A stretch of DNA of 64,000 nt from Pseudomaricurvus alkylphenolicus (GTDB lineage: Bacteria; Pseudomonadota; Gammaproteobacteria; Pseudomonadales; Cellvibrionaceae). The translations under genes and the position numbers were made by a program. Location: the NCBI RefSeq assembly GCF_011683955.1, contig NZ_JAAQPI010000001.1:806001-870000 (forward strand). The letters are read 5' to 3'. Below the pieces are notes generated by a model. It was not told the origin of the DNA. It made no database searches and saw only the letters and a program-made list of their open reading frames with translations. Positions 1 through 64,000 of this stretch are shown here, piece by piece; position 1 is the stretch's first letter; every line of letters starts with the position of its first letter.

Positions 1-660
1 GAACCACAGAACTCCCACCTGGCCGGTATGAATCTGTGGCCCGAAGGGCTCAGGAATCAACACGAAGTCTCCGCCATAACCCTGATCCAGACAAGCCAGG
101 GTGCCATTGCCCGAGCACTCTTCCTCCACCACGGCTTGAATGGTCAGCGGTGAGTCGATGATAAAACCGGCTTTGTGAATGGCGTGTACAGCGTAGATCA
201 TGGCCGCAACGCCTGACTGCATATCCCCCGCTCCACGGCCATACAGCCACCCATCTTTTTCCCATGGTTCATTAGGGGGGCGGCTCCACATATCAAAAGG
301 TGTAGCATCAACCACATCCAAGTGCCCGTTGAATACCAGACTCTTTCCCTTCGCCTGAGGGTTGAGTGTTGAAACCAGGTTATATTTTTTGTCATGCTCC
401 CACTCCACGGGCGCATATAATGGATGCTCTGAAAGACTCTTTTTATTCAACGGGACGCGATCGGCAGGCAACGACAGATCCCTAAGATGCCGTTCAACCA
501 CATCCAGTACGCCCTGTTCTTGATTCAGGATACCGTACTGTTTCACCATTTCTTTTGTGAAGTTGATGACCTCGGGAAATATCTGATCACATATTGAGAG
601 AATTTTACCTTCTATAACCCCACGCTCACTATCGTTACGCTCATCTACGAAGGCTGTCAT
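1..660 (-). CDS. M20-family metallopeptidase/deacylase (ArgE/DapE-like), C-terminus cut by window edge
   Basis: The first 220 residues of a zinc-dependent M20 amidohydrolase are visible and the frame stays open to base 1. Metal-site signatures are in the right order: GHLDVV (His113, Asp115), GRGAGDMQSG (bridging Asp146) and the general-base pair EE at 179-180. The family hydrolyses N-acyl amino acids or dipeptides (acetylornithine deacetylase, succinyl-diaminopimelate desuccinylase and relatives); the acyl substrate cannot be told from this half. No signal peptide is visible, so it is probably cytoplasmic. The ATG overlaps the stop of the upstream CoA-transferase gene by one base (TAATG), which implies translational coupling and a shared pathway with a CoA-thioester intermediate. 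Confidence 0.88.
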   Translation of the reverse strand, partial: MTAFVDERNDSERGVIEGKILSICDQIFPEVINFTKEMVKQYGILNQEQGVLDVVERHLRDLSLPADRVPLNKKSLSEHPLYAPVEWEHDKKYNLVSTLNPQAKGKSLVFNGHLDVVDATPFDMWSRPPNEPWEKDGWLYGRGAGDMQSGVAAMIYAVHAIHKAGFIIDSPLTIQAVVEEECSGNGTLACLDQGYGGDFVLIPEPFGPQIHTGQVGVLWF

Positions 661-1304
661 TAGAATCTCTCCAGCTGATCGGAAACTTTTAGTTCAGCAC
701 CCGTCTGAGCCAACAAGTCGTCAAGTTGTATGTTCTCTGCGATTTCGCGCAGCAATAATCCCTCTTTCGTCACGTCCATGACGGCCTTATCCGTTATGAT
801 TCTCGATACACACCGTTTAGCGGTCAAAGGGAGGGTACAACGTTTTAAGATCTTGGGATTCCCACGTTTATCGTTATGGCTGCACAAAATAACAATACGC
901 GGTGTCTTTTGCGCTAACTCCATCGCTCCACCGATACCCGGCGAAAAGCGCCCGGGAATCTTCCAGTTAGCCAGGTTTCCCAGCTCATCGACTTCAAATG
1001 CTCCCATGACGGACATATCTACTTTTCCCCGTCGGATCATGGCAAAGGAGACCGCGCTGTCGAAGAAACAGCTGCCTTCTCGAGTGGTTGTGTAGACGCC
1101 GCCGGCATCTATCAGTGCAGCATCTGCCGTCTCCTTGGAGGCTTGTTTCCAGGCACCAAGTACACCGTTCTCGGACTGAATCAGTACATCTACGCTTTCC
1201 GGTAGGTAATTGATCAGTTGAGTTGGGAGACCTATACCGAGATTGACGATCTGTCCTGAAGCAATCTCTGCAGCCGCACGATTTAGCATTCTATCTGTAT
1301 TCAC
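660..1304 (-). CDS. 3-oxoacid/acyl CoA-transferase, subunit B
   Basis: A 214-residue beta subunit of a family I CoA-transferase. The NLGIGLPTQL segment (21-30) and the SENG motif with the catalytic glutamate (Glu45), which forms the glutamyl-CoA thioester, are present, as is the conserved GGAMELA segment. The start is GTG at 1304 with AGGAG five bases upstream. It follows the alpha subunit with an 8-base gap, and its stop overlaps the M20 gene. It would move CoA between a donor such as succinyl-CoA and a 3-oxo or related acid in the cytoplasm. It is clearly diverged from the second pair at 8733-10129 (the LGMGPFP segment is missing here), so it probably uses another substrate. Confidence 0.9.
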   Translation of the reverse strand: MNTDRMLNRAAAEIASGQIVNLGIGLPTQLINYLPESVDVLIQSENGVLGAWKQASKETADAALIDAGGVYTTTREGSCFFDSAVSFAMIRRGKVDMSVMGAFEVDELGNLANWKIPGRFSPGIGGAMELAQKTPRIVILCSHNDKRGNPKILKRCTLPLTAKRCVSRIITDKAVMDVTKEGLLLREIAENIQLDDLLAQTGAELKVSDQLERF

Positions 1305-1312
1305 ATCAACTC

Positions 1313-2017
1313 CTAGGAGACCTCATCTGTTACTCGACCAGGCATCAATCCGTAGGCATCGCCAAGTTGATCAAGCGGCACTACCGAAGATACAAATGCA
1401 CTGGGCGTATGTACGGAGGCGGGGGCCAAGCTTCCGGGTTCCTGAATTCTCGGGGATTCAACGATAACCTGGTCCGCTGCCATAGCCATAAGGGGGTTAA
1501 AATTCATGGCACTTGCTCGGTATACAAGATTACCAAAGTAATCCGCAGTCGCAGCATGCAACAATGCGAATTGGGCAGGCAACGCTTCCTCAAGCTTGTA
1601 AGTATTACCCTGCCATGTGATTAGCTGGCGAGGATCAGTAATTTCTGAATCAACCCCGATATCGGATAAGAATCCATAACTGCCGGCCCCTGCAGTGCGA
1701 ATCTTCTCCGCCAAAATTCCCTGAGGGTGAAAAGAGACCTCAATGACTCCGTCATTCATCATGGCCACTACGCTTTTGTTCAACCCGATATGGGTGGTGA
1801 TGAGCTTTTTCACCTGTCCGTTCTCAATGAGTTTGCTAATACCCAGACCGGATTCGTTAGCATCATTTTTAATCAGAGTAAGCCGGGACTGACCTTGGTT
1901 GACTAATTCATCAATCAAGGTAAATGGTGTACCAGGACATCCAAATCCACCCACCATAATGATCGCGCCATCCGGAATGGTTGCGATTGCATTCTCTAAG
2001 CTTTGCAGTTTATTCAT
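1313..2017 (-). CDS. 3-oxoacid/acyl CoA-transferase, subunit A
   Basis: The alpha subunit of the heteromeric CoA-transferase. The glycine-rich MVGGFGCPGTP segment near the N-terminus, which contributes to CoA binding, and the NDANESGLGISKL and GILAEKIRTAGAG segments are typical of the family. I chose the ATG at 2017 (protein begins MNKLQSLENA), with AGGAG eleven bases upstream; an in-frame GTG at 2038 would add seven residues. It lies between the antiporter gene (53-base gap) and subunit B (8-base gap), in the middle of a four-gene operon transcribed leftward. Partner assignment to the adjacent subunit B is safe; the substrate is unknown. Confidence 0.9.
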   Translation of the reverse strand: MNKLQSLENAIATIPDGAIIMVGGFGCPGTPFTLIDELVNQGQSRLTLIKNDANESGLGISKLIENGQVKKLITTHIGLNKSVVAMMNDGVIEVSFHPQGILAEKIRTAGAGSYGFLSDIGVDSEITDPRQLITWQGNTYKLEEALPAQFALLHAATADYFGNLVYRASAMNFNPLMAMAADQVIVESPRIQEPGSLAPASVHTPSAFVSSVVPLDQLGDAYGLMPGRVTDEVS

Positions 2018-2070
2018 CAGCTCGACAACTCCTCTCACTGAAATTCTATTGATCCATAATAAGGAACAGG

Positions 2071-3513
2071 TTAGACACGAATATTCTCCGCATCTCGATA
2101 GACTTGACGCGAGCTGATATCACCCTCACGGAACATGTATTTGTTGGTATAGGCTAGTAACAGAGTGATTATTGGTGCCAACCAGGCGAAAAAGGTATAG
2201 GGCAGATAATCGAGTGTTGCCACTCCCAGCACCGAGGCGTAGTAAACCCCGCCAAGTCCCCATGGAATTAGCGGGGATGTGACCGTTGCAGAGTCTTCAC
2301 TTACTCGAGAGCACACCTGTGGCAACAAGCGCTTCTTTTTGTACAAAGGTATCAGCATGCGGGTTGGAATAATGATCGCCATATACTGGCTGGCGGTGAA
2401 GACATTGATTACCACAGACGATACGACATGAGTGGTCACCAGACCCGATACCGAATTCACCATTTTCTGAACCTGCTCCAGAATAACCGTCAGCATTTTG
2501 GTTTTTTCCATGACTCCCCCCATTGCAAGGGCAGCAAATGCCAGAGAGATGGTCCACATCATGTTTTGCAATCCACCACCTGATAGTAATTTGTCCACCT
2601 CGGGTATGCCGATTTCGGAAACAAAACCATAGTTCATGTAGTGCAACATATCCGACACGGAGTGTCCTTGAACAACGACTGCCAGTACGAACCCCAGCAG
2701 CGTTGCAATGACCATTACGGCGAGACCTCCTACTTTCTTAACCGCAAGCAGCACCACCAATACCGGCGGTAGCAATGTAAGCGGGTTCAACACGTAGTTG
2801 TTCCTGATCCCCTCGATAAGGGAATCCATACGATCATTGTTGTTGGAACCGCCGGATTCGGAGCTAACTCCAAACAAGAAAAATATCGCCAAAGTCAGGA
2901 GGATTGCAGGCCCCGTGGAATAGGCCATGCTACGAATATGATCGAACAGATCCGCTTCTGCCACCCCTGAAGCGAGATTGGTAGAGTCGGAGAGTGGAGA
3001 CATTTTGTCACCAAAGATCGAACCTGAAATTACCGCCCCTGCTGTGAGCGCCGGCGGTATCCCCAGCCCCAGACCAACGCCCATAAAACCGACGCCAAAC
3101 GTTGCAGCCGTCGTCCAGGAGCTGCCTGTACAGACAGAACCCAAGCAACAGATCAGGCAGGCTGTGAACAGGAAGTACTCCGGCGTCAATGCCATCATGC
3201 CGTAATAGATCAACGCCGGAATGGTGCCTGCCGCTATCCAACTGGCGATCAATACTCCGACCAACATCAATATCAGCATTGGCAGCATCGCCAGGTTGCA
3301 GCCATAGAGAATTCCCTCCTGAACTTCTTCCCAGCTGAAACCGTGCAATAACGCAACCAATGCGGCAACCGCCGTTACCATGATTAAAGTGATTTGGGTA
3401 GTGCCTGTACTTTTGAGCACAAACACCTGTGTGGAGATGGCAACCACGAGAAATAACATAACACTCAGTGAACTCCAAAAGCCCACGCGCTTATCGCTGG
3501 CTGTGTAAGTCAT
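2071..3513 (-). CDS. NhaC-family Na+/H+ antiporter or substrate/Na+ exchanger
   Basis: A polytopic inner-membrane protein of about 480 residues with some eleven hydrophobic segments. The signature GDKMSPLSDSTNLASG marks the NhaC family, whose members include Na+/H+ and malate/lactate antiporters. The ATG at 3513 has GGAG five bases upstream and is preferred over the upstream in-frame start at 3549. It is the first gene of the leftward operon, ahead of the CoA-transferase and the M20 deacylase, so it more likely imports the pathway substrate or exports a product than serves general sodium balance; that is inference. The promoter must lie in 3514-3697, shared with the divergent LysR gene. Confidence 0.88.
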   Translation of the reverse strand: MTYTASDKRVGFWSSLSVMLFLVVAISTQVFVLKSTGTTQITLIMVTAVAALVALLHGFSWEEVQEGILYGCNLAMLPMLILMLVGVLIASWIAAGTIPALIYYGMMALTPEYFLFTACLICCLGSVCTGSSWTTAATFGVGFMGVGLGLGIPPALTAGAVISGSIFGDKMSPLSDSTNLASGVAEADLFDHIRSMAYSTGPAILLTLAIFFLFGVSSESGGSNNNDRMDSLIEGIRNNYVLNPLTLLPPVLVVLLAVKKVGGLAVMVIATLLGFVLAVVVQGHSVSDMLHYMNYGFVSEIGIPEVDKLLSGGGLQNMMWTISLAFAALAMGGVMEKTKMLTVILEQVQKMVNSVSGLVTTHVVSSVVINVFTASQYMAIIIPTRMLIPLYKKKRLLPQVCSRVSEDSATVTSPLIPWGLGGVYYASVLGVATLDYLPYTFFAWLAPIITLLLAYTNKYMFREGDISSRQVYRDAENIRV

Positions 3514-3657
3514 TGCTGCTCCTGTATCGTGTCTGGAAAGACGGCGCATTGATTCCGTTGGTCACTACCCGAACATCCTGGTTCTGTATGAACATGGTTA
3601 TGAATTATAGATTCACCAGAACAACCATGACAATGCATGATCAATTCTTGTAATATA

Positions 3658-3672
3658 ATGACTTTTTGTCAT
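3658..3672. promoter_or_regulatory. Candidate LysR-type operator ATGAC-N5-GTCAT in the divergent promoter
   Basis: ATGACTTTTTGTCAT is a perfect 5-5-5 palindrome and contains the T-N11-A pattern typical of LysR-type regulator boxes. It sits 25 bases upstream of the chosen LysR start and 144 bases upstream of the NhaC operon. A matching palindrome lies at 4630-4644. An extra ATGAC half-site is at 3627-3631, and TCTTGTAAT, which recurs beside the second palindrome, is at 3646-3654. Autoregulation is the likely meaning. Confidence 0.6.
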
Positions 3673-3697
3673 GCTAATCCGACCGCGGAACAATCTT

Positions 3698-4582
3698 ATG
3701 GAAAACATAAGCCTTAACTCCTTGAAAGCGCTGACTATTTTTAAAACCCTCTATGAAAACAGCTCCGCAACCAAAACCGCTGCTGTCCTGGGTATTACCC
3801 AGTCTGGAGTGAGCCGCTCTTTGGGCCAGTTGGAGGAGAACCTCGGTATTCAGTTGTTTATTCGTGAAAAGAATCGCTTGATTGCTACCCCCGAGGCACA
3901 GGAACTTTACAGCAATGTGCTCGCCCTGATGATCAACCTGGATGAACTCAAGCACAATGTTGCGGCACTTCGAGAATTCGGAGCCTCCCGGGTTCGTATA
4001 GCGAGTATTCCAGGACTGGCATTTGGCTATCTTCCTAAAGTCATTGCTCGACTGCAGCAAGAAGTGCCCAAGCTGAATATCTATTTTGACATTATGGCCA
4101 GTAGCGACGTAGTGCGATCAGTGGAATCCGGAATTTTCGATTTGGGGGTCATAACCCTGCCGACAACCAGTCAACAGCTGATTGTGGAAGAATTGATAAA
4201 AACGGAAGCGGTCTGTTTACTGCCGAAATCACACCCGCTCGCCAACAAGAAAGAAATCCATCTGGAAGATTTCCGGCATCAGCACTTAGTCATACCCAAT
4301 CAGCCTAATGTTGCTGCCGATCAACTACTGCGCTTGATCAGAGATAATCGCATTCAGATTGCAGGCAAAACCGAATCCAATATTGCCAGTATTTGTGCGC
4401 TGGTCGAACAAGGGGTTGGTATCAGCGTCATCAACTCGATCACGGCCAACGATCTCGCTCCCAAAAATGTGCTGCTAAAACCCTTTGCCCCGACAATTCA
4501 CTATGCCTTTGGGCTGGTGTACCAGAAGCACTGGAGTGACAACAAACTGACTCAGATGATTCGCGACCATCTTACACCGTAA
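3698..4582 (+). CDS. LysR-family transcriptional regulator
   Basis: A LysR-type regulator of about 294 residues: an N-terminal winged helix-turn-helix (NSLKALTIFKTLYENSSATK, then QSGVSRSLGQLEE), a linker helix, and a periplasmic-binding-protein-like effector domain from about residue 90. I prefer the ATG at 3698 (MENISLNSLK) because the alternative at 3671 lies inside the palindromic operator. It is divergent from the NhaC/CoA-transferase/M20 operon and upstream of the TonB receptor. The shared operators at 3658 and 4630 suggest it controls itself, the operon and the receptor in response to the pathway substrate or a CoA intermediate. Confidence 0.92.
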   Translation: MENISLNSLKALTIFKTLYENSSATKTAAVLGITQSGVSRSLGQLEENLGIQLFIREKNRLIATPEAQELYSNVLALMINLDELKHNVAALREFGASRVRIASIPGLAFGYLPKVIARLQQEVPKLNIYFDIMASSDVVRSVESGIFDLGVITLPTTSQQLIVEELIKTEAVCLLPKSHPLANKKEIHLEDFRHQHLVIPNQPNVAADQLLRLIRDNRIQIAGKTESNIASICALVEQGVGISVINSITANDLAPKNVLLKPFAPTIHYAFGLVYQKHWSDNKLTQMIRDHLTP

Positions 4583-4629
4583 CTGACAGAGAACACGCGA
4601 TAGAGGTCCGGCTTCCGCCACCTCAAATC

Positions 4630-4644
4630 ATGACTATAAGTCAT
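4630..4644. promoter_or_regulatory. Second LysR-type operator ATGAC-N5-GTCAT, upstream of the TonB receptor
   Basis: ATGACTATAAGTCAT repeats the same palindromic arms and spacing as the site at 3658-3672, with a different spacer. TCTTGTAAT follows at 4667-4675, also matching the first region. It lies between the LysR stop (4582) and the receptor start (4812), leaving a long leader of about 165 bases. The best reading is that the LysR protein also controls the receptor. Confidence 0.6.
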
Positions 4645-4811
4645 GCATTTATGCGAAAACATCATATCTTGTAATACCTTGAGGCAGCTGCCTACAATAA
4701 CTTTACCCGCCGTACTTCGTACTGAAACTTTTCATTCGAATCTCTGCAACGGCAAACAGGGCAACAGACAAACACACAAATAAAGACATATCAGCTATAA
4801 AGGTGAAGATA

Positions 4812-7328
4812 ATGAGGAGCATTTACACCCTAACATCCCTGTCAATCATGGCATTGACCGGCAGCCTTGGGACAGCACAAGTTCTTGCTCAAAGTGGAAA
4901 CGGAGAGTATGCCGATGGTAGCGATATCATCGAAGAGGTTATTACCACGGGCACTCGAATTCAGGGACGTTCAGCACTCGACTCTGCTGCACCTGTCGAT
5001 GTTCTATCAGGAGATGATTTTACCAACCAGGGTGCTAACGATCTGGGCGATCTGCTGCGCACAATTGTGCCTTCTTACAATGTTAACGCCCAGCCTATCA
5101 GTGATGCTGCAACCTTTGTCCGCCCTGCCAATCTGCGCGGACTTGCTCCGGATCATACGCTGGTATTGATGAACGGTAAGCGCCGTCATCGTTCTGCCGT
5201 CATTGCGTTTTATGGCGCTGGCCTTTCCGACGGTGCTCAGGGGCCGGACATTTCAGTGCTTCCTTCTATTGCCCTGGAGCAAGTAGAAGTACTTCGTGAC
5301 GGGGCTGCCGCGCAATACGGATCTGATGCCATTGCCGGAGTCATGAACTTCAAATTGAAAGACGACTCCGAGGGTGGCTCTCTGGAAATAAAGGCCGGCA
5401 CTTTCTATGAGGGAGACGGTGACAGTCTGCAATTGGCTGGGAACATTGGTCTGCCCCTTACCAGTAACGGTTTTGCTAACCTGAGCATCGAATATAACGA
5501 GGCCGATCCCACCGACCGTTCGGTACAGCGGGATGATGCAGCAGCGCTCATCGCAGCAGGCAATTCTGATGTGGCTGATCCTGCACAGATCTGGGGCTCA
5601 CCCGAGCTCAAAGAAGATCTGAAAATCGTCGCGAATCTGGGATTGGACCTGGACGCTGACAAGACTTTCTATGCCTTCGGAAACTACGCCAACAAGAGCT
5701 CAGAGGGCGGTCTTTACTACCGTAACCCCAGCAGCCGCGAGGGAGTCTATACTCGCGGTGGCGCTCCATTGATTGGCGACCTGGACGGGGTCAACCAGGG
5801 CATTGACTGTAGCGGCGCCAGCCTGGCGCAGGTTATGGACAATAACACATCACTGGGTGCAAACTGCTTTGTGTTTAATGAACTATACCCGGGTGGATTC
5901 ACCCCTACCATGGAAGGTGAAGTCACTGACTTGGCGGGTGTAGTCGGCGTTCGCGGATCGCTGGATTCTGGTTGGAACTATGACGTCAGTGTCGGTGCCG
6001 GCTACAGCGAAGTCGAGTTTACAGTACGCTCTATAAACGCTTCATATGGCCCCAACACGCCGCTGACAATGGATGCAGGCAGTTATTCCCAATTGGAAAA
6101 AAACTTCAATATCGATGTCACCTACCCTATCCCAGTTGACGCCTTCGCATCAGACTTGAACTTTGCTGCAGGATTTGAATGGCGAGAAGAGAAATTTGAG
6201 GCCAAGATCGGCGACCCGGAATCCTACAACAGCGGCCCTCTCTTGTCCCAGGGCTTCAGTTCCGGCTCTCAGGGGTATGTTGGCCTCAGTGAAGACAGTG
6301 CAGGCGAGGCGGACCGTTCGAACATCGCATTTTATGTGGACCTGGAAGCAGAGGTAACTGACGATATACTGATTGGTTTAGCTACGCGATTGGAAGACTT
6401 CGATGACTTTGGTTCTACGAGCAACAGCAAACTGTCTGCCCGCTGGGACATCAGTGAGAATCTGTCTTTACGCAGCACAATCGCCACCGGCTTTCGGGCG
6501 CCGACGCCGGGGCAAGCCAATGTAACCAATGTCAGCAGTGTTTTTGATAACGGTGTATTGGTGAACAGTGGCATTATTCCACCCACAACACCCTTGGCGA
6601 TGGAGTTCGGTGGCAAGGCTCTTGACCCGGAAGAGTCCGAGAGTTTTTCTTTTGGCGTGGTGTTTAATATAGGTGCTTTGGACGTCACTATTGACTATTT
6701 CGATATTGATGTGGAAGACCGAATTACCCTTTCCAGCTTTAACAGTATCAGCCCCTCTGAAGCGGCTCTGTTGGAATCCCAGGGTATTGCCGGTGCCTCT
6801 GAATTCGCCAACTTCCGTTATTACACCAACGACTTTGATACCAATTCCAAAGGCGTCGACGTAGTTGCTACTTATCCCATCAATCTTTTTGATGGAGACA
6901 CAGACTTAAGCTTAGCCATGAACTGGACAGAAACAGAAGTGACGGGCTACACCGAAGGTCTGTTGAACGCCACACGGATACGTACATTGGAAGAAGGGTT
7001 ACCAGAGATAAGAGGAAACCTCTCATTGAGTCATGTTCAAGGCCCTTGGCGCGGCTTGGTCAGAGTCAACTATTACGGAGACTATTACATCGCTCACGCC
7101 TCGGCTGGCAGCCTTTCTTTTGAGCCAGGTGCGGAAACAACGGTGGATTTGGAATTGGCGTATAGCTTCAGCGATCAATTGACTGTTGTTGCAGGGGCCA
7201 ACAACGCCTTCGATCAATACCCGGATGAAAACCCCTATGGGGGTATCCTCGGCTCGAAGTACCCTGAGTTTTCTCCGATGGGGATCAATGGCGGAATGTA
7301 TTACCTGCGGTTGCGCTACGAACTCTGA
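4812..7328 (+). CDS. TonB-dependent outer-membrane receptor
   Basis: An outer-membrane active-transport receptor of 838 residues. A signal peptide is followed by a TonB-box region (EEVITTGTRI), a plug domain containing the typical VEVLRDGAAAQYGSDAIAGV segment, and a long 22-strand-type beta barrel. The ATG at 4812 follows GGTGA at good spacing; an in-frame GTG at 4803 is possible. The C-terminus ends in YEL rather than the usual terminal phenylalanine. It is the uptake arm of the left-hand catabolic locus, and its promoter region carries the same palindrome as the LysR gene. The ligand is unknown; siderophore transport is less likely given the surrounding catabolic genes. Confidence 0.92.
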   Translation: MRSIYTLTSLSIMALTGSLGTAQVLAQSGNGEYADGSDIIEEVITTGTRIQGRSALDSAAPVDVLSGDDFTNQGANDLGDLLRTIVPSYNVNAQPISDAATFVRPANLRGLAPDHTLVLMNGKRRHRSAVIAFYGAGLSDGAQGPDISVLPSIALEQVEVLRDGAAAQYGSDAIAGVMNFKLKDDSEGGSLEIKAGTFYEGDGDSLQLAGNIGLPLTSNGFANLSIEYNEADPTDRSVQRDDAAALIAAGNSDVADPAQIWGSPELKEDLKIVANLGLDLDADKTFYAFGNYANKSSEGGLYYRNPSSREGVYTRGGAPLIGDLDGVNQGIDCSGASLAQVMDNNTSLGANCFVFNELYPGGFTPTMEGEVTDLAGVVGVRGSLDSGWNYDVSVGAGYSEVEFTVRSINASYGPNTPLTMDAGSYSQLEKNFNIDVTYPIPVDAFASDLNFAAGFEWREEKFEAKIGDPESYNSGPLLSQGFSSGSQGYVGLSEDSAGEADRSNIAFYVDLEAEVTDDILIGLATRLEDFDDFGSTSNSKLSARWDISENLSLRSTIATGFRAPTPGQANVTNVSSVFDNGVLVNSGIIPPTTPLAMEFGGKALDPEESESFSFGVVFNIGALDVTIDYFDIDVEDRITLSSFNSISPSEAALLESQGIAGASEFANFRYYTNDFDTNSKGVDVVATYPINLFDGDTDLSLAMNWTETEVTGYTEGLLNATRIRTLEEGLPEIRGNLSLSHVQGPWRGLVRVNYYGDYYIAHASAGSLSFEPGAETTVDLELAYSFSDQLTVVAGANNAFDQYPDENPYGGILGSKYPEFSPMGINGGMYYLRLRYEL

Positions 7329-7396
7329 CCAGTCCGCTGACATGCAGCTGCAGGGGTGGGTTCCCTTGCAGTTGTATTAGAAAGTGGAAACTCTCA

Positions 7397-7436
7397 CCCG
7401 GCACCTGATTCAGCGTACACCTCAGGTACCGGGTTT
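7397..7436 (+). terminator. Probable rho-independent terminator after the TonB receptor
   Basis: The arms CCCGGCACCTGA (7397-7408) and TCAGGTACCGGG (7422-7433) pair over 12 positions with one mismatch, around a 13-base loop, followed by TTT. It lies in the convergent gap after the receptor. A second, weaker stem occurs at 7345-7374. Confidence 0.55.
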
Positions 7437-7457
7437 AAAAAGCAGGGCGACAAATAT

Positions 7458-8342
7458 CTACTGAGCCAGCGGCAGATGAATCGCCGTCAGCAGCTCACTG
7501 GGTGCCGTCTCTCTGGGGTCGTTCAGATACACCTCAAAGGGTGGCCTGTCTGCAAGCTCATAGTTACTGTTAGGCAACCAGCTGCCGTAATACCATTGAT
7601 AGGCTCTTTCCAGCTCAGCGTAGGGCCCTTTGAACGTCAAAACCGCGTGAGGGCCGCCAGTGATGGTGAGCGCTTCCAGTGGCTCGGGTATGTCTGCGGC
7701 ACCCTCGGTACTGATGCAGGCGTGAGAGCGCAAACTTTCGACATCCTCGCTCATGGGATCATCATAGTAAATGCCGACTGATTTGGCTTGTGGCGAGAAC
7801 AGGCCCGTGGCCATCGCGGTTGCCATCAGTTTTTCAAAGGCCTGGCCAATATTTAGATAATCACCTTGGTGCGCCACGCCGACGAGTTGCATTGGCTCTA
7901 CTTCTTGAATTTCTACCTTGTACATTGCGGAATACTCCTTGAGTTCGGGAATCACGTTCCCGCTGTTGTTCCAATGTCGTTGATTGAGTTGGTGAGCATT
8001 CTGCCTGTTGCTACGGTAGGCCGCCGGCGTCACCGCGTAGCTTTTTACAAAAGCCCGAATAAACGCCGCTGCGCTACCGTAGTTAATCGTTCGGGCAATG
8101 TCTTCGATCGACTTGTCCGACTGCAGAAGCTCGTAGGTGGCGTAGTGCAAACGAAGACGCCGCACCGTCTTCGCGACCGTTTCATGCATCAGCTCACGAT
8201 AGATGCGATGAAAGTGGTAGGGTGAAAAGTGAGCAACCTCGGCGAGGGTATTCACATCAATATCCTCGCCGATATGCTGCCATATGTAATCAACCACCTT
8301 CATGATGCGATGATGATACTGTTCCAGTGTTGTCGTCTTCAT
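7458..8342 (-). CDS. AraC-family regulator with GyrI-like effector-binding domain
   Basis: A 294-residue protein with two parts. The first 110 residues hold the AraC double helix-turn-helix (DVNTLAEVAHFSPYHFHRIY and IEDIARTINYGSAAAFIRAF). From about residue 140 there is a GyrI-like small-molecule-binding domain (VEIQEVEPMQLVGVAHQGDY onward). This is the Rob/SoxS-plus-GyrI layout found in many multidrug or small-molecule responsive regulators. The ATG at 8342 has a strong AGGAGG nine bases upstream. No obvious target gene is adjacent: it is convergent with the receptor, and a possible gene remnant lies upstream. The effector is unknown. Confidence 0.88.
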   Translation of the reverse strand: MKTTTLEQYHHRIMKVVDYIWQHIGEDIDVNTLAEVAHFSPYHFHRIYRELMHETVAKTVRRLRLHYATYELLQSDKSIEDIARTINYGSAAAFIRAFVKSYAVTPAAYRSNRQNAHQLNQRHWNNSGNVIPELKEYSAMYKVEIQEVEPMQLVGVAHQGDYLNIGQAFEKLMATAMATGLFSPQAKSVGIYYDDPMSEDVESLRSHACISTEGAADIPEPLEALTITGGPHAVLTFKGPYAELERAYQWYYGSWLPNSNYELADRPPFEVYLNDPRETAPSELLTAIHLPLAQ

Positions 8343-8501
8343 TTGCCGTACCTCCTGGTGAGTATCATAGGGCAGGGGTGATTGATAATATTTGCTAAGA
8401 ATTGGCGGTTAAGGATATTACATTATCGTAAATCTGCCTGAACGGGTAAAGAAATCACTCCTTCGACCCCCCTCATCGTTTTTTCACCAAAGGACAAGAA
8501 T

Positions 8502-8716
8502 ATGAAAAAAGCAGTATCACAGGAATTCAATGCAAATTCATGGCCCTCATCAATGAGGTCATTGGTTTATGATTATTCCCGGATTATGCCTATTATGAAA
8601 TCACAACGGATGGATCAAGAACCAATCAATCCAACGTTGTGAATCGGACTCCTGGAAACTTCACCGTAGAACGTGGTTCTCTGACGCGGCTGGCGCTTGG
8701 AGCACTGTTTTCTTAA
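8502..8716 (+). pseudogene. Possible small gene or frameshifted gene remnant
   Basis: This lies in a 390-base gap (8343-8732) with no confident gene. From an ATG at 8502, preceded by AAAGGAC, one frame reads 46 codons to a stop at 8640-8642 (MKKAVSQEFN...). Another frame reads to a stop at 8714-8716 and looks protein-like (DYAYYEITTDG, then PGNFTVERGSLTRLALG) but is closed upstream by an in-frame TGA. Two half-open frames in series fit a decayed gene. I recognise no family, and the whole stretch may be non-coding. Confidence 0.2.
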
Positions 8717-8732
8717 GCGGCACAAATTCCCT

Positions 8733-9389
8733 CTACAGATCCATTTCAGGTACATCCCCTGCTACCACCACTTCCCCTGCAGTTTTCTCTAAGATCTCCT
8801 CCACCGATACTCCAGGAGCTCGCTCACGCAAATAAAATCGACCATCTGCGATTTCCAGATAAGCCAGGTCTGTGACCACCTTTTTAACGCATCCGACTCC
8901 TGTCAGAGGCAGAGAACAGCTCTGCAATAATTTGGAATTTCCGTGCTTATCGGCGTGGGTCAGGGTCACAATAATATTACGAGCGCCGGCTACCAGATCC
9001 ATAGCCCCGCCCATGCCCTTGATCAGCTTGCCGGGGATCATCCACGAAGCAATGTTACCCATCACATCCACTTCAAAAGCTCCCAGAACGGTCAGATCGA
9101 TATGACCGCCGCGAATCATGGCAAAACTCTCCGCCGAGGAAAATATGGATGCGCCGGTGACACAGGTAACCGTCTGCTTGCCGGCATTAATCAGATCCGG
9201 GTCGAGCTCTGCCTCTGTTGGAAAGGGCCCCATACCCATCAATCCATTTTCCGACTGGAACATCACCGCCATATCGTCGGGTACGTAATCGACTACCAGT
9301 GTCGGAATGCCAATTCCCAGATTAACGTAGTAGCCGTCTTTGAGCTCCTGAGAAACACGTTTCGCAATCTGCTGCCTTGTTAGTGCCAT
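8733..9389 (-). CDS. scoB: Succinyl-CoA:3-ketoacid CoA-transferase, subunit B
   Basis: A 218-residue beta subunit closely matching the ketone-body CoA-transferase type: NLGIGIPTLV, FQSENGLMGMGPFP with the catalytic glutamate (Glu47), AGKQTVTCVTGASIF and HADKHGNSKLL. It transfers CoA from succinyl-CoA to acetoacetate, giving acetoacetyl-CoA for thiolysis. The ATG at 9389 has GGAG at correct spacing. It follows scoA by 32 bases. Together with the 3-hydroxybutyrate dehydrogenase and thiolase further right, it completes 3-hydroxybutyrate catabolism. It is the second CoA-transferase pair in the window and the better candidate for true acetoacetate use. Confidence 0.93.
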   Translation of the reverse strand: MALTRQQIAKRVSQELKDGYYVNLGIGIPTLVVDYVPDDMAVMFQSENGLMGMGPFPTEAELDPDLINAGKQTVTCVTGASIFSSAESFAMIRGGHIDLTVLGAFEVDVMGNIASWMIPGKLIKGMGGAMDLVAGARNIIVTLTHADKHGNSKLLQSCSLPLTGVGCVKKVVTDLAYLEIADGRFYLRERAPGVSVEEILEKTAGEVVVAGDVPEMDL

Positions 9390-9421
9390 GTTGATACTCC
9401 AGAAATGGTTGTATTTATTGC

Positions 9422-10129
9422 TTACGCCTGGCTCTCGCGAACAGTTCGGAACTCAATGCGCTTTTCATGGGTTGTTTGAATTACCCTGTCCACATAGACC
9501 CCCGGTGTGTGAATTTCGTCAGGGTCCAAATCGCCAGGTGCAACAATTTCGTCCACTTCTACGACAGTGATTTTACCTGCAGTTGCCGCCATGGGATTGA
9601 AGTTTCTCTGGGTACGGTGATACATCAAATTACCAAATGTGTCGGCCTTCCAGGCTCTGACCAACGCGAAGTCCCCTTGGAGGGCTTCTTCCAGTACGTA
9701 GTGTCGACCGTCGAATTCCCGGGTTTCCTTACCCTCAGCAATCACGGTGCCGTAACCGGTAGCGGTGTAGAACGCCGGAATACCAGCGCCACCTGCACGC
9801 ATTTTTTCCGCCAGAGTGCCTTGCGGCGTCAGCTCTACTTCTAACACACCATCCATAAGTTGTTTTTCAAATAGGGCATTCTCACCCACATAGGAGGAGA
9901 TCATTTTTTTGATTTGTTGATTCTCCAGAAGAATGCCAAGCCCGTAGCCTTCCAGACCACAGTTGTTGGAAGCGATAGTCAGCCCCTTTACTCCGGATTT
10001 TTTGATTTGCTCGATCAACCCTTGTTGCACACCGCAGATACCAAAACCACCGGCAATGATTGTCATGTCGTCCTGCAACCCGGCCATTGCCTGCTCGTAC
10101 GTTGAGACCACTTTGTTAAAGCCCGACAT
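9422..10129 (-). CDS. scoA: Succinyl-CoA:3-ketoacid CoA-transferase, subunit A
   Basis: A 235-residue alpha subunit with the typical IIAGGFGICGV glycine-rich CoA site, SNNCGLEGYGLGILL, KKMISSYVGEN and GTLAEKMRAGGAGIPAFYT segments. It partners with scoB just downstream in the cytoplasm. The ATG at 10129 is preceded by AGAGG. It sits 106 bases after the stop of the TonB receptor gene, with a hairpin terminator between them, so scoAB may be a separate transcript or may be read through from the receptor and response-regulator genes upstream. Confidence 0.93.
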   Translation of the reverse strand: MSGFNKVVSTYEQAMAGLQDDMTIIAGGFGICGVQQGLIEQIKKSGVKGLTIASNNCGLEGYGLGILLENQQIKKMISSYVGENALFEKQLMDGVLEVELTPQGTLAEKMRAGGAGIPAFYTATGYGTVIAEGKETREFDGRHYVLEEALQGDFALVRAWKADTFGNLMYHRTQRNFNPMAATAGKITVVEVDEIVAPGDLDPDEIHTPGVYVDRVIQTTHEKRIEFRTVRESQA

Positions 10130-10152
10130 TGGAATGCCTCTTTAAAACTGTT

Positions 10153-10180
10153 GAAAAAGAGCGTCACCCGGAGGTGACGC
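10153..10180 (-). terminator. Rho-independent terminator after the TonB receptor gene
   Basis: Read on the minus strand, a perfect 8-base stem, GCGTCACC and GGTGACGC around a 4-base loop (10161-10180), is followed by CTCTTTTTC. It lies 56 bases past the receptor stop and just upstream of scoA, so it would separate or attenuate the two units. Confidence 0.65.
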
Positions 10181-10235
10181 CAATCAGAGAGAGAACGCAA
10201 GTATTGCGAGAGGAGAAAAGCTTAGATGGCCGACT

Positions 10236-12491
10236 TCAGAAGCTGTAGCCGATGTCGAGCGTTACGGTACGGGGATCACCGTAAAAGCCGAGAATCTCGT
10301 CGTCGCCGAGAAACGCCGGGAAGTTATAACCCGCTACGCGGTACTGCTCATCGGTGATGTTCTTCGCGTGCAGTGCTACCTTCCAGTGCTCATCGGCAGA
10401 GTACCAGGTCGCATCAAGATTCAGCAGCGTGTAGGCATCCTCATCAATGGGCTGCTCACCCAGGGCGACTTCCATGGCGATTTCGTCGGTATAAGAGACG
10501 TTGGCGCCGATGACCAAGGTACCGTTTTCACCCAAATCTTTTTCGTAGTTGAATCCGACAAAGCTGGACAACTTGGGCTGATTGGAAACCGTCATATCGC
10601 TACCCACGTCCTCGCCGACGCCGTTGGTGAACTTGTCCCACTCGGTGTCCAGGTAGCCCAGATTAAAATTGGCCGTCAGCGACTCGGTCAGCTGAGCGAC
10701 CATTTCAAACTCAAGCCCATCAATAACTTGTTCATTATTGGTCGCCACTGAAGGTACAAAGTCGGTTCCAATAAGTACTGTCTGGGTGATCTGCACACTG
10801 TCGTAATTAGTGTGGAATACCGCAGCGTTGATTCTCACCCGGTTGTCGAACAACTCTGTCTTAATGCCCAGCTCATAACTCTTGGCGGTTTCCGGATCAA
10901 ATACGTGGGAGAATCCCTCTGGGGATGCGGTTACGTCAGCCCGCATATTGACTCCACCGGACTTGAAACCCTCGGCGTAGCTGGTGTAGATCATGGTGTC
11001 GTCACCGATGCGGTAGTCGAAACCCACTTTCGGGCTAAACTGACTCCACTCGTCGCCCTCGGTAAAGTCGGACTGCACCACGAGGCTGTTTACATTGACA
11101 CCACCGAATTCCGCGGAGGCGCCACCGGCAGTGCCATCCGTGAACAGTTTTTCCTTGTAGACCGAGGCTTCCTTTTCATCCTTGGTATAACGACCGCCCA
11201 CAGTCATTGTGAGTTGCTCGGTAAGTTCGTAGCTGGCGTGCAGGTACACAGCCTTGCTGGTGGTTTCCGCCGTACCTTGGGTCGCCGCTACAAACGTTGG
11301 GTAGGAAGCATCCTGAGGCAGTACCGCAGGAGCTCCCAGGGCGGCGCCGGCAATGACGTCGAAAGCACCCGAGGCGTAACCGTCCAGGTAATAAAGACCG
11401 CCCACCAACGCCAGACGCTCGCTGTTATAGTTGAACTGAATTTCCTGAGTGAATTGATGATCGGCGTATTTTACCGGAGCATCAAAGGTGTTGACTGGAG
11501 TGGCATCAAAGTCGATAAAGCCTTCGGTACTGCCCTCACGATAGGCGGTCACGGACTTCAGGGTGACTGAATCGCTCAGGTCCCATTCAATGGTCAGATT
11601 GCCACCGGAGTTCTCAACCACTTGATCATCACCCGCGCCGGCGTTGCTGTCATAGGGATCGTGAGGTGCCTCGCCAGTCTGCAAGCTCTCGGTCAAACGA
11701 GAGCCATGACGGTTGTTACTCTCATCACGGGTAACATCTCCCGCCAGACGCACAAACAGATTGTCGCTGGGTGAGAATTCCATACTCAGGCGGGCGGCGC
11801 TGATGTCTTTGTCGTAGTTGTCGGCACCGGTAAATTTGTTTTTGCCAAATCCATCTCGCTGGAATGAGGCAACCGTGGCACCAACGTACAACTTGTCTTC
11901 GATCAGGGGCAGTTGGCCGGCTACGGAAATGTCATTCTGGTTGTAGCTGCCAACCGCCAGCCCCAGATCCAGTTCGGCCTCACCGGTCATGCGTTTGGTA
12001 ACGTACTTGATGGCACCGCCGATGGTATTTTTGCCGTAGAGGCTGCCTTGGGGGCCACGCAGGACCTCAATGCGCTCAATGTCATACACATCCAGCATGG
12101 CACCCTGGGGGCGGGCGAAATAGATATCATCGATGTAGAGTCCCACGCCCGGCTCAAAGCCCCATAGGGGGTCGTTCTGGCCAATGCCACGAACATAGGC
12201 AGTAAGGGTGGTATTGGTGGCACGGCTGGGGCGCAGGGTGGTGTTGGGGGTAACGCGTTCCAGATCCGCAATGGTCTGAATACCCGCCTCCTCCAGCTGC
12301 AGGCCACTGAACGCTGTGACGGCTACAGGGACGTCTTGCAGGCTTTCTTCACGCTTTTGGGCGGTTACCACCACCTCTTCCAGCGCGAATGAAATTTCAT
12401 CGCTGTTGTCATTAGCCGAGGCGGACAGCGCTCCACTCATGCTCATTACTGCCAGTGCTACTACCGATGCGACCTTATTCTTATGGAACAT
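10236..12491 (-). CDS. TonB-dependent outer-membrane receptor
   Basis: A 751-residue receptor: signal peptide ending near ASA (about residue 26), TonB box within ALEEVVVTAQKR, plug domain with VEVLRGPQGSLYGKNTIGGA, and a beta barrel ending in IGYSF with the terminal phenylalanine expected for outer-membrane assembly. The ATG at 12491 has GAGGAGAG upstream. It lies between the LuxR response regulator and scoAB, all transcribed leftward, so uptake of 3-hydroxybutyrate oligomers or related compounds is a reasonable guess; the sequence does not prove it. A nested hairpin in its leader (12517-12551) may regulate it. Confidence 0.93.
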   Translation of the reverse strand: MFHKNKVASVVALAVMSMSGALSASANDNSDEISFALEEVVVTAQKREESLQDVPVAVTAFSGLQLEEAGIQTIADLERVTPNTTLRPSRATNTTLTAYVRGIGQNDPLWGFEPGVGLYIDDIYFARPQGAMLDVYDIERIEVLRGPQGSLYGKNTIGGAIKYVTKRMTGEAELDLGLAVGSYNQNDISVAGQLPLIEDKLYVGATVASFQRDGFGKNKFTGADNYDKDISAARLSMEFSPSDNLFVRLAGDVTRDESNNRHGSRLTESLQTGEAPHDPYDSNAGAGDDQVVENSGGNLTIEWDLSDSVTLKSVTAYREGSTEGFIDFDATPVNTFDAPVKYADHQFTQEIQFNYNSERLALVGGLYYLDGYASGAFDVIAGAALGAPAVLPQDASYPTFVAATQGTAETTSKAVYLHASYELTEQLTMTVGGRYTKDEKEASVYKEKLFTDGTAGGASAEFGGVNVNSLVVQSDFTEGDEWSQFSPKVGFDYRIGDDTMIYTSYAEGFKSGGVNMRADVTASPEGFSHVFDPETAKSYELGIKTELFDNRVRINAAVFHTNYDSVQITQTVLIGTDFVPSVATNNEQVIDGLEFEMVAQLTESLTANFNLGYLDTEWDKFTNGVGEDVGSDMTVSNQPKLSSFVGFNYEKDLGENGTLVIGANVSYTDEIAMEVALGEQPIDEDAYTLLNLDATWYSADEHWKVALHAKNITDEQYRVAGYNFPAFLGDDEILGFYGDPRTVTLDIGYSF

Positions 12492-12516
12492 ATTGATCTC
12501 TCCTCTACGGGATCGT

Positions 12517-12551
12517 TTTAGTATTCATCAACCGATGAAATTCATACTAAA
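12517..12551. promoter_or_regulatory. Nested inverted repeat in the TonB receptor leader
   Basis: Outer arms TTTAGTAT (12517-12524) and ATACTAAA (12544-12551) flank the inner arms TTCATC and GATGAA (12524-12529 and 12534-12539). A further TTAGTAT occurs at 12580-12586. The element begins 26 bases upstream of the receptor ATG. It could be a protein-binding site for a dimeric regulator or an mRNA hairpin close to the ribosome-binding site. Confidence 0.45.
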
Positions 12552-12610
12552 CAATTCCCGCCCGCCTTGCCGCCACCCGTTAGTATGATGCCCAGGGGTG
12601 GTCAGCTCAC

Positions 12611-13291
12611 TCAGGACTTGGAAACCTCTACATCCACATCGTCATCAGCGTCAATACTCAGTAAATTACCCAGTACAATCAGGTTTGTACGCTTTCTCAC
12701 GTTGAATTTTCGGAAAATATTGGCCAGGTGTGACTTGACCGTGTTTTCGGAAATATCCAACTCATAGGCAATTTGCTTATTGAGCAGCCCCTCACAGACC
12801 AGGGTAAAGACGCGAAACTGGTGAGGCGTCAGCTCCGCCACTTTTTCTGCGACCTCGCCCACTTCACGGTCAATTACATCGCGAGGAGCCAGATCCATTT
12901 CGGGAAAACACTGCTCCCCTTCAAGCAGTGACCGAACTGCACTGGCAATGTTGTCCGGGTGTTCGCTCTTGGAAAGAAAGCCACTGGCACCCAGGTCTTT
13001 AGCCAGTAACACTGTGTTGGATGAGAAGCTACCGCTGATCATAGCGATAGGTACCAGTGGGAAGCAGCCGCGGAGATTGGCCAACCCTGATAATCCATTA
13101 GCGCCGGGGAAGTGGACATCGAGCAACACCAGATCGCAATCATCGTCGTTCTCCAGGAGGTTGTATACCTGGTCCACACTTTCGGCTTCTTCCACGGTCA
13201 CGGTTCGCGATGGGGTTGAGACCATATCCATGATGGTCCGGGTTAACGCGTGGCGAAACAGCGGATGATCATCCGCCACAATGATTCTCAT
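12611..13291 (-). CDS. LuxR/NarL-family response regulator (CrbR/ErdR-like)
   Basis: A 226-residue regulator: an N-terminal receiver (ADDHP at 6-10, phospho-acceptor Asp58 in LVLLDVHFPG, SGSFSS, and a lysine in FLSKSEHP) and a C-terminal LuxR helix-turn-helix (ELTPHQFRVFTLVCEGLLNK, then ISENTVKSHLANIFRK). It ends in an acidic tail (DADDDVDVEV). No kinase is adjacent. The SSS-domain hybrid kinase at 18812-22276 is the likely partner, because such kinases (CrbS, MxtR) act with LuxR regulators (CrbR, ErdR) in acetate and short-chain carbon control. It is divergent from the MetX-like gene. TACCTT-type heptamers cluster upstream at 13336-13440. Confidence 0.9.
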   Translation of the reverse strand: MRIIVADDHPLFRHALTRTIMDMVSTPSRTVTVEEAESVDQVYNLLENDDDCDLVLLDVHFPGANGLSGLANLRGCFPLVPIAMISGSFSSNTVLLAKDLGASGFLSKSEHPDNIASAVRSLLEGEQCFPEMDLAPRDVIDREVGEVAEKVAELTPHQFRVFTLVCEGLLNKQIAYELDISENTVKSHLANIFRKFNVRKRTNLIVLGNLLSIDADDDVDVEVSKS

Positions 13292-13335
13292 GGCTTTACT
13301 CTTAATCTTATTGTGATCAATGGGTTACCAACCTT

Positions 13336-13440
13336 TATACCTTAGCCAAAGCCCATTGAACATGCCATTTCTGATTTACCGTGCCAACGCCCACCATACC
13401 TTGAGATGATGGCAGCGCCCTCACGCAGCTGATATACCTT
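13336..13440. promoter_or_regulatory. Cluster of three ATACCTT motifs in a divergent promoter
   Basis: TATACCTTAG (13336-13345), CACCATACCTTGAG (13392-13405) and TATACCTT (13433-13440) all read on the plus strand between the divergent response regulator and MetX-like genes. NarL-type regulators bind short heptamers of the form TACYYMT, so these are candidate sites for the LuxR-type regulator encoded next door. The middle copy shares CACCATACC with 18710-18718 and 24357-24365. Confidence 0.45.
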
Positions 13441-13479
13441 GCTTCCTCACATTTTTTTGACGAGCCAGGACCTTCTGCC

Positions 13480-14574
13480 ATGATAACCACCAGTAAAACC
13501 CTCACCCTCGATCAGCCCTTTGTTACCCAGGCCGGCGAAAGCCTGACCCATGCCGTCGTTGCCTATGAAGAATATGGTATTGAGCAAGGTCCGGTTATCT
13601 TTGTTACCCATGGTGGCCTTTCCAGCCATCATGCGGCCGGCAAGTATAGCGAAGATGACCCACTGCCCGGGTGGTGGGACGGTCTGATAGGGCCCGACAA
13701 GGTATTTGACACGAATCGTTTTCGCATTATCTGTAGCAACTCGTTGGGGAGTATGTACGGCTCCACCGGTCCCACCAGCATTGATCCCCTGACCGGTTGC
13801 CGCTACGGCCCTCGCTTTCCTGACATCACCCTGACTGATATGGTGCACTTTCAGAAACAGTTCCTGCAACAGCTGGGCATCACGAAGTTGACTCTGATGG
13901 CGGGCCCATCCATGGGTTCCTTGCAGACCTTACAGATGGCTGCGCTGTATCCGGACTTCGTTGGGGCCGCAGTCGCAGTGGCGACCTCAGGGCGCATGAC
14001 ACCGGACGGCATGACCATGCATCACCTGATGCGCAATCTTATCCTGATGGACCCGGAGTTTCAGGCGGGTTGGTACCACAGCGACAAACCCCTGGCGGCC
14101 ATGCGCTCTATTGCACAGCTGGCCAAGCTCTACTACATGCACGAGAACATCTTCAAAAAGACCTGCTGGGACACCATCGATGACGGCCCTTCTTCGCAGA
14201 GCGAACGTAGCGATGCCATTAACCGCTTTCTGTTGGCAACCACCGATACCGAAATTGTCGGCCGGGATCCCAACAGTTATCTAACCATTCTGAATGCTGT
14301 TAACTCTCACGATCTTGGTGTCGGACAACCTGACTTTGCCAGTGGGGTGCAGCGCATTCAATGTCCGGTGTTGGTGATGAATATCGATACCGACCGCGAG
14401 TTCAGTGTGTTTTGGGGCCAGGAGTTGACCGACACACTCAACCAGGCGAAGTCCGGTCAGGCAAAGCTGGAAGTGTTGAAATCCGATTGGGGGCATATGG
14501 GATGTCTTAAGGAATGTGAGCAGATGGCGACTCACATTGGGGCGTTTATGCGCGAGACGGGTATTGACGCATAG
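13480..14574 (+). CDS. MetX-like alpha/beta hydrolase (homoserine O-acetyltransferase family)
   Basis: A 364-residue alpha/beta-hydrolase fold enzyme. The nucleophile is Ser144 in AGPSMGSLQ, the acid is the aspartate in MNIDTDREFS and the base is the histidine in SDWGHMGCLK, the arrangement seen in homoserine acetyltransferase and related acyltransferases or hydrolases. The GGLSSHHAAG and CSNSLGSMYGSTGP segments are MetX-like. Placement in a 3-hydroxybutyrate region, away from methionine genes, makes a hydrolase or acyltransferase role on short acyl substrates possible, so I do not call it metX. It has its own terminator at 14601-14633. Confidence 0.82.
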   Translation: MITTSKTLTLDQPFVTQAGESLTHAVVAYEEYGIEQGPVIFVTHGGLSSHHAAGKYSEDDPLPGWWDGLIGPDKVFDTNRFRIICSNSLGSMYGSTGPTSIDPLTGCRYGPRFPDITLTDMVHFQKQFLQQLGITKLTLMAGPSMGSLQTLQMAALYPDFVGAAVAVATSGRMTPDGMTMHHLMRNLILMDPEFQAGWYHSDKPLAAMRSIAQLAKLYYMHENIFKKTCWDTIDDGPSSQSERSDAINRFLLATTDTEIVGRDPNSYLTILNAVNSHDLGVGQPDFASGVQRIQCPVLVMNIDTDREFSVFWGQELTDTLNQAKSGQAKLEVLKSDWGHMGCLKECEQMATHIGAFMRETGIDA

Positions 14575-14600
14575 CGTTCGCTGTTTTTTAGATAAAAAGG

Positions 14601-14633
14601 AATGCCCTGCAACATAAGTTGCAGGGCATTTTT
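14601..14633. terminator. Bidirectional rho-independent terminator
   Basis: A perfect 13-base stem, AATGCCCTGCAAC and GTTGCAGGGCATT around ATAA (14601-14630), is followed by TTT on the plus strand and by CCTTTTT on the minus strand. It separates the convergent MetX-like gene and the MFS transporter gene. Confidence 0.85.
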
Positions 14634-14646
14634 AGGGTTTGTTGAT

Positions 14647-15846
14647 TTAAGATTTTGCCGTCAAACTCATTTCAGTTGCACTGCTGTCGTTACTGGGGAG
14701 AGCAGTTTCCGGCAGAAAGAAGCTGCCGAGAAAAGAGCTGGCACTGAACACAGTGATCATCATGAAAGCCGGCTGATAACTGCCGTAAAAGTCCACCAGC
14801 CAGCCGAACAGCCACAGAATTACCGTCGAAATCAGGTAGCTGATGGAGTAAAACAGACTGAACACCGTAGTGATTCTGGCAGCATTCATATTGGGCAGCT
14901 CATGTGGCAGCGTCAGCAAAGCCGTCACCGGGAAGAAAATAACAAACCCCAACACCAATGCGCACAGATCACGAACCAGCTCCACACTGGAAAACGAAAG
15001 CCCGGCCACTGTCGCTACCATAACCAGGCCACTCCACCGAATCACCGGAACACGCTGGGGAACCTTCTTGCTGTAGATCATGCCTGCCAGGGTGCCGGCA
15101 ATACCGGCCCACATGACCAGAGAACCCTGATTGATGCCGGCTTGGTGGTAGAACGTAAAGAGGCAGATGTAGAAAGACAAGACACCCGAATAGGTCAGTG
15201 CGTAACGCCAATTGAACCCATCTTTGAGACCCGCAAGGTAGCCGTAGTGGCCATGGGATTGAGCCCCACCCTGGGCGCTGGATTCCGCCGGGTAGTCCAC
15301 CAGTGCCCAAAGCAACGTCAGCAATAGACTCAGCAGGGACAGGGTCAACAGAGTTTTCTGCCAGCCGCCCAGTAATTCGTTAAGATCCGCGGATAACCAT
15401 AACACCAGCGCGGTCCCAAGGTTAAAGGCCACTGCGTTGAGCCCGTTGATCAGAGGGCGTTGTTGGGGTTCGAACCAGCGCAACACAATCGGATTAAAGT
15501 AGACAATCATCAGCGCTCCACCCAGACCCACAACAAATCGGCTGACCAACAGCAGGTCATAGTCAGGCGCAAAAGGACTCAAGGCACCCACCGCCACCAT
15601 GGCGCCGGAGACCAGAAACGCGCGCTTGACACCGAGTTTTATCGCTACTGCCGCCGCGATAAAAGTACCCAGAATCTTGGCCAGGGTTACCGCACCACTA
15701 AGAAGACTGGCCGCCGCCAGCGTAGTGACCTGCATCGCCTCCATGATGGCGTTCATATTGGCAGTTGCCCCCACCCAGGCCATGGCGAAAAGCACATAAC
15801 TGGAAAAGACGATGGCTTCAACGGCGTATTTGTTTTTAATCGGCAT
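14647..15846 (-). CDS. MFS transporter, last gene of the thiolase/3-hydroxybutyrate dehydrogenase operon
   Basis: A 399-residue inner-membrane protein with about twelve hydrophobic segments and a central loop rich in small polar residues (SSAQGGAQSHGHYG), as expected for a major facilitator. The ATG at 15846 has GGTGAG upstream. It follows the periplasmic binding-like gene by 21 bases and ends at a strong bidirectional terminator, so it closes the operon with thiolase and 3-hydroxybutyrate dehydrogenase. The likely cargo is 3-hydroxybutyrate or acetoacetate, inferred only from position. I see no motif that sets the subfamily. Confidence 0.85.
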   Translation of the reverse strand: MPIKNKYAVEAIVFSSYVLFAMAWVGATANMNAIMEAMQVTTLAAASLLSGAVTLAKILGTFIAAAVAIKLGVKRAFLVSGAMVAVGALSPFAPDYDLLLVSRFVVGLGGALMIVYFNPIVLRWFEPQQRPLINGLNAVAFNLGTALVLWLSADLNELLGGWQKTLLTLSLLSLLLTLLWALVDYPAESSAQGGAQSHGHYGYLAGLKDGFNWRYALTYSGVLSFYICLFTFYHQAGINQGSLVMWAGIAGTLAGMIYSKKVPQRVPVIRWSGLVMVATVAGLSFSSVELVRDLCALVLGFVIFFPVTALLTLPHELPNMNAARITTVFSLFYSISYLISTVILWLFGWLVDFYGSYQPAFMMITVFSASSFLGSFFLPETALPSNDSSATEMSLTAKS

Positions 15847-15867
15847 ATTGATATCTCACCAAGAGCG

Positions 15868-16611
15868 CTATAAAGCGCTGATCATTTGTTCGAAACTGGC
15901 CATAATCTGTTTGGCATCGGGAAGGTCTTTGTGCACGGTCACATGCACATTAAAGTGGTCGAGTACCCGGCTGTTCAGCGCGACGTGAGACATCCGTTGC
16001 ATTGCCGCGGCCATTGGCAGCGAATAGCTGAGTAGATAATCCATCTTGCGTCCGACCAGTACTCTGACCGCCTGGTGCGGATCACGGACTTCCAGCGCCT
16101 CCACACGATTTTGAGCAGTGTTGATGTAGTCGATAAGACCGCCATAGGTGTATCCACGGAGGATGACGACTTTTTTCCCGCTTAGCTGCCGGAAGTTATC
16201 GAAATGCTCAAGACAATCGCGGGAGTATACTCGCAGTTCCAACTGGTCTACCGGTTTGCTGGAAATCAACACATTATCGTTATAAAGGCTGATTGTGGAT
16301 AAACCAAACCACAGGTCCACCTCGCCAGAGGCTACCATTTTCACGGCCCGCTTGGCGGGCAGAGAAACCGGCCGCAATTGGTAACCGGTTTCCAGGGCCA
16401 GCTTTCGTGCCAGATCAATCAGTGGCCCTCTCGGCGCGCCCTGGTGGTCGGTATAGTAATAGGGAGCAAACTCGATATATCCGAAGGTCAGGACCTTCGC
16501 GTCGCTTACGCCCGGTCGTTCTCCCGCCATCAGGCATGTGGATAACAGCATGCAACCCAGGCTGGCGAGAATAGCCCTGACACCCCTATCAATTGGTTTT
16601 GCTGTCAACAT
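15868..16611 (-). CDS. Extracytoplasmic solute-binding protein, family 3-like
   Basis: About 247 residues with a hydrophobic N-terminal export segment (ILASLGCMLLSTCLMAG) followed by a family 3 binding-protein fold: FGYIEFAPYYYTD, GPLIDLARKLALETGY and VASGEVDLWFGLS. I chose the ATG at 16611, because the longer start at 16650 would run into the dehydrogenase gene. The LSTC stretch is not a canonical lipobox. No ABC permease or ATPase is nearby; instead it is sandwiched between a dehydrogenase and an MFS transporter. It may be a sensor or scavenger for a carboxylate rather than part of an ABC importer. Confidence 0.75.
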   Translation of the reverse strand: MLTAKPIDRGVRAILASLGCMLLSTCLMAGERPGVSDAKVLTFGYIEFAPYYYTDHQGAPRGPLIDLARKLALETGYQLRPVSLPAKRAVKMVASGEVDLWFGLSTISLYNDNVLISSKPVDQLELRVYSRDCLEHFDNFRQLSGKKVVILRGYTYGGLIDYINTAQNRVEALEVRDPHQAVRVLVGRKMDYLLSYSLPMAAAMQRMSHVALNSRVLDHFNVHVTVHKDLPDAKQIMASFEQMISAL

Positions 16612-16634
16612 AAGCCGACTCACCCGGCAGGGAG

Positions 16635-17417
16635 TTACTGCGCAGTCCAAGCGCCATCAATGGGTAGTGCGGCGCCACTGATGGTCTTCGCAGCATCACT
16701 GCACAAAAACACGATGAAGTCTCCGATCTGGGAGGGGGCCATCATTTCAGGTACGGGCTGCTTGGTGGTAACAATCTTGCGCTTGGCCTCTTCCAGACTC
16801 AGTTGATTCGCCTGAGCAAACTGTTCAATCTGAGCGGCCAGTATCGGCGTATCGACCCACCCCGGGCAAATACAGTTGGCGCTGATACCAAACTCCGCGT
16901 TTTCCAGAGCAATGACCTTAGTCAGCCCCACCAGCCCGTGTTTGCTGGCACAATAGGCAGACTTGTTTACAGAACCCACCAGCCCGTGCACCGAGGCGAT
17001 GTTTATAATTCGCCCCCACTGGCGTTCACGCATGCCGGGCAGACATTTCTGCATACACAGGAACGCCGCACTGAGGTTAATGGCAAGGATATCGTTCCAC
17101 TTTTGCAGGGGAAAGGTTTCGGCACCTTCGGTATGCTGGATACCGGCGTTGTTAACCAGGATATCGATACTTCCGAGCCCCTCTAGCGCCTGGTCTATAA
17201 GCCCTGCTATGGCTTCGGGATCTCGCAGGTCCGCATTACTGAACATGCAACGAATGTTGTATTCGTTTTCCAGATGACTAACCAGGTCCATGCCTTCTTT
17301 TTGCGACATAAGTCCATGCAAAACAATATCGGCGCCCGCCTCGGCCAACCGCTCTGCAGTTGCCAAACCAATCCCGCTGCTGGACCCGGTAACCAGTGCC
17401 ACTTTATTTTCGATCAT
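16635..17417 (-). CDS. 3-hydroxybutyrate dehydrogenase (short-chain dehydrogenase)
   Basis: A 260-residue classical short-chain dehydrogenase. The NAD-binding TGSSSGIG (10-17), NNAG (89-92) and the catalytic Ser142, Tyr155 and Lys159 are all present. NNAGIQH, CICPGWVDTP and the KQP segment are characteristic of bacterial D-3-hydroxybutyrate dehydrogenase, which oxidises 3-hydroxybutyrate to acetoacetate with NAD+ in the cytoplasm. It follows the thiolase by 32 bases in the same operon and would feed acetoacetate to the ScoAB transferase. The ATG at 17417 has AAGGG upstream. A general SDR role remains possible, but the context is strongly supportive. Confidence 0.9.
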   Translation of the reverse strand: MIENKVALVTGSSSGIGLATAERLAEAGADIVLHGLMSQKEGMDLVSHLENEYNIRCMFSNADLRDPEAIAGLIDQALEGLGSIDILVNNAGIQHTEGAETFPLQKWNDILAINLSAAFLCMQKCLPGMRERQWGRIINIASVHGLVGSVNKSAYCASKHGLVGLTKVIALENAEFGISANCICPGWVDTPILAAQIEQFAQANQLSLEEAKRKIVTTKQPVPEMMAPSQIGDFIVFLCSDAAKTISGAALPIDGAWTAQ

Positions 17418-17449
17418 GTTTTACCCTTCTTTCTATTACATATTCAGAT

Positions 17450-18622
17450 TTAAACAATACGTTCCAGTACACTGGCGTAGTTGGCCACGCCAGTGCCGCC
17501 CATATTGAATACTCCGGCCAGGTTGGCGTTGCCAAGCTGTGCTTCGCCCGCTTCACCCGCGAGCTGTTTGGCGGCCATAACATGCATGGATACACCGGTC
17601 GCGCCAATGGGATGCCCCTTCGACTTCAATCCGCCGGATACATTGACCGGCAACAGCCCATCACGCTGCGTCCAACCTTCGGCCAGTGCTTTTTTCCCGT
17701 GCCCCGGTGGCACCAGGCCCATAGCTTCGTACTGCATCAATTCAGCAATGGTGAAGCAGTCATGACTTTCAACCAGATGCAGATCACGCAGAGTCAGACG
17801 GGCTTGCTCCAAGGCGTTGTTCCAGGCTCGCTCGCATCCCTGCAGCCGCCACATGTCACGGCGGCTCATGGGCAAATAATCGTTGACCTGGGAGCGGGCA
17901 CGCACGCAGATTGCACGGGCGACCCCACCGAGATCATCGCCCGCACGCAATACAATGGCTGCGGCACCATCTGATATAGGAGAGCAATCGCTGCGTTTTA
18001 GCGGGCCGGCAACCGTCGGATTGCTTTCTGACACCTGCAGACACTCTTCCAACGTCAGCTTTCGGTGCAGGTGGGCCAGTGGATTGAGAAGACCATTGCG
18101 ATGATTTTTCTCGGCAATCTGTGCCAGGGCTTCACTGACATCCCCAAACTTGCGCACATAGCTGTTAGCGATCTCGGCAAAGACATGCGCGAAACTGGGT
18201 ATCGAGCCCTCTTGCGCCACATAGCTCGCCCGCCCCAGAATAGCGCCTGCCTCTGCCCCCGACACATCGGACATTTTCTCCACACCCACCACTAACACTG
18301 TGCGGGAGCGGCCGGAGTCCACTGCATCCAGCCCGGCGTACAACGCCGCCGACCCCGTGGCGCAGGCATTTTCCACTCGTGTGACCGGTATAAACCGCAT
18401 ATCGTCTGATGCCTGTAACACCAAGGACGCGGTAAAGTCTTGAGCCGAAAAACCGGCGTTGAAATGCCCCACAAACGCCTGATCCACCTCCCTGGGCTCA
18501 ACCCCGGCATGGGTCAGCGCCTCGTCAATAGCCTCGACCATCAGTGACTCAACGGTAGCATCTGCGTGTTTGGTAAATCGGGTGTGTCCCCAACCGATGA
18601 TGGCGGCGGCCTTCTTGTTCAT
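17450..18622 (-). CDS. Thiolase-family acyl-CoA acetyltransferase, SCP2-type
   Basis: A 390-residue thiolase-fold enzyme. The nucleophilic cysteine is Cys87 in ENACATGS, and the histidines are His287 in ESHDCF and His337 in KGHPIGATG. The C-terminus carries NMGGTGVANYASVLE, with no second catalytic cysteine in the usual CxGGG motif; that is the pattern of the sterol-carrier-protein-2 thiolase branch. It could cleave acetoacetyl-CoA to acetyl-CoA or act on a longer or branched 3-oxoacyl-CoA. It is first in the four-gene operon and divergent from the hybrid kinase, with a CACCATACC motif in the shared 189-base promoter region. Confidence 0.85.
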   Translation of the reverse strand: MNKKAAAIIGWGHTRFTKHADATVESLMVEAIDEALTHAGVEPREVDQAFVGHFNAGFSAQDFTASLVLQASDDMRFIPVTRVENACATGSAALYAGLDAVDSGRSRTVLVVGVEKMSDVSGAEAGAILGRASYVAQEGSIPSFAHVFAEIANSYVRKFGDVSEALAQIAEKNHRNGLLNPLAHLHRKLTLEECLQVSESNPTVAGPLKRSDCSPISDGAAAIVLRAGDDLGGVARAICVRARSQVNDYLPMSRRDMWRLQGCERAWNNALEQARLTLRDLHLVESHDCFTIAELMQYEAMGLVPPGHGKKALAEGWTQRDGLLPVNVSGGLKSKGHPIGATGVSMHVMAAKQLAGEAGEAQLGNANLAGVFNMGGTGVANYASVLERIV

Positions 18623-18709
18623 AAGCGATATTTCCTACCCTGGCGGCGAATGTGGAGCAATGTATGGGTAAAATGTATCACTTCAATACGGTCTTGGATT
18701 TGGTCCTTT

Positions 18710-18718
18710 GGTATGGTG
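18710..18718 (-). promoter_or_regulatory. CACCATACC motif between the thiolase operon and the sensor kinase
   Basis: CACCATACC is on the minus strand and continues AAAGGAC. It lies 88 bases upstream of the thiolase start and 94 bases upstream of the kinase start. The same 9-mer lies in the intergenic regions at 13392-13400 and 24357-24365. The copy at 24357 continues TTAGGAC, so the similarity extends beyond the core. Confidence 0.45.
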
Positions 18719-18811
18719 CCCCAGGGGATACGGCTTCCATTTATTGACGTAATCGGAAGTTATATACACACTTTAACAACCAGTCTTTTGGATCCCGCTC
18801 TTTTTGGTTAC

Positions 18812-21800
18812 ATGTTCAGTCGCCTAGAACTCACCGTCATTTCAATTGCCTATCTCCTGGTTCTGTTCGGGATCGCCTATTACGGCGATCGCTTTATGGG
18901 CGCCTACTCCCGACGATCCAAACCGGTAATTGTGGGACTCTGCCTCGCCACCAGCTTTACCGCCTGGACCTTTTACGGCGCCTCGGCGCAAGCCCTGGAG
19001 CAGGGCTGGTATATCCCGCCCACGATTGTCGGCACCGTCGGCATGATCGCCTTTGGTGTGCCACTGCTAAAACGTCTGATCCGGCTGGGCAAACAACAAC
19101 GAAGCACCTCCATTGCCGGCTTTCTCTCCTCCCAATACGGCAATTCACGAGTGGTGGCGCTGCTGATCACCGCCGTTACCCTGCTCGGCCTGATGCCTTA
19201 TCTGGCCATTCAGCTTAAGGCCATCGCGATGAGCTTTGACGTGTTGTCCGGGGGAGTGGGGAGCGCCGCCGTCAGCCAGGACAACACTTCAATTTGGGCG
19301 GATACACCTTTGGCCGTGGCTTTGCTAATGGCGGCCTTTAGCATTATTTTTGGCACCCGGCATGTTGATCTGACCGAACATCACAATGGCCTGATGCTCG
19401 CCGTCGCCTTCGAATGTCTGGTAAAACTGATATCTCTTTGCGCGGTGGGTTATTTTGTTGGGTATCAACTGTTCGGCGGTTCCATAGACCTGTTCCAGAG
19501 TGCATTGGCCGACCCCAAAATCCAGCAGATTCTGACTGCGCAAAAGGTTGAGGGCTATGGCGCCGGTGTAGTACTCGGCATGGTGGTCTTTCTCAGTTTG
19601 CCGCGCTTTTTCCATATATTGGTGGTGGAGAGTAACAGCCCGGAGGATGCCAATACCGCACAGTGGGTGTTCCCGCTCTACGCCACCATACTCGCTTTTT
19701 TTCTGCTGCTGATCATTATTGCCGGCGTTGTCCTCTTGCAGGGACCAGCAAACGACTCGGAGATGTACTTCCTGAGTATTCCCATGGCAGAAGGTCGCGC
19801 CGGACTGTCACTGCTGGCGTTTATTGGAGGGTTATCCGCCGCCACCAGCATGATCATTGTCTCCACCATTACCCTGTCGACCATGATTTGCAATGATATG
19901 GTCGTACCACTGCTGCTGCGCCAAAAATCGTTTTACCTGCAGACCAGTGGAGTGGGCAGCACCTTGCTGAATATTCGCCGGGTGGTAATTGTCATTATTC
20001 TTCTTCTGGCCTACGCCTTTTACCGATTGATTGGCGCCTACACCAATCTCGGAGTGATGGGGTTGCTGTCTCTGTCGCTGATGGCTCAGTTTTCCCCGAC
20101 ACTGCTCAGCGCTCTCTACTGGCCGGGACGGCACCCCAAAGGTGCTATTGCGGGCATCGCCACTGGCTCGGTGGTGTGGGGCTATACCCTATTGCTTCCC
20201 GCCATCGTTCAAGCCGGTTGGCTCTCCTCCGACATCCTCAATCACGGGCCGCTGGGTATCCAATGGCTGCGGCCGGAGACCCTGTTTGGCTTTGACCAGC
20301 TGGACCCGCTCACGAACGCGGTGTTATGGAGTCTTGGGTTGAATACGGCCGTGTTTGTACTGGTGTCGGTTTGCTGCAGTAAACGGGACCCGGCCCTGGA
20401 AGACAGCGGAAACCACAGACTAACCAACGCCTCACTGCTCGATCTGGCCACCCGGTTTCTGGGCGAAAACCAAGCCAAGTTGGCTTTGCAGCGGCACTAC
20501 AATCGCCGGGACACGGGCTATGCACCATTAGATCTGGCCGACTCGGAGACGGTGGCATTTACCGAATCGCTGTTGGCCGGCATCATCGGCCCTTCGTCGG
20601 CCAAACAGATCGTTCAACTCACCCAATCCCAGCAGACGGATGCCCCTGCAGCCACGGAAACGCTGCTTGAGGAAGCCTCTCAGGTGTTAAAGTTCAGCCG
20701 CGAACTGCTGCAGGCCAGTATTGACAATATGAACCAGGGCATCGCGGTCATCGACACAAACCAGCAACTGGTGGTCTGGAATCAACAATTTGTGCAAATG
20801 TTCGATCTGCCGGAAACATTGTTCTATGTCGGCAGCCCGATGGAAGATCTGGTCAGACAGAGTACCCGCCGCGAGACCGCTGACGAAGGTGCGGTGGAGC
20901 GCAACATTAAGGACCAGTTAACGCGATTCTCACTCGCCAAAGCCTTTGTCCACCACCGGGAACTCTCCAATGGACGCCATATTGAAGTTCGGGGTGAACC
21001 CATTCCCGATAAAGGCTACGTGATTACCTATACAGATATCACCGATTATCAACGCATGGTCGACGCACTGAAAGAGTCCAACGAAACCTTGGAACAGCGG
21101 GTCGAACAACGCACAGAGCAGCTCACCCAGAGCAATCAACAACTGGCCCAGGCCAAGACCCAGGCAGAGGCGGCAAACCAGAGCAAGACTCGTTTTCTGG
21201 CAGCTGCCAGCCATGATCTGGCGCAACCCCTGAACGCGGCCAAACTGTTTGTCACCGCGTTGCAACAACAAAACTTGCCCGATGACCCCAAGGATCTGGT
21301 GGAGCATCTGGCCGATTCTCTGCACAATGCCGAGAGCCTGATCAGGGACTTATTTGATATTGCCAAGATTGACGCCGGCATTGTCAAAAAGTACACATCC
21401 AACTTTCCCTTGGACCAGGTACTGGATTCGCTGAGTAAAGATTTCGCCGTTCTGGCTCACGAACGAGAGATTGGATTTCGCAGCCATAGTTGTGGCCTGA
21501 CGGTTCACACGGATAGAAAACTGCTGCGACGCATCCTCCAAAACCTGTTATCCAATGCCCTTCGCTACACCCCGAGCGGACGCGTGGTGATCGGCTGTCG
21601 CCGACTCAAGGACGCTGTCAGAATTGAAGTCTGGGATACCGGTGTCGGTATTCCTAAAGACGACATCAAGGATATTTTCACCGAGTTCAAACGTTTTAGC
21701 CGGCCCGGGCAGGATGAGGGAATGGGCCTGGGCTTGGCGACAGTACACCGTTTGTGTCTGCTGCTGGAACTGCCCATCGAGGTTGAATCCAAACCGGGGT

Positions 21801-22276
21801 CCGGTTCCGTCTTCAGGGTCACGGTACCGCGAGCTTCGACGTTGTGCGTGCAGTCAGCCGCCACGCCGCAAATATCCCAACCGCAAGAATCGGCGCAGAC
21901 AGAAACGCTTTCGGTGTTGTGTATCGACAACGACAGGGCGATTCTAAAGGGCATGGAAGCCATGGTATCGAACTGGGGTTACCAGGTCATTTGTTGTACC
22001 GGTTTGGCCCAGGCCCGCCAGCAACTTACGCAGTGCCCCGATGCCATACTGGCGGACTACCACCTGGATGATCAACAGAATGGCATCGACGCGGTTCAGC
22101 AACTGCGCGCAGACTGGCAGCGGGATGTGCCTTGCGTGATCATATCAGCGGACCAGACAGACACCGTCAAAGCCCGCAGCAAGGAACGTGGTTTTCTGTT
22201 TCAACAGAAGCCGATAAAGCCCCATGCGCTGCGGGCGGCGCTGTCGCGCTTTGCGGCGCAGGGGCGGCATCATTAG
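18812..22276 (+). CDS. Hybrid sensor histidine kinase with SSS transporter domain (CrbS/MxtR-like)
   Basis: From the chosen ATG at 18812 (MFSRLELTVI) the protein has 1154 residues. In order: a sodium/solute symporter domain of about thirteen membrane segments (to roughly residue 520), a STAC-like linker (LLAGIIGPSSAKQIV), a PAS domain (SIDNMNQGIAVIDTN), a coiled coil rich in Glu and Gln, a HisKA domain with His801 in SHDLAQPLNAAK, a HATPase domain (DTGVGIP, GMGLGLATVHRL) and a receiver with Asp1082 in LADYHLDDQ. This layout is that of CrbS/MxtR, which act with LuxR regulators to control acetate and related carbon use. In-frame starts at 18566 and 18713 exist, but the first lies inside the thiolase gene. 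The stop overlaps that of the convergent depolymerase by three bases. Confidence 0.9.
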   Translation: MFSRLELTVISIAYLLVLFGIAYYGDRFMGAYSRRSKPVIVGLCLATSFTAWTFYGASAQALEQGWYIPPTIVGTVGMIAFGVPLLKRLIRLGKQQRSTSIAGFLSSQYGNSRVVALLITAVTLLGLMPYLAIQLKAIAMSFDVLSGGVGSAAVSQDNTSIWADTPLAVALLMAAFSIIFGTRHVDLTEHHNGLMLAVAFECLVKLISLCAVGYFVGYQLFGGSIDLFQSALADPKIQQILTAQKVEGYGAGVVLGMVVFLSLPRFFHILVVESNSPEDANTAQWVFPLYATILAFFLLLIIIAGVVLLQGPANDSEMYFLSIPMAEGRAGLSLLAFIGGLSAATSMIIVSTITLSTMICNDMVVPLLLRQKSFYLQTSGVGSTLLNIRRVVIVIILLLAYAFYRLIGAYTNLGVMGLLSLSLMAQFSPTLLSALYWPGRHPKGAIAGIATGSVVWGYTLLLPAIVQAGWLSSDILNHGPLGIQWLRPETLFGFDQLDPLTNAVLWSLGLNTAVFVLVSVCCSKRDPALEDSGNHRLTNASLLDLATRFLGENQAKLALQRHYNRRDTGYAPLDLADSETVAFTESLLAGIIGPSSAKQIVQLTQSQQTDAPAATETLLEEASQVLKFSRELLQASIDNMNQGIAVIDTNQQLVVWNQQFVQMFDLPETLFYVGSPMEDLVRQSTRRETADEGAVERNIKDQLTRFSLAKAFVHHRELSNGRHIEVRGEPIPDKGYVITYTDITDYQRMVDALKESNETLEQRVEQRTEQLTQSNQQLAQAKTQAEAANQSKTRFLAAASHDLAQPLNAAKLFVTALQQQNLPDDPKDLVEHLADSLHNAESLIRDLFDIAKIDAGIVKKYTSNFPLDQVLDSLSKDFAVLAHEREIGFRSHSCGLTVHTDRKLLRRILQNLLSNALRYTPSGRVVIGCRRLKDAVRIEVWDTGVGIPKDDIKDIFTEFKRFSRPGQDEGMGLGLATVHRLCLLLELPIEVESKPGSGSVFRVTVPRASTLCVQSAATPQISQPQESAQTETLSVLCIDNDRAILKGMEAMVSNWGYQVICCTGLAQARQQLTQCPDAILADYHLDDQQNGIDAVQQLRADWQRDVPCVIISADQTDTVKARSKERGFLFQQKPIKPHALRAALSRFAAQGRHH

Positions 22277-24252
22277 GGACAATTCCCCAGGCGCCAAACA
22301 CTGCCAGCATCAGTACTGTGCAGTGTGTTAGTGCCATAGGTTGATCCGGCCATGGGTTCATTGCTGCCTTTGGCAAAATAATCGGGAGCAATCAGGCTAC
22401 CGCTGCTATAAGCGCGATTGAGCAATTTATGCGTATAGTTGGTGCTGCTGTGCTCTACGCAATCTTCGCCATCGTCACCTCCGCCATCGCCGCTGCAGGC
22501 TTGCAATGGCCCGGCACAATTTGCGTGCACTTCGTCCACCCACTGGCACTGGCTAGCCGATGATTGCTCCACCATGGTAAATTCTGTGGATGCCCCATAC
22601 TGTGAATAGCACCAGGAGTAGCCCTCACCATAGGTAATATGGCCCTGGTCGAGATGGAAGCCGATATTGCCGGTGCTCCCCGGCTCCTCGGTGATAAAGG
22701 CCACCGCCTCTGCCGCACCGTTAAGCTCTCCGTCCCCAGCACTTACCACCACGCTGTGTTCACCCGCTGCCAGTTCGCAGTTTTCAACCGTAAAACTCAT
22801 ATTGCTACTGGTTACGGGGATGTTCTGTACCAGAGCACCATCATCGTAGTTGGCGCTGGCACTGTTCAGATTGCCATCCGCATCCTGGATATCCCCAGTG
22901 ACCGTCACACAGGCGCCGGACGCTGTAGCGGTGACGTTGCTCACCACAGGCGCGCGATTAGGGGGAATCGGGCCCACCCACACGCTGTCGGACAGTGATC
23001 CCTGCGCCCCTTGATTATCCAGGGCGGTTGCCGTAACCGTGTAGTTGTCGTCGGCCAAAGTCGCGCTGGTGCCGGTAAAGTATCCACCGCCATCAACCCC
23101 CAGGCTAAAGCTGTCTTCGACGGTGCCGGAGGAGGTTCTGGCCACAGTGATAGTAACCGTGTCCACTGTACCATCGGTGTCTGTTGCCGTACCGCTGACG
23201 ACGATGGCCCCGGCATTTTCCGAGAGCATTAACTCGCTCACCTCTGGATTGGCGTTGGTAATAACCCGGCGATTGTTATCAAACAGAAACGACGTGATAT
23301 ATTCTGGATAATTGACATGGGTGTGATCGATATAGTTACCCCCGCCGGAGCTGCCGGGGCCCGCCGGCCAGGCATGTCCCATGCCGTTAACGATGATTTT
23401 GGAAACCCTCGCGCCCTCGCTGTCGCACCAGGTAGTCACAGTTCCGTCCCCGGCGATACTGGTGGGATGGTCGCCACCACTACAGTCGTTAATGGAAGTG
23501 TCTTCCTGATAGGTGGCCACCATTATGTCGGCCAGACGATCACACCAGGCGGGGCTCACCATGGAATCGTTTGAACCGCAGACCGAGTTGTGCACCTGAG
23601 TGTATAAATTGGCCTGTTGGTTGGCACCGTCTTTGTTAGAGAGCGTTTTGCAGTTGGCCACGCCCGCAGTGACGGATATATCCGGATTGGAATTGCCCAT
23701 AGAGTCACCATCAGACCCTGGGCCAGGGCCCGCGTTGACACCCACGCCCGCAAACACCTCGGGAGCGAGACAACCTATGCTGGCGGCCATACCACCCCCC
23801 GACGATAAACCGGTGATATAGACCTGATTGGGATCAATATTGAGACTGGTATCGGCAACCAGCGCATTGACCATATCCAGTAAGTATTTGGCGTCGCTAC
23901 TGGTGCGCGACATGTTCATGCCGACATGGAAGTTCCAGCAGCCCAGTCCGCCGTATGTCCCTTCACCGGAAGCCTGTGGCAGCGCAATTACCATGCCTTT
24001 TGCCTCCGCCTGCGCAGGCCAATTGGCACCTTGCTGGAACTCGTCATTGGTCTGGCCGCAACCATGCATACTGACCATCAACGCCCGTTTGCCCGCTAGC
24101 GCCGGCGCCGAATCGGGCACATAGAGAATGGTATTGAGTTTGCCACCGACAATGCGCTCGGTCTGCCAACCTGCGTGCCCCATCATCGGGGCACTTAGTG
24201 TAGACATCAATAACAGAGTGGTTGTGGCTGTTCTTGTTTTGTTTGGAAACAT
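22273..24252 (-). CDS. Extracellular poly(3-hydroxybutyrate) depolymerase, multidomain
   Basis: A secreted esterase of about 659 residues. The signal peptide ends near GHA; the catalytic domain covers about residues 30-330. The lipase box is GLSSG with nucleophile Ser150, the oxyanion segment is MVSMHGCGQ, and the catalytic histidine is in NGMGHAWPAG. After it come two Ig/cadherin-like modules (NPEVSELMLSE..., NRAPVVSNVTATASG...) and a cysteine-containing C-terminal stretch (WCYSQYGASTEF...CQWVDEVHANC) that may bind polymer or carbohydrate. It would release 3-hydroxybutyrate outside the cell for the dehydrogenase, ScoAB and thiolase. The ATG at 24252 has GGAG eight bases upstream; the longer start at 24309 lacks this. 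Confidence 0.88.
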   Translation of the reverse strand: MFPNKTRTATTTLLLMSTLSAPMMGHAGWQTERIVGGKLNTILYVPDSAPALAGKRALMVSMHGCGQTNDEFQQGANWPAQAEAKGMVIALPQASGEGTYGGLGCWNFHVGMNMSRTSSDAKYLLDMVNALVADTSLNIDPNQVYITGLSSGGGMAASIGCLAPEVFAGVGVNAGPGPGSDGDSMGNSNPDISVTAGVANCKTLSNKDGANQQANLYTQVHNSVCGSNDSMVSPAWCDRLADIMVATYQEDTSINDCSGGDHPTSIAGDGTVTTWCDSEGARVSKIIVNGMGHAWPAGPGSSGGGNYIDHTHVNYPEYITSFLFDNNRRVITNANPEVSELMLSENAGAIVVSGTATDTDGTVDTVTITVARTSSGTVEDSFSLGVDGGGYFTGTSATLADDNYTVTATALDNQGAQGSLSDSVWVGPIPPNRAPVVSNVTATASGACVTVTGDIQDADGNLNSASANYDDGALVQNIPVTSSNMSFTVENCELAAGEHSVVVSAGDGELNGAAEAVAFITEEPGSTGNIGFHLDQGHITYGEGYSWCYSQYGASTEFTMVEQSSASQCQWVDEVHANCAGPLQACSGDGGGDDGEDCVEHSSTNYTHKLLNRAYSSGSLIAPDYFAKGSNEPMAGSTYGTNTLHSTDAGSVWRLGNCP

Positions 24253-24640
24253 CGTGTTTCTCCGTGTTTTTATTATTAAGTGCGAACAACGGAGAGGGTC
24301 ATCTGACATCAGGCTCTCATCGCGCGATGACTATGACAGCCGTCAGTGACCTGCACCACCATACCTTAGGACTAGGGTGTTGTTGTATTGGTGTAGATCG
24401 GGTTTCTTAATCTCAACACTGGGTGGAATATCTTCGGTATTTGGGTCCCCACTATCTTAATACCCGAATTGTATCGATGAACGGGATTACATTGGATTGA
24501 CGTTTTTGTTTATTGACTGGCAGGGAACTGCCCTTTTCCGACCTCTATTCATCGGAAAACTACATCCCGCATTCAGAAAATGACCCACCGTTTTATACCG
24601 CAGAGCCGTCGTTCACAGCGAAGCCAGGAGCAGTAGTGTG
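24253..24640. other. Intergenic region upstream of the PHB depolymerase
   Basis: I see no gene in this 388-base stretch. It must hold the depolymerase promoter (minus strand) and contains the CACCATACC motif at 24357-24365, inside an imperfect inverted repeat ACCTTAG-GA-CTAGGGT (24363-24378). The part beyond about 24480 is featureless up to the REP hairpin. Confidence 0.5.
24357..24365 (+). promoter_or_regulatory. CACCATACC motif upstream of the PHB depolymerase
   Basis: CACCATACC, continuing TTAGGACTAGGGT, lies 105 bases upstream of the depolymerase start. It shares nine bases with the copies at 13392-13400 and 18710-18718, and NNAGGAC with the latter. It is a candidate binding site for the LuxR-type regulator at 12611-13291. 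Confidence 0.45.
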
Positions 24641-24669
24641 TAGGGTGGATTAGCGAAGCGTAATCCACC
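24641..24669 (+). repeat. REP hairpin, copy 1
   Basis: TAGGGTGGATTA, then GCGAAGCG, then TAATCCACC: a 9-base perfect stem (24644-24652 with 24661-24669) closing an 8-base loop. It sits immediately downstream of the transposase stop and is inverted relative to copy 2. Confidence 0.8.
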
Positions 24670-24671
24670 AA

Positions 24672-25202
24672 TCACTCTCCGGCTGCTCCGATGTCCATCT
24701 CTACATCTCCACCCCAATCAATTGGCAAGACGCCTTCCTCTACGTACCGATGAAATGTTGAATAAGGCCAATCCTTTACCCGAGAAACCAATCCATGCTT
24801 TACAGGATTGATATGCACATAATCAATGTGGGCATTGAAGTCTGATTGATCCCGAATCCCGTGCTCCCAAAAACGCCGCTGCCAGATACCTGCTTCTTTG
24901 CGACCATTACGAATAAAGGAGCTTGACCGGGTTTTAGGTACAGTCTTTGAGAACGCTGTTTTTAGCAAGCGCAATCTCAAGGAAAAATCAGAATCACCTT
25001 CAGGAAGCGTCCAAACACAATGGAAGTGATCCGGCAAGATAACGCATGCGTCAATTTTGAAGGGGTAACGGGTGCGAATTTCTCTTACGGCCTCTCTCAG
25101 GACATCAATATTTTCTACCAACAGATTTTTATTTCTGTTCTTTAGGTTAACCGTGAAGAAATAGCTTCCACCAGAGACACGGAATCTCTTGTAGTTTGGC
25201 AT
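24672..25202 (-). CDS. REP-associated tyrosine transposase (Y1/HUH, IS200-like)
   Basis: A 176-residue single-strand DNA transposase of the Y1 HUH type. The metal-binding HFH (59-61) lies in ILPDHFHCVW, and the catalytic tyrosine is Tyr128 in HIDYVHINPVKHGLV. The N-terminal PNYKRFRVSGGSYFFTVNL is typical of RAYT proteins, which nick REP palindromes and probably spread them; they are usually single-copy and vertically kept. All visible catalytic residues are intact. The flanking hairpins end 3 bases beyond the stop and begin 37 bases before the start, so promoter and terminator activity could come from the REPs. Confidence 0.9.
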   Translation of the reverse strand: MPNYKRFRVSGGSYFFTVNLKNRNKNLLVENIDVLREAVREIRTRYPFKIDACVILPDHFHCVWTLPEGDSDFSLRLRLLKTAFSKTVPKTRSSSFIRNGRKEAGIWQRRFWEHGIRDQSDFNAHIDYVHINPVKHGLVSRVKDWPYSTFHRYVEEGVLPIDWGGDVEMDIGAAGE

Positions 25203-25238
25203 ATAACAATTCCTTTTGTCGCTGCTATAGAGTTTTTT

Positions 25239-25269
25239 GGTGGATTACGCTTCGCTAATCCACCCTACG
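25239..25269 (-). repeat. REP hairpin, copy 2
   Basis: GGTGGATTA, then CGCTTCGC, then TAATCCACCCTACG: the reverse complement of copy 1, with the TAGGG extension on the far side. It is preceded by six T residues (25233-25238). Confidence 0.8.
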
Positions 25270-25688
25270 CGATTTCAGAACGTTTGCTGTTCAGACAGCT
25301 AAGTATACCTCAGCTGCCATTCTCCAAACTAAGGCAAAAGCATGAATTTTATGTCGGCTCATGGCTGAAAGCGTTGGTTCCCGCGAACGTCAGAACTTCT
25401 CAAGTTTCGAAAATCAACTGGCTAAAAGATGTTTCTGAATGGCCGCTCTTGTTACGGTATATCAGATATTAAATCTATAGGTGGCTGACTCTTAACGATT
25501 GCTCGGGATTGGAATCTCAATATTGATTGATGTGCTCAGCATCATCCTCTGCTCCCAAAAGGTGCGCCTCGCAATACTTTATCAGACCCGATGGACACCT
25601 GCTGTTCCTGTCGTATGCTCTATCGCCGATGGTACATCTTAAGACTGCCGTCTTTGATGTCATTTAGTGAACTCATCAAGGAGCCGCA
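25270..25688. other. Intergenic region upstream of the rhombotarget lipoprotein
   Basis: A 419-base stretch with only a 62-codon frame at 25284-25472 that shows no domain or credible ribosome-binding site. I see no RNA gene or strong repeat. The promoter for the lipoprotein/rhombosortase pair should lie near its right end. Confidence 0.4.
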
Positions 25689-26525
25689 ATGAACAACATA
25701 GCCCCCCGAATCTGTCTATATGCTATTGTGGTATTACTCATCAGCTCATGTTCCTCCTTATTTGGACCCGAGGGGCGCAGAGGTGTGTCCAGCAGCTTGG
25801 TTGATTACCTTTACCCCAATGGCGAAATCCCGCCCGATCACCAGAATATTACGCCGCATCTTCACTTGCCTCTAACGGTAGGTCTTGCCTTTGTGCCCTC
25901 GCACAAGAGTAGATATAGCGTATTACCGGAAGCACAAAAAATACGTTTATTGGAGTCGGTAAAACAAGAGTTTGTTGACCTTGACTATGTAAAAGAGATA
26001 AAGATTGTTCCAGAAACCTACATGCGCTCATCCAAAGGTTTTGAAGGTGTTGGCCAGATTGCCCGACTCTATAGCCTGGATGTTGTGGCGTTGGTGTCCT
26101 ACGATCAAGTGGCAACCAGTTCAGAAAAGAAGAGTGCTCTATTGTATTGGACCATCGCCGGTGCTTACCTAATCAAAGGAAATCAGAATCGAGCCACGAC
26201 TTTCGTTGACACCGCCGTATTCGACGTCAATTCCAAGAAAATGCTGTTCCGCGCGCCCGGCGTTAGCGAGACCTCTCAATCCTCCACCCTGATTGAGGCC
26301 AGAGAAGTCAATCGTGCCACGAGAGAAAAAGGCTTTGAACTGGCAATGGCAGACATGTCCGACAATCTGAAGGCGGAACTCATCCGATTCAAGGACAGCG
26401 TCAAGAACGACGACAGTGTAAGGGTCACCCGCAGAACCGGCTACGGCGGTGGAGGTGGAGTGGGTTGGCCATCGATCCTGCTGTTATTGGGGCTGGTCTT
26501 AGCGAGACTGACGAGATCGCGCTGA
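25689..26525 (+). CDS. Rhombotarget lipoprotein with GlyGly-CTERM tail
   Basis: A 278-residue lipoprotein. A signal peptide with lipobox LISSC places the lipidated cysteine at residue 21. The soluble part (about 50-245) contains the conserved TFVDTAVFDVNSKKMLFRAPG stretch. The last 30 residues hold a glycine run (YGGGGGVGW), a hydrophobic helix (SILLLLGLVLARL) and a basic end (TRSR), which is the GlyGly-CTERM sorting signal. The adjacent rhombosortase would cut this tail. AAGGAG lies upstream of the ATG. The pair, one base apart, matches the known rhombotarget/rhombosortase association. The lipoprotein's own role is unknown. Confidence 0.9.
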   Translation: MNNIAPRICLYAIVVLLISSCSSLFGPEGRRGVSSSLVDYLYPNGEIPPDHQNITPHLHLPLTVGLAFVPSHKSRYSVLPEAQKIRLLESVKQEFVDLDYVKEIKIVPETYMRSSKGFEGVGQIARLYSLDVVALVSYDQVATSSEKKSALLYWTIAGAYLIKGNQNRATTFVDTAVFDVNSKKMLFRAPGVSETSQSSTLIEAREVNRATREKGFELAMADMSDNLKAELIRFKDSVKNDDSVRVTRRTGYGGGGGVGWPSILLLLGLVLARLTRSR

Positions 26526-26526
26526 T

Positions 26527-27102
26527 ATGGCGACCACTTCACGCACAAAATTAGTACCGATCATTGTCGTTGCTGTCGGAATGATCGTCGTACAGTCGTA
26601 TCAGCCGCTACTGGAGTTCGATCGCCAACTGATACTGTCTGGAGAATTATGGAGACTGTTGACCTGTCACTTCGTGCACACCAATAATGCGCATATGTGG
26701 CTTAATCTATTGGCGGCGCTGGTGCTGTATATCTGCCTCTCTCCGATTGGCACTACGAGTGAATTTTATCGGGCAACAACGGCCCTGGCGTTCAGTCTCG
26801 GATTACTGTTACTGCTGTACCCGATTCTCGATTGGTACAACGGTCTTTCCGGCTTACTGCACGCATTGGTCGCATACTATGGAGTTCGCTTCTGGCGTGA
26901 AAAAAACCGTCTGTTTAGATTCGCCCTGGTGGCGGTTTGGGCGAAGGTGACCATAGAGACGCTTAGCGTTTACCTGGGTGATCAATACATGGTAGGGAAT
27001 ATGCGGGTTGTGACTGAATCTCACTTTTTGGGCGTGTTGGCGGGGACACTGGCGGGATGCGGCTTTGTGAACCACCAACAAAGCCGAAAAACACCAAAAT
27101 AG
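26527..27102 (+). CDS. rrtA: Rhombosortase (rhomboid-family intramembrane serine protease)
   Basis: A 191-residue protein with about six membrane segments. The rhomboid Ser-His dyad is visible: Ser108 in NGLSGLLHALV and His166 in VVTESHFLGVLAG. The GELWRLLTCHFVHTNNAHMWLN segment (39-60) is the usual conserved loop and second helix. Rhombosortases process GlyGly-CTERM proteins at the inner membrane before their export or surface attachment. The gene starts one base after the lipoprotein stop, so the two are translated together. No other protein in this window has a recognisable GlyGly-CTERM tail, so its other clients must lie elsewhere. Confidence 0.9.
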   Translation: MATTSRTKLVPIIVVAVGMIVVQSYQPLLEFDRQLILSGELWRLLTCHFVHTNNAHMWLNLLAALVLYICLSPIGTTSEFYRATTALAFSLGLLLLLYPILDWYNGLSGLLHALVAYYGVRFWREKNRLFRFALVAVWAKVTIETLSVYLGDQYMVGNMRVVTESHFLGVLAGTLAGCGFVNHQQSRKTPK

Positions 27103-27174
27103 GCGTGAAATACCAGCTCAAGTTTCACTATCTAAAATCCTTTGGGAATATCGTCACTCAGCATACACCAAGCA

Positions 27175-27221
27175 ATTCCCTGCAGAGACGCCGGCACATC
27201 GCTGGCATTTTTGCAGGGAAT
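27175..27221 (-). terminator. Inverted repeat in the convergent gap, possible terminator
   Basis: The 10-base arms ATTCCCTGCA (27175-27184) and TGCAGGGAAT (27212-27221) pair perfectly over a 27-base loop that holds a smaller GCCGGC/GCTGGC stem. It lies 12 bases past the TonB receptor stop, downstream of the convergent rhombosortase. A T-run after the stem is lacking. Confidence 0.4.
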
Positions 27222-27233
27222 GTAACGACAGAA

Positions 27234-29837
27234 TTAGAAGCGTTTGTTCAGAGTCAAACCATAGGTCCGTGGTTCACCGGCGGCGGTCAAGAGCTTACCA
27301 TTTTGCTCAGGAGCATTAAAGGTACTGCCTCTGTACTCCTCATCCAGCACGTTGCGCCCCCACAGAGTTACGGTCAAACCACTTTCAACAAAATCAATCC
27401 CAGTACGCAGGTTCACGGTACCGTAGTCCTTTTCTGCCTTCAGTGGGTCATTGTCGTTACCCAGAATTATACCCGAGATAAAAGTGTACTCACCGTAAAC
27501 GTAAGCTTCGACACCATCAGACAAACCGAAATTCTTTTTAATACCCAGATTGGCGGCATGCTCGGGCGTCAATGATATTTGATCTCCGGAACGGTCACAC
27601 GACTTACCATCAGGATTGACGCTGGGATCTGGTTGACCCGTAAAGACTGGCGTCGCCGACCAGCAGCCCCCCTCTTTCAGCTCAGCATACTCTGCATGGG
27701 TATACGCATAGCCCAGGCTGACCTCGGTATTATGTGCAGGCACCCAGAAAAATTCCAGTTCACCACCATAGCTTTCCAGTTCTCCGGCATTTTGCAGTAA
27801 GAACCCTGTCCCTACAAACGTATTGGTTTGAAAATCCTCAATAGTGGTGTAGTGTAATGCTGCATTAATACGCAGTGCCTGCTCGGTGAATTCACTCTTT
27901 ATTCCTACCTCAAAGGCCTCTGCCGTCTCGGCCTCAAATACGGGATTGAAACCCTGAGCAATTCGGTCAGTATTTGTGCCACCTGACTTATATCCAGTTC
28001 CATAGGAGACATAAATCATTGTGTCTTCATCGACCAACCAGCTCAACTTAATTGAGCCGGTAACCTGCTCGTCGGACAACTTCGCATTAATGTCACTACG
28101 TGGAGTAAAGGTGGCCGCCAAATACTGTCCCCAACCGGGGTGAGAGAAAGCGGTGAACGCGGATGGACTAGCAGTAATCGCAGCATCAAGATAGCCAATA
28201 GCAGTAGCGAGATCTACGTTAGAATTAAGAAAACCTGCCGTTCCGACAGCGGTAGCCACAGTAACGAATTCATCCATACTATACACCGGAGTGGGCGCAT
28301 AGGACTCGGAAAATACCGTGTTCATCCTTTTGTCTTCGTTGGTATAACGAATACCTGCGGTTATGGTCAAATCATCAGTCAGCCTGTAGTCGAACTGACC
28401 AAAGATAGCCCAGCTTTCGTGCTCCTGTTTCGCACTATGCGACGCTGTCATGCGACCATTGTAGGCATCCATTAAGGGAGACGCGCCCTCCAAAGTGCCG
28501 TTTCCCAGTCTGAGCGCCTGTTCCGCCCCCAAAAAAGTATTAAAACCCGGTATGACCTCGTTGATACCTTCACGGGTCAACAAAAAGTCATTGAAGTTTT
28601 GACCTGCTGAGGTAGCACTATCAAGATCCAAATTTTGCTGAAAATAGTAGGCTCCCACCACAGCATTCATGTTATCGCTAACATAATCGATGCGAAGCTC
28701 TTGCGAAAAAGTTGTCGACTCCGCGTCTTCAACCTTGGTAAACAAATCAAGGTCAGTAAAATCCACATCGCCATTAGTGAAGGAATTAAACTTTCGGTAA
28801 GACGTTAAGGACGTCAGTGTGTACCCGTCAACTGGATCCCATTCAACTTCTGCAGATACACCACGATCACGAGATTTAGACACAGGTACAAAATTCAAAG
28901 CGGTTTCAAATGAACCGGTGTTATCGCCAGTGAAGACCGTCCCTCCTAAATCTTGAATGATAGTATCAGTACTGACCTGACCGGGGGCAACAGCCAGGGT
29001 ATCATTTGAAGAGGCTACACCGCAGCACTTCTCATCAATAACGGAGTAGTCTGCAATTACGCGTACGCTCAGCGCATCATTTGGCGTAAACAGCGCTTGT
29101 AAACGTGTACCTTCTCGAGCACGATCATTCAATACTTCGCTGCCGAAACCCTTAACATCAAACAGGCCTTCACGATCACTGCTAAATACGGTACCGCGTA
29201 CGGCTAATACATCCTCCAAAAGGGACAAGTTAACGGCCGCAGATGCGTTTAACTGACCGTAATTACCTGCTGTTACTGACACGAACCCATCAGTCTCGTG
29301 GCCGGCTTCGCGAGTACGGAAGTGAATGGCACCGGCCGATGTGTTTTTGCCAAATAGCGTACCTTGTGGGCCACGCAGAACTTCCACTGCTTCAATGTCG
29401 ATCATTTCGCCAATCATTGCACTTTGGCGTGCACGGTATACGCCGTCGACGTACATACCAACAGCCGATTCGAGGCCAAAGTTCTGGCCCGATGTGCCAA
29501 TACCACGAATTCGGAAGCTAGAGGATGTTGCATTTTGCTCCTGTATAGACTCCAAACCGGGAACACCGTTTTTCAAATCAAAGAGATCTTTGATCACTGC
29601 CTCTTCCAGCTGCTCGCCACTAAAGGCTGATACTGCGATGGGAACATCCTGCAAACTCTGCTCCCGCTTCTGTGCGGTAACTACTATTTCCTCTAATGGA
29701 AAGATATCGACATCCTGTGCACTTGTTCCGACGCTGGCGATACAAACTGCAACGGTCATTAGTGAAAGGGATGTTTTTAACCCGCGAAAAGGCATTGTTT
29801 TATACCGAGCGCTAGAACCGTATTTTGTTGAATTCAT
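27234..29837 (-). CDS. TonB-dependent outer-membrane receptor
   Basis: An 867-residue receptor from the ATG at 29837, which has GGAG eight bases upstream (an in-frame start at 29858 is less likely). The signal segment runs to SVGTSAQD. The TonB box lies in LEEIVVTAQKR, the plug holds VEVLRGPQGTLFGKNTSAGA, and the barrel ends in LNKRF with the terminal phenylalanine. A pair of cysteines in a barrel loop (EKCCGVASS) and another pair near GGCWSAT and GKSCDR may form loop disulfides. It is downstream of the BASS transporter and the FAD oxidase, all leftward, and is probably the uptake receptor for that locus. Confidence 0.92.
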   Translation of the reverse strand: MNSTKYGSSARYKTMPFRGLKTSLSLMTVAVCIASVGTSAQDVDIFPLEEIVVTAQKREQSLQDVPIAVSAFSGEQLEEAVIKDLFDLKNGVPGLESIQEQNATSSSFRIRGIGTSGQNFGLESAVGMYVDGVYRARQSAMIGEMIDIEAVEVLRGPQGTLFGKNTSAGAIHFRTREAGHETDGFVSVTAGNYGQLNASAAVNLSLLEDVLAVRGTVFSSDREGLFDVKGFGSEVLNDRAREGTRLQALFTPNDALSVRVIADYSVIDEKCCGVASSNDTLAVAPGQVSTDTIIQDLGGTVFTGDNTGSFETALNFVPVSKSRDRGVSAEVEWDPVDGYTLTSLTSYRKFNSFTNGDVDFTDLDLFTKVEDAESTTFSQELRIDYVSDNMNAVVGAYYFQQNLDLDSATSAGQNFNDFLLTREGINEVIPGFNTFLGAEQALRLGNGTLEGASPLMDAYNGRMTASHSAKQEHESWAIFGQFDYRLTDDLTITAGIRYTNEDKRMNTVFSESYAPTPVYSMDEFVTVATAVGTAGFLNSNVDLATAIGYLDAAITASPSAFTAFSHPGWGQYLAATFTPRSDINAKLSDEQVTGSIKLSWLVDEDTMIYVSYGTGYKSGGTNTDRIAQGFNPVFEAETAEAFEVGIKSEFTEQALRINAALHYTTIEDFQTNTFVGTGFLLQNAGELESYGGELEFFWVPAHNTEVSLGYAYTHAEYAELKEGGCWSATPVFTGQPDPSVNPDGKSCDRSGDQISLTPEHAANLGIKKNFGLSDGVEAYVYGEYTFISGIILGNDNDPLKAEKDYGTVNLRTGIDFVESGLTVTLWGRNVLDEEYRGSTFNAPEQNGKLLTAAGEPRTYGLTLNKRF

Positions 29838-30076
29838 CTCTCTTCTCCAGATAGTCATTGTTAATATTCAGCGACTTTGATTTTCTCAGGGCTACGCCGG
29901 AAATGAAGAACACATCGGCTCAGGTATCGCTTTCTGTGCCCTATCTGCGCGTCTCTATGTTAACGTGTTGCGGTCTGCCAATCTTGGCAAGCAGGGCCAA
30001 TTAAAAGACATTTTGTGCCAAGACAAGTCATATGACAGATTCCCACCTTTTAATCCTGAGCGATGGCTGGAAGTTG

Positions 30077-30985
30077 CTAATTGCTCTGTTTTCTGAGGGC
30101 AGATACAGCAGGCTTTCGTAATGGAATTAAAACAAGACCCAGCAATAACTGAATAGCACCGTATAGTAATAAAGAAAACAGCACCATATCCCCCAGTGTA
30201 TTGTCCTGACCGGATTCCACCGGGAACAATGACACCTTCAGCATAATACCCAGGTTGACACTGCGTATGATTACTTCCATTTCAATGGCAGTTGAGTCAG
30301 GACGCGACAGGCCGAGAACCCGGGGCACTGAGCAGCCGAGTAGTACAATAGCGGCAATGAATAAGGACACTATGGCGATGTTACCCAAACCAAACTGGTC
30401 GATATCAAGACGACCAGCCAATGATGATCCTATAAAAATCAATATCAGACCGAGAACTGACCCACGAATGCACCAAGTAGATAGGTATCGAGCATAAAGA
30501 GGCGATACGCGCAGGACGACCATCCCAATAGTCAGCGGCAACAAAAGGTTAAAAGCAATCTCCTTCATTATCTTTGCCGTGGGCATAACAAAATCGGGTG
30601 GCATGTAGGACGCTATCAATAAACCCAGAATAAGCGGTGTAGACATAAGGCAGGCTAAGGTCGTTATCGCGGTAATGCTGATAGAAAGTGCTACATTGCC
30701 CTGCGCGTAATGGGTAAAAATATTGGAGCTTGTGCCGCCAGGTATGGCCGCAATAATTGCGATGCCTACCGCCACACCCGCAGCCGGGTCGATTAAGGCG
30801 ATAAAGCAAAATGCCAATACAGGCATCAGAACCAGTTGAATCACGGTACCCACTGACACCGAAAAAGGTTCAAACACCACCTCCTTAAAGTCGCTCGGTT
30901 TTAAAGTGGCGCCCATCCCCAACATTGCAGATACCAGCTGAAACACGGCAAACCAATATTCATGATTTATATAGAACTCAGCCAT
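30077..30985 (-). CDS. Bile acid:sodium symporter (BASS) family transporter
   Basis: A 302-residue inner-membrane protein with nine or ten hydrophobic helices. The motif AIPGGTSSNIFTHYAQGNVALS (split around residues 80-101) is the conserved GG-x-x-SN and A-x-G-x-x-xLS core that binds sodium and substrate in BASS carriers. Family members carry bile salts, pantothenate, pyruvate, 2-oxo acids and other organic anions. It starts after GGGAA and lies 61 bases downstream of the FAD oxidase gene. With the oxidase and the TonB receptor it forms a plausible uptake and oxidation unit for an organic anion or amine of unknown identity. Confidence 0.88.
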   Translation of the reverse strand: MAEFYINHEYWFAVFQLVSAMLGMGATLKPSDFKEVVFEPFSVSVGTVIQLVLMPVLAFCFIALIDPAAGVAVGIAIIAAIPGGTSSNIFTHYAQGNVALSISITAITTLACLMSTPLILGLLIASYMPPDFVMPTAKIMKEIAFNLLLPLTIGMVVLRVSPLYARYLSTWCIRGSVLGLILIFIGSSLAGRLDIDQFGLGNIAIVSLFIAAIVLLGCSVPRVLGLSRPDSTAIEMEVIIRSVNLGIMLKVSLFPVESGQDNTLGDMVLFSLLLYGAIQLLLGLVLIPLRKPAVSALRKQSN

Positions 30986-31046
30986 TCGTGTTATTCCCTA
31001 GCCTCGACCAAAACCCTATTCACTGCTTCTTTTCCTACACCCCAAC

Positions 31047-32384
31047 TCACACAGGAGTCATAAGACTCATAAAGGGTTTCAACATCAGGCTGCGGTAGAA
31101 ATCTCCAGGAAAGGGCATAAGCCCTTTGTCACCGGTGAGATATCGAAGGTCCTGATCGGCGTGACCGACAATATTACAAGCGGTGAGATAGCCATTATTG
31201 TGGCCTGGCATGATTCCCAATCCATTGTAAGCCACACTCACATGGATATTTCCATCGCCAATGGGACCGGCAATAGGCTGCAATAATGGTGTGTGCCCAG
31301 TTACACCGTGCCAACCATGGACCAGACCTATATCCGCAATGTCCGGGTAGCGTTGCTCGAAGAGGCGCATGGCAAGACGCTTTGCGCCCTCTACATCCTG
31401 CCAATCACACGAATTATGGCTGGCGTAGCCGAGTACCATACGAACGAAGAAATGACCGGTTGGCATTAACCGAAAAGTTACGGGCAACATGACGTCCTCA
31501 AAGCGAATATCCCAACGGTCTAACCCAAGTTTCTGAACTTCAGTCGCGCGCAGTTTACGAGTAGCAAAGGTATATTGATGCAGCGGAAACATTTTGTAAT
31601 TAAGGAACCCGAGGCGAGGCGTATATGCATTCGTTGCAATACACACATTTTTTGCCACCATCTCCCCTCCCGGGGTAGAGAGTAGAGCTGGCTTTGCACT
31701 TTTTATATCGAGTACCGGTGAATCTTCATAAAGTTCCACCCCCATTCGTAATGCGGCTTTAATGTGCCCCTCAACGAGTTTTGCTGGATGAACTTTATAG
31801 TTCTTTGCATCCTCTACAGCTCCGCCAGCATAATAGGAAGTTCCGGCTCTATCTCGAAGTTCTTCCGGTGCAATCCAGCTCTCACCAGGCAAAAGTGACA
31901 CGCGAGCTTGGTCACCTTCACTCTTTGTAGGCAACACACGGAGGTTAGTAGCCGGTAAGAACTCACAGTCCACCTGCTCGGTTTCGATGAAACTTTGGAG
32001 TCTTTTCAGCCCTCGATGGGGCATATCGGGATCATCTATCCCTACATAACGCGGTGCAACCGCCCCGGAGTTTCGAGAACTCGCGCCCGATCCAAGCTTG
32101 TGGGAATCCAATACCACCACTGACCAATCAGGACGTAAACGCTTCGCATAGTAAGCGCAAGCCAACCCGGTGAATCCACCACCGACTACGGCAAGGTCAA
32201 CACTGCGATTTCCCTGATATTGGGGCTGTGAAGGCAACGCAGTAATCTCGGAAGACCATAGGCTCGGTTCTCGCTGACTTCCGAACTCGACCATATCCCT
32301 GCCACGTGCCATACCAGCAATTCCTGGGGCTACCAGCGCTGCTGTACCGGTACCGATCAAAAAGTTTCGACGTGATATAGTCAT
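31047..32384 (-). CDS. Tat-exported FAD-dependent amine/amino-acid oxidoreductase (DAO family)
   Basis: A 445-residue enzyme. The N-terminus MTISRRNFLIGTGTAALVAPG is a twin-arginine signal. The Rossmann FAD site DLAVVGGGFTGLACAYYAKR follows at about residue 60, then the KLGSGASSRNSGAVAP segment typical of the glutamylputrescine/sarcosine oxidase group. A C-terminal FAD-contact stretch (VSVAYNGLGIMPGHNNG) closes the fold. The ATG at 32384 has GAGGGAG six bases upstream. Periplasmic export is unusual, since most relatives are cytoplasmic. It probably oxidises an amine or N-alkyl amino acid; the substrate is not determinable. Downstream are the BASS carrier and a TonB receptor; upstream is an AraC regulator. 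Confidence 0.88.
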   Translation of the reverse strand: MTISRRNFLIGTGTAALVAPGIAGMARGRDMVEFGSQREPSLWSSEITALPSQPQYQGNRSVDLAVVGGGFTGLACAYYAKRLRPDWSVVVLDSHKLGSGASSRNSGAVAPRYVGIDDPDMPHRGLKRLQSFIETEQVDCEFLPATNLRVLPTKSEGDQARVSLLPGESWIAPEELRDRAGTSYYAGGAVEDAKNYKVHPAKLVEGHIKAALRMGVELYEDSPVLDIKSAKPALLSTPGGEMVAKNVCIATNAYTPRLGFLNYKMFPLHQYTFATRKLRATEVQKLGLDRWDIRFEDVMLPVTFRLMPTGHFFVRMVLGYASHNSCDWQDVEGAKRLAMRLFEQRYPDIADIGLVHGWHGVTGHTPLLQPIAGPIGDGNIHVSVAYNGLGIMPGHNNGYLTACNIVGHADQDLRYLTGDKGLMPFPGDFYRSLMLKPFMSLMTPV

Positions 32385-32675
32385 AGGCATCTCCCTCAAT
32401 CGTTGATAGCTTTTGTCGACGCCCATCTCACCGTTGGTTAAGTACCTCCAGTGTTTACGCGCTTGGAGCTCGGTGCCAGCCCAAAAAGCCTTGCCGTGTA
32501 TTGAACTTAAGAGGAAATACTATCGCAGATGGATAATGACTAATTTGTAGATTGAGCCTGATAATTGGCATTTTGTGTCAATCTGGCTGCGCAAGCATCT
32601 ATCCCGAGTAGATTCGAGCCGGCATTAATGAAAATACAGATTGAAAATGAAGCAGGGGTTTTCCGCACTCAGCTC

Positions 32676-33698
32676 TTAAACTTGCCTATGTTTCTTACGG
32701 TATTTTAGCGGTGTCTCGCCGACCAAACGCTTAAACGCCCGATCAAAGGCACTGGTATCAGAGTAACCCAATTTTGCGGCCAACTCAGTAATGCTGACCG
32801 ATGTTTTAGAGAGGCTTTTCTTGGCGACGTTGATAACAATATCTTCACGCAAAACGTTGAACGTAGTACCACTTTCACTCAGCCGCCGATGCAATGTACG
32901 CCGACTCATACCAAGCTCCGTCGCCACAGTGTCCGCAGTCACTTCCACATTGCCCAAATTTGAAGAAATCAGTAGTCTAATACGATCCAGCAGAGAATCA
33001 CTGTTTAACAGCGTTTCTGTGGATTGCAGGACTTGAGATTCGAGAAGCGCTAAAAGTTGGGGGTCAAAATCGTTGTTGGCGTACTCCTTCAGCTCTTTGG
33101 GAAAGCCTACGCCACTAAAGTAATGACCGAAAATTAACTCTCCTTTTAAAGGAAAGCTTTGTAAATCATCTTCATCAGGGACTGAATGCTCGAAGTAGAT
33201 CCGAGTGGGCTGCCAGGCGTTGTCATTCAATACGGTGCGAAACATAAGCACATATTGAGCAAGTGTCATTTCAACAGACTGAGGACACAGCGATGGCGGA
33301 ACATCCTTAATCTTAAAGGTAACAACACAGGTATCCTCTTCCTCCAGCAGAGAAATAGCCGATCCTGGAGCAATCAATGCCACATAGCGTTGCAGTAGGT
33401 CCAGAGCCCCCTCGATATTGGAGGCGTTACTTAACATATAGCTCAAGACTCCCAGTTCGCTGTTGCGACTGTCGAGCCCGAGAGTTAACCCTAAAAAGCG
33501 ATTGTTGCTGATCTCAGCGGCTCGCTCCATCATCTGACAGTGCTTAAGCAGGCTGATACTGGCACCATCTGTATCCATCAGTTGTGGATCAAGCCCCAGC
33601 TCGGCATACAGCGAATCGGTATCGACTGCCATGCGCTGCAGCGCCAAGTGGAAACGGCGTATGTTTGGTTTTTGCAACGGATTATGGCGACTTCGCAT
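32676..33698 (-). CDS. AraC-family regulator with arabinose-binding-like (OruR/ArgR-type) N-terminal domain
   Basis: A 340-residue regulator. Residues about 20-210 form the large ligand-sensing domain of the OruR type (RFLGLTLGLDSRNSELGVLSY is characteristic). Residues about 240-338 hold the double helix-turn-helix (TADTVATELGMSRRTLHRRL and SITELAAKLGYSDTSAFDRA). The ATG at 33698 has GGGAGG upstream. It lies 291 bases upstream of the FAD oxidase on the same strand and probably controls the oxidase, BASS and receptor genes. An inverted repeat TGTCA-N8-TGACA at 33733-33750 upstream may be its own operator. Confidence 0.9.
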   Translation of the reverse strand: MRSRHNPLQKPNIRRFHLALQRMAVDTDSLYAELGLDPQLMDTDGASISLLKHCQMMERAAEISNNRFLGLTLGLDSRNSELGVLSYMLSNASNIEGALDLLQRYVALIAPGSAISLLEEEDTCVVTFKIKDVPPSLCPQSVEMTLAQYVLMFRTVLNDNAWQPTRIYFEHSVPDEDDLQSFPLKGELIFGHYFSGVGFPKELKEYANNDFDPQLLALLESQVLQSTETLLNSDSLLDRIRLLISSNLGNVEVTADTVATELGMSRRTLHRRLSESGTTFNVLREDIVINVAKKSLSKTSVSITELAAKLGYSDTSAFDRAFKRLVGETPLKYRKKHRQV

Positions 33699-33956
33699 AA
33701 GTGAATTCCTCCCGGAAAACCAACTGGATGGCTGTCAACTCGGCGTGACACATATTATCAATTTTCAGGCTCGATATGCAAAGCAGGGATAGGCTCTTTC
33801 CGATAAGATAGTTGTTCTAGAGTTGAGTTTTCACCGTTGAAGCGAGCTTAAAGTGGGAAAATTCATGAACTTATCTCACATTGATTAAGAATGTTCTCAA
33901 TGCTTTAACCGACTTTCCGCTTACAAAATATTATCCGACGGACGCCATTCGAAATT

Positions 33957-34445
33957 ATGACAGTATTGCTAGAACAGCTGAAACAACCTCGCTTCTTGAA
34001 ACTTCTGATTTTTGTTACAGTTCCACTGATCGCTATTTCTAAGTGGGCGGTATCATATTGGGGGTTAGAGCTTCTTGACGGCATCAGTGATCCCAATGCC
34101 GCCCGAACCCTACTAGGAAAACTAAGCCCGGAGCAGAACCAAGGCCATATTTGGTTTACAGCAACACTGGATGTAATACTTCCTTGCGCTGCTGCCGGAC
34201 TCTTCGCCAGCGCGACCTTAAATGCCTTCGGAAAGTACGCCTTGTACCTTGCTGTTATTCCGCTCTTTGCAATCCCAATTGATCTTTCCGAGGGGGTTAT
34301 TCAGGTACTGGCCTTAACAGATACGGCAGACTTACTCGCGATTAAGGCTTATACCACTCCAGTTAAAGAGATGATATATCACCTTGGTTTTTTATTGGCA
34401 CTGGTTGGACTGGCAAAGATGCTACTTCTAAGAATGAAGAACTAA
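33957..34445 (+). CDS. Small polytopic membrane protein of unknown function
   Basis: A 162-residue protein with four probable membrane helices (about 16-36, 68-86, 92-110, 138-156). Between the first and second is a polar loop (DGISDPNAARTLLGKLSPEQ) that would face the periplasm or cytoplasm. I do not recognise the family. No clear ribosome-binding site precedes the ATG, but the hydrophobic periodicity and codon use look genuine. It is divergent from the AraC gene and convergent with the sulfatase gene, so it is transcribed alone. Confidence 0.6.
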   Translation: MTVLLEQLKQPRFLKLLIFVTVPLIAISKWAVSYWGLELLDGISDPNAARTLLGKLSPEQNQGHIWFTATLDVILPCAAAGLFASATLNAFGKYALYLAVIPLFAIPIDLSEGVIQVLALTDTADLLAIKAYTTPVKEMIYHLGFLLALVGLAKMLLLRMKN

Positions 34446-34605
34446 TTGAATTTGAAAGGCTTACTCAATGACGTTGTTATTGGATGCCAGATAGTTCTCA
34501 AAGCTTTGTGCATCCGGCTTACCATCCACCTAATACAGATAGGAAGCGCATGGCACAACAGAGACGTTGCCAACCCAGTCACGGTACCCGATACAGCAGG
34601 GCAGG

Positions 34606-36258
34606 TTATCGAACCTGCAGCTCCGCCACCTCGCTTTCTTTCCAACCGTAGCGCACCGCTTTGCCCTCCAACTTTTCATCGTCTTTCAACCGCAGCGGCC
34701 CGGTATAAAGCTGCCAATCGCCACCGTTTGTCCGATAACCAATAGAAGCACCTTCTGTCGCACTGATGAGGCTCACACGCTCACCCAACACACGAAACTC
34801 AGGTGCCTGGGTCACCGGTTGAATTTCATCCGGCCAGGAGCGCTGTGCCAGCTGGGTCTCGTCATCGTCGCTGAGGTCGGGTACACGGGCACGATGCTTT
34901 TCATAAGCTGAACGCAATCTTTCCAGCTCGGCGGTGTATTTGGGGTCGTTCGCCAGGTTGTTGATCTCGTGGGGGTCTTCCCGGGTATCAAACAACATCT
35001 CCTCAGACCGTGGCTGAAACCACTGCCGCTGAACCTCGTTGAGTTGCCCCGCTTCCAGCAGGCGCCAGAGTTCCTGCATGGTGCCTATGTTGTCGCGATA
35101 GGCCAGATGGAAACCACCAGGCTGCAAGTTATAGCTGCGGATGTATTTAAAGCGCTGGTCCCTCACGGCTCGTTGACGGTCGGCAAAGCCACCGATTCGA
35201 TCCCGCGCCGCGAAAATATATTCGCGCGGCTCAACCGAGGAGGCTCCGGCAAAGGGTTGACCGTGAACATAGTCGGGAACAGACACTCCCGCTAATGTCA
35301 GTAATGTGGGCGCCAGGTCCACCAGGCTGATCATGCGTTCGTCAACGCCTCCCGGTGCAACACCCTGAGGGCGGTATTTCTCCGGCCAACGAATCACCAT
35401 GGGTACCTTGATGCCAGAGTCGTAAAGCTCTCTCTTGGCTCTGGGTAATCCGTCACCGTGATCCGTGGTCCAGATCACGATGGTATTGTCGGCCAGGCCG
35501 CTTTTTTCCAGTTGTGCGAGGACCTCGCCCACCTGCCGATCCACTGTGATCAGGTTGTTGTACTGTCGGGCAATGTCCTTGCGCACTTTAGGCGTGTCGG
35601 GGTAGTAAGGGGGTACGTCCACCTGCTGAGGTAACACCTGGTCTTCAGTGTCCCAGTGGATGGAAATCTGTTTTAGTTGTGTATAGAGCTGAGCAATACT
35701 CTTAGGGAAGGCGTCCTTCGCGAATATGCCGCTCTCGTGTGTACCGAGAAAGTTCACGTATCCAAAAAAGGGCTGGTCAGAAGGGAGTTTTTCAAATTGC
35801 ACGTTACCTCCGGAATCGGAATCCCACAGAGAAAACGGACCACTGCCGGAACGCACATGACTGAACTGATAATCGAGTTTGCGGCGATTGAAGGTGTAGT
35901 AACCCCGTGCTCTTAACAACTCTGGAAACGCCTTAACCTGTGGTGGTGGCACGGCGTAGTACTTTGCCGGGCCTTCTGAATAGGAGCGCATGTGCTGGGC
36001 GCCGATACTTTCCTGGTGCATACCGGAAATAATCGCCGCACGACTGGGAGCACAAACACCCGCAGCGGTATAGGTGTTTAGGTAGCGCACGCCTTGCTGC
36101 GCCAGGCGGTCGATATTGGGCGTCACCGCCACGTTATCGCCGAAGGCGCCGATTCTTGGGCCGAGGTCTTCAGCCATCAACAGGAGAAAGTTGGGCCGTT
36201 CATCTGCCGCTGCTACTAAAGGCAGCGCGATCATTGCGACCATCAACCAGTACTTCAT
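34606..36258 (-). CDS. Secreted sulfatase with C-terminal beta-sandwich-like extension
   Basis: A 550-residue sulfatase from the ATG at 36258. The signal peptide (MKYWLMVAMIALPLVAAADE) is followed by the metal-binding AEDLGPR and the formylglycine site CAPSR (Cys69), which must be matured by a formylglycine-generating enzyme not seen here. WTTDHGDG and the KRELYDSGIKVPMVIRW stretch belong to the catalytic domain. The last 60 residues (YRTNGGDWQLYTGP...) resemble a small chitobiase-like beta-sandwich. The start overlaps the preceding sulfatase stop by four bases (ATGA), so the two are translated together. A periplasmic role on sulfated sugars is likely; the specificity is unknown. Confidence 0.9.
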   Translation of the reverse strand: MKYWLMVAMIALPLVAAADERPNFLLLMAEDLGPRIGAFGDNVAVTPNIDRLAQQGVRYLNTYTAAGVCAPSRAAIISGMHQESIGAQHMRSYSEGPAKYYAVPPPQVKAFPELLRARGYYTFNRRKLDYQFSHVRSGSGPFSLWDSDSGGNVQFEKLPSDQPFFGYVNFLGTHESGIFAKDAFPKSIAQLYTQLKQISIHWDTEDQVLPQQVDVPPYYPDTPKVRKDIARQYNNLITVDRQVGEVLAQLEKSGLADNTIVIWTTDHGDGLPRAKRELYDSGIKVPMVIRWPEKYRPQGVAPGGVDERMISLVDLAPTLLTLAGVSVPDYVHGQPFAGASSVEPREYIFAARDRIGGFADRQRAVRDQRFKYIRSYNLQPGGFHLAYRDNIGTMQELWRLLEAGQLNEVQRQWFQPRSEEMLFDTREDPHEINNLANDPKYTAELERLRSAYEKHRARVPDLSDDDETQLAQRSWPDEIQPVTQAPEFRVLGERVSLISATEGASIGYRTNGGDWQLYTGPLRLKDDEKLEGKAVRYGWKESEVAELQVR

Positions 36259-37823
36259 ACTTCGCCTCTCAACATAGAGTTTGTCTCTCCATGGCTTTGT
36301 CTTGATTGATGTTTCTCGGGGCGTCGGATGGACTTTCTCCATCGTAGCACTCCCCACAACATCAGGATCAACACAAGAAAGGTAAAGACTGATTTAATAA
36401 CTATGGAAATCAACAACTGAATGTAGGGGCCTCGGTCCATATTTTTGCCGGTGACTTTGGCCTCCGGCAGCACGCCCAAAGAGGCTTTAAACTCTCTAAT
36501 TTCGGCCAGCATTTGTTCAACCCGTTGCGGGTTATCCTCGGCGAGATTATTGCGTTCCTGCGGGTCCTTCTTCAGGTTAAACAACAGCATATCGTGACCG
36601 CGGGACAAGCCTGAATTAAACACCGACAACCAGCCAACCATGCCCTTAAAGGGCAATTTCAGTTTCCATTCGCCGCTGCGATAAGCTCGCAGTTCACCTT
36701 TCATATAGTAGAACAGCTCCTGTGCTTCCCGTTCGCCATTGCCGGTCAGTAATCCGGTGATGTCCTTGCCGTCGATCACTCGATCACTGGGCACACTGGC
36801 TCCGCTGAGTCTGGCAAAGGTTGGGAGCCAGTCCATCATGGTGGCCATGCCCGCCGGCCGGGTTTGGCCGGCGATGGTGCCCGGCCAATAGGCAACAGTG
36901 GGTACGCGCATGCCCCCCTCAAAAGTGTATTGTTTGCCCATGCGCAGCTCACCGGCGGAACCACCGTGATCACCCATCAATAACCAAGGGCCGTTGTCGC
37001 TGGTAAAGATCACCAGTGTGTTTTGCGCCAGCCCCAAGGACTCCAGTTTGGACAGTACTTCGCCCACACTCCAATCCAACTCTTCAACAACGTCGCCGTA
37101 GAGACCGCCTTTTGATTTTCCTTCAAACTCCGGAGACGCGTACAGCGGCACATGGGGCATATTGTGAGCGAGGTACAAAAAGAAAGGTTGTTGGCGATGT
37201 TTGTCGATAAATTTCAGCGCCTCTTCGGTGTAGGTTCGCGTCATATAACGCTGGTCAATATCCTTATAGGTGACTTTGCGATCACGAAAATAATAAAGCC
37301 CACCCATATCATTGCTGTAGGGAACGCCGAAGAACTCATCAAAGCCCTGGTTCCAGGGCATGTATTGGTCGTGGTGGCCAAGGTGCCATTTACCCACTAA
37401 CCCGGTTACATAACCCACGTCTTTCAACATTTCGGCAATGGTCACCTCTTCGGGGTCCATGCCCTGAAAGCTTTCCGGGTAAAAAACTTCGTGAATGCCC
37501 TGGCGGATGGGATAGCGCCCGGTCAGTAGTGCCGCACGGGAAGGGGTACAAACCGGAGAGGCCGAATAAAACTGATCGAACTTGGCGCCCTGGGCCGCCA
37601 TGCGATCAATATTGGGAGTCTTGATGGTTTTGGAACCGTAACTGCCGATATCGCCGTAACCCAGGTCATCGGCGAAAATGACGATGATGTTGGGGCGGCT
37701 GGAGGCCAGGTGAGTCTGCGAAGACGCAGTCATTCCCGCGCTGTGAACAATAGTAGTAAACAACGCGATCAGTAAAAAGCCTGTTGTCTTCTGTAGCTGC
37801 AAAACCAATTCACGCAATACCAT
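36255..37823 (-). CDS. Arylsulfatase-like sulfatase with C-terminal membrane anchor
   Basis: About 522 residues from the ATG at 37823 (an in-frame TTG at 37835 is possible). An N-terminal hydrophobic segment is followed by the metal-binding FADDLGYGD and the formylglycine site CTPSRAALLTG. Further catalytic elements are GKWHLG and FTSDNGPW, typical of arylsulfatase A-like enzymes. Unusually, near the C-terminus there is a hydrophobic helix (SIVIKSVFTFLVLILMLWGV) followed by a basic tail (RWRKSIRRPEKHQ), so the enzyme is probably anchored in the inner membrane facing the periplasm. It is coupled to the following sulfatase by an ATGA overlap. Confidence 0.9.
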   Translation of the reverse strand: MVLRELVLQLQKTTGFLLIALFTTIVHSAGMTASSQTHLASSRPNIIVIFADDLGYGDIGSYGSKTIKTPNIDRMAAQGAKFDQFYSASPVCTPSRAALLTGRYPIRQGIHEVFYPESFQGMDPEEVTIAEMLKDVGYVTGLVGKWHLGHHDQYMPWNQGFDEFFGVPYSNDMGGLYYFRDRKVTYKDIDQRYMTRTYTEEALKFIDKHRQQPFFLYLAHNMPHVPLYASPEFEGKSKGGLYGDVVEELDWSVGEVLSKLESLGLAQNTLVIFTSDNGPWLLMGDHGGSAGELRMGKQYTFEGGMRVPTVAYWPGTIAGQTRPAGMATMMDWLPTFARLSGASVPSDRVIDGKDITGLLTGNGEREAQELFYYMKGELRAYRSGEWKLKLPFKGMVGWLSVFNSGLSRGHDMLLFNLKKDPQERNNLAEDNPQRVEQMLAEIREFKASLGVLPEAKVTGKNMDRGPYIQLLISIVIKSVFTFLVLILMLWGVLRWRKSIRRPEKHQSRQSHGETNSMLRGEV

Positions 37824-37890
37824 AAAACGTCGCAACTCCGGTTGTATCAGGTAATCAGTTCTACTTTGTCACGCCAAGGTGCCATTCAAC

Positions 37891-37924
37891 GGTGGATTAC
37901 GCCTGCGGCTAATCCACCCTACGC
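37891..37924 (-). repeat. REP hairpin, copy 3 (loop variant)
   Basis: GGTGGATTA, then a 10-base loop CGCCTGCGGC, then TAATCCACCCTACGC. The stem and the CCCTACGC flank match copy 2 exactly; the loop differs. It lies between a TonB receptor and a sulfatase gene about 12.6 kb from the RAYT gene, where it may also act as an mRNA-stabilising or terminating hairpin. Confidence 0.8.
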
Positions 37925-38090
37925 CTACGCTACGCTGAGAATTTCCTGGCATACCAAAGTAGACCATAGGTCTGTCCAAAAACACCCGTTTTTGGATGTG
38001 AACCATTCGGATGTACCAGCGCACGGCTCCTGTTATCAGGATAGTCGAATATCCCTTTATCAAGTGCCGTGCCTTCACTCCAAACTGGTT

Positions 38091-40337
38091 CTATTGAAAG
38101 TGATAACCCACGCTCAAGCGGTAGGTTGACGGTGCCTGCCACTGGACACGATCAACTCCTCCCAGGCTGGCATCGGCCACGTTAATATTGCTGGCCACTT
38201 CTGCATTTTCCAGATTCTGGAAGGCCAGGGTGGCGTACCAGAGTTCATCGGCGCTGTTAAAGGTCAGACTGACGTCGGTTTTGTGGTAACTGTCCTGAAA
38301 ATCCCGATCTTCCCGGTTATAGGCACTGAAGAAGACTTCATCTGACCAGTAGTAGTTAACGCTGGTGGTTAGTGTGCCCCAGGGAATCATCCAGGTGTAA
38401 GCTGCCCCCAGGTTGGCGGTAAAGTCCGGCGAGCGCGCCAGATCATTACCGGCGAGATCCAGCGGCGTGCTGCGGGGAATATTGTCCAGGGGATCATCGT
38501 CGAAGTACTCGTCGAACTTGGCGCTGGTCCAGGCCAGAGCGGCATTCAGTTCCAGGTTTTGAGTGGGCCGTGCAAGAAGTTCCAGCTCGACGCCTTTGAT
38601 TTCTGCCTCACCGGCATTGGTCACAATACTGGCCAGATCGCGAATGGTGCGCAGCTGCATGTCTGTGTATTCATAGTAATAGGCACTGACGTTGGCCTGC
38701 AGTTTATTGTCAAAGAAGCGGTTTTTGGAACCGACTTCCCACGCCAGAATCTCTTCTTCGTCGTAGGATTCGCCGTTGTTGATTTGCAGAAAGCCCCCGG
38801 ACTTAAAACCGGTGGAGACCGATGCATAGACCATATTGTCCTCGGCCACCTGCCAGTCGACACCCAGCTTCCAGGTCACGCTGCTCCAGCTGTCTTCTTT
38901 CTCAAAGGTCTCCAGTACAGGGCTGGCAAATTCCTTGCGGGAAATTTCAGCATACTTTTCATCTTTACTGTAACGGAGGCCGCCTGTGAGCTTCAGATCC
39001 TCGGTCAGGTGGTAAGAAGCCTGACCGAAAACGCCGATGGAATCGCTTTCTATGCGACTGGCGTTACCAAAGTAGGTGGGCTGTGACAGCCCCACATCGA
39101 TGGATGGAAAAATATGCACAGGAAACACCGGATGTCGAAGAGAGCTCAACCCCGCACCTTGGTCGTTCAGCCAATAGTCCACGTCGGATTCTTCGCTCAG
39201 CCAATAGAGACCCGCAACCCACTCCCAATCTCCTGCGTCGGTCGAACTCAGTTGCAATTCCTGTGAATATTGCTTGCTGCTTTGATAGCGGTTTTCGTTG
39301 AGGATATCGGCGTCCGAGAAGTCTCCATCGGCGATTGAATCAATGGTGTTCTCCTGCCAGGCGGTGATCGACTTGAGCGCCACGGCACCCAGGTTCCAGT
39401 CCAAGGTCAGGGAGGTGCCTTTGCGTTCATTGTCTCGGTCAGCAATGCCATTGGTACGCACTTCCCAGGGATCTTCAGGATTTGGGGTCGCTGTCGGATA
39501 GTACAGGTTCATAAACTTGTTGAAGCCCGTCGGCATCGGATAGTCACCCAATGCCTTGTTGCCCTCACCGGCGCCCTTCTCGGTGGAATAGTTTACACTT
39601 AACAGGATTTCGAGGTCTTCGGTTGGCAGATACAACAACTGCGTGCGAATATTGAGGCCGTCGCGATCTTCCAGATCGTCGGCTCCCGGAGTCAGGTTTT
39701 CATAGTAACCGTCGCGGGTTTCCCGTTGACCACTGATGCGCAGTAACAGTTGGTCTTCAATCAACGGCGTATTCAACACGCCTCTGACGCGACGCTGGTT
39801 GTAGTCGCCGATCTGAAGCTCCACTTTACCACCCAGGGCATCTTCCGGGCGCTTTGAAATCAGGTTGACAGAACCGCCAGTGGCGTTACGACCATACAGT
39901 GTTCCCTGGGGACCTCTTAAGACCTCCACTCGCTCCAGGTCGTAGAACAATTGAGAGCCCGCACTGGCACGAGCCTGGTAGACGCCATCAATATGAAAAG
40001 CCACACCCGGGTCACCTGTCACGGTGGTTTGCTCGGTACCTATACCCCGCACGGTAATACGCGAGTTAGCGCCGGACTGTGAGAAATGCATGCCGGGGAT
40101 TGAGGCCATCAGAGATTCTGTGTCAGTGATGCCTCTTTCATCCAGTTGATCACCGCTGATGGCGGAAATGGATGCTGCGATATCCTGGACGCTCTCAGCA
40201 CGTTTCTGTGCGGTAACCACTATTTCTTCCAGGGCGAAATCGTCAGCGGCATGAGTATTCGCAACCAGGCACAAACCGGAAATGGCTGTCGCCGCCGCCA
40301 CTGAAATCGCAAGTTGAGACTTTTTGATTATGTTCAT
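38091..40337 (-). CDS. TonB-dependent outer-membrane receptor of the sulfatase/GH3 locus
   Basis: A 748-residue receptor: signal peptide (cleavage near THA), TonB box in LEEIVVTAQKR, plug with VEVLRGPQGTLYGRNATGGS, and a beta barrel ending VGYHFQ, one residue past the usual terminal aromatic. AGAGAG precedes the ATG. It lies between the GH3-sulfatase-membrane protein operon and the sulfatase pair, all on the minus strand, and so is the probable importer of the desulfated or still sulfated saccharide handled by these enzymes. A 15-base inverted repeat lies 37 bases upstream of the ATG. Confidence 0.92.
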   Translation of the reverse strand: MNIIKKSQLAISVAAATAISGLCLVANTHAADDFALEEIVVTAQKRAESVQDIAASISAISGDQLDERGITDTESLMASIPGMHFSQSGANSRITVRGIGTEQTTVTGDPGVAFHIDGVYQARASAGSQLFYDLERVEVLRGPQGTLYGRNATGGSVNLISKRPEDALGGKVELQIGDYNQRRVRGVLNTPLIEDQLLLRISGQRETRDGYYENLTPGADDLEDRDGLNIRTQLLYLPTEDLEILLSVNYSTEKGAGEGNKALGDYPMPTGFNKFMNLYYPTATPNPEDPWEVRTNGIADRDNERKGTSLTLDWNLGAVALKSITAWQENTIDSIADGDFSDADILNENRYQSSKQYSQELQLSSTDAGDWEWVAGLYWLSEESDVDYWLNDQGAGLSSLRHPVFPVHIFPSIDVGLSQPTYFGNASRIESDSIGVFGQASYHLTEDLKLTGGLRYSKDEKYAEISRKEFASPVLETFEKEDSWSSVTWKLGVDWQVAEDNMVYASVSTGFKSGGFLQINNGESYDEEEILAWEVGSKNRFFDNKLQANVSAYYYEYTDMQLRTIRDLASIVTNAGEAEIKGVELELLARPTQNLELNAALAWTSAKFDEYFDDDPLDNIPRSTPLDLAGNDLARSPDFTANLGAAYTWMIPWGTLTTSVNYYWSDEVFFSAYNREDRDFQDSYHKTDVSLTFNSADELWYATLAFQNLENAEVASNINVADASLGGVDRVQWQAPSTYRLSVGYHFQ

Positions 40338-40373
40338 GGAACTCTCTCTTTGGGCTTGATTATTGATAACTTC

Positions 40374-40388
40374 TAGTGTTCTACACTA
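40374..40388. promoter_or_regulatory. Candidate operator TAGTGT-TCT-ACACTA
   Basis: A perfect 6-3-6 inverted repeat lies in the 119-base gap upstream of the TonB receptor gene. Its position near the expected promoter suggests a dimeric regulator site. The regulator is not identified; the AraC protein at 45080 is one option, but AraC sites are more often direct repeats. Confidence 0.45.
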
Positions 40389-40456
40389 TCAGCTTGGCCC
40401 GACACTTCGAATGGAGAAAAAAATTGAGGATATGGAGATTATTAAACCCTCCGATC

Positions 40457-41014
40457 CTACGTAAATAAAAAACGGTAACCCTGCAAAAAACCCTGAAACA
40501 TAAAGATATCGAGGCCGGTGAGCATCCAGCCTAGCCACTCCAGAGCGCAGAGTAATAGCATCGGCAACAGGAAATAACCACTGACTCCCCAGGAGCAGGA
40601 TTGCTCTTTGTTACCTAGAAGATAATACAATTCACAGCACAGATGCGCCGCGCCCATGACTAAAAACATAAGTGCATAATAAAACAGATAAAACCCTTGC
40701 AAACCGGCATATATACCCGCAGCCAAACCGAAAATCTGACCCGCCATCCAGATCTCCTTCAGATGCCAGAGCACTGGCAAGAGCAGACCAATTTTGGTCG
40801 CTTGCAGGGGAGAACTGCCCTTCATTCTGGCGCCGATATAGGAAACACCTGCACCGAGAATAATGCAGCCGAACAGAATCACACCAGCGGTATTTCTCAA
40901 GATGACAGGCAGGGCCAGGCCAAAGTCGTAAACCAGCGTCATTACAATGGCCGTCACCAGCAAGACCATGGCCGTGCGCCATTGCGGTTGAATCAACGTG
41001 TTAAGCATGTGCAT
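40457..41014 (-). CDS. Polytopic membrane protein of unknown function
   Basis: A 185-residue protein with five or six hydrophobic segments, starting MHMLNTLIQPQWRTAMVLLV. I do not recognise its family; no transporter or enzyme motif is visible. It begins 9 bases after the sulfatase stop and so is the third gene of the GH3-sulfatase operon. A role in passage or sensing of the substrate or of sulfate is possible, but this is position-based inference only. Paired cysteines (LCCELYY) lie near residue 125. Confidence 0.7.
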   Translation of the reverse strand: MHMLNTLIQPQWRTAMVLLVTAIVMTLVYDFGLALPVILRNTAGVILFGCIILGAGVSYIGARMKGSSPLQATKIGLLLPVLWHLKEIWMAGQIFGLAAGIYAGLQGFYLFYYALMFLVMGAAHLCCELYYLLGNKEQSCSWGVSGYFLLPMLLLCALEWLGWMLTGLDIFMFQGFLQGYRFLFT

Positions 41015-41023
41015 GTCTGGTCT

Positions 41024-42472
41024 TTACTCCACTGAAGCCACGGCAGCAGGTGCCTGGCGAGTATGAGTTTGCGCCGCTTGCTGCTGCTGAAGCTGGAGCT
41101 GCTGTCGTAGCCTGGCTTGCACCGCGGCGTGCGCGGGATCGTCGATCAAGTTGTGCTGCTCCCTGGGATCGCTTTGCAGATCGAATAGCTCATCGCGTTT
41201 ACCCCTCTCATAGTCAATCAGTTTATAGCGCTGGGTTCTTAGGGCAGTCTGCGCGGGTACCGGGTAGGGAAAGTCTTCGAAGTAACGGTACATCCAGGCG
41301 TCACGGAATTCACCCGGTAGCTTTTGGTCTCCTGATTCTCTGGACTGTAATAATGGCAACACACTCTTACCCTGCATATGACCGGGAATCTTGAGACCCG
41401 CGACGTCCAGCAAGGTAGGCGCCAGATCCAGATTCAGGATCATTTCACTGGAACGTTGACCCGGCCGATAACCGGCTCCGGGGTATCGCACCACAAAGGG
41501 CACCCGCATGGATTCCTCGTAGGCCCAGCGTTTATCTATCAAACGGTGTTCGCCCCACATGTAACCATTATCAGCGGCGTAGATCAGCAGGGTATTCTCG
41601 GCCAGACCCAGCTCGTCGAGCTTGTCCATCAAGCGGCCAATTTGCTGGTCCATAGCCGTCGCCGTCTCGGCGTAGTCTTTGATTTTCTCTTCCAGTGAAC
41701 TCCATAGAAAATGCTTGAAATTGCCATCGGCCAGCGCTAACCAGGAATCAGCCTCAGAGGGTAATCTGATCTCTTGGTCATCGTAGCGCCCCGCGGCCTC
41801 TTCGTCCGGCTGCATCGATAAGTGCACGGCCTTGTGGGAGAGATAGAGCGCAAACGGTTTGTCTTGATTGTCCTCTACATATTGCATGGCAAAGTTGGTC
41901 AGGTCGTCGGTGATATAGCCATTGACTTTTGCGCCAGGCACGGGAGTCTCTCCAGCCTTGAGCGCCTTGCCGTTCACAATATAAGGCGTGTTGTAGTAGG
42001 CACCCTGCCCGCCCATATGATCAAAGGTCACGAATAAATCCATGCCCCTGAGCCTGGGTATCGCTCCCGGCATATGCCATTTGCCAATAAAGGCCGTGTG
42101 GTAACCGGCCTGTTTGAGGTATTCGAAATAGGTGATATTGGCGTTGTCCCAGGGGGTAAAGTTGTTCTTCACCCCGTGCTGTTCGGGGTATTGCCCGGTA
42201 AGAAAACTGGCTCGCGAAGGGCTGCAAAGCGATGAGGTGACAAAGGCGTTTTCGAACAACACCCCTTCTTTGGCAATACGATCGATATTGGGGGTTTCCA
42301 CAAACGGGTGCCCCATGGCGCCGAGGAAATCCCAGCGGTGGTCATCCGCCAGGATAAAGACGATATTGGGCAAACGTTTGGGTTTCGGCGTCAGTTCACC
42401 CTCAGCCGACGTGCTAGCCCATGCCCAGCACAACAGGCTGAGCATGGTTAAAAACGAAACCGTTTTTCTCAT
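41024..42472 (-). CDS. Secreted sulfatase with glutamine-rich tail
   Basis: A 482-residue sulfatase. The signal peptide (MRKTVSFLTMLSLLCWAWAS) precedes the metal-binding LADDHRWDF and the formylglycine site CSPSRASFLTG (Cys83). IGKWHMPG and YAADNGYMWGEH complete the catalytic signatures; the family resembles N-acetylglucosamine-6-sulfatase and iduronate-sulfatase-like enzymes. The C-terminus is low complexity (LQLQQQQAAQTHTRQAPAAV), unlike the two other sulfatases here. The start overlaps the GH3 stop by four bases (ATGA), so desulfation and glycoside cleavage are tightly linked. Maturation requires a formylglycine-generating enzyme from elsewhere. Confidence 0.9.
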   Translation of the reverse strand: MRKTVSFLTMLSLLCWAWASTSAEGELTPKPKRLPNIVFILADDHRWDFLGAMGHPFVETPNIDRIAKEGVLFENAFVTSSLCSPSRASFLTGQYPEQHGVKNNFTPWDNANITYFEYLKQAGYHTAFIGKWHMPGAIPRLRGMDLFVTFDHMGGQGAYYNTPYIVNGKALKAGETPVPGAKVNGYITDDLTNFAMQYVEDNQDKPFALYLSHKAVHLSMQPDEEAAGRYDDQEIRLPSEADSWLALADGNFKHFLWSSLEEKIKDYAETATAMDQQIGRLMDKLDELGLAENTLLIYAADNGYMWGEHRLIDKRWAYEESMRVPFVVRYPGAGYRPGQRSSEMILNLDLAPTLLDVAGLKIPGHMQGKSVLPLLQSRESGDQKLPGEFRDAWMYRYFEDFPYPVPAQTALRTQRYKLIDYERGKRDELFDLQSDPREQHNLIDDPAHAAVQARLRQQLQLQQQQAAQTHTRQAPAAVASVE

Positions 42473-44823
42473 TGGTTGAGTACCGCCAGGATTTGGTTGA
42501 GGTCGTCCTCGCTAACCTGCCCTTTCGAGAATTGAACGATGTTCTTGATGGGCATATCCAGGATCAGTGCTTTCATGGTTAGCCCTACCTTCATGTTCTG
42601 GACCTCCTGCACGCCTGAGAGCTCGGTTTTTTCACTGTTACTTGGCGATTTTTTCACAAAGTCACCCGCGAGATTTCGAATCATGTCATCAATGATCTTC
42701 ATGCCGATTGGATGGGTCTGTACTTCCTTGACCAGGGAATAGCGGGTAAATCTTGCCTTGGGCGGATCGATCACATTCAGTGACAAATGATCCTCCAGCG
42801 GCAGATGACGCGAAGAGTTACCCACGCGGATGGAAAACTTACCCGATTCCGTCACCCACTCTTTATGGCGAGCGCTGTAGAACGCAAAGTCTCGATTCGA
42901 GAGTTCAAACGTCACTTGCTTTTCCTCCCCGGGCTGCAGGAAAACTTTCTTAAAGTGCTTCAGCTCCTTTTCCGGGCGACCCACCGATGAGGCTTCGTCG
43001 CTGACATACAGCTGCACCACTTCGTGCCCTGCGACCTTACCGGTATTCTTGACCGTAACCCCCACAGTGACCTGTTCTTCCTCGGTAATCTGTTCCTGGC
43101 TGAGGATCAGATCTTCAAAGGTGAAGGTGCTGTAGGACAGCCCGTAACCAAACGGAAATTGAGGCTCTATGCGCTTTTTGTCGTAGTAGCGATAGCCTAC
43201 GAATACTCCCTCATTATAGTAGGTCTTGCCCTCTTCCCCGGCCCAGGCAATGTAGGTGGGGTTATCTTCGATGCGCTTGGGAAAGGTTTCTGCCAACTTG
43301 CCGGACGGATTTACTTTGCCGGTCAGGATGTCGGCCAGTGCCCTGCCACCGGCCTGTCCACCCAGGTAGGCTTCTACCACGCCATCGACGCGATCCAGCC
43401 AGGGCATGGACACCGGAGAGCCGTTTTGCAGTACCACCACAATATTGGGATTGACCGCAATCATTTCTTCCAGCAGCGCTCGATGACCCGGCGCTATGCC
43501 ATAGGTGCGGCGATCAAAGCCCTCTGATTCCTCCAGGAAGGTCAGGCCCAGCACCACCACAACCTTGTCGGCTGACTTCGCCTGCTGACGGGCCTGCTCA
43601 ATCAGCTCCGGGGTGGTTCGGCCCATCAGGTCATAGCCCGGAGCAAAACTGGCATCCAGATGGTCAATAAGATTATCTACCCGCGTTGGTGTCACCAGAG
43701 AGCTGCCGGCCCCTTGGTATCGGGGCACTTTGGCAAAGTTACCCACCACGGCCACCTTATCGCGCTTGGTCAGCGGCAGGATGGCATTGTTGTTTTTGAG
43801 CAAAACCGTACCTTCTGAGGCAACACGATAGGCCAGTTCATGGTGCTCGTCCTGATCGTAGCCCTGGTAGCGACCGCTGGCCTCCTCCAGGTCCAGAGTG
43901 ATTTTGAGCAGGTCCCGAACCACATCGTTCAGTTCGGACTCGGGCAGTTCACCGCGATTTACTGCCTCGACGATCTTGCGGTCGTTGATACCCCCGTCCG
44001 CCGGCATCTGCAGATGCAGGCGAGCCCGAATCCCCTGTATACGGTCATCCACCGCGCCCCAGTCGGTGATGACCATACCCTCAAAGCCCCACTGCTCGCG
44101 CAGGACATCGTTAAGCAGGTACTCACTGTTGGAGGCATAGGTACCATTGATGCGGTTGTAGGCGCTCATCAGTGTGGTCGGCTGGGCTTCGCGCACGGCC
44201 ATTTCAAAGGGGCGCAGGTAGATTTCGTGCAGGGCCCTGGGGCTTACTTCGGCGCTGATGGTCATGCGCTCGTGTTCCTGGTCGTTGACCGCATAGTGCT
44301 TGAGCGACACCCCCACGCCCTGGGACTGAACCCCTTGAATATAGGCGCTTGAGAATTTACCGGAGAGGATGGGATCCTCTGAAAAATACTCGAAGTTACG
44401 GCCACCCAAGGGGGAGCGCTTGATGTTGGTGCCGGGGCCCAACAGGATCTGCACGTCCTGGGCCTGAGATTCTTTACCCAGGGCCACTCCAACCTCGTGG
44501 GCCAGTTCGGTGTTCCAGGTGGATGCCAGGGTTACCGCCGGGGGGTAGCAGGTGGCGGGTTCGGCATCGCCAAACTGGCCACTTCTGGACTTGCGCACCC
44601 CGTGCGGGCCGTCGGTCATGGTGATGGAGGGAACCTGCAGACGTTCAATCGGTTTGGTCGTCCACATGGAGGCGCCGGAGGTGAGTGACGCTTTTTCTTC
44701 CAGTGTCATGGCCGACAGCAGCCGCTCAATTTTCTCTTCAGAGACCTCCGCATGGGTCATTTGAGTTACTGCCATAAGAACTCCCATCGCGATTGCTTTG
44801 GTCCGTGGTCGGTAGCCGGTCAT
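42469..44823 (-). CDS. Glycoside hydrolase family 3 (beta-glucosidase-like), secreted
   Basis: A 784-residue exo-acting glycosidase. The signal peptide ends near THA. The N-terminal barrel holds TMTDGPHGVR, GPGTNIKRSPLGGRNFEYFSEDP (140-151 region) and the nucleophile Asp254 in GMVITDWG. Then come the alpha/beta sandwich (VLLKNNNAILPL, VVGNFA, VLGLTFLEESEGFDR) and a fibronectin-III-like C-terminal domain (VTVGVTVKNTGKVAGHEVVQLYV). Members release beta-linked glucose, xylose, galactose or N-acetylglucosamine from non-reducing ends. It heads the operon with a sulfatase and a membrane protein and is divergent from the AraC gene. Confidence 0.92.
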   Translation of the reverse strand: MTGYRPRTKAIAMGVLMAVTQMTHAEVSEEKIERLLSAMTLEEKASLTSGASMWTTKPIERLQVPSITMTDGPHGVRKSRSGQFGDAEPATCYPPAVTLASTWNTELAHEVGVALGKESQAQDVQILLGPGTNIKRSPLGGRNFEYFSEDPILSGKFSSAYIQGVQSQGVGVSLKHYAVNDQEHERMTISAEVSPRALHEIYLRPFEMAVREAQPTTLMSAYNRINGTYASNSEYLLNDVLREQWGFEGMVITDWGAVDDRIQGIRARLHLQMPADGGINDRKIVEAVNRGELPESELNDVVRDLLKITLDLEEASGRYQGYDQDEHHELAYRVASEGTVLLKNNNAILPLTKRDKVAVVGNFAKVPRYQGAGSSLVTPTRVDNLIDHLDASFAPGYDLMGRTTPELIEQARQQAKSADKVVVVLGLTFLEESEGFDRRTYGIAPGHRALLEEMIAVNPNIVVVLQNGSPVSMPWLDRVDGVVEAYLGGQAGGRALADILTGKVNPSGKLAETFPKRIEDNPTYIAWAGEEGKTYYNEGVFVGYRYYDKKRIEPQFPFGYGLSYSTFTFEDLILSQEQITEEEQVTVGVTVKNTGKVAGHEVVQLYVSDEASSVGRPEKELKHFKKVFLQPGEEKQVTFELSNRDFAFYSARHKEWVTESGKFSIRVGNSSRHLPLEDHLSLNVIDPPKARFTRYSLVKEVQTHPIGMKIIDDMIRNLAGDFVKKSPSNSEKTELSGVQEVQNMKVGLTMKALILDMPIKNIVQFSKGQVSEDDLNQILAVLNQ

Positions 44824-44950
44824 GTCTTGTGTTCCTCAATAGCCTGATTCAAGTGGGCATCTATAGTTCGCCAATCATTGAGGTTATTGTCACAATCCGG
44901 GGGGATTTAATGAATGCAGGAAAATCACGAGTACATGGAGAAATTTATTA

Positions 44951-44970
44951 CGTTGCATATGTCAGCAACG
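44951..44970. promoter_or_regulatory. Inverted repeat in the GH3/AraC divergent promoter
   Basis: CGTTGC and GCAACG arms are separated by 8 bases (44951-44970). It lies midway between the GH3 start (44823) and the AraC start (45080), so it could serve both promoters. Confidence 0.4.
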
Positions 44971-45079
44971 CATAACCAGAGGCCTTGTTATTATAAAAGC
45001 GGTATGAAAGTATGGACGCTCTGGCACTAGACTAGAAAGAGACCTAAAACGACACAATAGCTTGGGAATCGTTGTGGAC

Positions 45080-46213
45080 ATGACAGACCTGCAAACAGCC
45101 GCCAACATATACTGGCGCCTGATCAATGAACAAGCGGTCTCCAGGGACGAGTTTATTTTCTGCATCCGACTGGTATGGGGAGATCATAAGGGTAGCCCCT
45201 TTTACTCCTTGACCGCTGATCTGCCCGACACCATCATTTCACCCATTGGGCAACAACCCAAGCTCAGCCCTGTGACCGCTCGCTGGGAGGAACACTTCAC
45301 CCGACCCGGAAACATTTCTGATGAGCAGGCCATTCACTTTGTCACCGAACTCTATGAAGGGCTGGAGGATGTCGAGCCACAACTCAAGCGGCGGGTTGCC
45401 CCGGGCATCACCCGTTGTACCCGTGGCACGGTCAGCGATTACGTGACCCGCCGTCCCAACGTCAAATTGGGCTGGACGCTGCAACTGACCACCGAAGGCA
45501 GTGGCCACTACAACTGTATCCGCTCGCAGGTGGTTAGCCGGCCGGGGGATCTGATCTTGTTATCCCCGGATGCACTCTATGACTATCACCGCGACGACAG
45601 CTGCGAAACCTGGGAGCACCAATGGGTGTACTTTGTGCTGGAGGACAGTTGGCTGGATTTGGTGCAGTGGCCAGAGGTTGGACCCAACATTTATCGGGCC
45701 AGTTGTTCCGGGGCAGACTATGAAAAGCTGAAAGTTCTGTTCGACGATATTCTCACGGCCAGATATGAAGATGTGGATTTATCGGAACGACTTTGCAGCA
45801 ATCTGTTTGAGCAGATGCTGATCCGATGCCAGCAGTTCGCCCCTCGCAGTGGGCCCGCGAATGTGGATAAACGTATTCTCCAGGCGAAGGATTATATTAC
45901 CCGCAACTTTAATAAATCGTTTTCCGTTAACTCGCTGGCCAGTGAGGTAGGGCTCTCTGTCGCCCGCCTGTCTTCACTGTTTAAGAAACATACCGGCACC
46001 ACCATCGTCCGCTGGCGCGACGAACACCGCATGACACGGGCGTCTCAGCTGTTAACGCAAACCGATCAACCCGTCAGTCGTATCGCCGATATGGTGGGGT
46101 ATAACGATGCGTTGTATTTTTCCCGTTGTTTTAACCAGCATACGGGGTGCAGCCCGATGGAGTACAGGAACAAGAAACGGCTGCCACATATGCAGGAACA
46201 ACTGAGTGACTAG
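45080..46213 (+). CDS. AraC-family regulator with cupin sensor domain
   Basis: A 377-residue regulator from the ATG at 45080; an upstream in-frame TTG at 45062 is possible. Residues about 130-215 form a cupin-like sugar-sensing domain ([20 protein letters not shown], then [19 protein letters not shown]), as in AraC itself. The C-terminal 100 residues carry the double helix-turn-helix ([20 protein letters not shown] and [20 protein letters not shown]). The preceding 120 residues are an unassigned N-terminal extension. It is divergent from the GH3-sulfatase operon and most likely activates it with a released sugar as ligand. Its stop shares the tetranucleotide CTAG with the convergent chemoreceptor gene. 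Confidence 0.9.
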
Positions 46214-48666
46214 AACTTTCCTGTCGCCTTCAGGTGCCGGGCATAACCGCTGTCGCTGTGGTGTATATGGTTGATAAGCCAGTCATTGAGTTGTTTCAGT
46301 TCTTTGTCGATTTCTCTCTTGCTTCCCACCTCGATTCGTTTTTGATGTTCACGTAATTCGGTAATCAGTTTGCGGTGTTCGGATTTGTGCTCATCGGAGT
46401 TAGGGTAGTCGTAGGAATCAAACAGGTTTTCTTCCCAACCAAAGTGAATTTCTGTATATCGAATTAAGCTATCCAGCGATTTGGCAATGGCGGCGCTGTC
46501 TCGCCCTTTAGCCGACATGATGTGTACCTTGTTCATCATATCCACCATGGTTTTATGTTGCCGATCGGATTCGTCAATGCCCAGTTCGTAGTTGCTGTTC
46601 CATTGCAGCAGATGCAGGACCCTTTCCTCTTTGTTAAACAGATCTCGGTCGACATGGTAGTCAGAAATAATCAGGCGCATCTCCTTGGCCATCGCCGACA
46701 ATCTGGAACCGCTTTCCGCCAATACCTGTGAACTGCGTGAGGCGTCATCCGATGCGCCGGCAATGGTAACAACACTGCGAGCAATCTCTTCCGAAGCATA
46801 GGACTGTTCCTCGGCACCGGAAGCAATCTGCAAGCTCATGTTGCTGATTTCGGAAACCGACTGGGCAATGGTAGACAAAGCCTGGCCGGCGGCCTGGGAA
46901 TTCTCCACCGCTTGTGCCGTGTGATCACTACTGGCGCCCATGGCGGCGGAAACTTCATTGATACCACCCTGTATCAGCTCGATCATGTTTTGTATTTCCA
47001 GGGTGGAGTCTTGGGTGCGTGAGGCCAATGTGCGAACCTCATCGGCGACAACCGCAAAACCGCGCCCTTGCTCGCCTGCCCGCGCGGCCTCAATGGCCGC
47101 ATTCAAAGCGAGTAAATTGGTCTGCTCGGCAATACCCCGAATCACATCCAGTATGCCGGTAATATTGCCGCTGTTTTCTTTCAGCGTTTCAACCACGGCA
47201 ACCACTTCGTTGACATTGTTTGCCAGTGTATTGATCGCGGTAATGGTTTGCTGAACCACTTGGCTTCCGTTGTCGGCCTCACTGGTCGCTTGCTGCGCCG
47301 ATACCGACGCCACTTCGGTGTTTCTGGCCACCTCTCTGACCGATTCGGTCATTTCGGTAACCGCACTCGAAGCCTGAGAAAGCTCCTGGGCCTGCACCGA
47401 CATTCCAGCGGCGGAGTTTGTACTCTCGCTGGCGATTTCTTCCGCTACCCGGGAGATCTCCAGACTGGAGTCTTTAATGGACATGATGGAGCGGCGAATG
47501 CTGTCGGAAATCTCGTTAAAACTCTCTGCAATGGTCTTGAGTTCGTCGCGGGTGTTCAGGGCGATGTGGGTATCAAGCTTGCCATCACAGATGTCGTCCG
47601 CCGATGACTGTACCTGAATCAGATTCTTTTTGATGGCCAGGTAAATGCCAACAAAGATATAAATCAGAACCAGGGCAACTATGAACAACATGGCAAAATA
47701 GAAATTGATGTTGTCACGAGCCTTCTGTGCCTGATCGGCCATGCGCTGTTCCAGTGCGGGCTGAATGCTGTCGAACAATATCAACAGCGAACCGATGGCG
47801 TCACTACCGGTAGAAAAGAAACGAGTAGAATCCATATTGGCACTGCTCGCCTGCACGATTTCAGTGTTGGCGAGTTTGAGGAAACCATCGAGTTGACGTT
47901 CTGCATACTCGTAAGGTTCACGCAGCCTTGCCTCCAATTGGGGTGAAGCCGCAAACAGGTAGCGCATATCCTTCTTCAGCTTAAGTGCGGTACGCTGATC
48001 TGCCAGGCTGGCGATTTTGAGCTTGTTGTCTGTGGTCAATTCATCGGCTGCCAGTACCCCTGAGCCCTTGCCCCTCAGTACTCCCAGTGCTTCGACCTGA
48101 TTGGGCAGGGTACTGAGCAAGCTGTTGATCATGTAGCTGTTTACCGGGTCGGGGTCTTGCCTCATGCGTCCCGTACGACCGATGGTGTCCATCAGATCGA
48201 TAATGTCAGCAATCAGATGGGTGTAGCGGGCAAAAACATCAGCGGCTGGACGGTTGAATGCTGTGGCGGTAATAGAACCCCAACGATCCTGAAGTTCCAG
48301 GGGCAGACCCTGTGTGTTGAGAGCGTCGCCCAACTCCCGATCCACTTGAAGCAGACTGTCAAAGTCTTCGTTGACCATCTGGCGGCGAGACTGAATTTTA
48401 GCCTCGAATTGACTGGCACCGTTCAGGTAGGCGTTGGTCATTCCGCGCGTCTGGGCAACATGCTCAACCAGATTTCTCAAGGGGACGATATAACGCGAAG
48501 CGCTGATTTCATAGTCGGTGCGTTCAATCACCTGTGATCTGTCGGCGGCAAGAACCATAAAAAAGTAAGCCAGAGCCACTGCTGATAACAGAAACACCAA
48601 TGCAAATTTCTGTTTGAAACTCAACCGGTTGGACAGATGAATAGCTGGTGTGAATAGCGCTTGCAT
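46210..48666 (-). CDS. Methyl-accepting chemotaxis protein with C-terminal hemerythrin domain
   Basis: An 818-residue chemoreceptor. In order: N-terminal membrane helix, a long periplasmic helical sensor (to about residue 330), a second membrane helix ([20 protein letters not shown]), a HAMP domain, a signalling coiled coil whose hairpin tip carries [20 protein letters not shown], and a C-terminal bacteriohemerythrin domain. The di-iron ligands are visible: RQHK, HFGWEE (HxxxE), HKSEH (HxxxH) and HIHHSD (HxxxxD). Hemerythrin binds O2 reversibly, so the protein may sense oxygen or redox as well as a periplasmic ligand. The ATG at 48666 is preferred over a GTG at 48702. Confidence 0.92.
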
Positions 48667-48832
48667 TGGGCAATCCCCTACACTGAAGGGGTACAGACCC
48701 ACCCCTTATTAGGTAGACGCAGTCCAGCTTGACCGCGACTTTGCCCAGTATAAGCGAGAGCTTCGATCACCGGAGAAGAGAGCCCTGATGTCTTGATCCA
48801 GGTCAATTTGCAGGCACGAGACCGTGTCCTGT

Positions 48833-51163
48833 CTAGCGCCGGTAATCCACATAGATGGGTGAGGACCATGCCCGCTGCCCCAACGGTGAGAGACAGTCGT
48901 CATTGGCGGAGGTACGATAATCCCCATAGCAGGGTTCGGTGGAAACCGCCTGGCCCTGTTGGTCAAAACTGGCCCTGAGATTGCCGCCGTTAACCGTGCC
49001 CACCGGTTCTTCGATCGCCCGCACATAGTACAAGGCGGATCTCTGCGAGTCTGTGAAGCTCTCGTCGGTGAATTCCACCGTGCAACCGCTTTGATCGGGT
49101 TCGCACTCGAACACCTGCCATTGATCCTCGATCAGCGGTGGTACCGATTCTTCTGCGCTCATCTGCGGCCGAATTCTGACCACCTCAATGCGATCGATTC
49201 GGTACCGTTGGTCGGAGGGATTATAACACTCTCCATCCGCCATTCTCTTCAAGCGGCGTTTGCTCAACGCAGTTACCACATAATCCGGGCACCCGGGGAG
49301 CTGTTTAAATGAGCCTTTGGCGCTTACCCGGAAACGAGGGTTTTGTGCAAGGCTTGTCTCACTACCCATGGGTAGCGTACCTTGTTCGGGAGCGTTCAAG
49401 AGATCGAACCATAGCAGGATGCGGTGGCCGCTGGTTCCGTACACCTCGCGGCGTTTTAGTGCGTCCCAAACCGCACTGCGGCTGCGGCCTTCTGCGTGCA
49501 CTGCGGCAATACCGCCGGAGCTCATAAACGATGTCGTACGTTCAAATTCCGACGCAAAAATGCCAGCCTTCAGTGGCTCGATTTCTTCGGGAGACAGTGA
49601 ATGAGCACCCGCGGCCGGCAGATCGGCGGTGGCTCTGTTCACGCTGGCCCAAAAGGGATCTGCAACGCCGTTGGAGTCGGTGGTGGTCAAACGCTGGCTC
49701 TGCTTAAAACCGTGCCCCGCCCTCGCTGAGTGAGTGTCAGTGGAGGCGACAAAACCCCAGCGGAATCTGCGCGGGCTTTGCGGCTCGGTAAAGTCCTGCA
49801 GCGCCAGACCATATTGCGCTGACTTGCGGGGTCGATAATTAAAGGCCGGCAGGAAAACATCACGCGCCTGGCCGGCGTCCAGCCACTCTTCCGGCTGACT
49901 GTCAGGCACGGTCATAAATCCATGGATGGTATCAACCTGAACAAAGTTGTGGCGGGCCCGTACCGCGCGCTGTTGGCATTCTTCTGCAGTCTGCCCTTCA
50001 GCCAGACAGCGCTGCTGAATGATATTGCCCGCCTGCCAACACGACGGCAAGTAATTTTCCTGTGGCTCAGGGCAGGTCCACTGTCCCTGCTCATCGCGTT
50101 TGCGCGATGCAAAATCCCGGAACACCTCGGAGTTGCCATGACCGGAGTAAACCTCGATCAGTTGGGTCGCTTGCGCTGAGAGTTTGCTCTTATGCAGTTG
50201 ATGACGCCAGGTGGCACCGGGCGGGGTGTAAAAGCCCCAACTGGTGCCATGGGGTATCAACAGGTGGTCAAAGCCCCATTGTCTCAATCGACCGATAAGT
50301 TCATCGGGTGTGCTGACAGATTCGAAACAGTCCAGAGGCAGCTCGGTGGTGGGCGCACCCGGGTCACAGGGTGGGGTCGCGGCCATTAGCTCAACCCATT
50401 TGTTGTAAGCGGCATAGTAACCTTGGCGACGAGGGTCCAACAGTTTCAGAATGCCGGGTTGCTTGGATTCCTCCGATCGGGTGGCGATGGTTGACACACC
50501 GGCCCCACCGGCAGCGATGGGTCTTTTCGGCAACTGATCGAAAGCATCGCTTTGGAACAGCACATTGTGGTGGCCGTAGTGTTTGTCCGCGGTGGCTCCG
50601 ACCTGCGTCCACTCCCAACCGATAAACGCCATCAGGTCCGGGGAATCTCCGGCCTGGCGATTGCACTGCTGTACGGATTCGATGGATTCCCGCCACTGCT
50701 GAGGTGTAAAACTCTCTGCGTGATCGGTCAGAAAGTAAAAGTCCAATTGAGAGACAAAGCGTGCGTAGTCGCAGGCGTAGGCGGGCGGAAACGCTCCCAC
50801 GGCGCCGTGAATGACCGGCAGGCTGTACATAAAGGCGTCGGCGGAATTGGTGGTGTGGACGTGAGTGTCACCAAAGAGAATTTGCTTGGCGGAGTCTTCG
50901 GTCAGTTGGTTACCGGCCGTGTTTTCTGCCGTCGTTTCCTTAAAACGGGATTCATCGCGGGCATTGATCACTGCTGCCGGCAGACGCTGTTGCGTCACCT
51001 GTTGAGGCGTCAACGGCGTCTCACGCCACCACTGTTCCGGGTCGGGAGAGTAGGCAGGCAGCACCCGATAGAAACTGTCCGGCGCTTTTCCGGAAAATAA
51101 CCAGACTGCCATGACGAGCAACAATAACATTGCCAGTACAACTGCGCCGCGAGTTTTTGTCAT
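48833..51163 (-). CDS. DUF3604 protein (PHP-like putative metallohydrolase), paralogue A
   Basis: A 776-residue protein with an N-terminal membrane anchor (VVLAMLLLLVMAVWLF) and a large periplasmic domain of the DUF3604 family. PHP-type metal-site signatures are visible: FGDTHVHTT (Asp99, His101, His103), TDHAES (Asp147, His148), HHN, IPHGTSWG, YSGHG and STDTH. Several conserved cysteines (ENYLPSCWQAG, then RCL and EECQQRA) suggest disulfides. The chosen ATG at 51163 lies 13 bases after the HupE-like stop. It is a clear paralogue of the protein at 52825-55140 and last in the five-gene operon. The reaction is unknown; phosphoester or related hydrolysis is inferred from the fold. Confidence 0.85.
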   Translation of the reverse strand: MTKTRGAVVLAMLLLLVMAVWLFSGKAPDSFYRVLPAYSPDPEQWWRETPLTPQQVTQQRLPAAVINARDESRFKETTAENTAGNQLTEDSAKQILFGDTHVHTTNSADAFMYSLPVIHGAVGAFPPAYACDYARFVSQLDFYFLTDHAESFTPQQWRESIESVQQCNRQAGDSPDLMAFIGWEWTQVGATADKHYGHHNVLFQSDAFDQLPKRPIAAGGAGVSTIATRSEESKQPGILKLLDPRRQGYYAAYNKWVELMAATPPCDPGAPTTELPLDCFESVSTPDELIGRLRQWGFDHLLIPHGTSWGFYTPPGATWRHQLHKSKLSAQATQLIEVYSGHGNSEVFRDFASRKRDEQGQWTCPEPQENYLPSCWQAGNIIQQRCLAEGQTAEECQQRAVRARHNFVQVDTIHGFMTVPDSQPEEWLDAGQARDVFLPAFNYRPRKSAQYGLALQDFTEPQSPRRFRWGFVASTDTHSARAGHGFKQSQRLTTTDSNGVADPFWASVNRATADLPAAGAHSLSPEEIEPLKAGIFASEFERTTSFMSSGGIAAVHAEGRSRSAVWDALKRREVYGTSGHRILLWFDLLNAPEQGTLPMGSETSLAQNPRFRVSAKGSFKQLPGCPDYVVTALSKRRLKRMADGECYNPSDQRYRIDRIEVVRIRPQMSAEESVPPLIEDQWQVFECEPDQSGCTVEFTDESFTDSQRSALYYVRAIEEPVGTVNGGNLRASFDQQGQAVSTEPCYGDYRTSANDDCLSPLGQRAWSSPIYVDYRR

Positions 51164-51176
51164 AAGAATACCATCG

Positions 51177-52406
51177 TTAAACCAGAGAGAAGCTGCGAGC
51201 AACGAACCAGTAGCAGCCGGTACCCACCAGTATTGCCGACAGCATTTGTGGGGCCATCTCTGTGACACTGAGAGACGCCACCTGCTTCAGCCAGTACCGC
51301 AGGCCCCACAGAGCCGACACAATCAATAACTGCCCGATTTCCACACCGATGTTAAAGCCGGCCAACGCTGGAACCAGATGCTGTTGTGGCAGCCCTACCT
51401 CGCTGAGCACGCCGGCGAAGCCAAACCCATGGATCAAACCAAAGCCGAGGGTCAGCGCCGGACGCAGCTTGATCGCCGTGTGCTTGTTTTCACAGAGCGG
51501 AAGGTGGGCCAGAACAAACATTGTCAGGCCCAGGGTCGTCAACAGAGGCAGTCCCCTGCCCCAGCCAAGGGAAACGACACCCAACAGAACTAATCCCGCG
51601 GCGAGCCAATAGCTGGTGACTTGGCTCGACCGGTGACCCGCGACAATATTTTCCAGCGCGACCAGGGCGATGGTAAAACCAATCAGGGCTTCCACCACCG
51701 ATGCTTCTGGATTGACGATGCCTAAAGTTGCCAGGCCCAGGGTAATGCTGTGCCCGACAGTAAAACCAGTGACCATCCAGATCAGTTCTTTCAGGCTGCG
51801 AAGTAACAACATTAACGCCAGCAGAAAGACAATGTGATCCACCCCCAAAAAGATATGCTCCATACCCAGCGTAATGTACTGAGCAAAGGCCCGATACAAG
51901 GAGTCAACGGGGTTATCGCTAACGCCAATAGCGTGACTTCGACGACTTTCCGTGAAGAGGTATTGCTGGCTGTTTCCCGGTTGTTTCGCAACATTGGCGT
52001 AGTGAACGTGGGATGCCGCTACGGGAAAAAAGCTGTGGATTTCCAGCCTCAGGCCCTGTTCGGTCGGACAGGAAAAGGACCATTTCGCAGTCAGATAGCC
52101 GGGCTCTCCGGTTTGAACTTCAGGTTTGCCGGCGGCCTCACAGGGCTGTTCACCCGCAGCAACCAACAGGGTGCGTTGCAAGTGAGTCGCCAGTAATTCG
52201 TTCAAAGATGTCAGATTATTCTCAACTGGTGGCAGGCGGGTGACCTCTCTCGCCTTCACCGTAAACACCATCTCCAACTGTTGAGCATCCCATTGCCAGT
52301 GGGAAAAAGACTGGCTGCGGTTATGCGCCTGAGCACCCATGGCAAAACCAAGCAGGGCGATAAATGCCAGCAGGGAAGCCCCGGGCGAGCGTAGAGGATT
52401 GTTCAT
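51177..52406 (-). CDS. HupE/UreJ-like membrane protein with N-terminal periplasmic domain
   Basis: A 409-residue protein. The signal segment (FIALLGFAMGAQA) is followed by a periplasmic domain of about 150 residues, then six or seven membrane helices with the HupE/UreJ motifs: HIFLGVDHIVFLLAL, FTVGHSITL, PLCENKH and LIHGFGFAGVL. The histidine and aspartate pattern in membrane helices resembles HupE nickel/cobalt permeases, although many family members have no proven substrate. The start overlaps the preceding stop as ATGA. Placed between two putative metallohydrolase genes, it may supply their metal ion; that is inference. Confidence 0.85.
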   Translation of the reverse strand: MNNPLRSPGASLLAFIALLGFAMGAQAHNRSQSFSHWQWDAQQLEMVFTVKAREVTRLPPVENNLTSLNELLATHLQRTLLVAAGEQPCEAAGKPEVQTGEPGYLTAKWSFSCPTEQGLRLEIHSFFPVAASHVHYANVAKQPGNSQQYLFTESRRSHAIGVSDNPVDSLYRAFAQYITLGMEHIFLGVDHIVFLLALMLLLRSLKELIWMVTGFTVGHSITLGLATLGIVNPEASVVEALIGFTIALVALENIVAGHRSSQVTSYWLAAGLVLLGVVSLGWGRGLPLLTTLGLTMFVLAHLPLCENKHTAIKLRPALTLGFGLIHGFGFAGVLSEVGLPQQHLVPALAGFNIGVEIGQLLIVSALWGLRYWLKQVASLSVTEMAPQMLSAILVGTGCYWFVARSFSLV

Positions 52407-52828
52407 CTGTTCACCCATTCGATGCTGGCTTCGCTCCGGAGCTGCTCGATATAGTCACGCAACGCCTCATCCCGTCCCCCCAGTGCAACGCCGTCCATCT
52501 GGGATTTCACAATCTGGGCGCGCAGTTCTCGGTTTTTATTCAGTAACCCCGAGGACAAACCGTATTGGACCAGCAGCTCTTCCTCGATCAACCGTCTCAG
52601 CACCAGTTCTTTATCGGCATCGGTGATGGCATCGCGCTTTTCGCTCGCCAACATATTTAGAGCCCGTTCGAACTCTGCGCGCTCAATATCAGTGTCGTTG
52701 ACTTGCGCCACCAGGTACTTGGGCAGTGGTTGCCAGTTCAACCACTGCAGCGCGCTGAGCAGACCCAGTAGCGAACCCACGCCTGCCCCCAGGGCCATCA
52801 GCATCATGGCTCGACCTTGTGTAGTCAT
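52403..52828 (-). CDS. Membrane-anchored SurA-N-like chaperone fragment/protein
   Basis: A 141-residue protein. One N-terminal membrane helix (MLMALGAGVGSLLGLLSAL) is followed by a helical region resembling the SurA/PpiC N-terminal chaperone domain (VAQVNDTDIERAEFERALNM, then VLRRLIEEELLVQYGL). The rotamase domain is missing. It sits fourth from the right in the five-gene operon and overlaps both neighbours as ATGA, so it is a deliberate short protein and not a decayed gene. It may assist folding of the exported DUF3604 proteins together with the longer isomerase at 55147. Confidence 0.75.
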   Translation of the reverse strand: MTTQGRAMMLMALGAGVGSLLGLLSALQWLNWQPLPKYLVAQVNDTDIERAEFERALNMLASEKRDAITDADKELVLRRLIEEELLVQYGLSSGLLNKNRELRAQIVKSQMDGVALGGRDEALRDYIEQLRSEASIEWVNR

Positions 52829-55140
52829 GACGGAGGACCTTTGCGGCTGATGTTAACGAAGATAGGCGATGACCAGGCCCGCTGGCCTTTCATTGTTGTG
52901 CAGTCGTCGTCTCGGGGTGTTCTGTGATCACCAAAACAGGGATTGATTTTATCCACCTGGCCTTGGCTGTTGCGGCTCGCTCGCAGGTTGTCCCCATTGA
53001 CCGTCGGGCTGGGTTCTTCGATGGCGCGCACGTAATAGACCGCATCTCGATCCGCACTCAGAAAATCATCATCGCTGAATTCAACACTGCATGTTGATGA
53101 GTTCGAATCGCAGGGGAATACCTTCCAGGTATCCTCCACCAGTTTCTGCACGGCTTCTCCAGCATAAGCCTGTGGCCGAATACGGATCACCTCAATGCGA
53201 TCGACCCGATAGCGCTCATCACCAGGGTTATAACACTCCCCCTGAGCCAGCTTTTGCAGTTTTTTGGCTTCGAGGTTTTGCAACACATAGTCAGGACAAC
53301 CGGGCAGTTGTTTGAGAGAACCCACCGCCGTCACCCGAAAACGGGGGTTCTTGGCCATGGATACCTGGCTACCCATCGGCAGGCTGTCATCACCCGCGTT
53401 AACCAGATCGAACCAGAGCAGCAATCGGTGACCACTGGTTCCGTATACTTCGCGGCGTTTAAGCGCATCCCAGATAGCGCTGCGGTCTCGACCTTCCGCG
53501 TGTACCGCTACCACGCCGCCGGCCGTCAGAAAAGACATTTTGCGCTCCTGCTCGGACACCGAGTCGCCGCTGTATCCTTCCAGCTTAAGCAATGAACGTG
53601 AATGAGGCTCCGGCGCCTCCTTGCCCCTGCCATAGATCAACCACTGCCAAAAGGGTGTTTTACCGCCGCGCATGCCCGCATCGCTGGTGCCGATGCGCGG
53701 AAACTGCTTAAACCCATTACCCGGTCGCGCAAAGTGGGTATCGCTGGACCCGATAAATCCCCAGGTAAAGCGCAAGGGGTTTTCGGGGTCATCAAAATTG
53801 GTCAACGCCAGACCATACTGGGCGGATTTTTTGGCAACGTAGTTAAAAGCCGGCAAGAACACATCCCGTGCCTGGCCGGCATCGAGCCATTCCTCAACAC
53901 TGGTGCCCGGTACACTCAGCCATCCGGAGGTATTCTCCACTTCCAGATAATGTTCTCTGGCCAGTTCGGCCCGGGTCTGGCATTGCGCGTCCGATTCACC
54001 GGCGAGCAGACAGCGGTTTTTAATGATTTCGCCGGCCTGCCAACAGCTGGGCAGATAGTTTTCCTGGGGCGGTGGGCAAAAGAGGTTGCCCTGTTGATCC
54101 CAATCCCGCGCCCGATAATCCCGGTAAACTTCGGAGCTGCCGTGGCCGGAGTACACTTCGATCAATCGCCCCTTATCGGCGTCGTAGTGTTCTGCGGTTA
54201 ACTGATGCTCCCAACTTGCACCCGGCGGCGTATAGATACCCCAGCTGGAACCGTGAGGTACCACCAGAGTATCAAACCCCCATTGGTCGAGCTTTTGATA
54301 AAGTTCGCCTGTCGTCGCGGCGGTCTCGTAGCATAAATCAGGCAGCCGAGGGCTGGGAACATCCAGCGCGCAGTCGGGAATGTCTTTCAGTTCCTGCAGA
54401 TAACGGCTCAGGCCTTGGTAATAGGTTTGGTTGCCACCGTCGAGCCACTTCAGTGCCCCCACCATGCCTTTGGCGCCGGCGGATGATCTCAGACCACGAG
54501 TCCCCAAGCCGGCCGCTCCAATCGGGCGTGTCGGCAGCCTCGAAGCATCAACATCGCGATACAGAATATTGTGATGGCCAAAGTGTTCATCCGGATTATT
54601 GCCGATCTGCGACCACTCAAAGCCGATAAACGCCACCAGATCCGGGTTGGCCGGATCGCCAGACAGGGTATTGCACAGGCGCACAGCTTCCTGGGCATCG
54701 CGCCAGCGTTGCGGCGTATAGCTCTCCGCGTGGTCAGTAAGAAAGAAGAAATCCAGCTGCGACACATAGCGGGCGTAGTCGCAGGCCGCCGCGGGCGGAT
54801 AAGCGCCTTTGCTGCCGTTCATGATGGGCAAGGAGAACATAAAAGCGTCCAGCGACCAGGTGGTGTGCACGTGAGTGTCGCCGAACAGAATCTGCTTGCC
54901 CGTTTCGGCGTGCAGGGTGTCGGCGTCCATCTGTCGCTGCCGTCGATCGGTAATTTCCTCAACAGGCGTAACTACCGCAACGGGTTCACCGGCGTCCAGT
55001 GGATCCTGTTGATAGTAGCCTTGCGGATCCGGTATGCGTACCCAGGAGAAATAAACCGCGACCAGGAGCACAATCAACACAAGGCCAATCCAACCACCGA
55101 TCTTCCACCACGGATAGCCACCCGTTTTTTTGCTTGTCAT
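52825..55140 (-). CDS. DUF3604 protein (PHP-like putative metallohydrolase), paralogue B
   Basis: A 771-residue paralogue of the protein at 48833-51163, with an N-terminal anchor (WIGLVLIVLLVAVYFSWV) and the same periplasmic domain. Metal-site signatures: FGDTHVHTT (Asp88, His90, His92), TDHAES (Asp136, His137), FGHHN, VPHGSSWGIYTPPGASW, YSGHGSSEVY and SSDTHFARPGNGFK. The shared segments ENYLPSCWQAG and DAGQARDVFLPAFNY are identical in both copies. It is the second gene of the operon, 6 bases after the isomerase, with an ATGA overlap to the next. Both copies keep all visible ligands, so both are probably active, perhaps on different substrates. Confidence 0.85.
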   Translation of the reverse strand: MTSKKTGGYPWWKIGGWIGLVLIVLLVAVYFSWVRIPDPQGYYQQDPLDAGEPVAVVTPVEEITDRRQRQMDADTLHAETGKQILFGDTHVHTTWSLDAFMFSLPIMNGSKGAYPPAAACDYARYVSQLDFFFLTDHAESYTPQRWRDAQEAVRLCNTLSGDPANPDLVAFIGFEWSQIGNNPDEHFGHHNILYRDVDASRLPTRPIGAAGLGTRGLRSSAGAKGMVGALKWLDGGNQTYYQGLSRYLQELKDIPDCALDVPSPRLPDLCYETAATTGELYQKLDQWGFDTLVVPHGSSWGIYTPPGASWEHQLTAEHYDADKGRLIEVYSGHGSSEVYRDYRARDWDQQGNLFCPPPQENYLPSCWQAGEIIKNRCLLAGESDAQCQTRAELAREHYLEVENTSGWLSVPGTSVEEWLDAGQARDVFLPAFNYVAKKSAQYGLALTNFDDPENPLRFTWGFIGSSDTHFARPGNGFKQFPRIGTSDAGMRGGKTPFWQWLIYGRGKEAPEPHSRSLLKLEGYSGDSVSEQERKMSFLTAGGVVAVHAEGRDRSAIWDALKRREVYGTSGHRLLLWFDLVNAGDDSLPMGSQVSMAKNPRFRVTAVGSLKQLPGCPDYVLQNLEAKKLQKLAQGECYNPGDERYRVDRIEVIRIRPQAYAGEAVQKLVEDTWKVFPCDSNSSTCSVEFSDDDFLSADRDAVYYVRAIEEPSPTVNGDNLRASRNSQGQVDKINPCFGDHRTPRDDDCTTMKGQRAWSSPIFVNISRKGPPS

Positions 55141-55146
55141 AGGTGC

Positions 55147-55983
55147 TTACTTCCCGGATTCAAAATGGTTTATGTTGATATGTGCGGAGGCCCACAGGGC
55201 ATCGAGCTTGCTGGCCAACGCCTGATCCCGACCCCGGCGCTGGTACTCTGACCTTACTTGAGCCTGAATACTGTCGAAGGCCGGGAGAACCACCGGCGTT
55301 TTCTGATGAAGTGACAGCAAGACATACTGCTCGCCGTGAACAATCGGTGGAGATATTTCTCCCGGGTTCATGGTTTTTGCCTGCTGCGCCAGTGTCGGGC
55401 CGATCAGGTGATGCAGGCGACTGATGGGTAAGGGACCTTGCGGGATCAGTAAAAAGCGGGCGGCGTTAATGTGCAGGCTCTCGCCAGTGGCCAACCGTTC
55501 ACGCGCGGCTGCCACTTCGGGGTAGGAGTCAAAAGCGTAGGCCGACAACCTCAGAGTACCGCTTTTCTCAAACACTGAAGGGTGTTGATCGAAATAGGAG
55601 CGCAGCTCCTTCTCGGTCATCGGACGTTCCAGGAATGCCGCCAGGATATCGTCAATAGCGGCCTGCACCAGCAGTTTGCGCAGCCCCGGGTCATGGTGGA
55701 ACAATCGCAAACGCTCCGCCCTCTGAACCATCAGGGCTTCATCCACCATCAGCTGCAATAAGCGTTGGCGAGCACTGTCGTTCAGCGGTTGAGCGCTGCC
55801 TGCGCGCAGGAGCGATTGCGTCTGTTCCAGATCCTCTTGAGTAATCGGCTGCCGATTCACCCAAACCAATACGTCATCAACGCCTGTTTTGATACCGGGT
55901 CCCAGCAACGCCAGCCCCAGCGCTATCGTGGCCAGAACCAACCGAATGCCTTCTTTGTAGCCAAAAGATGAGTTCAAGGACAT
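55147..55983 (-). CDS. Parvulin/SurA-like peptidyl-prolyl isomerase, membrane-anchored
   Basis: A 278-residue protein from the ATG at 55983. An N-terminal hydrophobic helix (LVLATIALGLALLGPGI) is followed by a SurA-like N-domain (VLVWVNRQPITQEDLEQTQS, LLQLMVDEALMVQRAERL) and a PpiC-type region (GTLRLSAYAFDS, SRLHHLIGP, MNPGEISPPIVHGEQYVLL). It is the first gene of the five-gene operon. The gap to the divergent AraC gene is only 58 bases. A frame extends further upstream to 56151 but overlaps the regulator, so I rejected it. Its likely role is chaperoning periplasmic partners encoded downstream. Confidence 0.8.
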   Translation of the reverse strand: MSLNSSFGYKEGIRLVLATIALGLALLGPGIKTGVDDVLVWVNRQPITQEDLEQTQSLLRAGSAQPLNDSARQRLLQLMVDEALMVQRAERLRLFHHDPGLRKLLVQAAIDDILAAFLERPMTEKELRSYFDQHPSVFEKSGTLRLSAYAFDSYPEVAAARERLATGESLHINAARFLLIPQGPLPISRLHHLIGPTLAQQAKTMNPGEISPPIVHGEQYVLLSLHQKTPVVLPAFDSIQAQVRSEYQRRGRDQALASKLDALWASAHININHFESGK

Positions 55984-56007
55984 AATTGCTGTCGAATTTG
56001 CGCTAGA

Positions 56008-56024
56008 TACCTCAATAATAGGTA
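56008..56024. promoter_or_regulatory. Inverted repeat TACCT-N7-AGGTA in the 58-base divergent promoter
   Basis: Perfect 5-base arms lie at 56008-56012 and 56020-56024 between the isomerase start (55983) and the AraC-type start (56042). With so little space it must overlap one or both promoters and is the natural candidate for the regulator's operator. Confidence 0.5.
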
Positions 56025-56041
56025 AGCTCAGGAGTATTCGA

Positions 56042-57118
56042 ATGTCCAATGCAGACAACGGGATCACAAATGCGGACAGTCTTGTCAGCCAGGGGCTCGC
56101 ATCCATCCCGGCAGTCAAACAGTATCTGCGCCACGCTGAAGCCTTGGGCATCGACTGTCAACCGCTGCTGGACCAGGCTGGCATCTGCGCACAAGACCTC
56201 AACGATAATAATCACTGGATACCGGCGACGGCGCTGGAGAAGCTCCTCTCGATCCTGATCCCGGCCAGCAACGACCCCTGCTTTGGCCTCCACACCGCCC
56301 GCTTTATCTCCATGGATATGTACAATGTGCAGGGCTATATCAACATGAACTGCAGTTCCCTGAGAGAGGTCTGGGGGCAAACGCCCATTTACGAGAAAAT
56401 CGTCGGGGATATGGGGGTCTCCACCCCGGTCTATGGCGAGCAGGTTTCCAGCCTGCGCTGGCATTGCAACTACACAGACCCGCTGGTCCGACGCCATATC
56501 ACCGAAACCATACTGGCCTCCTGGCATCGTTATGTACGGGAGTACCTGCTGCCGGATCAATCGGATAAGGGGCCGATTCAGGTGTGCTTTGTACACAACC
56601 CGCCCGAGACCCCAGAGCTGCTGACGGAATATCAAGACGCGTTCGGCTGTGAAGTGCTGTTTGATCAGCCCTACAACGCCATCAGTATCGATAATGAGCT
56701 GTTGGATCTGCCCATTGCCCAGGCCAATCCCCACCTCTTGGCCTCGCTGCTGGATCACGCCACGCAACTGCTTAGAGAGCTGGACAAAAATCGCAGTTTT
56801 ACCGAACAGGTGAAGAACCTGCTGCGGCTGATGATCACTAAGGAAATCCCCAGGCGGGAGGCCATCGCCGAACAGTTACACATGAACAGTCGCACCCTGC
56901 AGCGTAAACTCGCAGAGGAAGGCAGCAGCTACCAGGCGCTGCTGGATGAATTGCGCCTGGAGATGGCCTGCCACTATCTGTCTAAAACCGACTTGAGTAT
57001 GGAGGTCATCGCCGAAAAGCTGGGATTTGCCGAGACCCGCTCTTTTTATCGGCAGTTTAAAAACCTGTGTGGTGTCACTGCCGGAGCCTATCGAAAAGAG
57101 CGGCGTTTGTCGTCTTAG
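56042..57118 (+). CDS. AraC-family regulator (OruR/ArgR type) of the DUF3604 operon
   Basis: A 358-residue regulator. An N-terminal ligand domain of about 230 residues (HAEALGIDCQPLLDQAGI at 30-50, CFGLHTARFISMDMYNVQGY) is followed by the C-terminal double helix-turn-helix (RREAIAEQLHMNSRTLQRKL and SMEVIAEKLGFAETRSFYRQ). AGGAG precedes the ATG. It is divergent from the isomerase/DUF3604 operon and 51 bases upstream of an MFS transporter on the same strand. It probably controls both. The ligand is unknown; relatives respond to ornithine, fatty acids and other small molecules. Confidence 0.9.
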   Translation: MSNADNGITNADSLVSQGLASIPAVKQYLRHAEALGIDCQPLLDQAGICAQDLNDNNHWIPATALEKLLSILIPASNDPCFGLHTARFISMDMYNVQGYINMNCSSLREVWGQTPIYEKIVGDMGVSTPVYGEQVSSLRWHCNYTDPLVRRHITETILASWHRYVREYLLPDQSDKGPIQVCFVHNPPETPELLTEYQDAFGCEVLFDQPYNAISIDNELLDLPIAQANPHLLASLLDHATQLLRELDKNRSFTEQVKNLLRLMITKEIPRREAIAEQLHMNSRTLQRKLAEEGSSYQALLDELRLEMACHYLSKTDLSMEVIAEKLGFAETRSFYRQFKNLCGVTAGAYRKERRLSS

Positions 57119-57169
57119 TTTTGGCTGCGCATCTTAACTTTATGTCAGGCCCCGGCTCAGAGTCGTTTT

Positions 57170-58462
57170 ATGTCATCATCCGTTAACCTGCCCGCCCCCG
57201 AAGCGCCCGCTCGCGAATACGGATATCCTCACCCGCACCTTCTGTTGGCGCTGTTGACGCTGCTGAACGTTATCAGCTTTGTCGATCGAAACCTGTTGCA
57301 GAGTTTCGTGGTGGATGTGCGCAGGGAGTTGGACTTATCCTTCCTGCAGTTCAGTATTCTTATCGGCCCGGTTCTTGACGTCTCTGTTATGGTGGCGGTG
57401 CTATTTATGGGCAGCCTCGCCGACCGCTGTAACCGCCTGCGACTCATCTCGGCGGCGTTTTTTGTCTGGAGTCTGTCGATGATCGGGATCGGCATGGGCG
57501 ACTCCTTCTGGAGTCTCGCGGTACCCCTGTGTCTGCTGGCAGTCGCCTTGTCGGCGTTGCCGCCTGCCGCGGTATCTCTGATCAGCGACCTGACACCCCC
57601 GCACCGGCAGGCAAGTGCCAGTGCCATCTACTACACCGGGGTGTCACTGGGCGTCGGTGGCAGTCTGTTGGTCGCGGGTACTCTGGGGGCAGTAGTAGGC
57701 TGGCGCCAGTGTTTTATGATTTTGGGTTTGGGTGGCGGTGTTCTGGCACTGCTGGTCTGGTTGATTCCGGACCCGGGTCATAAACATCCGCCCTCTGGCA
57801 GCCCCAGCGCCTCCCACGTCTTGCGTAGCAGCTGGAACGCGATCCGATCCACTCCTGCGCTGCGTTATACCATTCTTGGCGCCATGCTGATCACCGCCGG
57901 ACAGAGTACTCATAACATCGATCAGGCTTGGCTGGTGCGCGAGCGCGGGTTCAGCGTGGTTGAAGGGCAGTTGACGTTTGGCATTATCATTTTGATCGCC
58001 GGGGTTTGCGGCTCGTTGCTGGGGGGCTTGTTGAGTGACTTTCTGTATCGCCGCCACCCGGGCGGACGACTTTGGTTTTTGGCCGTCGCCATGCTTATGG
58101 TGGTACCCCTGGAAGCCCTGTTTCGATTTTTTCCAAGCTCGAGCGGGCTGTTTTTATTTATTGTTTTTCTGGGGGCCATGACCGTAATGATGCCCTATGG
58201 CCCGTTACTCGCCAGCGTGGCGCAACTGGCTCCGCCGGGGGCCAAATCCACCGTGGTGGCGTTTTGCGTGGTAGCCATGTCACTGGGTGGTGCACTGGTG
58301 GGTAACGTTATGGTGGGGGCGCTGATCGACTTTCTGATTGCGCAGGGAATGGAGCGGCCAATGACTTGGGGGTTGTTTGGTGCCGCTATGGTCGGAACGC
58401 TGGCGGCGCCTTTGTTTTTTGTTGCCGCCAGGAGTTGTGAGGGGGAGGTTGAAAAGAATTAA
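57170..58462 (+). CDS. MFS transporter (spinster/SLC37-like) next to the DUF3604 operon
   Basis: A 430-residue twelve-helix transporter. The first helix region (LTLLNVISFVDRNLLQSFVV) and the GSLADRCNRLRL loop between helices 2 and 3 match the major facilitator motif A and resemble the spinster-like branch (NxxDR). It is probably co-transcribed with the AraC gene 51 bases upstream. Its likely role is inner-membrane import of a product made in the periplasm by the DUF3604 enzymes, an inference from location. No sign of truncation. Confidence 0.87.
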   Translation: MSSSVNLPAPEAPAREYGYPHPHLLLALLTLLNVISFVDRNLLQSFVVDVRRELDLSFLQFSILIGPVLDVSVMVAVLFMGSLADRCNRLRLISAAFFVWSLSMIGIGMGDSFWSLAVPLCLLAVALSALPPAAVSLISDLTPPHRQASASAIYYTGVSLGVGGSLLVAGTLGAVVGWRQCFMILGLGGGVLALLVWLIPDPGHKHPPSGSPSASHVLRSSWNAIRSTPALRYTILGAMLITAGQSTHNIDQAWLVRERGFSVVEGQLTFGIIILIAGVCGSLLGGLLSDFLYRRHPGGRLWFLAVAMLMVVPLEALFRFFPSSSGLFLFIVFLGAMTVMMPYGPLLASVAQLAPPGAKSTVVAFCVVAMSLGGALVGNVMVGALIDFLIAQGMERPMTWGLFGAAMVGTLAAPLFFVAARSCEGEVEKN

Positions 58463-58590
58463 TGGACACCACTGGAAGTCCACTTCCAGCACACCCCACA
58501 AGGACCTATCGAAAGCTATCAACGCATATTCGCAATCAAGATTAGCCGTGAGTCGCAGAATCACCAGCTGCCGTTAACTCAGATATTGAT

Positions 58591-58618
58591 TTGACACCAA
58601 TTATTACCCGGGTAATAA
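58591..58618 (+). promoter_or_regulatory. Sigma-70-like promoter with embedded 18-base palindrome
   Basis: TTGACA (58591-58596) and TAATAA (58613-58618) are 16 bases apart, a credible -35/-10 pair, 37 bases ahead of the ATG at 58655. The perfect palindrome TTATTACCCGGGTAATAA (58601-58618) covers the spacer and the -10, so a bound repressor would block polymerase. A further GGTAAT half-site lies in the leader near 58630. Confidence 0.65.
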
Positions 58619-58654
58619 TATTTAACCGTGGTAATTTGATAAGGACATAAAACC

Positions 58655-59236
58655 ATGTCGACTCGATATCTGGCCATCCACGAACGGAAGATTCTGGCCA
58701 AAGGCACACTTGAAGAAGTTGTGCACAAGGTAAAGGCGATAGACCCTGATGTAGAGCCTACTGTCGTCAAAGAAGAAAACTGTAGGGAGTTAGTCATTGG
58801 TTGGCGTGGAGATGCGGAAGCCGTGTTGAGCAACCTCCCCCCAGAACACAATATTGCCCCAAAACCTGCGACAAAGCGTGGGCGTCCCAAATTGGGGGTA
58901 GTCGCTAAAGAAGTGACTCTGCTGCCAGAGCACTGGGAATGGCTCGCTTCTCAACGGGGCGGCGCATCCATGGCATTGCGAAGACTGGTCGATAAAGCGC
59001 GAGAAAATACCCCGGTGGAGGATCTCATCGTTATGAAACAACAAGAGCTCGACTCATTTATGATGCGGGTATTGGGCGATGCGCCGGGTTTTGAAGAGGC
59101 CACCCGCAGTCTTTACCGCAACAGCAGCATCAGCTTTACAAAAGCGGTCGAGGATTGGCCGGGAGACCTCAAAGAATTTGTCTTAGACAAATTCTTTGAA
59201 ATCGCCGACTTGCACAGCGGCAAGACTTCAAAATAG
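58655..59236 (+). CDS. DUF2239-family protein, possible ribbon-helix-helix regulator
   Basis: A 193-residue cytoplasmic protein matching DUF2239 through KRGRPKLGVVAKEVTLLP and HWEWLASQRGGASMALRRL. The middle third (about 75-115) reads as a basic arm, a short beta strand (KEVTLL), a helix (EHWEWLASQ), a GGAS turn and a second helix (MALRRLVDKAR), which looks like an Arc/CopG ribbon-helix-helix. The family has no established function. Its promoter carries a perfect 18-base palindrome, which would fit autoregulation by such a dimer. AAGGAC lies upstream of the ATG. It is convergent with the permease gene and transcribed alone. Confidence 0.8.
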   Translation: MSTRYLAIHERKILAKGTLEEVVHKVKAIDPDVEPTVVKEENCRELVIGWRGDAEAVLSNLPPEHNIAPKPATKRGRPKLGVVAKEVTLLPEHWEWLASQRGGASMALRRLVDKARENTPVEDLIVMKQQELDSFMMRVLGDAPGFEEATRSLYRNSSISFTKAVEDWPGDLKEFVLDKFFEIADLHSGKTSK

Positions 59237-59273
59237 CGGACTGATGAAAACTGAGCTATCGCTGCCTGCAGGC

Positions 59274-60650
59274 TTAAATAGCAGCCCCATCGCGCCTGCA
59301 GGTGTCCGCTTTGGCCCTAATATCACCCACAATCATAATGGTCGCCAACACACCCACAAACAACCCTACCCAAGGCTCCATTAATGCCAGTGACAACCCG
59401 GTCAACATCGCCACACCACGCTCCTCCGGGGTTTCTGGAATCACCATTGCCACATAGGCGCAGGCAAAGCCGGTCATCACCAGTGAAATCGACAGGGCGA
59501 TACTCATCATCGGTTGCAGAGCGGTTATCACCGGTAGCAGGAAGAAAAACACCGGCAGGCCAAATAGATAAAACGAACCAATGCCACTGAAGAGCGAGTC
59601 CATACTGGCTCTTCCCTGGCGCCAGCGCTGCACAACGATAACGTGCACACCGGTCCAGAGCACCCCTTGGGTGGGGAAAAACGGGGCGAGCACCGCCATC
59701 AGAATATTGCGAATACCGACCGAGAAGTGTGCACGGTCGACATCGACGTCGATGGTTTCGTCAGGTCGCTCTGCGCTCGCCTCACGGATCACCTCCCTGC
59801 CAGTGATAAAGTCGCCAAACGCTATGGTGTAGGCAATCAGTGCCAACGGCAGGCAAGACAACAGCATATCCAGAGTGGGCCAACCGATAACAAAAGGTGA
59901 AGCCTTCGCCCATAAATCCCCCAATGGCGGAATCAGTACACCCCAGCGTATATTGAACTCGACTTCACCGATTGCGACACCGACCACGGCAGCAATCAGA
60001 AACCCCGGCAACAGCCCAAGATTACTCAAGATGGCCAGCCACCGGTGTCGCTGTCGGTAGCGGATCAAGGGTTTGGAAAAGCCAAATATCAGACAGACGG
60101 CAATGGCAAGCGTGGTCGAGACCGGTTGAGCCATAAAGGTATCGATATCGTCAAAGAACACCCGCTTAAAGGCCGCAATGCTGGCCCCCAATATAATGCC
60201 GCCTTTGAGTGCCTTCGGCAGCCAGTTGACAAACCGTTGCCCCAAACCGGTGATACCGAAAAACAACATCAGTGCGGCAAAATCCAGCGATAAGGCGGTC
60301 ATGACACTGAAGCGTTCGGTTGGGTCGGTGTAATTGCCCAACACAAAAGCGATCACAATGGGAAACACCGGTGTGATCCATCCGGGGGCAAAGGGATCGC
60401 CGAACAACAGCGGCGCCGCCGAGATCAGTATCAAGTGGATCATCGAGCATGCAATGGCCTCTTCAAAATTGAGGCCAAAAGCACCTTGCAGCAGGGGCAC
60501 GAGTGCCATGGAGGTCGCCGCAGTCACTACCAGCCCCTGGAGCAAATCAACCCACTCCATGCGCGCATGATAAATCGGGAGTCTGGCGGTAAAAGGTCCC
60601 CATCGCCAGCCCGGCTGGACGGCGCCCTGTTGACGTTTAACAGTCATCAT
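59274..60650 (-). CDS. NCS2/SLC23-like permease (putative)
   Basis: A 458-residue inner-membrane protein with about twelve to fourteen hydrophobic segments. The early TSMALVPLLQGAFGLNFEEA stretch and the later TIAFGDFITGREV suggest the uracil/xanthine permease (NCS2) or related SLC23/26 fold, but no diagnostic signature is clear, so the family call is tentative. GGGGAGAG precedes the ATG pair at 60645-60650. It starts 31 bases after the TonB receptor stop on the same strand, so it probably carries the same compound across the inner membrane. Confidence 0.7.
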   Translation of the reverse strand: MMTVKRQQGAVQPGWRWGPFTARLPIYHARMEWVDLLQGLVVTAATSMALVPLLQGAFGLNFEEAIACSMIHLILISAAPLLFGDPFAPGWITPVFPIVIAFVLGNYTDPTERFSVMTALSLDFAALMLFFGITGLGQRFVNWLPKALKGGIILGASIAAFKRVFFDDIDTFMAQPVSTTLAIAVCLIFGFSKPLIRYRQRHRWLAILSNLGLLPGFLIAAVVGVAIGEVEFNIRWGVLIPPLGDLWAKASPFVIGWPTLDMLLSCLPLALIAYTIAFGDFITGREVIREASAERPDETIDVDVDRAHFSVGIRNILMAVLAPFFPTQGVLWTGVHVIVVQRWRQGRASMDSLFSGIGSFYLFGLPVFFFLLPVITALQPMMSIALSISLVMTGFACAYVAMVIPETPEERGVAMLTGLSLALMEPWVGLFVGVLATIMIVGDIRAKADTCRRDGAAI

Positions 60651-60681
60651 TTATCTCTCCCCTGCACAATAACAGCAGATG

Positions 60682-63207
60682 TTAGAACCGGTAAGCGACA
60701 GAAGCGGATACGCTGCGTGGCGGAGCAACAAACTGATAGTTCACTTGCTTGCCATAGAAACCGCCATTGGTGATCGGTGCATTACCGTTGTAGGAGAGAT
60801 ACTCTTCATTGAGCAGATTCTTGCTGGCAAGGGCGAACTCCCAGTTTTCGTTAGCCAGTGAGAGACGCAGGTCAACCAGTGTAATCGGCTCCTGAACAAA
60901 GTCAGGGTCCATATTCTGGTCCACATTTTCTTTGTCCTTCCAGTTAACATTCAATACCGTGCGTAAATCCATACCACTGACAAATTCCGGCACAAGGTAG
61001 TCAAAAGACAGATTGGCACGATACTTTGGTGTGTACTGCCCACGCTGACCTGACCAGTCGCAGATACCGTCATCATCTCTGCCGTCGCCGTTACTGTCAG
61101 CCGCTACCGATTCGATCTGCCCGAAGTAGCAGTTGCCGTTTTTAAAATCCTTATACGCGTGATCCAGATACGACAAGGCATAGCTGATAGTCAGGTTTTC
61201 CGTCGCGGCGAAGCGACCATCTAACTCCACGCCCTGCACAATGGTCTTTTTTATATTGCCGACGTTAAAACCGAGCGAACCATCAAACTGACTGACTTGC
61301 AGATCTGCGTAGTCAGTGTAGTAAACCGCCAAGTTCAGCTCACCGCGTCCATCCATATAACCGGTTTTGACGCCCAGCTCAAAAGCGTCAGCCTCTTCCG
61401 GTTCAAACTCGAAATTCTGGTTGTTGTTGGCGCGAGCGTCATAGCCACCGGCCTTGTAACCTTCGGTGTAGGAGAAGTACACCATAGTGTCTTCGCCCAT
61501 ATCCCACTGCACATTAATCATCGGCGTAAAAGACTCTTCATCGCGGGTGCCACTGAGGTGATGGCCATTGCCATCGGCACTTACCTGTTCTGTGTCGATA
61601 TCCCAGAAAAAGTTATAGGTGTCGGCCGGGCTCTCCCAGGGGTTGGCGGGATTCGCGTTCAGGCTGGCTCCAAGCATTCCGGTCTGAAAATCAATAACAC
61701 TCAATCGACGCGCCCCTTCTTTTTTTTCCTCGGTATAGCGGCCACCGACAGTAAGACGCAATTGGTCGGTTATATTCCAGGTCACCTGAGCAAAGGCGGC
61801 CCACATTTCAGACCCGGTACTGTAATTACGATGAATCGAGGTACCATCCAGATTTGCTACCGCCGCAAGGTTTGCAGCCGCTCCCAGGGGGGCCAACGCA
61901 GGCAAGGCCACAGGATTAACGGCAGTCCCGATTTGTTCAAACAGGCCGTTTAGCGGAAACTCCAGGTCCTCTTCCAACTCCATATCCCAGTCCTGGTAAA
62001 ATACACCCGCCTGCCAGGAAACCGTTTGATCAACCGGTGAAGCGATTCGAAATTCCTGACTGAATTGGTCGTAGTCTTCATCCAGATGAACATTGACGCC
62101 ATCCAACGCCGTGTAGTCACAGTCACACAGTTCCTTGAGTGAATAATCAACCTGCGAAGTGACCGAGGTCAGCTCGTATTCCCCCAGTTGGTATGTCACA
62201 TTGAGGGTAATATTGGATACTTCATTATCGCTGAATTCATCGGCGTTGGCGTAACGCTTGTAGTTCACTTGATTGTCGCTGGTGACAAAACCCGCACCCC
62301 CTTTTACCGAGTAGAGCGCATCGTTAATATCCCGATAGCTGGCTGCAGACCCGCGCGGCAATACTCCCGCCGCCGCAAGCAGATTGGGTACCGCTCCTCC
62401 GATGGTGCCTGTGCCCGTGGTTGCATTGGCCCTGGCGCTATCATGACCAATCTCAACCGCACGGCCGTTGGTATTAAAGTAATCTCTTTCCACCTTCAAC
62501 AGCGCGGTAAGCTCGTCACTGACGTCCATTTCCAACTGCAAGCGCACCGCCAAATCATCCCGACCCATTTGGTCTTCATCGCGAATAACATTCTTCATAT
62601 AGCCATCGCTTTCAGCGCTGCGAACCGCGATGCGACCACGCACTGACTCCGTGATGGGCCCCGAGACAACCCCTTCCACCTCGGTGGTGGCCCAACTGCC
62701 ATAGGACAAACTGACACGCCCTTCCAGTTCGTCGGTGGGCTTGGCGGTCGTCAGGTTCATGGCGCCGGCAATGGAGCTTTTACCAAATAAAATACTCTGG
62801 GGACCACGCAACACCTCAGCGCGTGCCATATCAAAGAAGGGGGCTCGCGTTAGTTGCTGCCTGGCATAGGACACGCCGTCAATATACTGCGTAACGGCTT
62901 GCTCAAAACCCTGGTTGTTGCCGTTGCCAATACCACGAACATACAGCTGAGTGCTGATACCGGTCTGATTCATCGACAAGTTAGGAATATACGCCGTCAT
63001 GTCTTCAATTCGATCGATGCCGGATTCGTTGAGTTTGTCCCCGTCCAACGCGTTAACGGAAATGGGCACGTCTTGCAGGCTTTCCGCTCGTTTTTGGGCA
63101 GTGACTATTACCTCCTCTAGAGCAAAGGACTCTGCAAAAACCTGGGCAGACAACCCAACAGACACAACTGATGCAATGGCAACACTTAATGCATTCATGC
63201 TCTTCAT
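60682..63207 (-). CDS. TonB-dependent outer-membrane receptor
   Basis: An 841-residue receptor from the ATG at 63207, which has GGGAG five bases upstream (an in-frame start at 63231 is less likely). The signal peptide ends near VFA. The TonB box lies in LEEVIVTAQKR and the plug holds AEVLRGPQSILFGKSSIAGA. The barrel ends in SVAYRF. A calcium-loop-like stretch (DSNGDGRDDDGICDW) lies in an extracellular loop of the barrel, and paired cysteines (LCDCDY) occur earlier. It is transcribed with the permease downstream and divergent from aconitase X. The ligand is unknown. Confidence 0.93.
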   Translation of the reverse strand: MKSMNALSVAIASVVSVGLSAQVFAESFALEEVIVTAQKRAESLQDVPISVNALDGDKLNESGIDRIEDMTAYIPNLSMNQTGISTQLYVRGIGNGNNQGFEQAVTQYIDGVSYARQQLTRAPFFDMARAEVLRGPQSILFGKSSIAGAMNLTTAKPTDELEGRVSLSYGSWATTEVEGVVSGPITESVRGRIAVRSAESDGYMKNVIRDEDQMGRDDLAVRLQLEMDVSDELTALLKVERDYFNTNGRAVEIGHDSARANATTGTGTIGGAVPNLLAAAGVLPRGSAASYRDINDALYSVKGGAGFVTSDNQVNYKRYANADEFSDNEVSNITLNVTYQLGEYELTSVTSQVDYSLKELCDCDYTALDGVNVHLDEDYDQFSQEFRIASPVDQTVSWQAGVFYQDWDMELEEDLEFPLNGLFEQIGTAVNPVALPALAPLGAAANLAAVANLDGTSIHRNYSTGSEMWAAFAQVTWNITDQLRLTVGGRYTEEKKEGARRLSVIDFQTGMLGASLNANPANPWESPADTYNFFWDIDTEQVSADGNGHHLSGTRDEESFTPMINVQWDMGEDTMVYFSYTEGYKAGGYDARANNNQNFEFEPEEADAFELGVKTGYMDGRGELNLAVYYTDYADLQVSQFDGSLGFNVGNIKKTIVQGVELDGRFAATENLTISYALSYLDHAYKDFKNGNCYFGQIESVAADSNGDGRDDDGICDWSGQRGQYTPKYRANLSFDYLVPEFVSGMDLRTVLNVNWKDKENVDQNMDPDFVQEPITLVDLRLSLANENWEFALASKNLLNEEYLSYNGNAPITNGGFYGKQVNYQFVAPPRSVSASVAYRF

Positions 63208-63433
63208 CTTATCTCCCGTATTTTTTCTCATGTTTTGTTTTATTGATTTCTACTGAGGAATTGGGCCTGGACTCTCAACCAGGCACTGGATTGACTTTAT
63301 CAAAGCTGTCTACGGGGAAATGCCACATTTGTTGCTGTTGGCCTCCTATGCGTTTGGTAACTTTTACCCCATCAATCAGAACCGGCGGTCGAATCCGATT
63401 ATTAAAAGGCATCCGCTTATGGAGAAAATGCAT

Positions 63434-64000
63434 ATGGCACTCACCCTCGAATTAACACCTGAAGAGCAGGCCATCATGAAAGGTGAACAAGGAGAAACGC
63501 TGCAAAAGGTGATGCAAACTGTCGTGACCTTTGGCGAGCTATTCGGCGCAACCAAACTCGTCGATCTTCAGGCAGCCCCACACCTGGCTATGAGCTGGAG
63601 CAGCGATGCGGTACTGCCCTTTATCGAAATCTATGAAAAATTGGTTGCAGCGGGTCTGAAGACCTACGCGCCTTTTACCAGTAATCCAAAACCCATGGAT
63701 CACAACAATCTAGACCCGGGCGAAGAGAAACGCGTTGTTGTCCAAGAGCTTCACAAGCATCACCACACTCTGGGCGAGCTCTATAGCAACCTGGGCATGA
63801 AGGAAAACGCCTGGAGTTGCGCCTGCTTTGTGCCGCAGATTGGCAATACACCTCAACAGGGTGATTTTATTTCCTGGTCGGAATCGTCGGCGATCAACTT
63901 CGCCAACTCTTATTTAGGCGCACGTACCAATCGCAACTCTGTGGGCATCGATATGATGACCGCAATACTGGGTAAGGCTCCCTATTTCGATCTACTGACG
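63434..64000 (+). CDS. Aconitase X (AcnX), N-terminal part, cut by window edge
   Basis: The first 189 residues are visible: MALTLELTPEEQAIMKGEQG, then TFGELFGATKLVDL and SYLGARTNRNSVGID, all characteristic of the AcnX large-subunit domain. Proteins of this family include cis-3-hydroxy-L-proline dehydratase and mevalonate-5-phosphate dehydratase and carry an iron-sulfur cluster. The ATG at 63434 has GGAG nine bases upstream; in-frame ATGs at 63419 and 63428 are alternatives. It is divergent from the TonB receptor/permease pair. A short inverted repeat (GGTAA-N3-TTACC, 63356-63368) lies upstream. Whether the small subunit is fused cannot be seen. Confidence 0.85.
   Translation, partial: MALTLELTPEEQAIMKGEQGETLQKVMQTVVTFGELFGATKLVDLQAAPHLAMSWSSDAVLPFIEIYEKLVAAGLKTYAPFTSNPKPMDHNNLDPGEEKRVVVQELHKHHHTLGELYSNLGMKENAWSCACFVPQIGNTPQQGDFISWSESSAINFANSYLGARTNRNSVGIDMMTAILGKAPYFDLLT

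Follow-up and report, generated by a model that had tools for sequence, protein, structure and literature searches.

Gene content and layout of the operon

The window analysed here, a 64,000-nucleotide stretch of the Pseudomaricurvus alkylphenolicus genome, carries on its minus strand, at 48833-55983, a run of five tightly spaced genes in the order PpiC, DUF3604-B, SurA_N, HupE_UreJ_2 and DUF3604-A (Table 1). If translation starts at the internal ATGs 55983, 52406 and 51163, the spacing is 6, -4, -4 and 13 bases; these frames and the Pfam families bear out the original prediction, made from the sequence alone, of five coupled genes in this order and with these gaps. In Pfam, the PpiC protein passes the cut-off for PF13145 (Rotamase_2, 47.2 bits) and stays just below that for SurA_N_3 (25.6 bits against 27.2). 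The small SurA_N protein passes for PF13624 (SurA_N_3, 30.3 bits), and no PPIase domain is listed for it. HupE scores 151.4 bits with PF13795 (HupE_UreJ_2; cut-off 24.5). DUF3604-B (100.5 bits) and DUF3604-A (90.9 bits) exceed the curated cut-off of 20.4 for PF12228, a profile matched only in parts.

Table 1. Features of the operon and of the adjoining regulatory gene
Feature	Position	Strand	Basis
PpiC (SurA_N and Rotamase_2 PPIase; hydrophobic N-terminus)	55147..55983 (longest frame starts at 56151)	-	Frames; Pfam; genes in the corresponding position of L014 and L016
DUF3604-B (long-subfamily PHP-like protein of 771 aa with 14 cysteines, anchored in the membrane by its N-terminus)	52825..55140	-	Frames; Pfam; alignment; tree
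SurA_N protein without PPIase domain, 141 aa; 4-base overlap with upstream neighbour	52403..52828	-	Frames; Pfam; relatives
HupE_UreJ_2 with an Ang-1-like outer domain at its N-terminus; codon of the predicted first residue of the mature protein, His, at 52325-52323	51177..52406 (longest frame starts at 52418)	-	Pfam; alignment; comparison with PMC12537917
DUF3604-A (second long-subfamily PHP-like, 776 aa from ATG 51163)	48833..51163 (longest frame starts at GTG 51268)	-	Frames; Pfam; alignment; tree
Divergent intergenic region between operon and AraC gene, 58 bases	55984..56041	.	Frame positions
GliR-like AraC regulator	56042..57118	+	NF050186 score; identity to L014, L016 and L168

A promoter scan found no sigma-70-like site on the minus strand of the 58-base gap; it returned one site against a shuffle mean of 3.0, and the terminator scan returned 10 against a mean of 7.3 (sd 2.5). 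GC content across the window ranges from 0.478 to 0.565, with its peak at the operon.

PHP motifs of the DUF3604 proteins

The fold of PHP metallohydrolases is a (beta/alpha)7 barrel that binds metal. In an alignment of 34 DUF3604 proteins, H90 and H92 (THVHT), D136 and H137 (TDHAES), H189 (the second histidine of HHN), H296 (PHG) and D467 and H469 (DTH) are invariant, and we take the motif residues to be metal ligands. The shared PHP-like ligands originally proposed thus hold up, with the exception of the GHG histidine, which varies among the 34 proteins; D98, E175, E328 and E337, absent from the earlier list, are further motif residues in the same alignment. The ordered series HxH, DH, E, H, H, DxH that characterizes the PHP superfamily is found in 34/34 members, in the same order, compared by eye, as in the PHP structures 2yb1 and 7ug9. 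The PHP phosphoesterases 2yb1, 7ug9 and 9etk have in common with DUF3604 the motifs HxH, DH, E, H, H, E and DxH, whereas DUF3604 proteins are predicted to be exported, are about 600-800 aa long and have large insertions and an extra C-terminal part. At the level of primary sequence, these motifs support a PHP-type metal site in DUF3604. Profile comparisons back such a site weakly.

Structure prediction, suggested earlier as a check on the metal site, adds nothing to this support: the AlphaFold model is of too low quality to be used (mean pLDDT 44.1, built from 8 sequences) and has no Foldseek match at E <= 0.001. By sequence, DUF3604 matches no PDB chain at E <= 1, and PDB searches with DUF3604-B, a canonical DUF3604, HupE and the profiles A3, A4 and A2 gave no relative; a few weak rows look like chance matches. 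The conserved cysteines of the original prediction are confirmed for DUF3604-B, all 14 being invariant in an 8-row alignment, but not family-wide, since 6/34 members contain no cysteine at all. Export of the DUF3604 proteins is suggested by their hydrophobic N-termini and cysteine content and by lipoboxes in relatives. In the tree, DUF3604-A and -B form separate clades (support 100/99 and 100/100) within a separate long subfamily.

Recurrence of the gene set

The entire five-gene order is present in two other genomes (L014, a Haliea MAG, and L016), and in pieces in a third (G491; L142, L168 and L169), where PpiC was not seen. Given this recurrence, the set is more than a chance assembly, and it represents an expanded version of DUF3604-PpiC-HupE, a cassette that is more widespread. 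The co-conservation whose absence had been named as fatal to the original prediction is therefore present. The literature search, with most subscription papers outside its reach, found no description of the five-gene set or its three-gene version, and a full-text search of the same reach found 'DUF3604' in a single paper, within a table. The spaced form 'HupE UreJ', the slash form not being covered, was not found among the literature matches listed.

Within the order, DUF3604 occurs in 22/66 genomes. These have 36 long HupE genes, of which 21 have a DUF3604 gene no more than 5 kb away, against 0.57 expected. Reading of 55 HupE loci located DUF3604 within 5 kb in 27, all of which (27/27) have a same-strand PpiC/SurA_N gene within 300 bases; the others comprise 8 with PpiC only and 20 with neither. 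In the order sample, for which HupE loci with and without a nearby DUF3604 were retrieved group by group (21/21 and 20/29), PpiC is still present at 7/20 fetched HupE genes lacking DUF3604 nearby; the pairing of PpiC with HupE is therefore not confined to DUF3604 loci. Long DUF3604 genes, in turn, have no HupE match alongside in 15/18 loci, many of them contigs of only 3-8 kb.

These distributions bear on a possible, if somewhat doubtful, alternative in which PpiC-HupE would be a general envelope module for many exported proteins (DUF3604, sulfatases and others), with DUF3604 only its commonest neighbour and no special metal supply. Such a module would account for the PpiC-only loci, among them L121 and L128, where the fetched DNA shows acyl-CoA-type genes around a PpiC-HupE pair with no DUF3604 within 5 kb, and for locus C4 of the same genome as the operon, which reads TonB receptor - PpiC - HupE - sulfatase. 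It sits less well with the order sample, in which DUF3604 is near 21/28 PpiC-adjacent HupE loci read against 0/13 PpiC-less ones. Of 130 listed proteins that neighbour DUF3604-HupE loci, 80 were scanned; these 80 include AraC-type proteins (4), short-chain dehydrogenases (3), TonB receptors (3), GMC proteins (3) and sulfatases (2), counts that are small and do not fix a substrate.

HupE and the anglerase-type permeases

The Ang-1-HupE/UreJ-2 permeases described in 2025 (PMC12537917, Nat Commun Oct 2025) have, as far as the accessible text goes, the same build as the HupE studied here: a signal peptide is followed by an N-terminal His domain and a PF13795 membrane domain with conserved His. With the cut judged by eye, the residue that follows the predicted signal peptide is His in 50/55 HupE proteins and Asp in 5/55, and A31-H32 at the predicted cut is invariant in alignment A2. 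H188, D194, H195, H223, H330, E360 and Q363 are kept in 55/55, which gives HupE invariant His, Asp and Glu residues in its membrane part, as in the anglerase-HupE permeases. The Ang-1 domain of those permeases is an Ig-like beta-sandwich that binds Cu/Ni through His1. The AlphaFold model of HupE is poor (mean pLDDT 52.7, built from 4 sequences); several of its top Foldseek rows are Ig-like proteins, none below E 0.03 and hence none at E <= 0.001, and 9GCE is not among the best 50 rows.

According to the accessible part of PMC12537917, an Ang-1 domain binds Cu with a Kd of 73.6 nM and Ni with 220 nM; the single domain tested favoured these two metals and lost a modest amount of stability with Zn, Mn, Fe and Co. 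Ang-1 domains are proposed there to feed the permease, and the authors favour uptake into the cell, not delivery to periplasmic enzymes. The neighbours named in that part (DUF4198, Indigoidine A-like, PfkB and unknowns) are not those that recur beside the present HupE genes, namely a PHP-like hydrolase and PpiC; the word 'PpiC' does not occur in the text of PMC12537917, which is not among the full-text matches listed for DUF3604. The reported affinities and feeder role could be read as pointing to an operon mainly for metal uptake, with HupE importing copper or nickel and DUF3604 acting as a non-catalytic metal- or substrate-binding partner. This is very unlikely, as the invariance of the PHP motif, with its acidic residues, in 34/34 proteins suits catalysis, and two large DUF3604 paralogues are retained side by side.

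Comparison with CehA/McbA hydrolases

The CehA/McbA family (NF038032) was considered because the best match of McbA in a table of PMC5141477, as far as accessible, is a Haliea rubra protein, L014 being a Haliea MAG. Family members share with DUF3604 a PHP-like HxH followed later by a TSG region, and McbA is reported to be periplasmic (accessible parts of PMC8292978, PMC5141477 and PMC11302072). NF038032 matches DUF3604-B (E 7.1e-6) and 15/34 DUF3604 proteins at E <= 0.01, and hhalign gives E 4e-5 over 65 columns; yet DUF3604-B, at 25.7 bits, falls short of the cut-off of 80, and no match is listed for DUF3604-A. Unlike DUF3604, CehA/McbA proteins have about 270-330 residues ahead of HxH in 4/5 members from the genome studied: DxHxH lies at residue 274-335 in these four, was not found in the fifth, and lies at residue 30-171 in 40/43 DUF3604 proteins. 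The carbaryl-hydrolase motif, as given in the accessible part of PMC5141477, occurs in 0/43 DUF3604 proteins, a weak test alone because the five CehA-type proteins of the genome also lack it; McbA itself was compared through the family profile and its published features. Membership is rejected on score and architecture, and it is highly improbable that DUF3604-A and -B are carbamate or aryl-ester hydrolases of this family. A plasmid collection search with DUF3604-B gave no match.

The adjoining GliR-like regulator

In 4/4 operon-bearing genomes a GliR-like AraC gene adjoins the operon; neither this regulator nor the lipid-gene context figured in the earlier description. The AraC protein is named GliR-like, not GliR, because NF050186 (GliR) is its best family but the score, 364.6 bits, misses the equivalog cut-off of 570. 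It is 50-53% identical to its counterparts in L014, L016 and L168; the L014 protein scores 375 bits with the adjoining AraC protein and 134 with the next gene of the genome studied. GliR (PA3027) regulates the glycerolipid regulon of Pseudomonas aeruginosa (accessible part of PMC8151288). Reminiscent of that regulon, a GliR-like AraC gene is accompanied in L014, and partly in L016, by a divergent FAD oxidase gene and by genes for GlpD and a kinase; the accessible part of PMC8151288 mentions no DUF3604/HupE/PpiC operon, which adjoins the GliR-like gene here. FAD oxidase, GlpD and GMC genes lie alongside the GliR-like gene in L014 and L016, as does the FAD oxidase gene in G491. In the genome studied the three are together 56 kb away, and FAD oxidase also occurs in 4/12 tested genomes without the full operon.

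GliR binding motifs, taken from the accessible part of PMC8151288, were sought in the 58-base gap as well as in flanks of L014 and L016. The best motif A in the gap has 4 mismatches of 15, and motif B was not found there; L016 has, close to where PpiC starts, a motif B with one mismatch, but it lies inside the upstream DUF3604 gene. The scan yields no support for GliR sites upstream of the operon.

Proposed function

The reading that we favour, and consider reasonably probable, is that the operon yields two membrane-tethered periplasmic PHP metallohydrolases, DUF3604-A and -B, together with their own maturation helpers and a metal-supplying HupE, probably directed at lipids. PpiC and the PPIase-less SurA_N protein would hold or fold the cysteine-rich DUF3604 proteins after Sec export. 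HupE would be an anglerase-type permease that binds a transition metal with its N-terminal His domain and hands it on through its membrane part, so that the PHP sites are supplied. The adjoining GliR-like regulator probably turns the operon on along with lipid-processing genes; given this probable co-regulation, the likely job is ester or phosphoester hydrolysis of glycerolipid-type substrates before uptake. What the analysis shows directly is the order, conservation and linkage of the genes and their motifs; the periplasmic location, the roles in folding and metal supply, the regulation and the class of substrate are inferred from these. The periplasmic metallohydrolase system with helpers that was originally envisaged thus gains from co-conservation, PHP motifs and predicted export, and not from the structure model. 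Counted against the favoured reading are the poor models, the Cu/Ni preference and uptake proposal in the accessible part of PMC12537917, HupE-less DUF3604 loci, DUF3604-less PpiC-HupE pairs, the absent GliR motifs and FAD oxidase elsewhere.

It is tempting to go further and regard the operon, HupE metal supply included, as the first, periplasmic stage of a pathway for scavenging lipids, though this is a speculative and, on balance, unlikely extension. The DUF3604 pair would strip acyl or head groups off glycerol(ether) lipids; the alkylglycerol would be degraded by the linked kinase, GlpD-like enzyme and alkylglycerone-phosphate-synthase-like FAD oxidase, and the freed long-chain alcohol oxidized by the GMC oxidase. 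The anglerase-domain HupE would provide metal to the exported PHP enzymes and so amount to a metalation system reserved for PHP hydrolases of the periplasm.

DUF3604 is common in the order, yet Pfam gives it no function. The link between PpiC, anglerase-HupE and DUF3604 offers a testable partner for both the DUF3604 and the permease families and raises the question of whether anglerase-HupE permeases serve general uptake or one exported enzyme, and the GliR-like regulator and glycerolipid module suggest a concrete substrate class for testing. Confirmation of the favoured reading would show a route by which an exported metal hydrolase gains its metal and its fold.

A five-gene operon and its counterparts

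The operon lies in an 8.9-Mb genome assembled into 70 contigs, and its layout was taken from an open-frame listing of the window. The gaps of 6, -4, -4 and 13 bases between its genes, given in the original prediction, were reproduced with internal ATGs.

Features in and around the DUF3604 operon, operon genes in order of transcription
Feature	Position	Orientation	Description
Operon	48833-55983	minus strand	five genes end to end
Gene 1		minus strand	PpiC (SurA_N + Rotamase_2)
Gene 2		minus strand	DUF3604-B
Gene 3		minus strand	small SurA_N protein without PPIase domain
Gene 4		minus strand	HupE_UreJ_2
Gene 5		minus strand	DUF3604-A
AraC gene	56042-57118	divergent from operon	start 58 bases upstream
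Chemotaxis gene	46210-48702	minus strand	methyl-accepting chemotaxis protein with C-terminal hemerythrin domain, just downstream of operon

At least three relatives of DUF3604-B were found when one genome per species was scanned by pattern with this one query, a procedure that gives a lower bound. A Haliea MAG (L014) and a proteobacterial MAG (L016) hold all five genes in identical order. In a Halioglobus MAG (G491), source of the third relative, this order is broken up over three contigs, which carry DUF3604-SurA_N-HupE (L142), DUF3604-SurA_N-HupE-DUF3604-A (L169) and DUF3604-A-AraC-FAD oxidase (L168), with PpiC seen on none of them. Since L142 and L169 hold differing copies of the DUF3604-SurA_N-HupE stretch, this MAG may contain two operons or be a mixture of strains. 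In a 46-row tree, DUF3604-A and DUF3604-B each group with their counterparts from other genomes (support 100/99 and 100/100, respectively).

The long DUF3604 subfamily, which includes both proteins, is rare. Strong matches (E below 1e-60) occur in five of 97 relatives, the present genome included (G000, G063, G068, G090 and G013), and across the phylum in at least one of 398 genomes, namely this one, no more than two candidates being scored in each. Many long copies are found in G090 (pieces on nine contigs) and G489 (eight or more genes). Contig C3 of the present genome (L009:5983-10712) carries two further long DUF3604 genes, mutually divergent and with 45% identity to DUF3604-B, that have no PpiC or HupE match beside them; an AraC gene is close by.

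The simpler DUF3604-PpiC-HupE cassette

Among 66 genomes of the order, DUF3604 is present in 22 and HupE_UreJ_2 in 38, gene counts being lower bounds (16 candidates scored in each of the richest genomes). Open frames of at least 300 aa characterize 50 of the 66 HupE genes, 36 of them in genomes with DUF3604; 21 of these 36 have DUF3604 within 5 kb, for an expectation of 0.57 given the numbers of genes and the sizes of the genomes. No DUF3604 lies that close to any of the 16 shorter HupE genes of this sample. DUF3604 lies within 5 kb at 27 of the 55 HupE loci read, and all 27 have a same-strand PpiC/SurA_N gene within 300 bases of HupE; at two of them (L115 and the first HupE of L013) DUF3604 is 3.5-4.3 kb off, with other genes intervening. 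PpiC occurs without DUF3604 at eight of the 55 loci, and neither at 20. According to the main rival explanation, PpiC-HupE is a general envelope module and DUF3604 merely its commonest client. In the order sample, PpiC is present at 21/21 DUF3604-near HupE loci versus 7/20 not-near loci (20 of 29 fetched).

The plain cassette exists twice in the present genome (contigs C4 and C24), and in two genomes of the class (L092 and L093) a long DUF3604 gene is divergent from one PpiC-HupE pair. From the recurrent cassette and the locus survey, it therefore seems that the window operon is an enlarged version of this cassette, with two hydrolases, two chaperones and one permease. Against this reading counts the lack of a HupE match at 15 of 18 long-DUF3604 loci in the DNA read, where many contigs span 3-8 kb.

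Other PpiC-HupE pairs have different neighbours. Adjoining the canonical cassette on contig C4, L013:1256-7702 reads TonB receptor-PpiC-HupE-sulfatase, the pair being associated with a different exported hydrolase. At L121 and L128, pairs without DUF3604 have acyl-CoA-dehydrogenase-like neighbours and an acyl-CoA-type cluster, respectively, as judged from N-terminal sequence only.

DUF3604 as a probable PHP-type protein

Residues H90, H92, D98, D136, H137, E175, H189, H296, E328, E337, D467 and H469 (DUF3604-B numbering) are invariant in 34 aligned DUF3604 proteins. In E. coli YcdX, the position of D98 is occupied by the third His. The motif order HxH...DH...E...H...H...E...DxH is, by eye, that of the structure-solved PHP proteins 2yb1 and 7ug9. 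The predicted structure is of poor quality and the metal site is not readable from it. A single strongly hydrophobic segment is present at the N-terminus of both DUF3604-A and -B; in eight of the 34 members a lipobox-like pattern takes its place. None of the 14 cysteines of DUF3604-B varies in an eight-row alignment. These features fit membrane-tethered periplasmic proteins that would need folding help.

CehA/McbA is the most tempting label because the best listed match of McbA, a periplasmic carbaryl hydrolase (as described in PMC11302072), is a Haliea rubra protein in a table of PMC5141477. A weak profile link exists (15/34 members at E <= 0.01; over 65 columns of a TSG region, hhalign gives E 4e-5 with a probability of 70%). 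We nevertheless reject this label: DUF3604-B scores 25.7 bits against a family cut-off of 80, DUF3604-A has no match listed in the family search, and the published carbaryl-hydrolase motif (PMC5141477) is absent from 43/43 DUF3604 proteins. By itself this motif is not decisive, since it is also absent from the five separate proteins of this genome above the CehA/McbA cut-off (NF038032; L150-L154, contigs C45 and C1), none of them in the window. DxHxH lies at residues 274-335 in four of these five, and between residues 30 and 171 in 40/43 DUF3604 proteins; the remaining three comprise one truncated row and two with a deviating pattern.

HupE and its proposed role in metal handling

H188, D194, H195, H223, H330, E360 and Q363 are kept in all 55 aligned HupE proteins; the predicted cut is followed by His in 50 and by Asp in five, and two outer-domain cysteines are kept in 46 and 48. 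This architecture is that of the anglerase (Ang-1) + HupE/UreJ-2 proteins described in PMC12537917, where an Ang-1 domain binds Cu at 73.6 nM and Ni at 220 nM, is modestly destabilized by Zn, Mn, Fe and Co, and is proposed to feed metal uptake. Neither DUF3604 nor PpiC is among the Ang-1-HupE neighbours in the available portion of that paper; 'PpiC' is absent from its text, and a full-text search for DUF3604 does not return it. Linkage suggests that HupE may serve the PHP sites of DUF3604; the metal preference reported for Ang-1 speaks against this, unless this branch differs.

A GliR-like regulator and lipid genes

The divergent AraC protein is GliR-like (364.6 bits to NF050186, below the cut-off of 570) and, within its genome, the single protein that closely matches the AraC neighbour of the operon in L014 (375 bits, versus 134 for the next gene). 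In Pseudomonas aeruginosa, GliR is described as activating a divergent FAD oxidase/GlpD/kinase operon and a phospholipase C gene, with deletion mutants showing no growth phenotype under the conditions tried there (available text of PMC8151288). A motif scan of the 58-base gap between operon and AraC gene found no GliR motifs.

A GliR-like gene adjoins the operon in 4/4 genomes, with an FAD oxidase next in 3/4; the latter is also present in 4/12 tested genomes without the full operon. The orders are GMC oxidase-five genes-GliR-like-FAD oxidase-GlpD-kinase start (L014), GMC-DUF3604-five genes-GliR-like-FAD oxidase-GlpD start (L016) and DUF3604-A-GliR-like-FAD oxidase (G491). In the present genome, FAD oxidase, GlpD, kinase, MFS and GMC oxidase genes cluster ~56 kb from the operon (C11:790.8-798.8 kb), the GMC and FAD oxidases being 60-62% and 62-64% identical to the L014 and L016 versions.

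Proposed function

In the literature searched, DUF3604 appears in a single paper, inside a table, and no paper joining DUF3604, PpiC and HupE was found among those listed (the slash form HupE/UreJ is not searchable). The component families are already known; within the same searches, there appears to be no description of their combination, of its double form or of the link to GliR. Beyond gene order, linkage and motifs, we infer that two PHP-type hydrolases, DUF3604-A and -B, would be exported by Sec and then tethered to the membrane, that PpiC and SurA_N would aid their folding, and that HupE would capture and handle metal. The GliR-like regulator would tie operon expression to lipid genes, and the substrate would probably be a glycerolipid-type ester or phosphoester.
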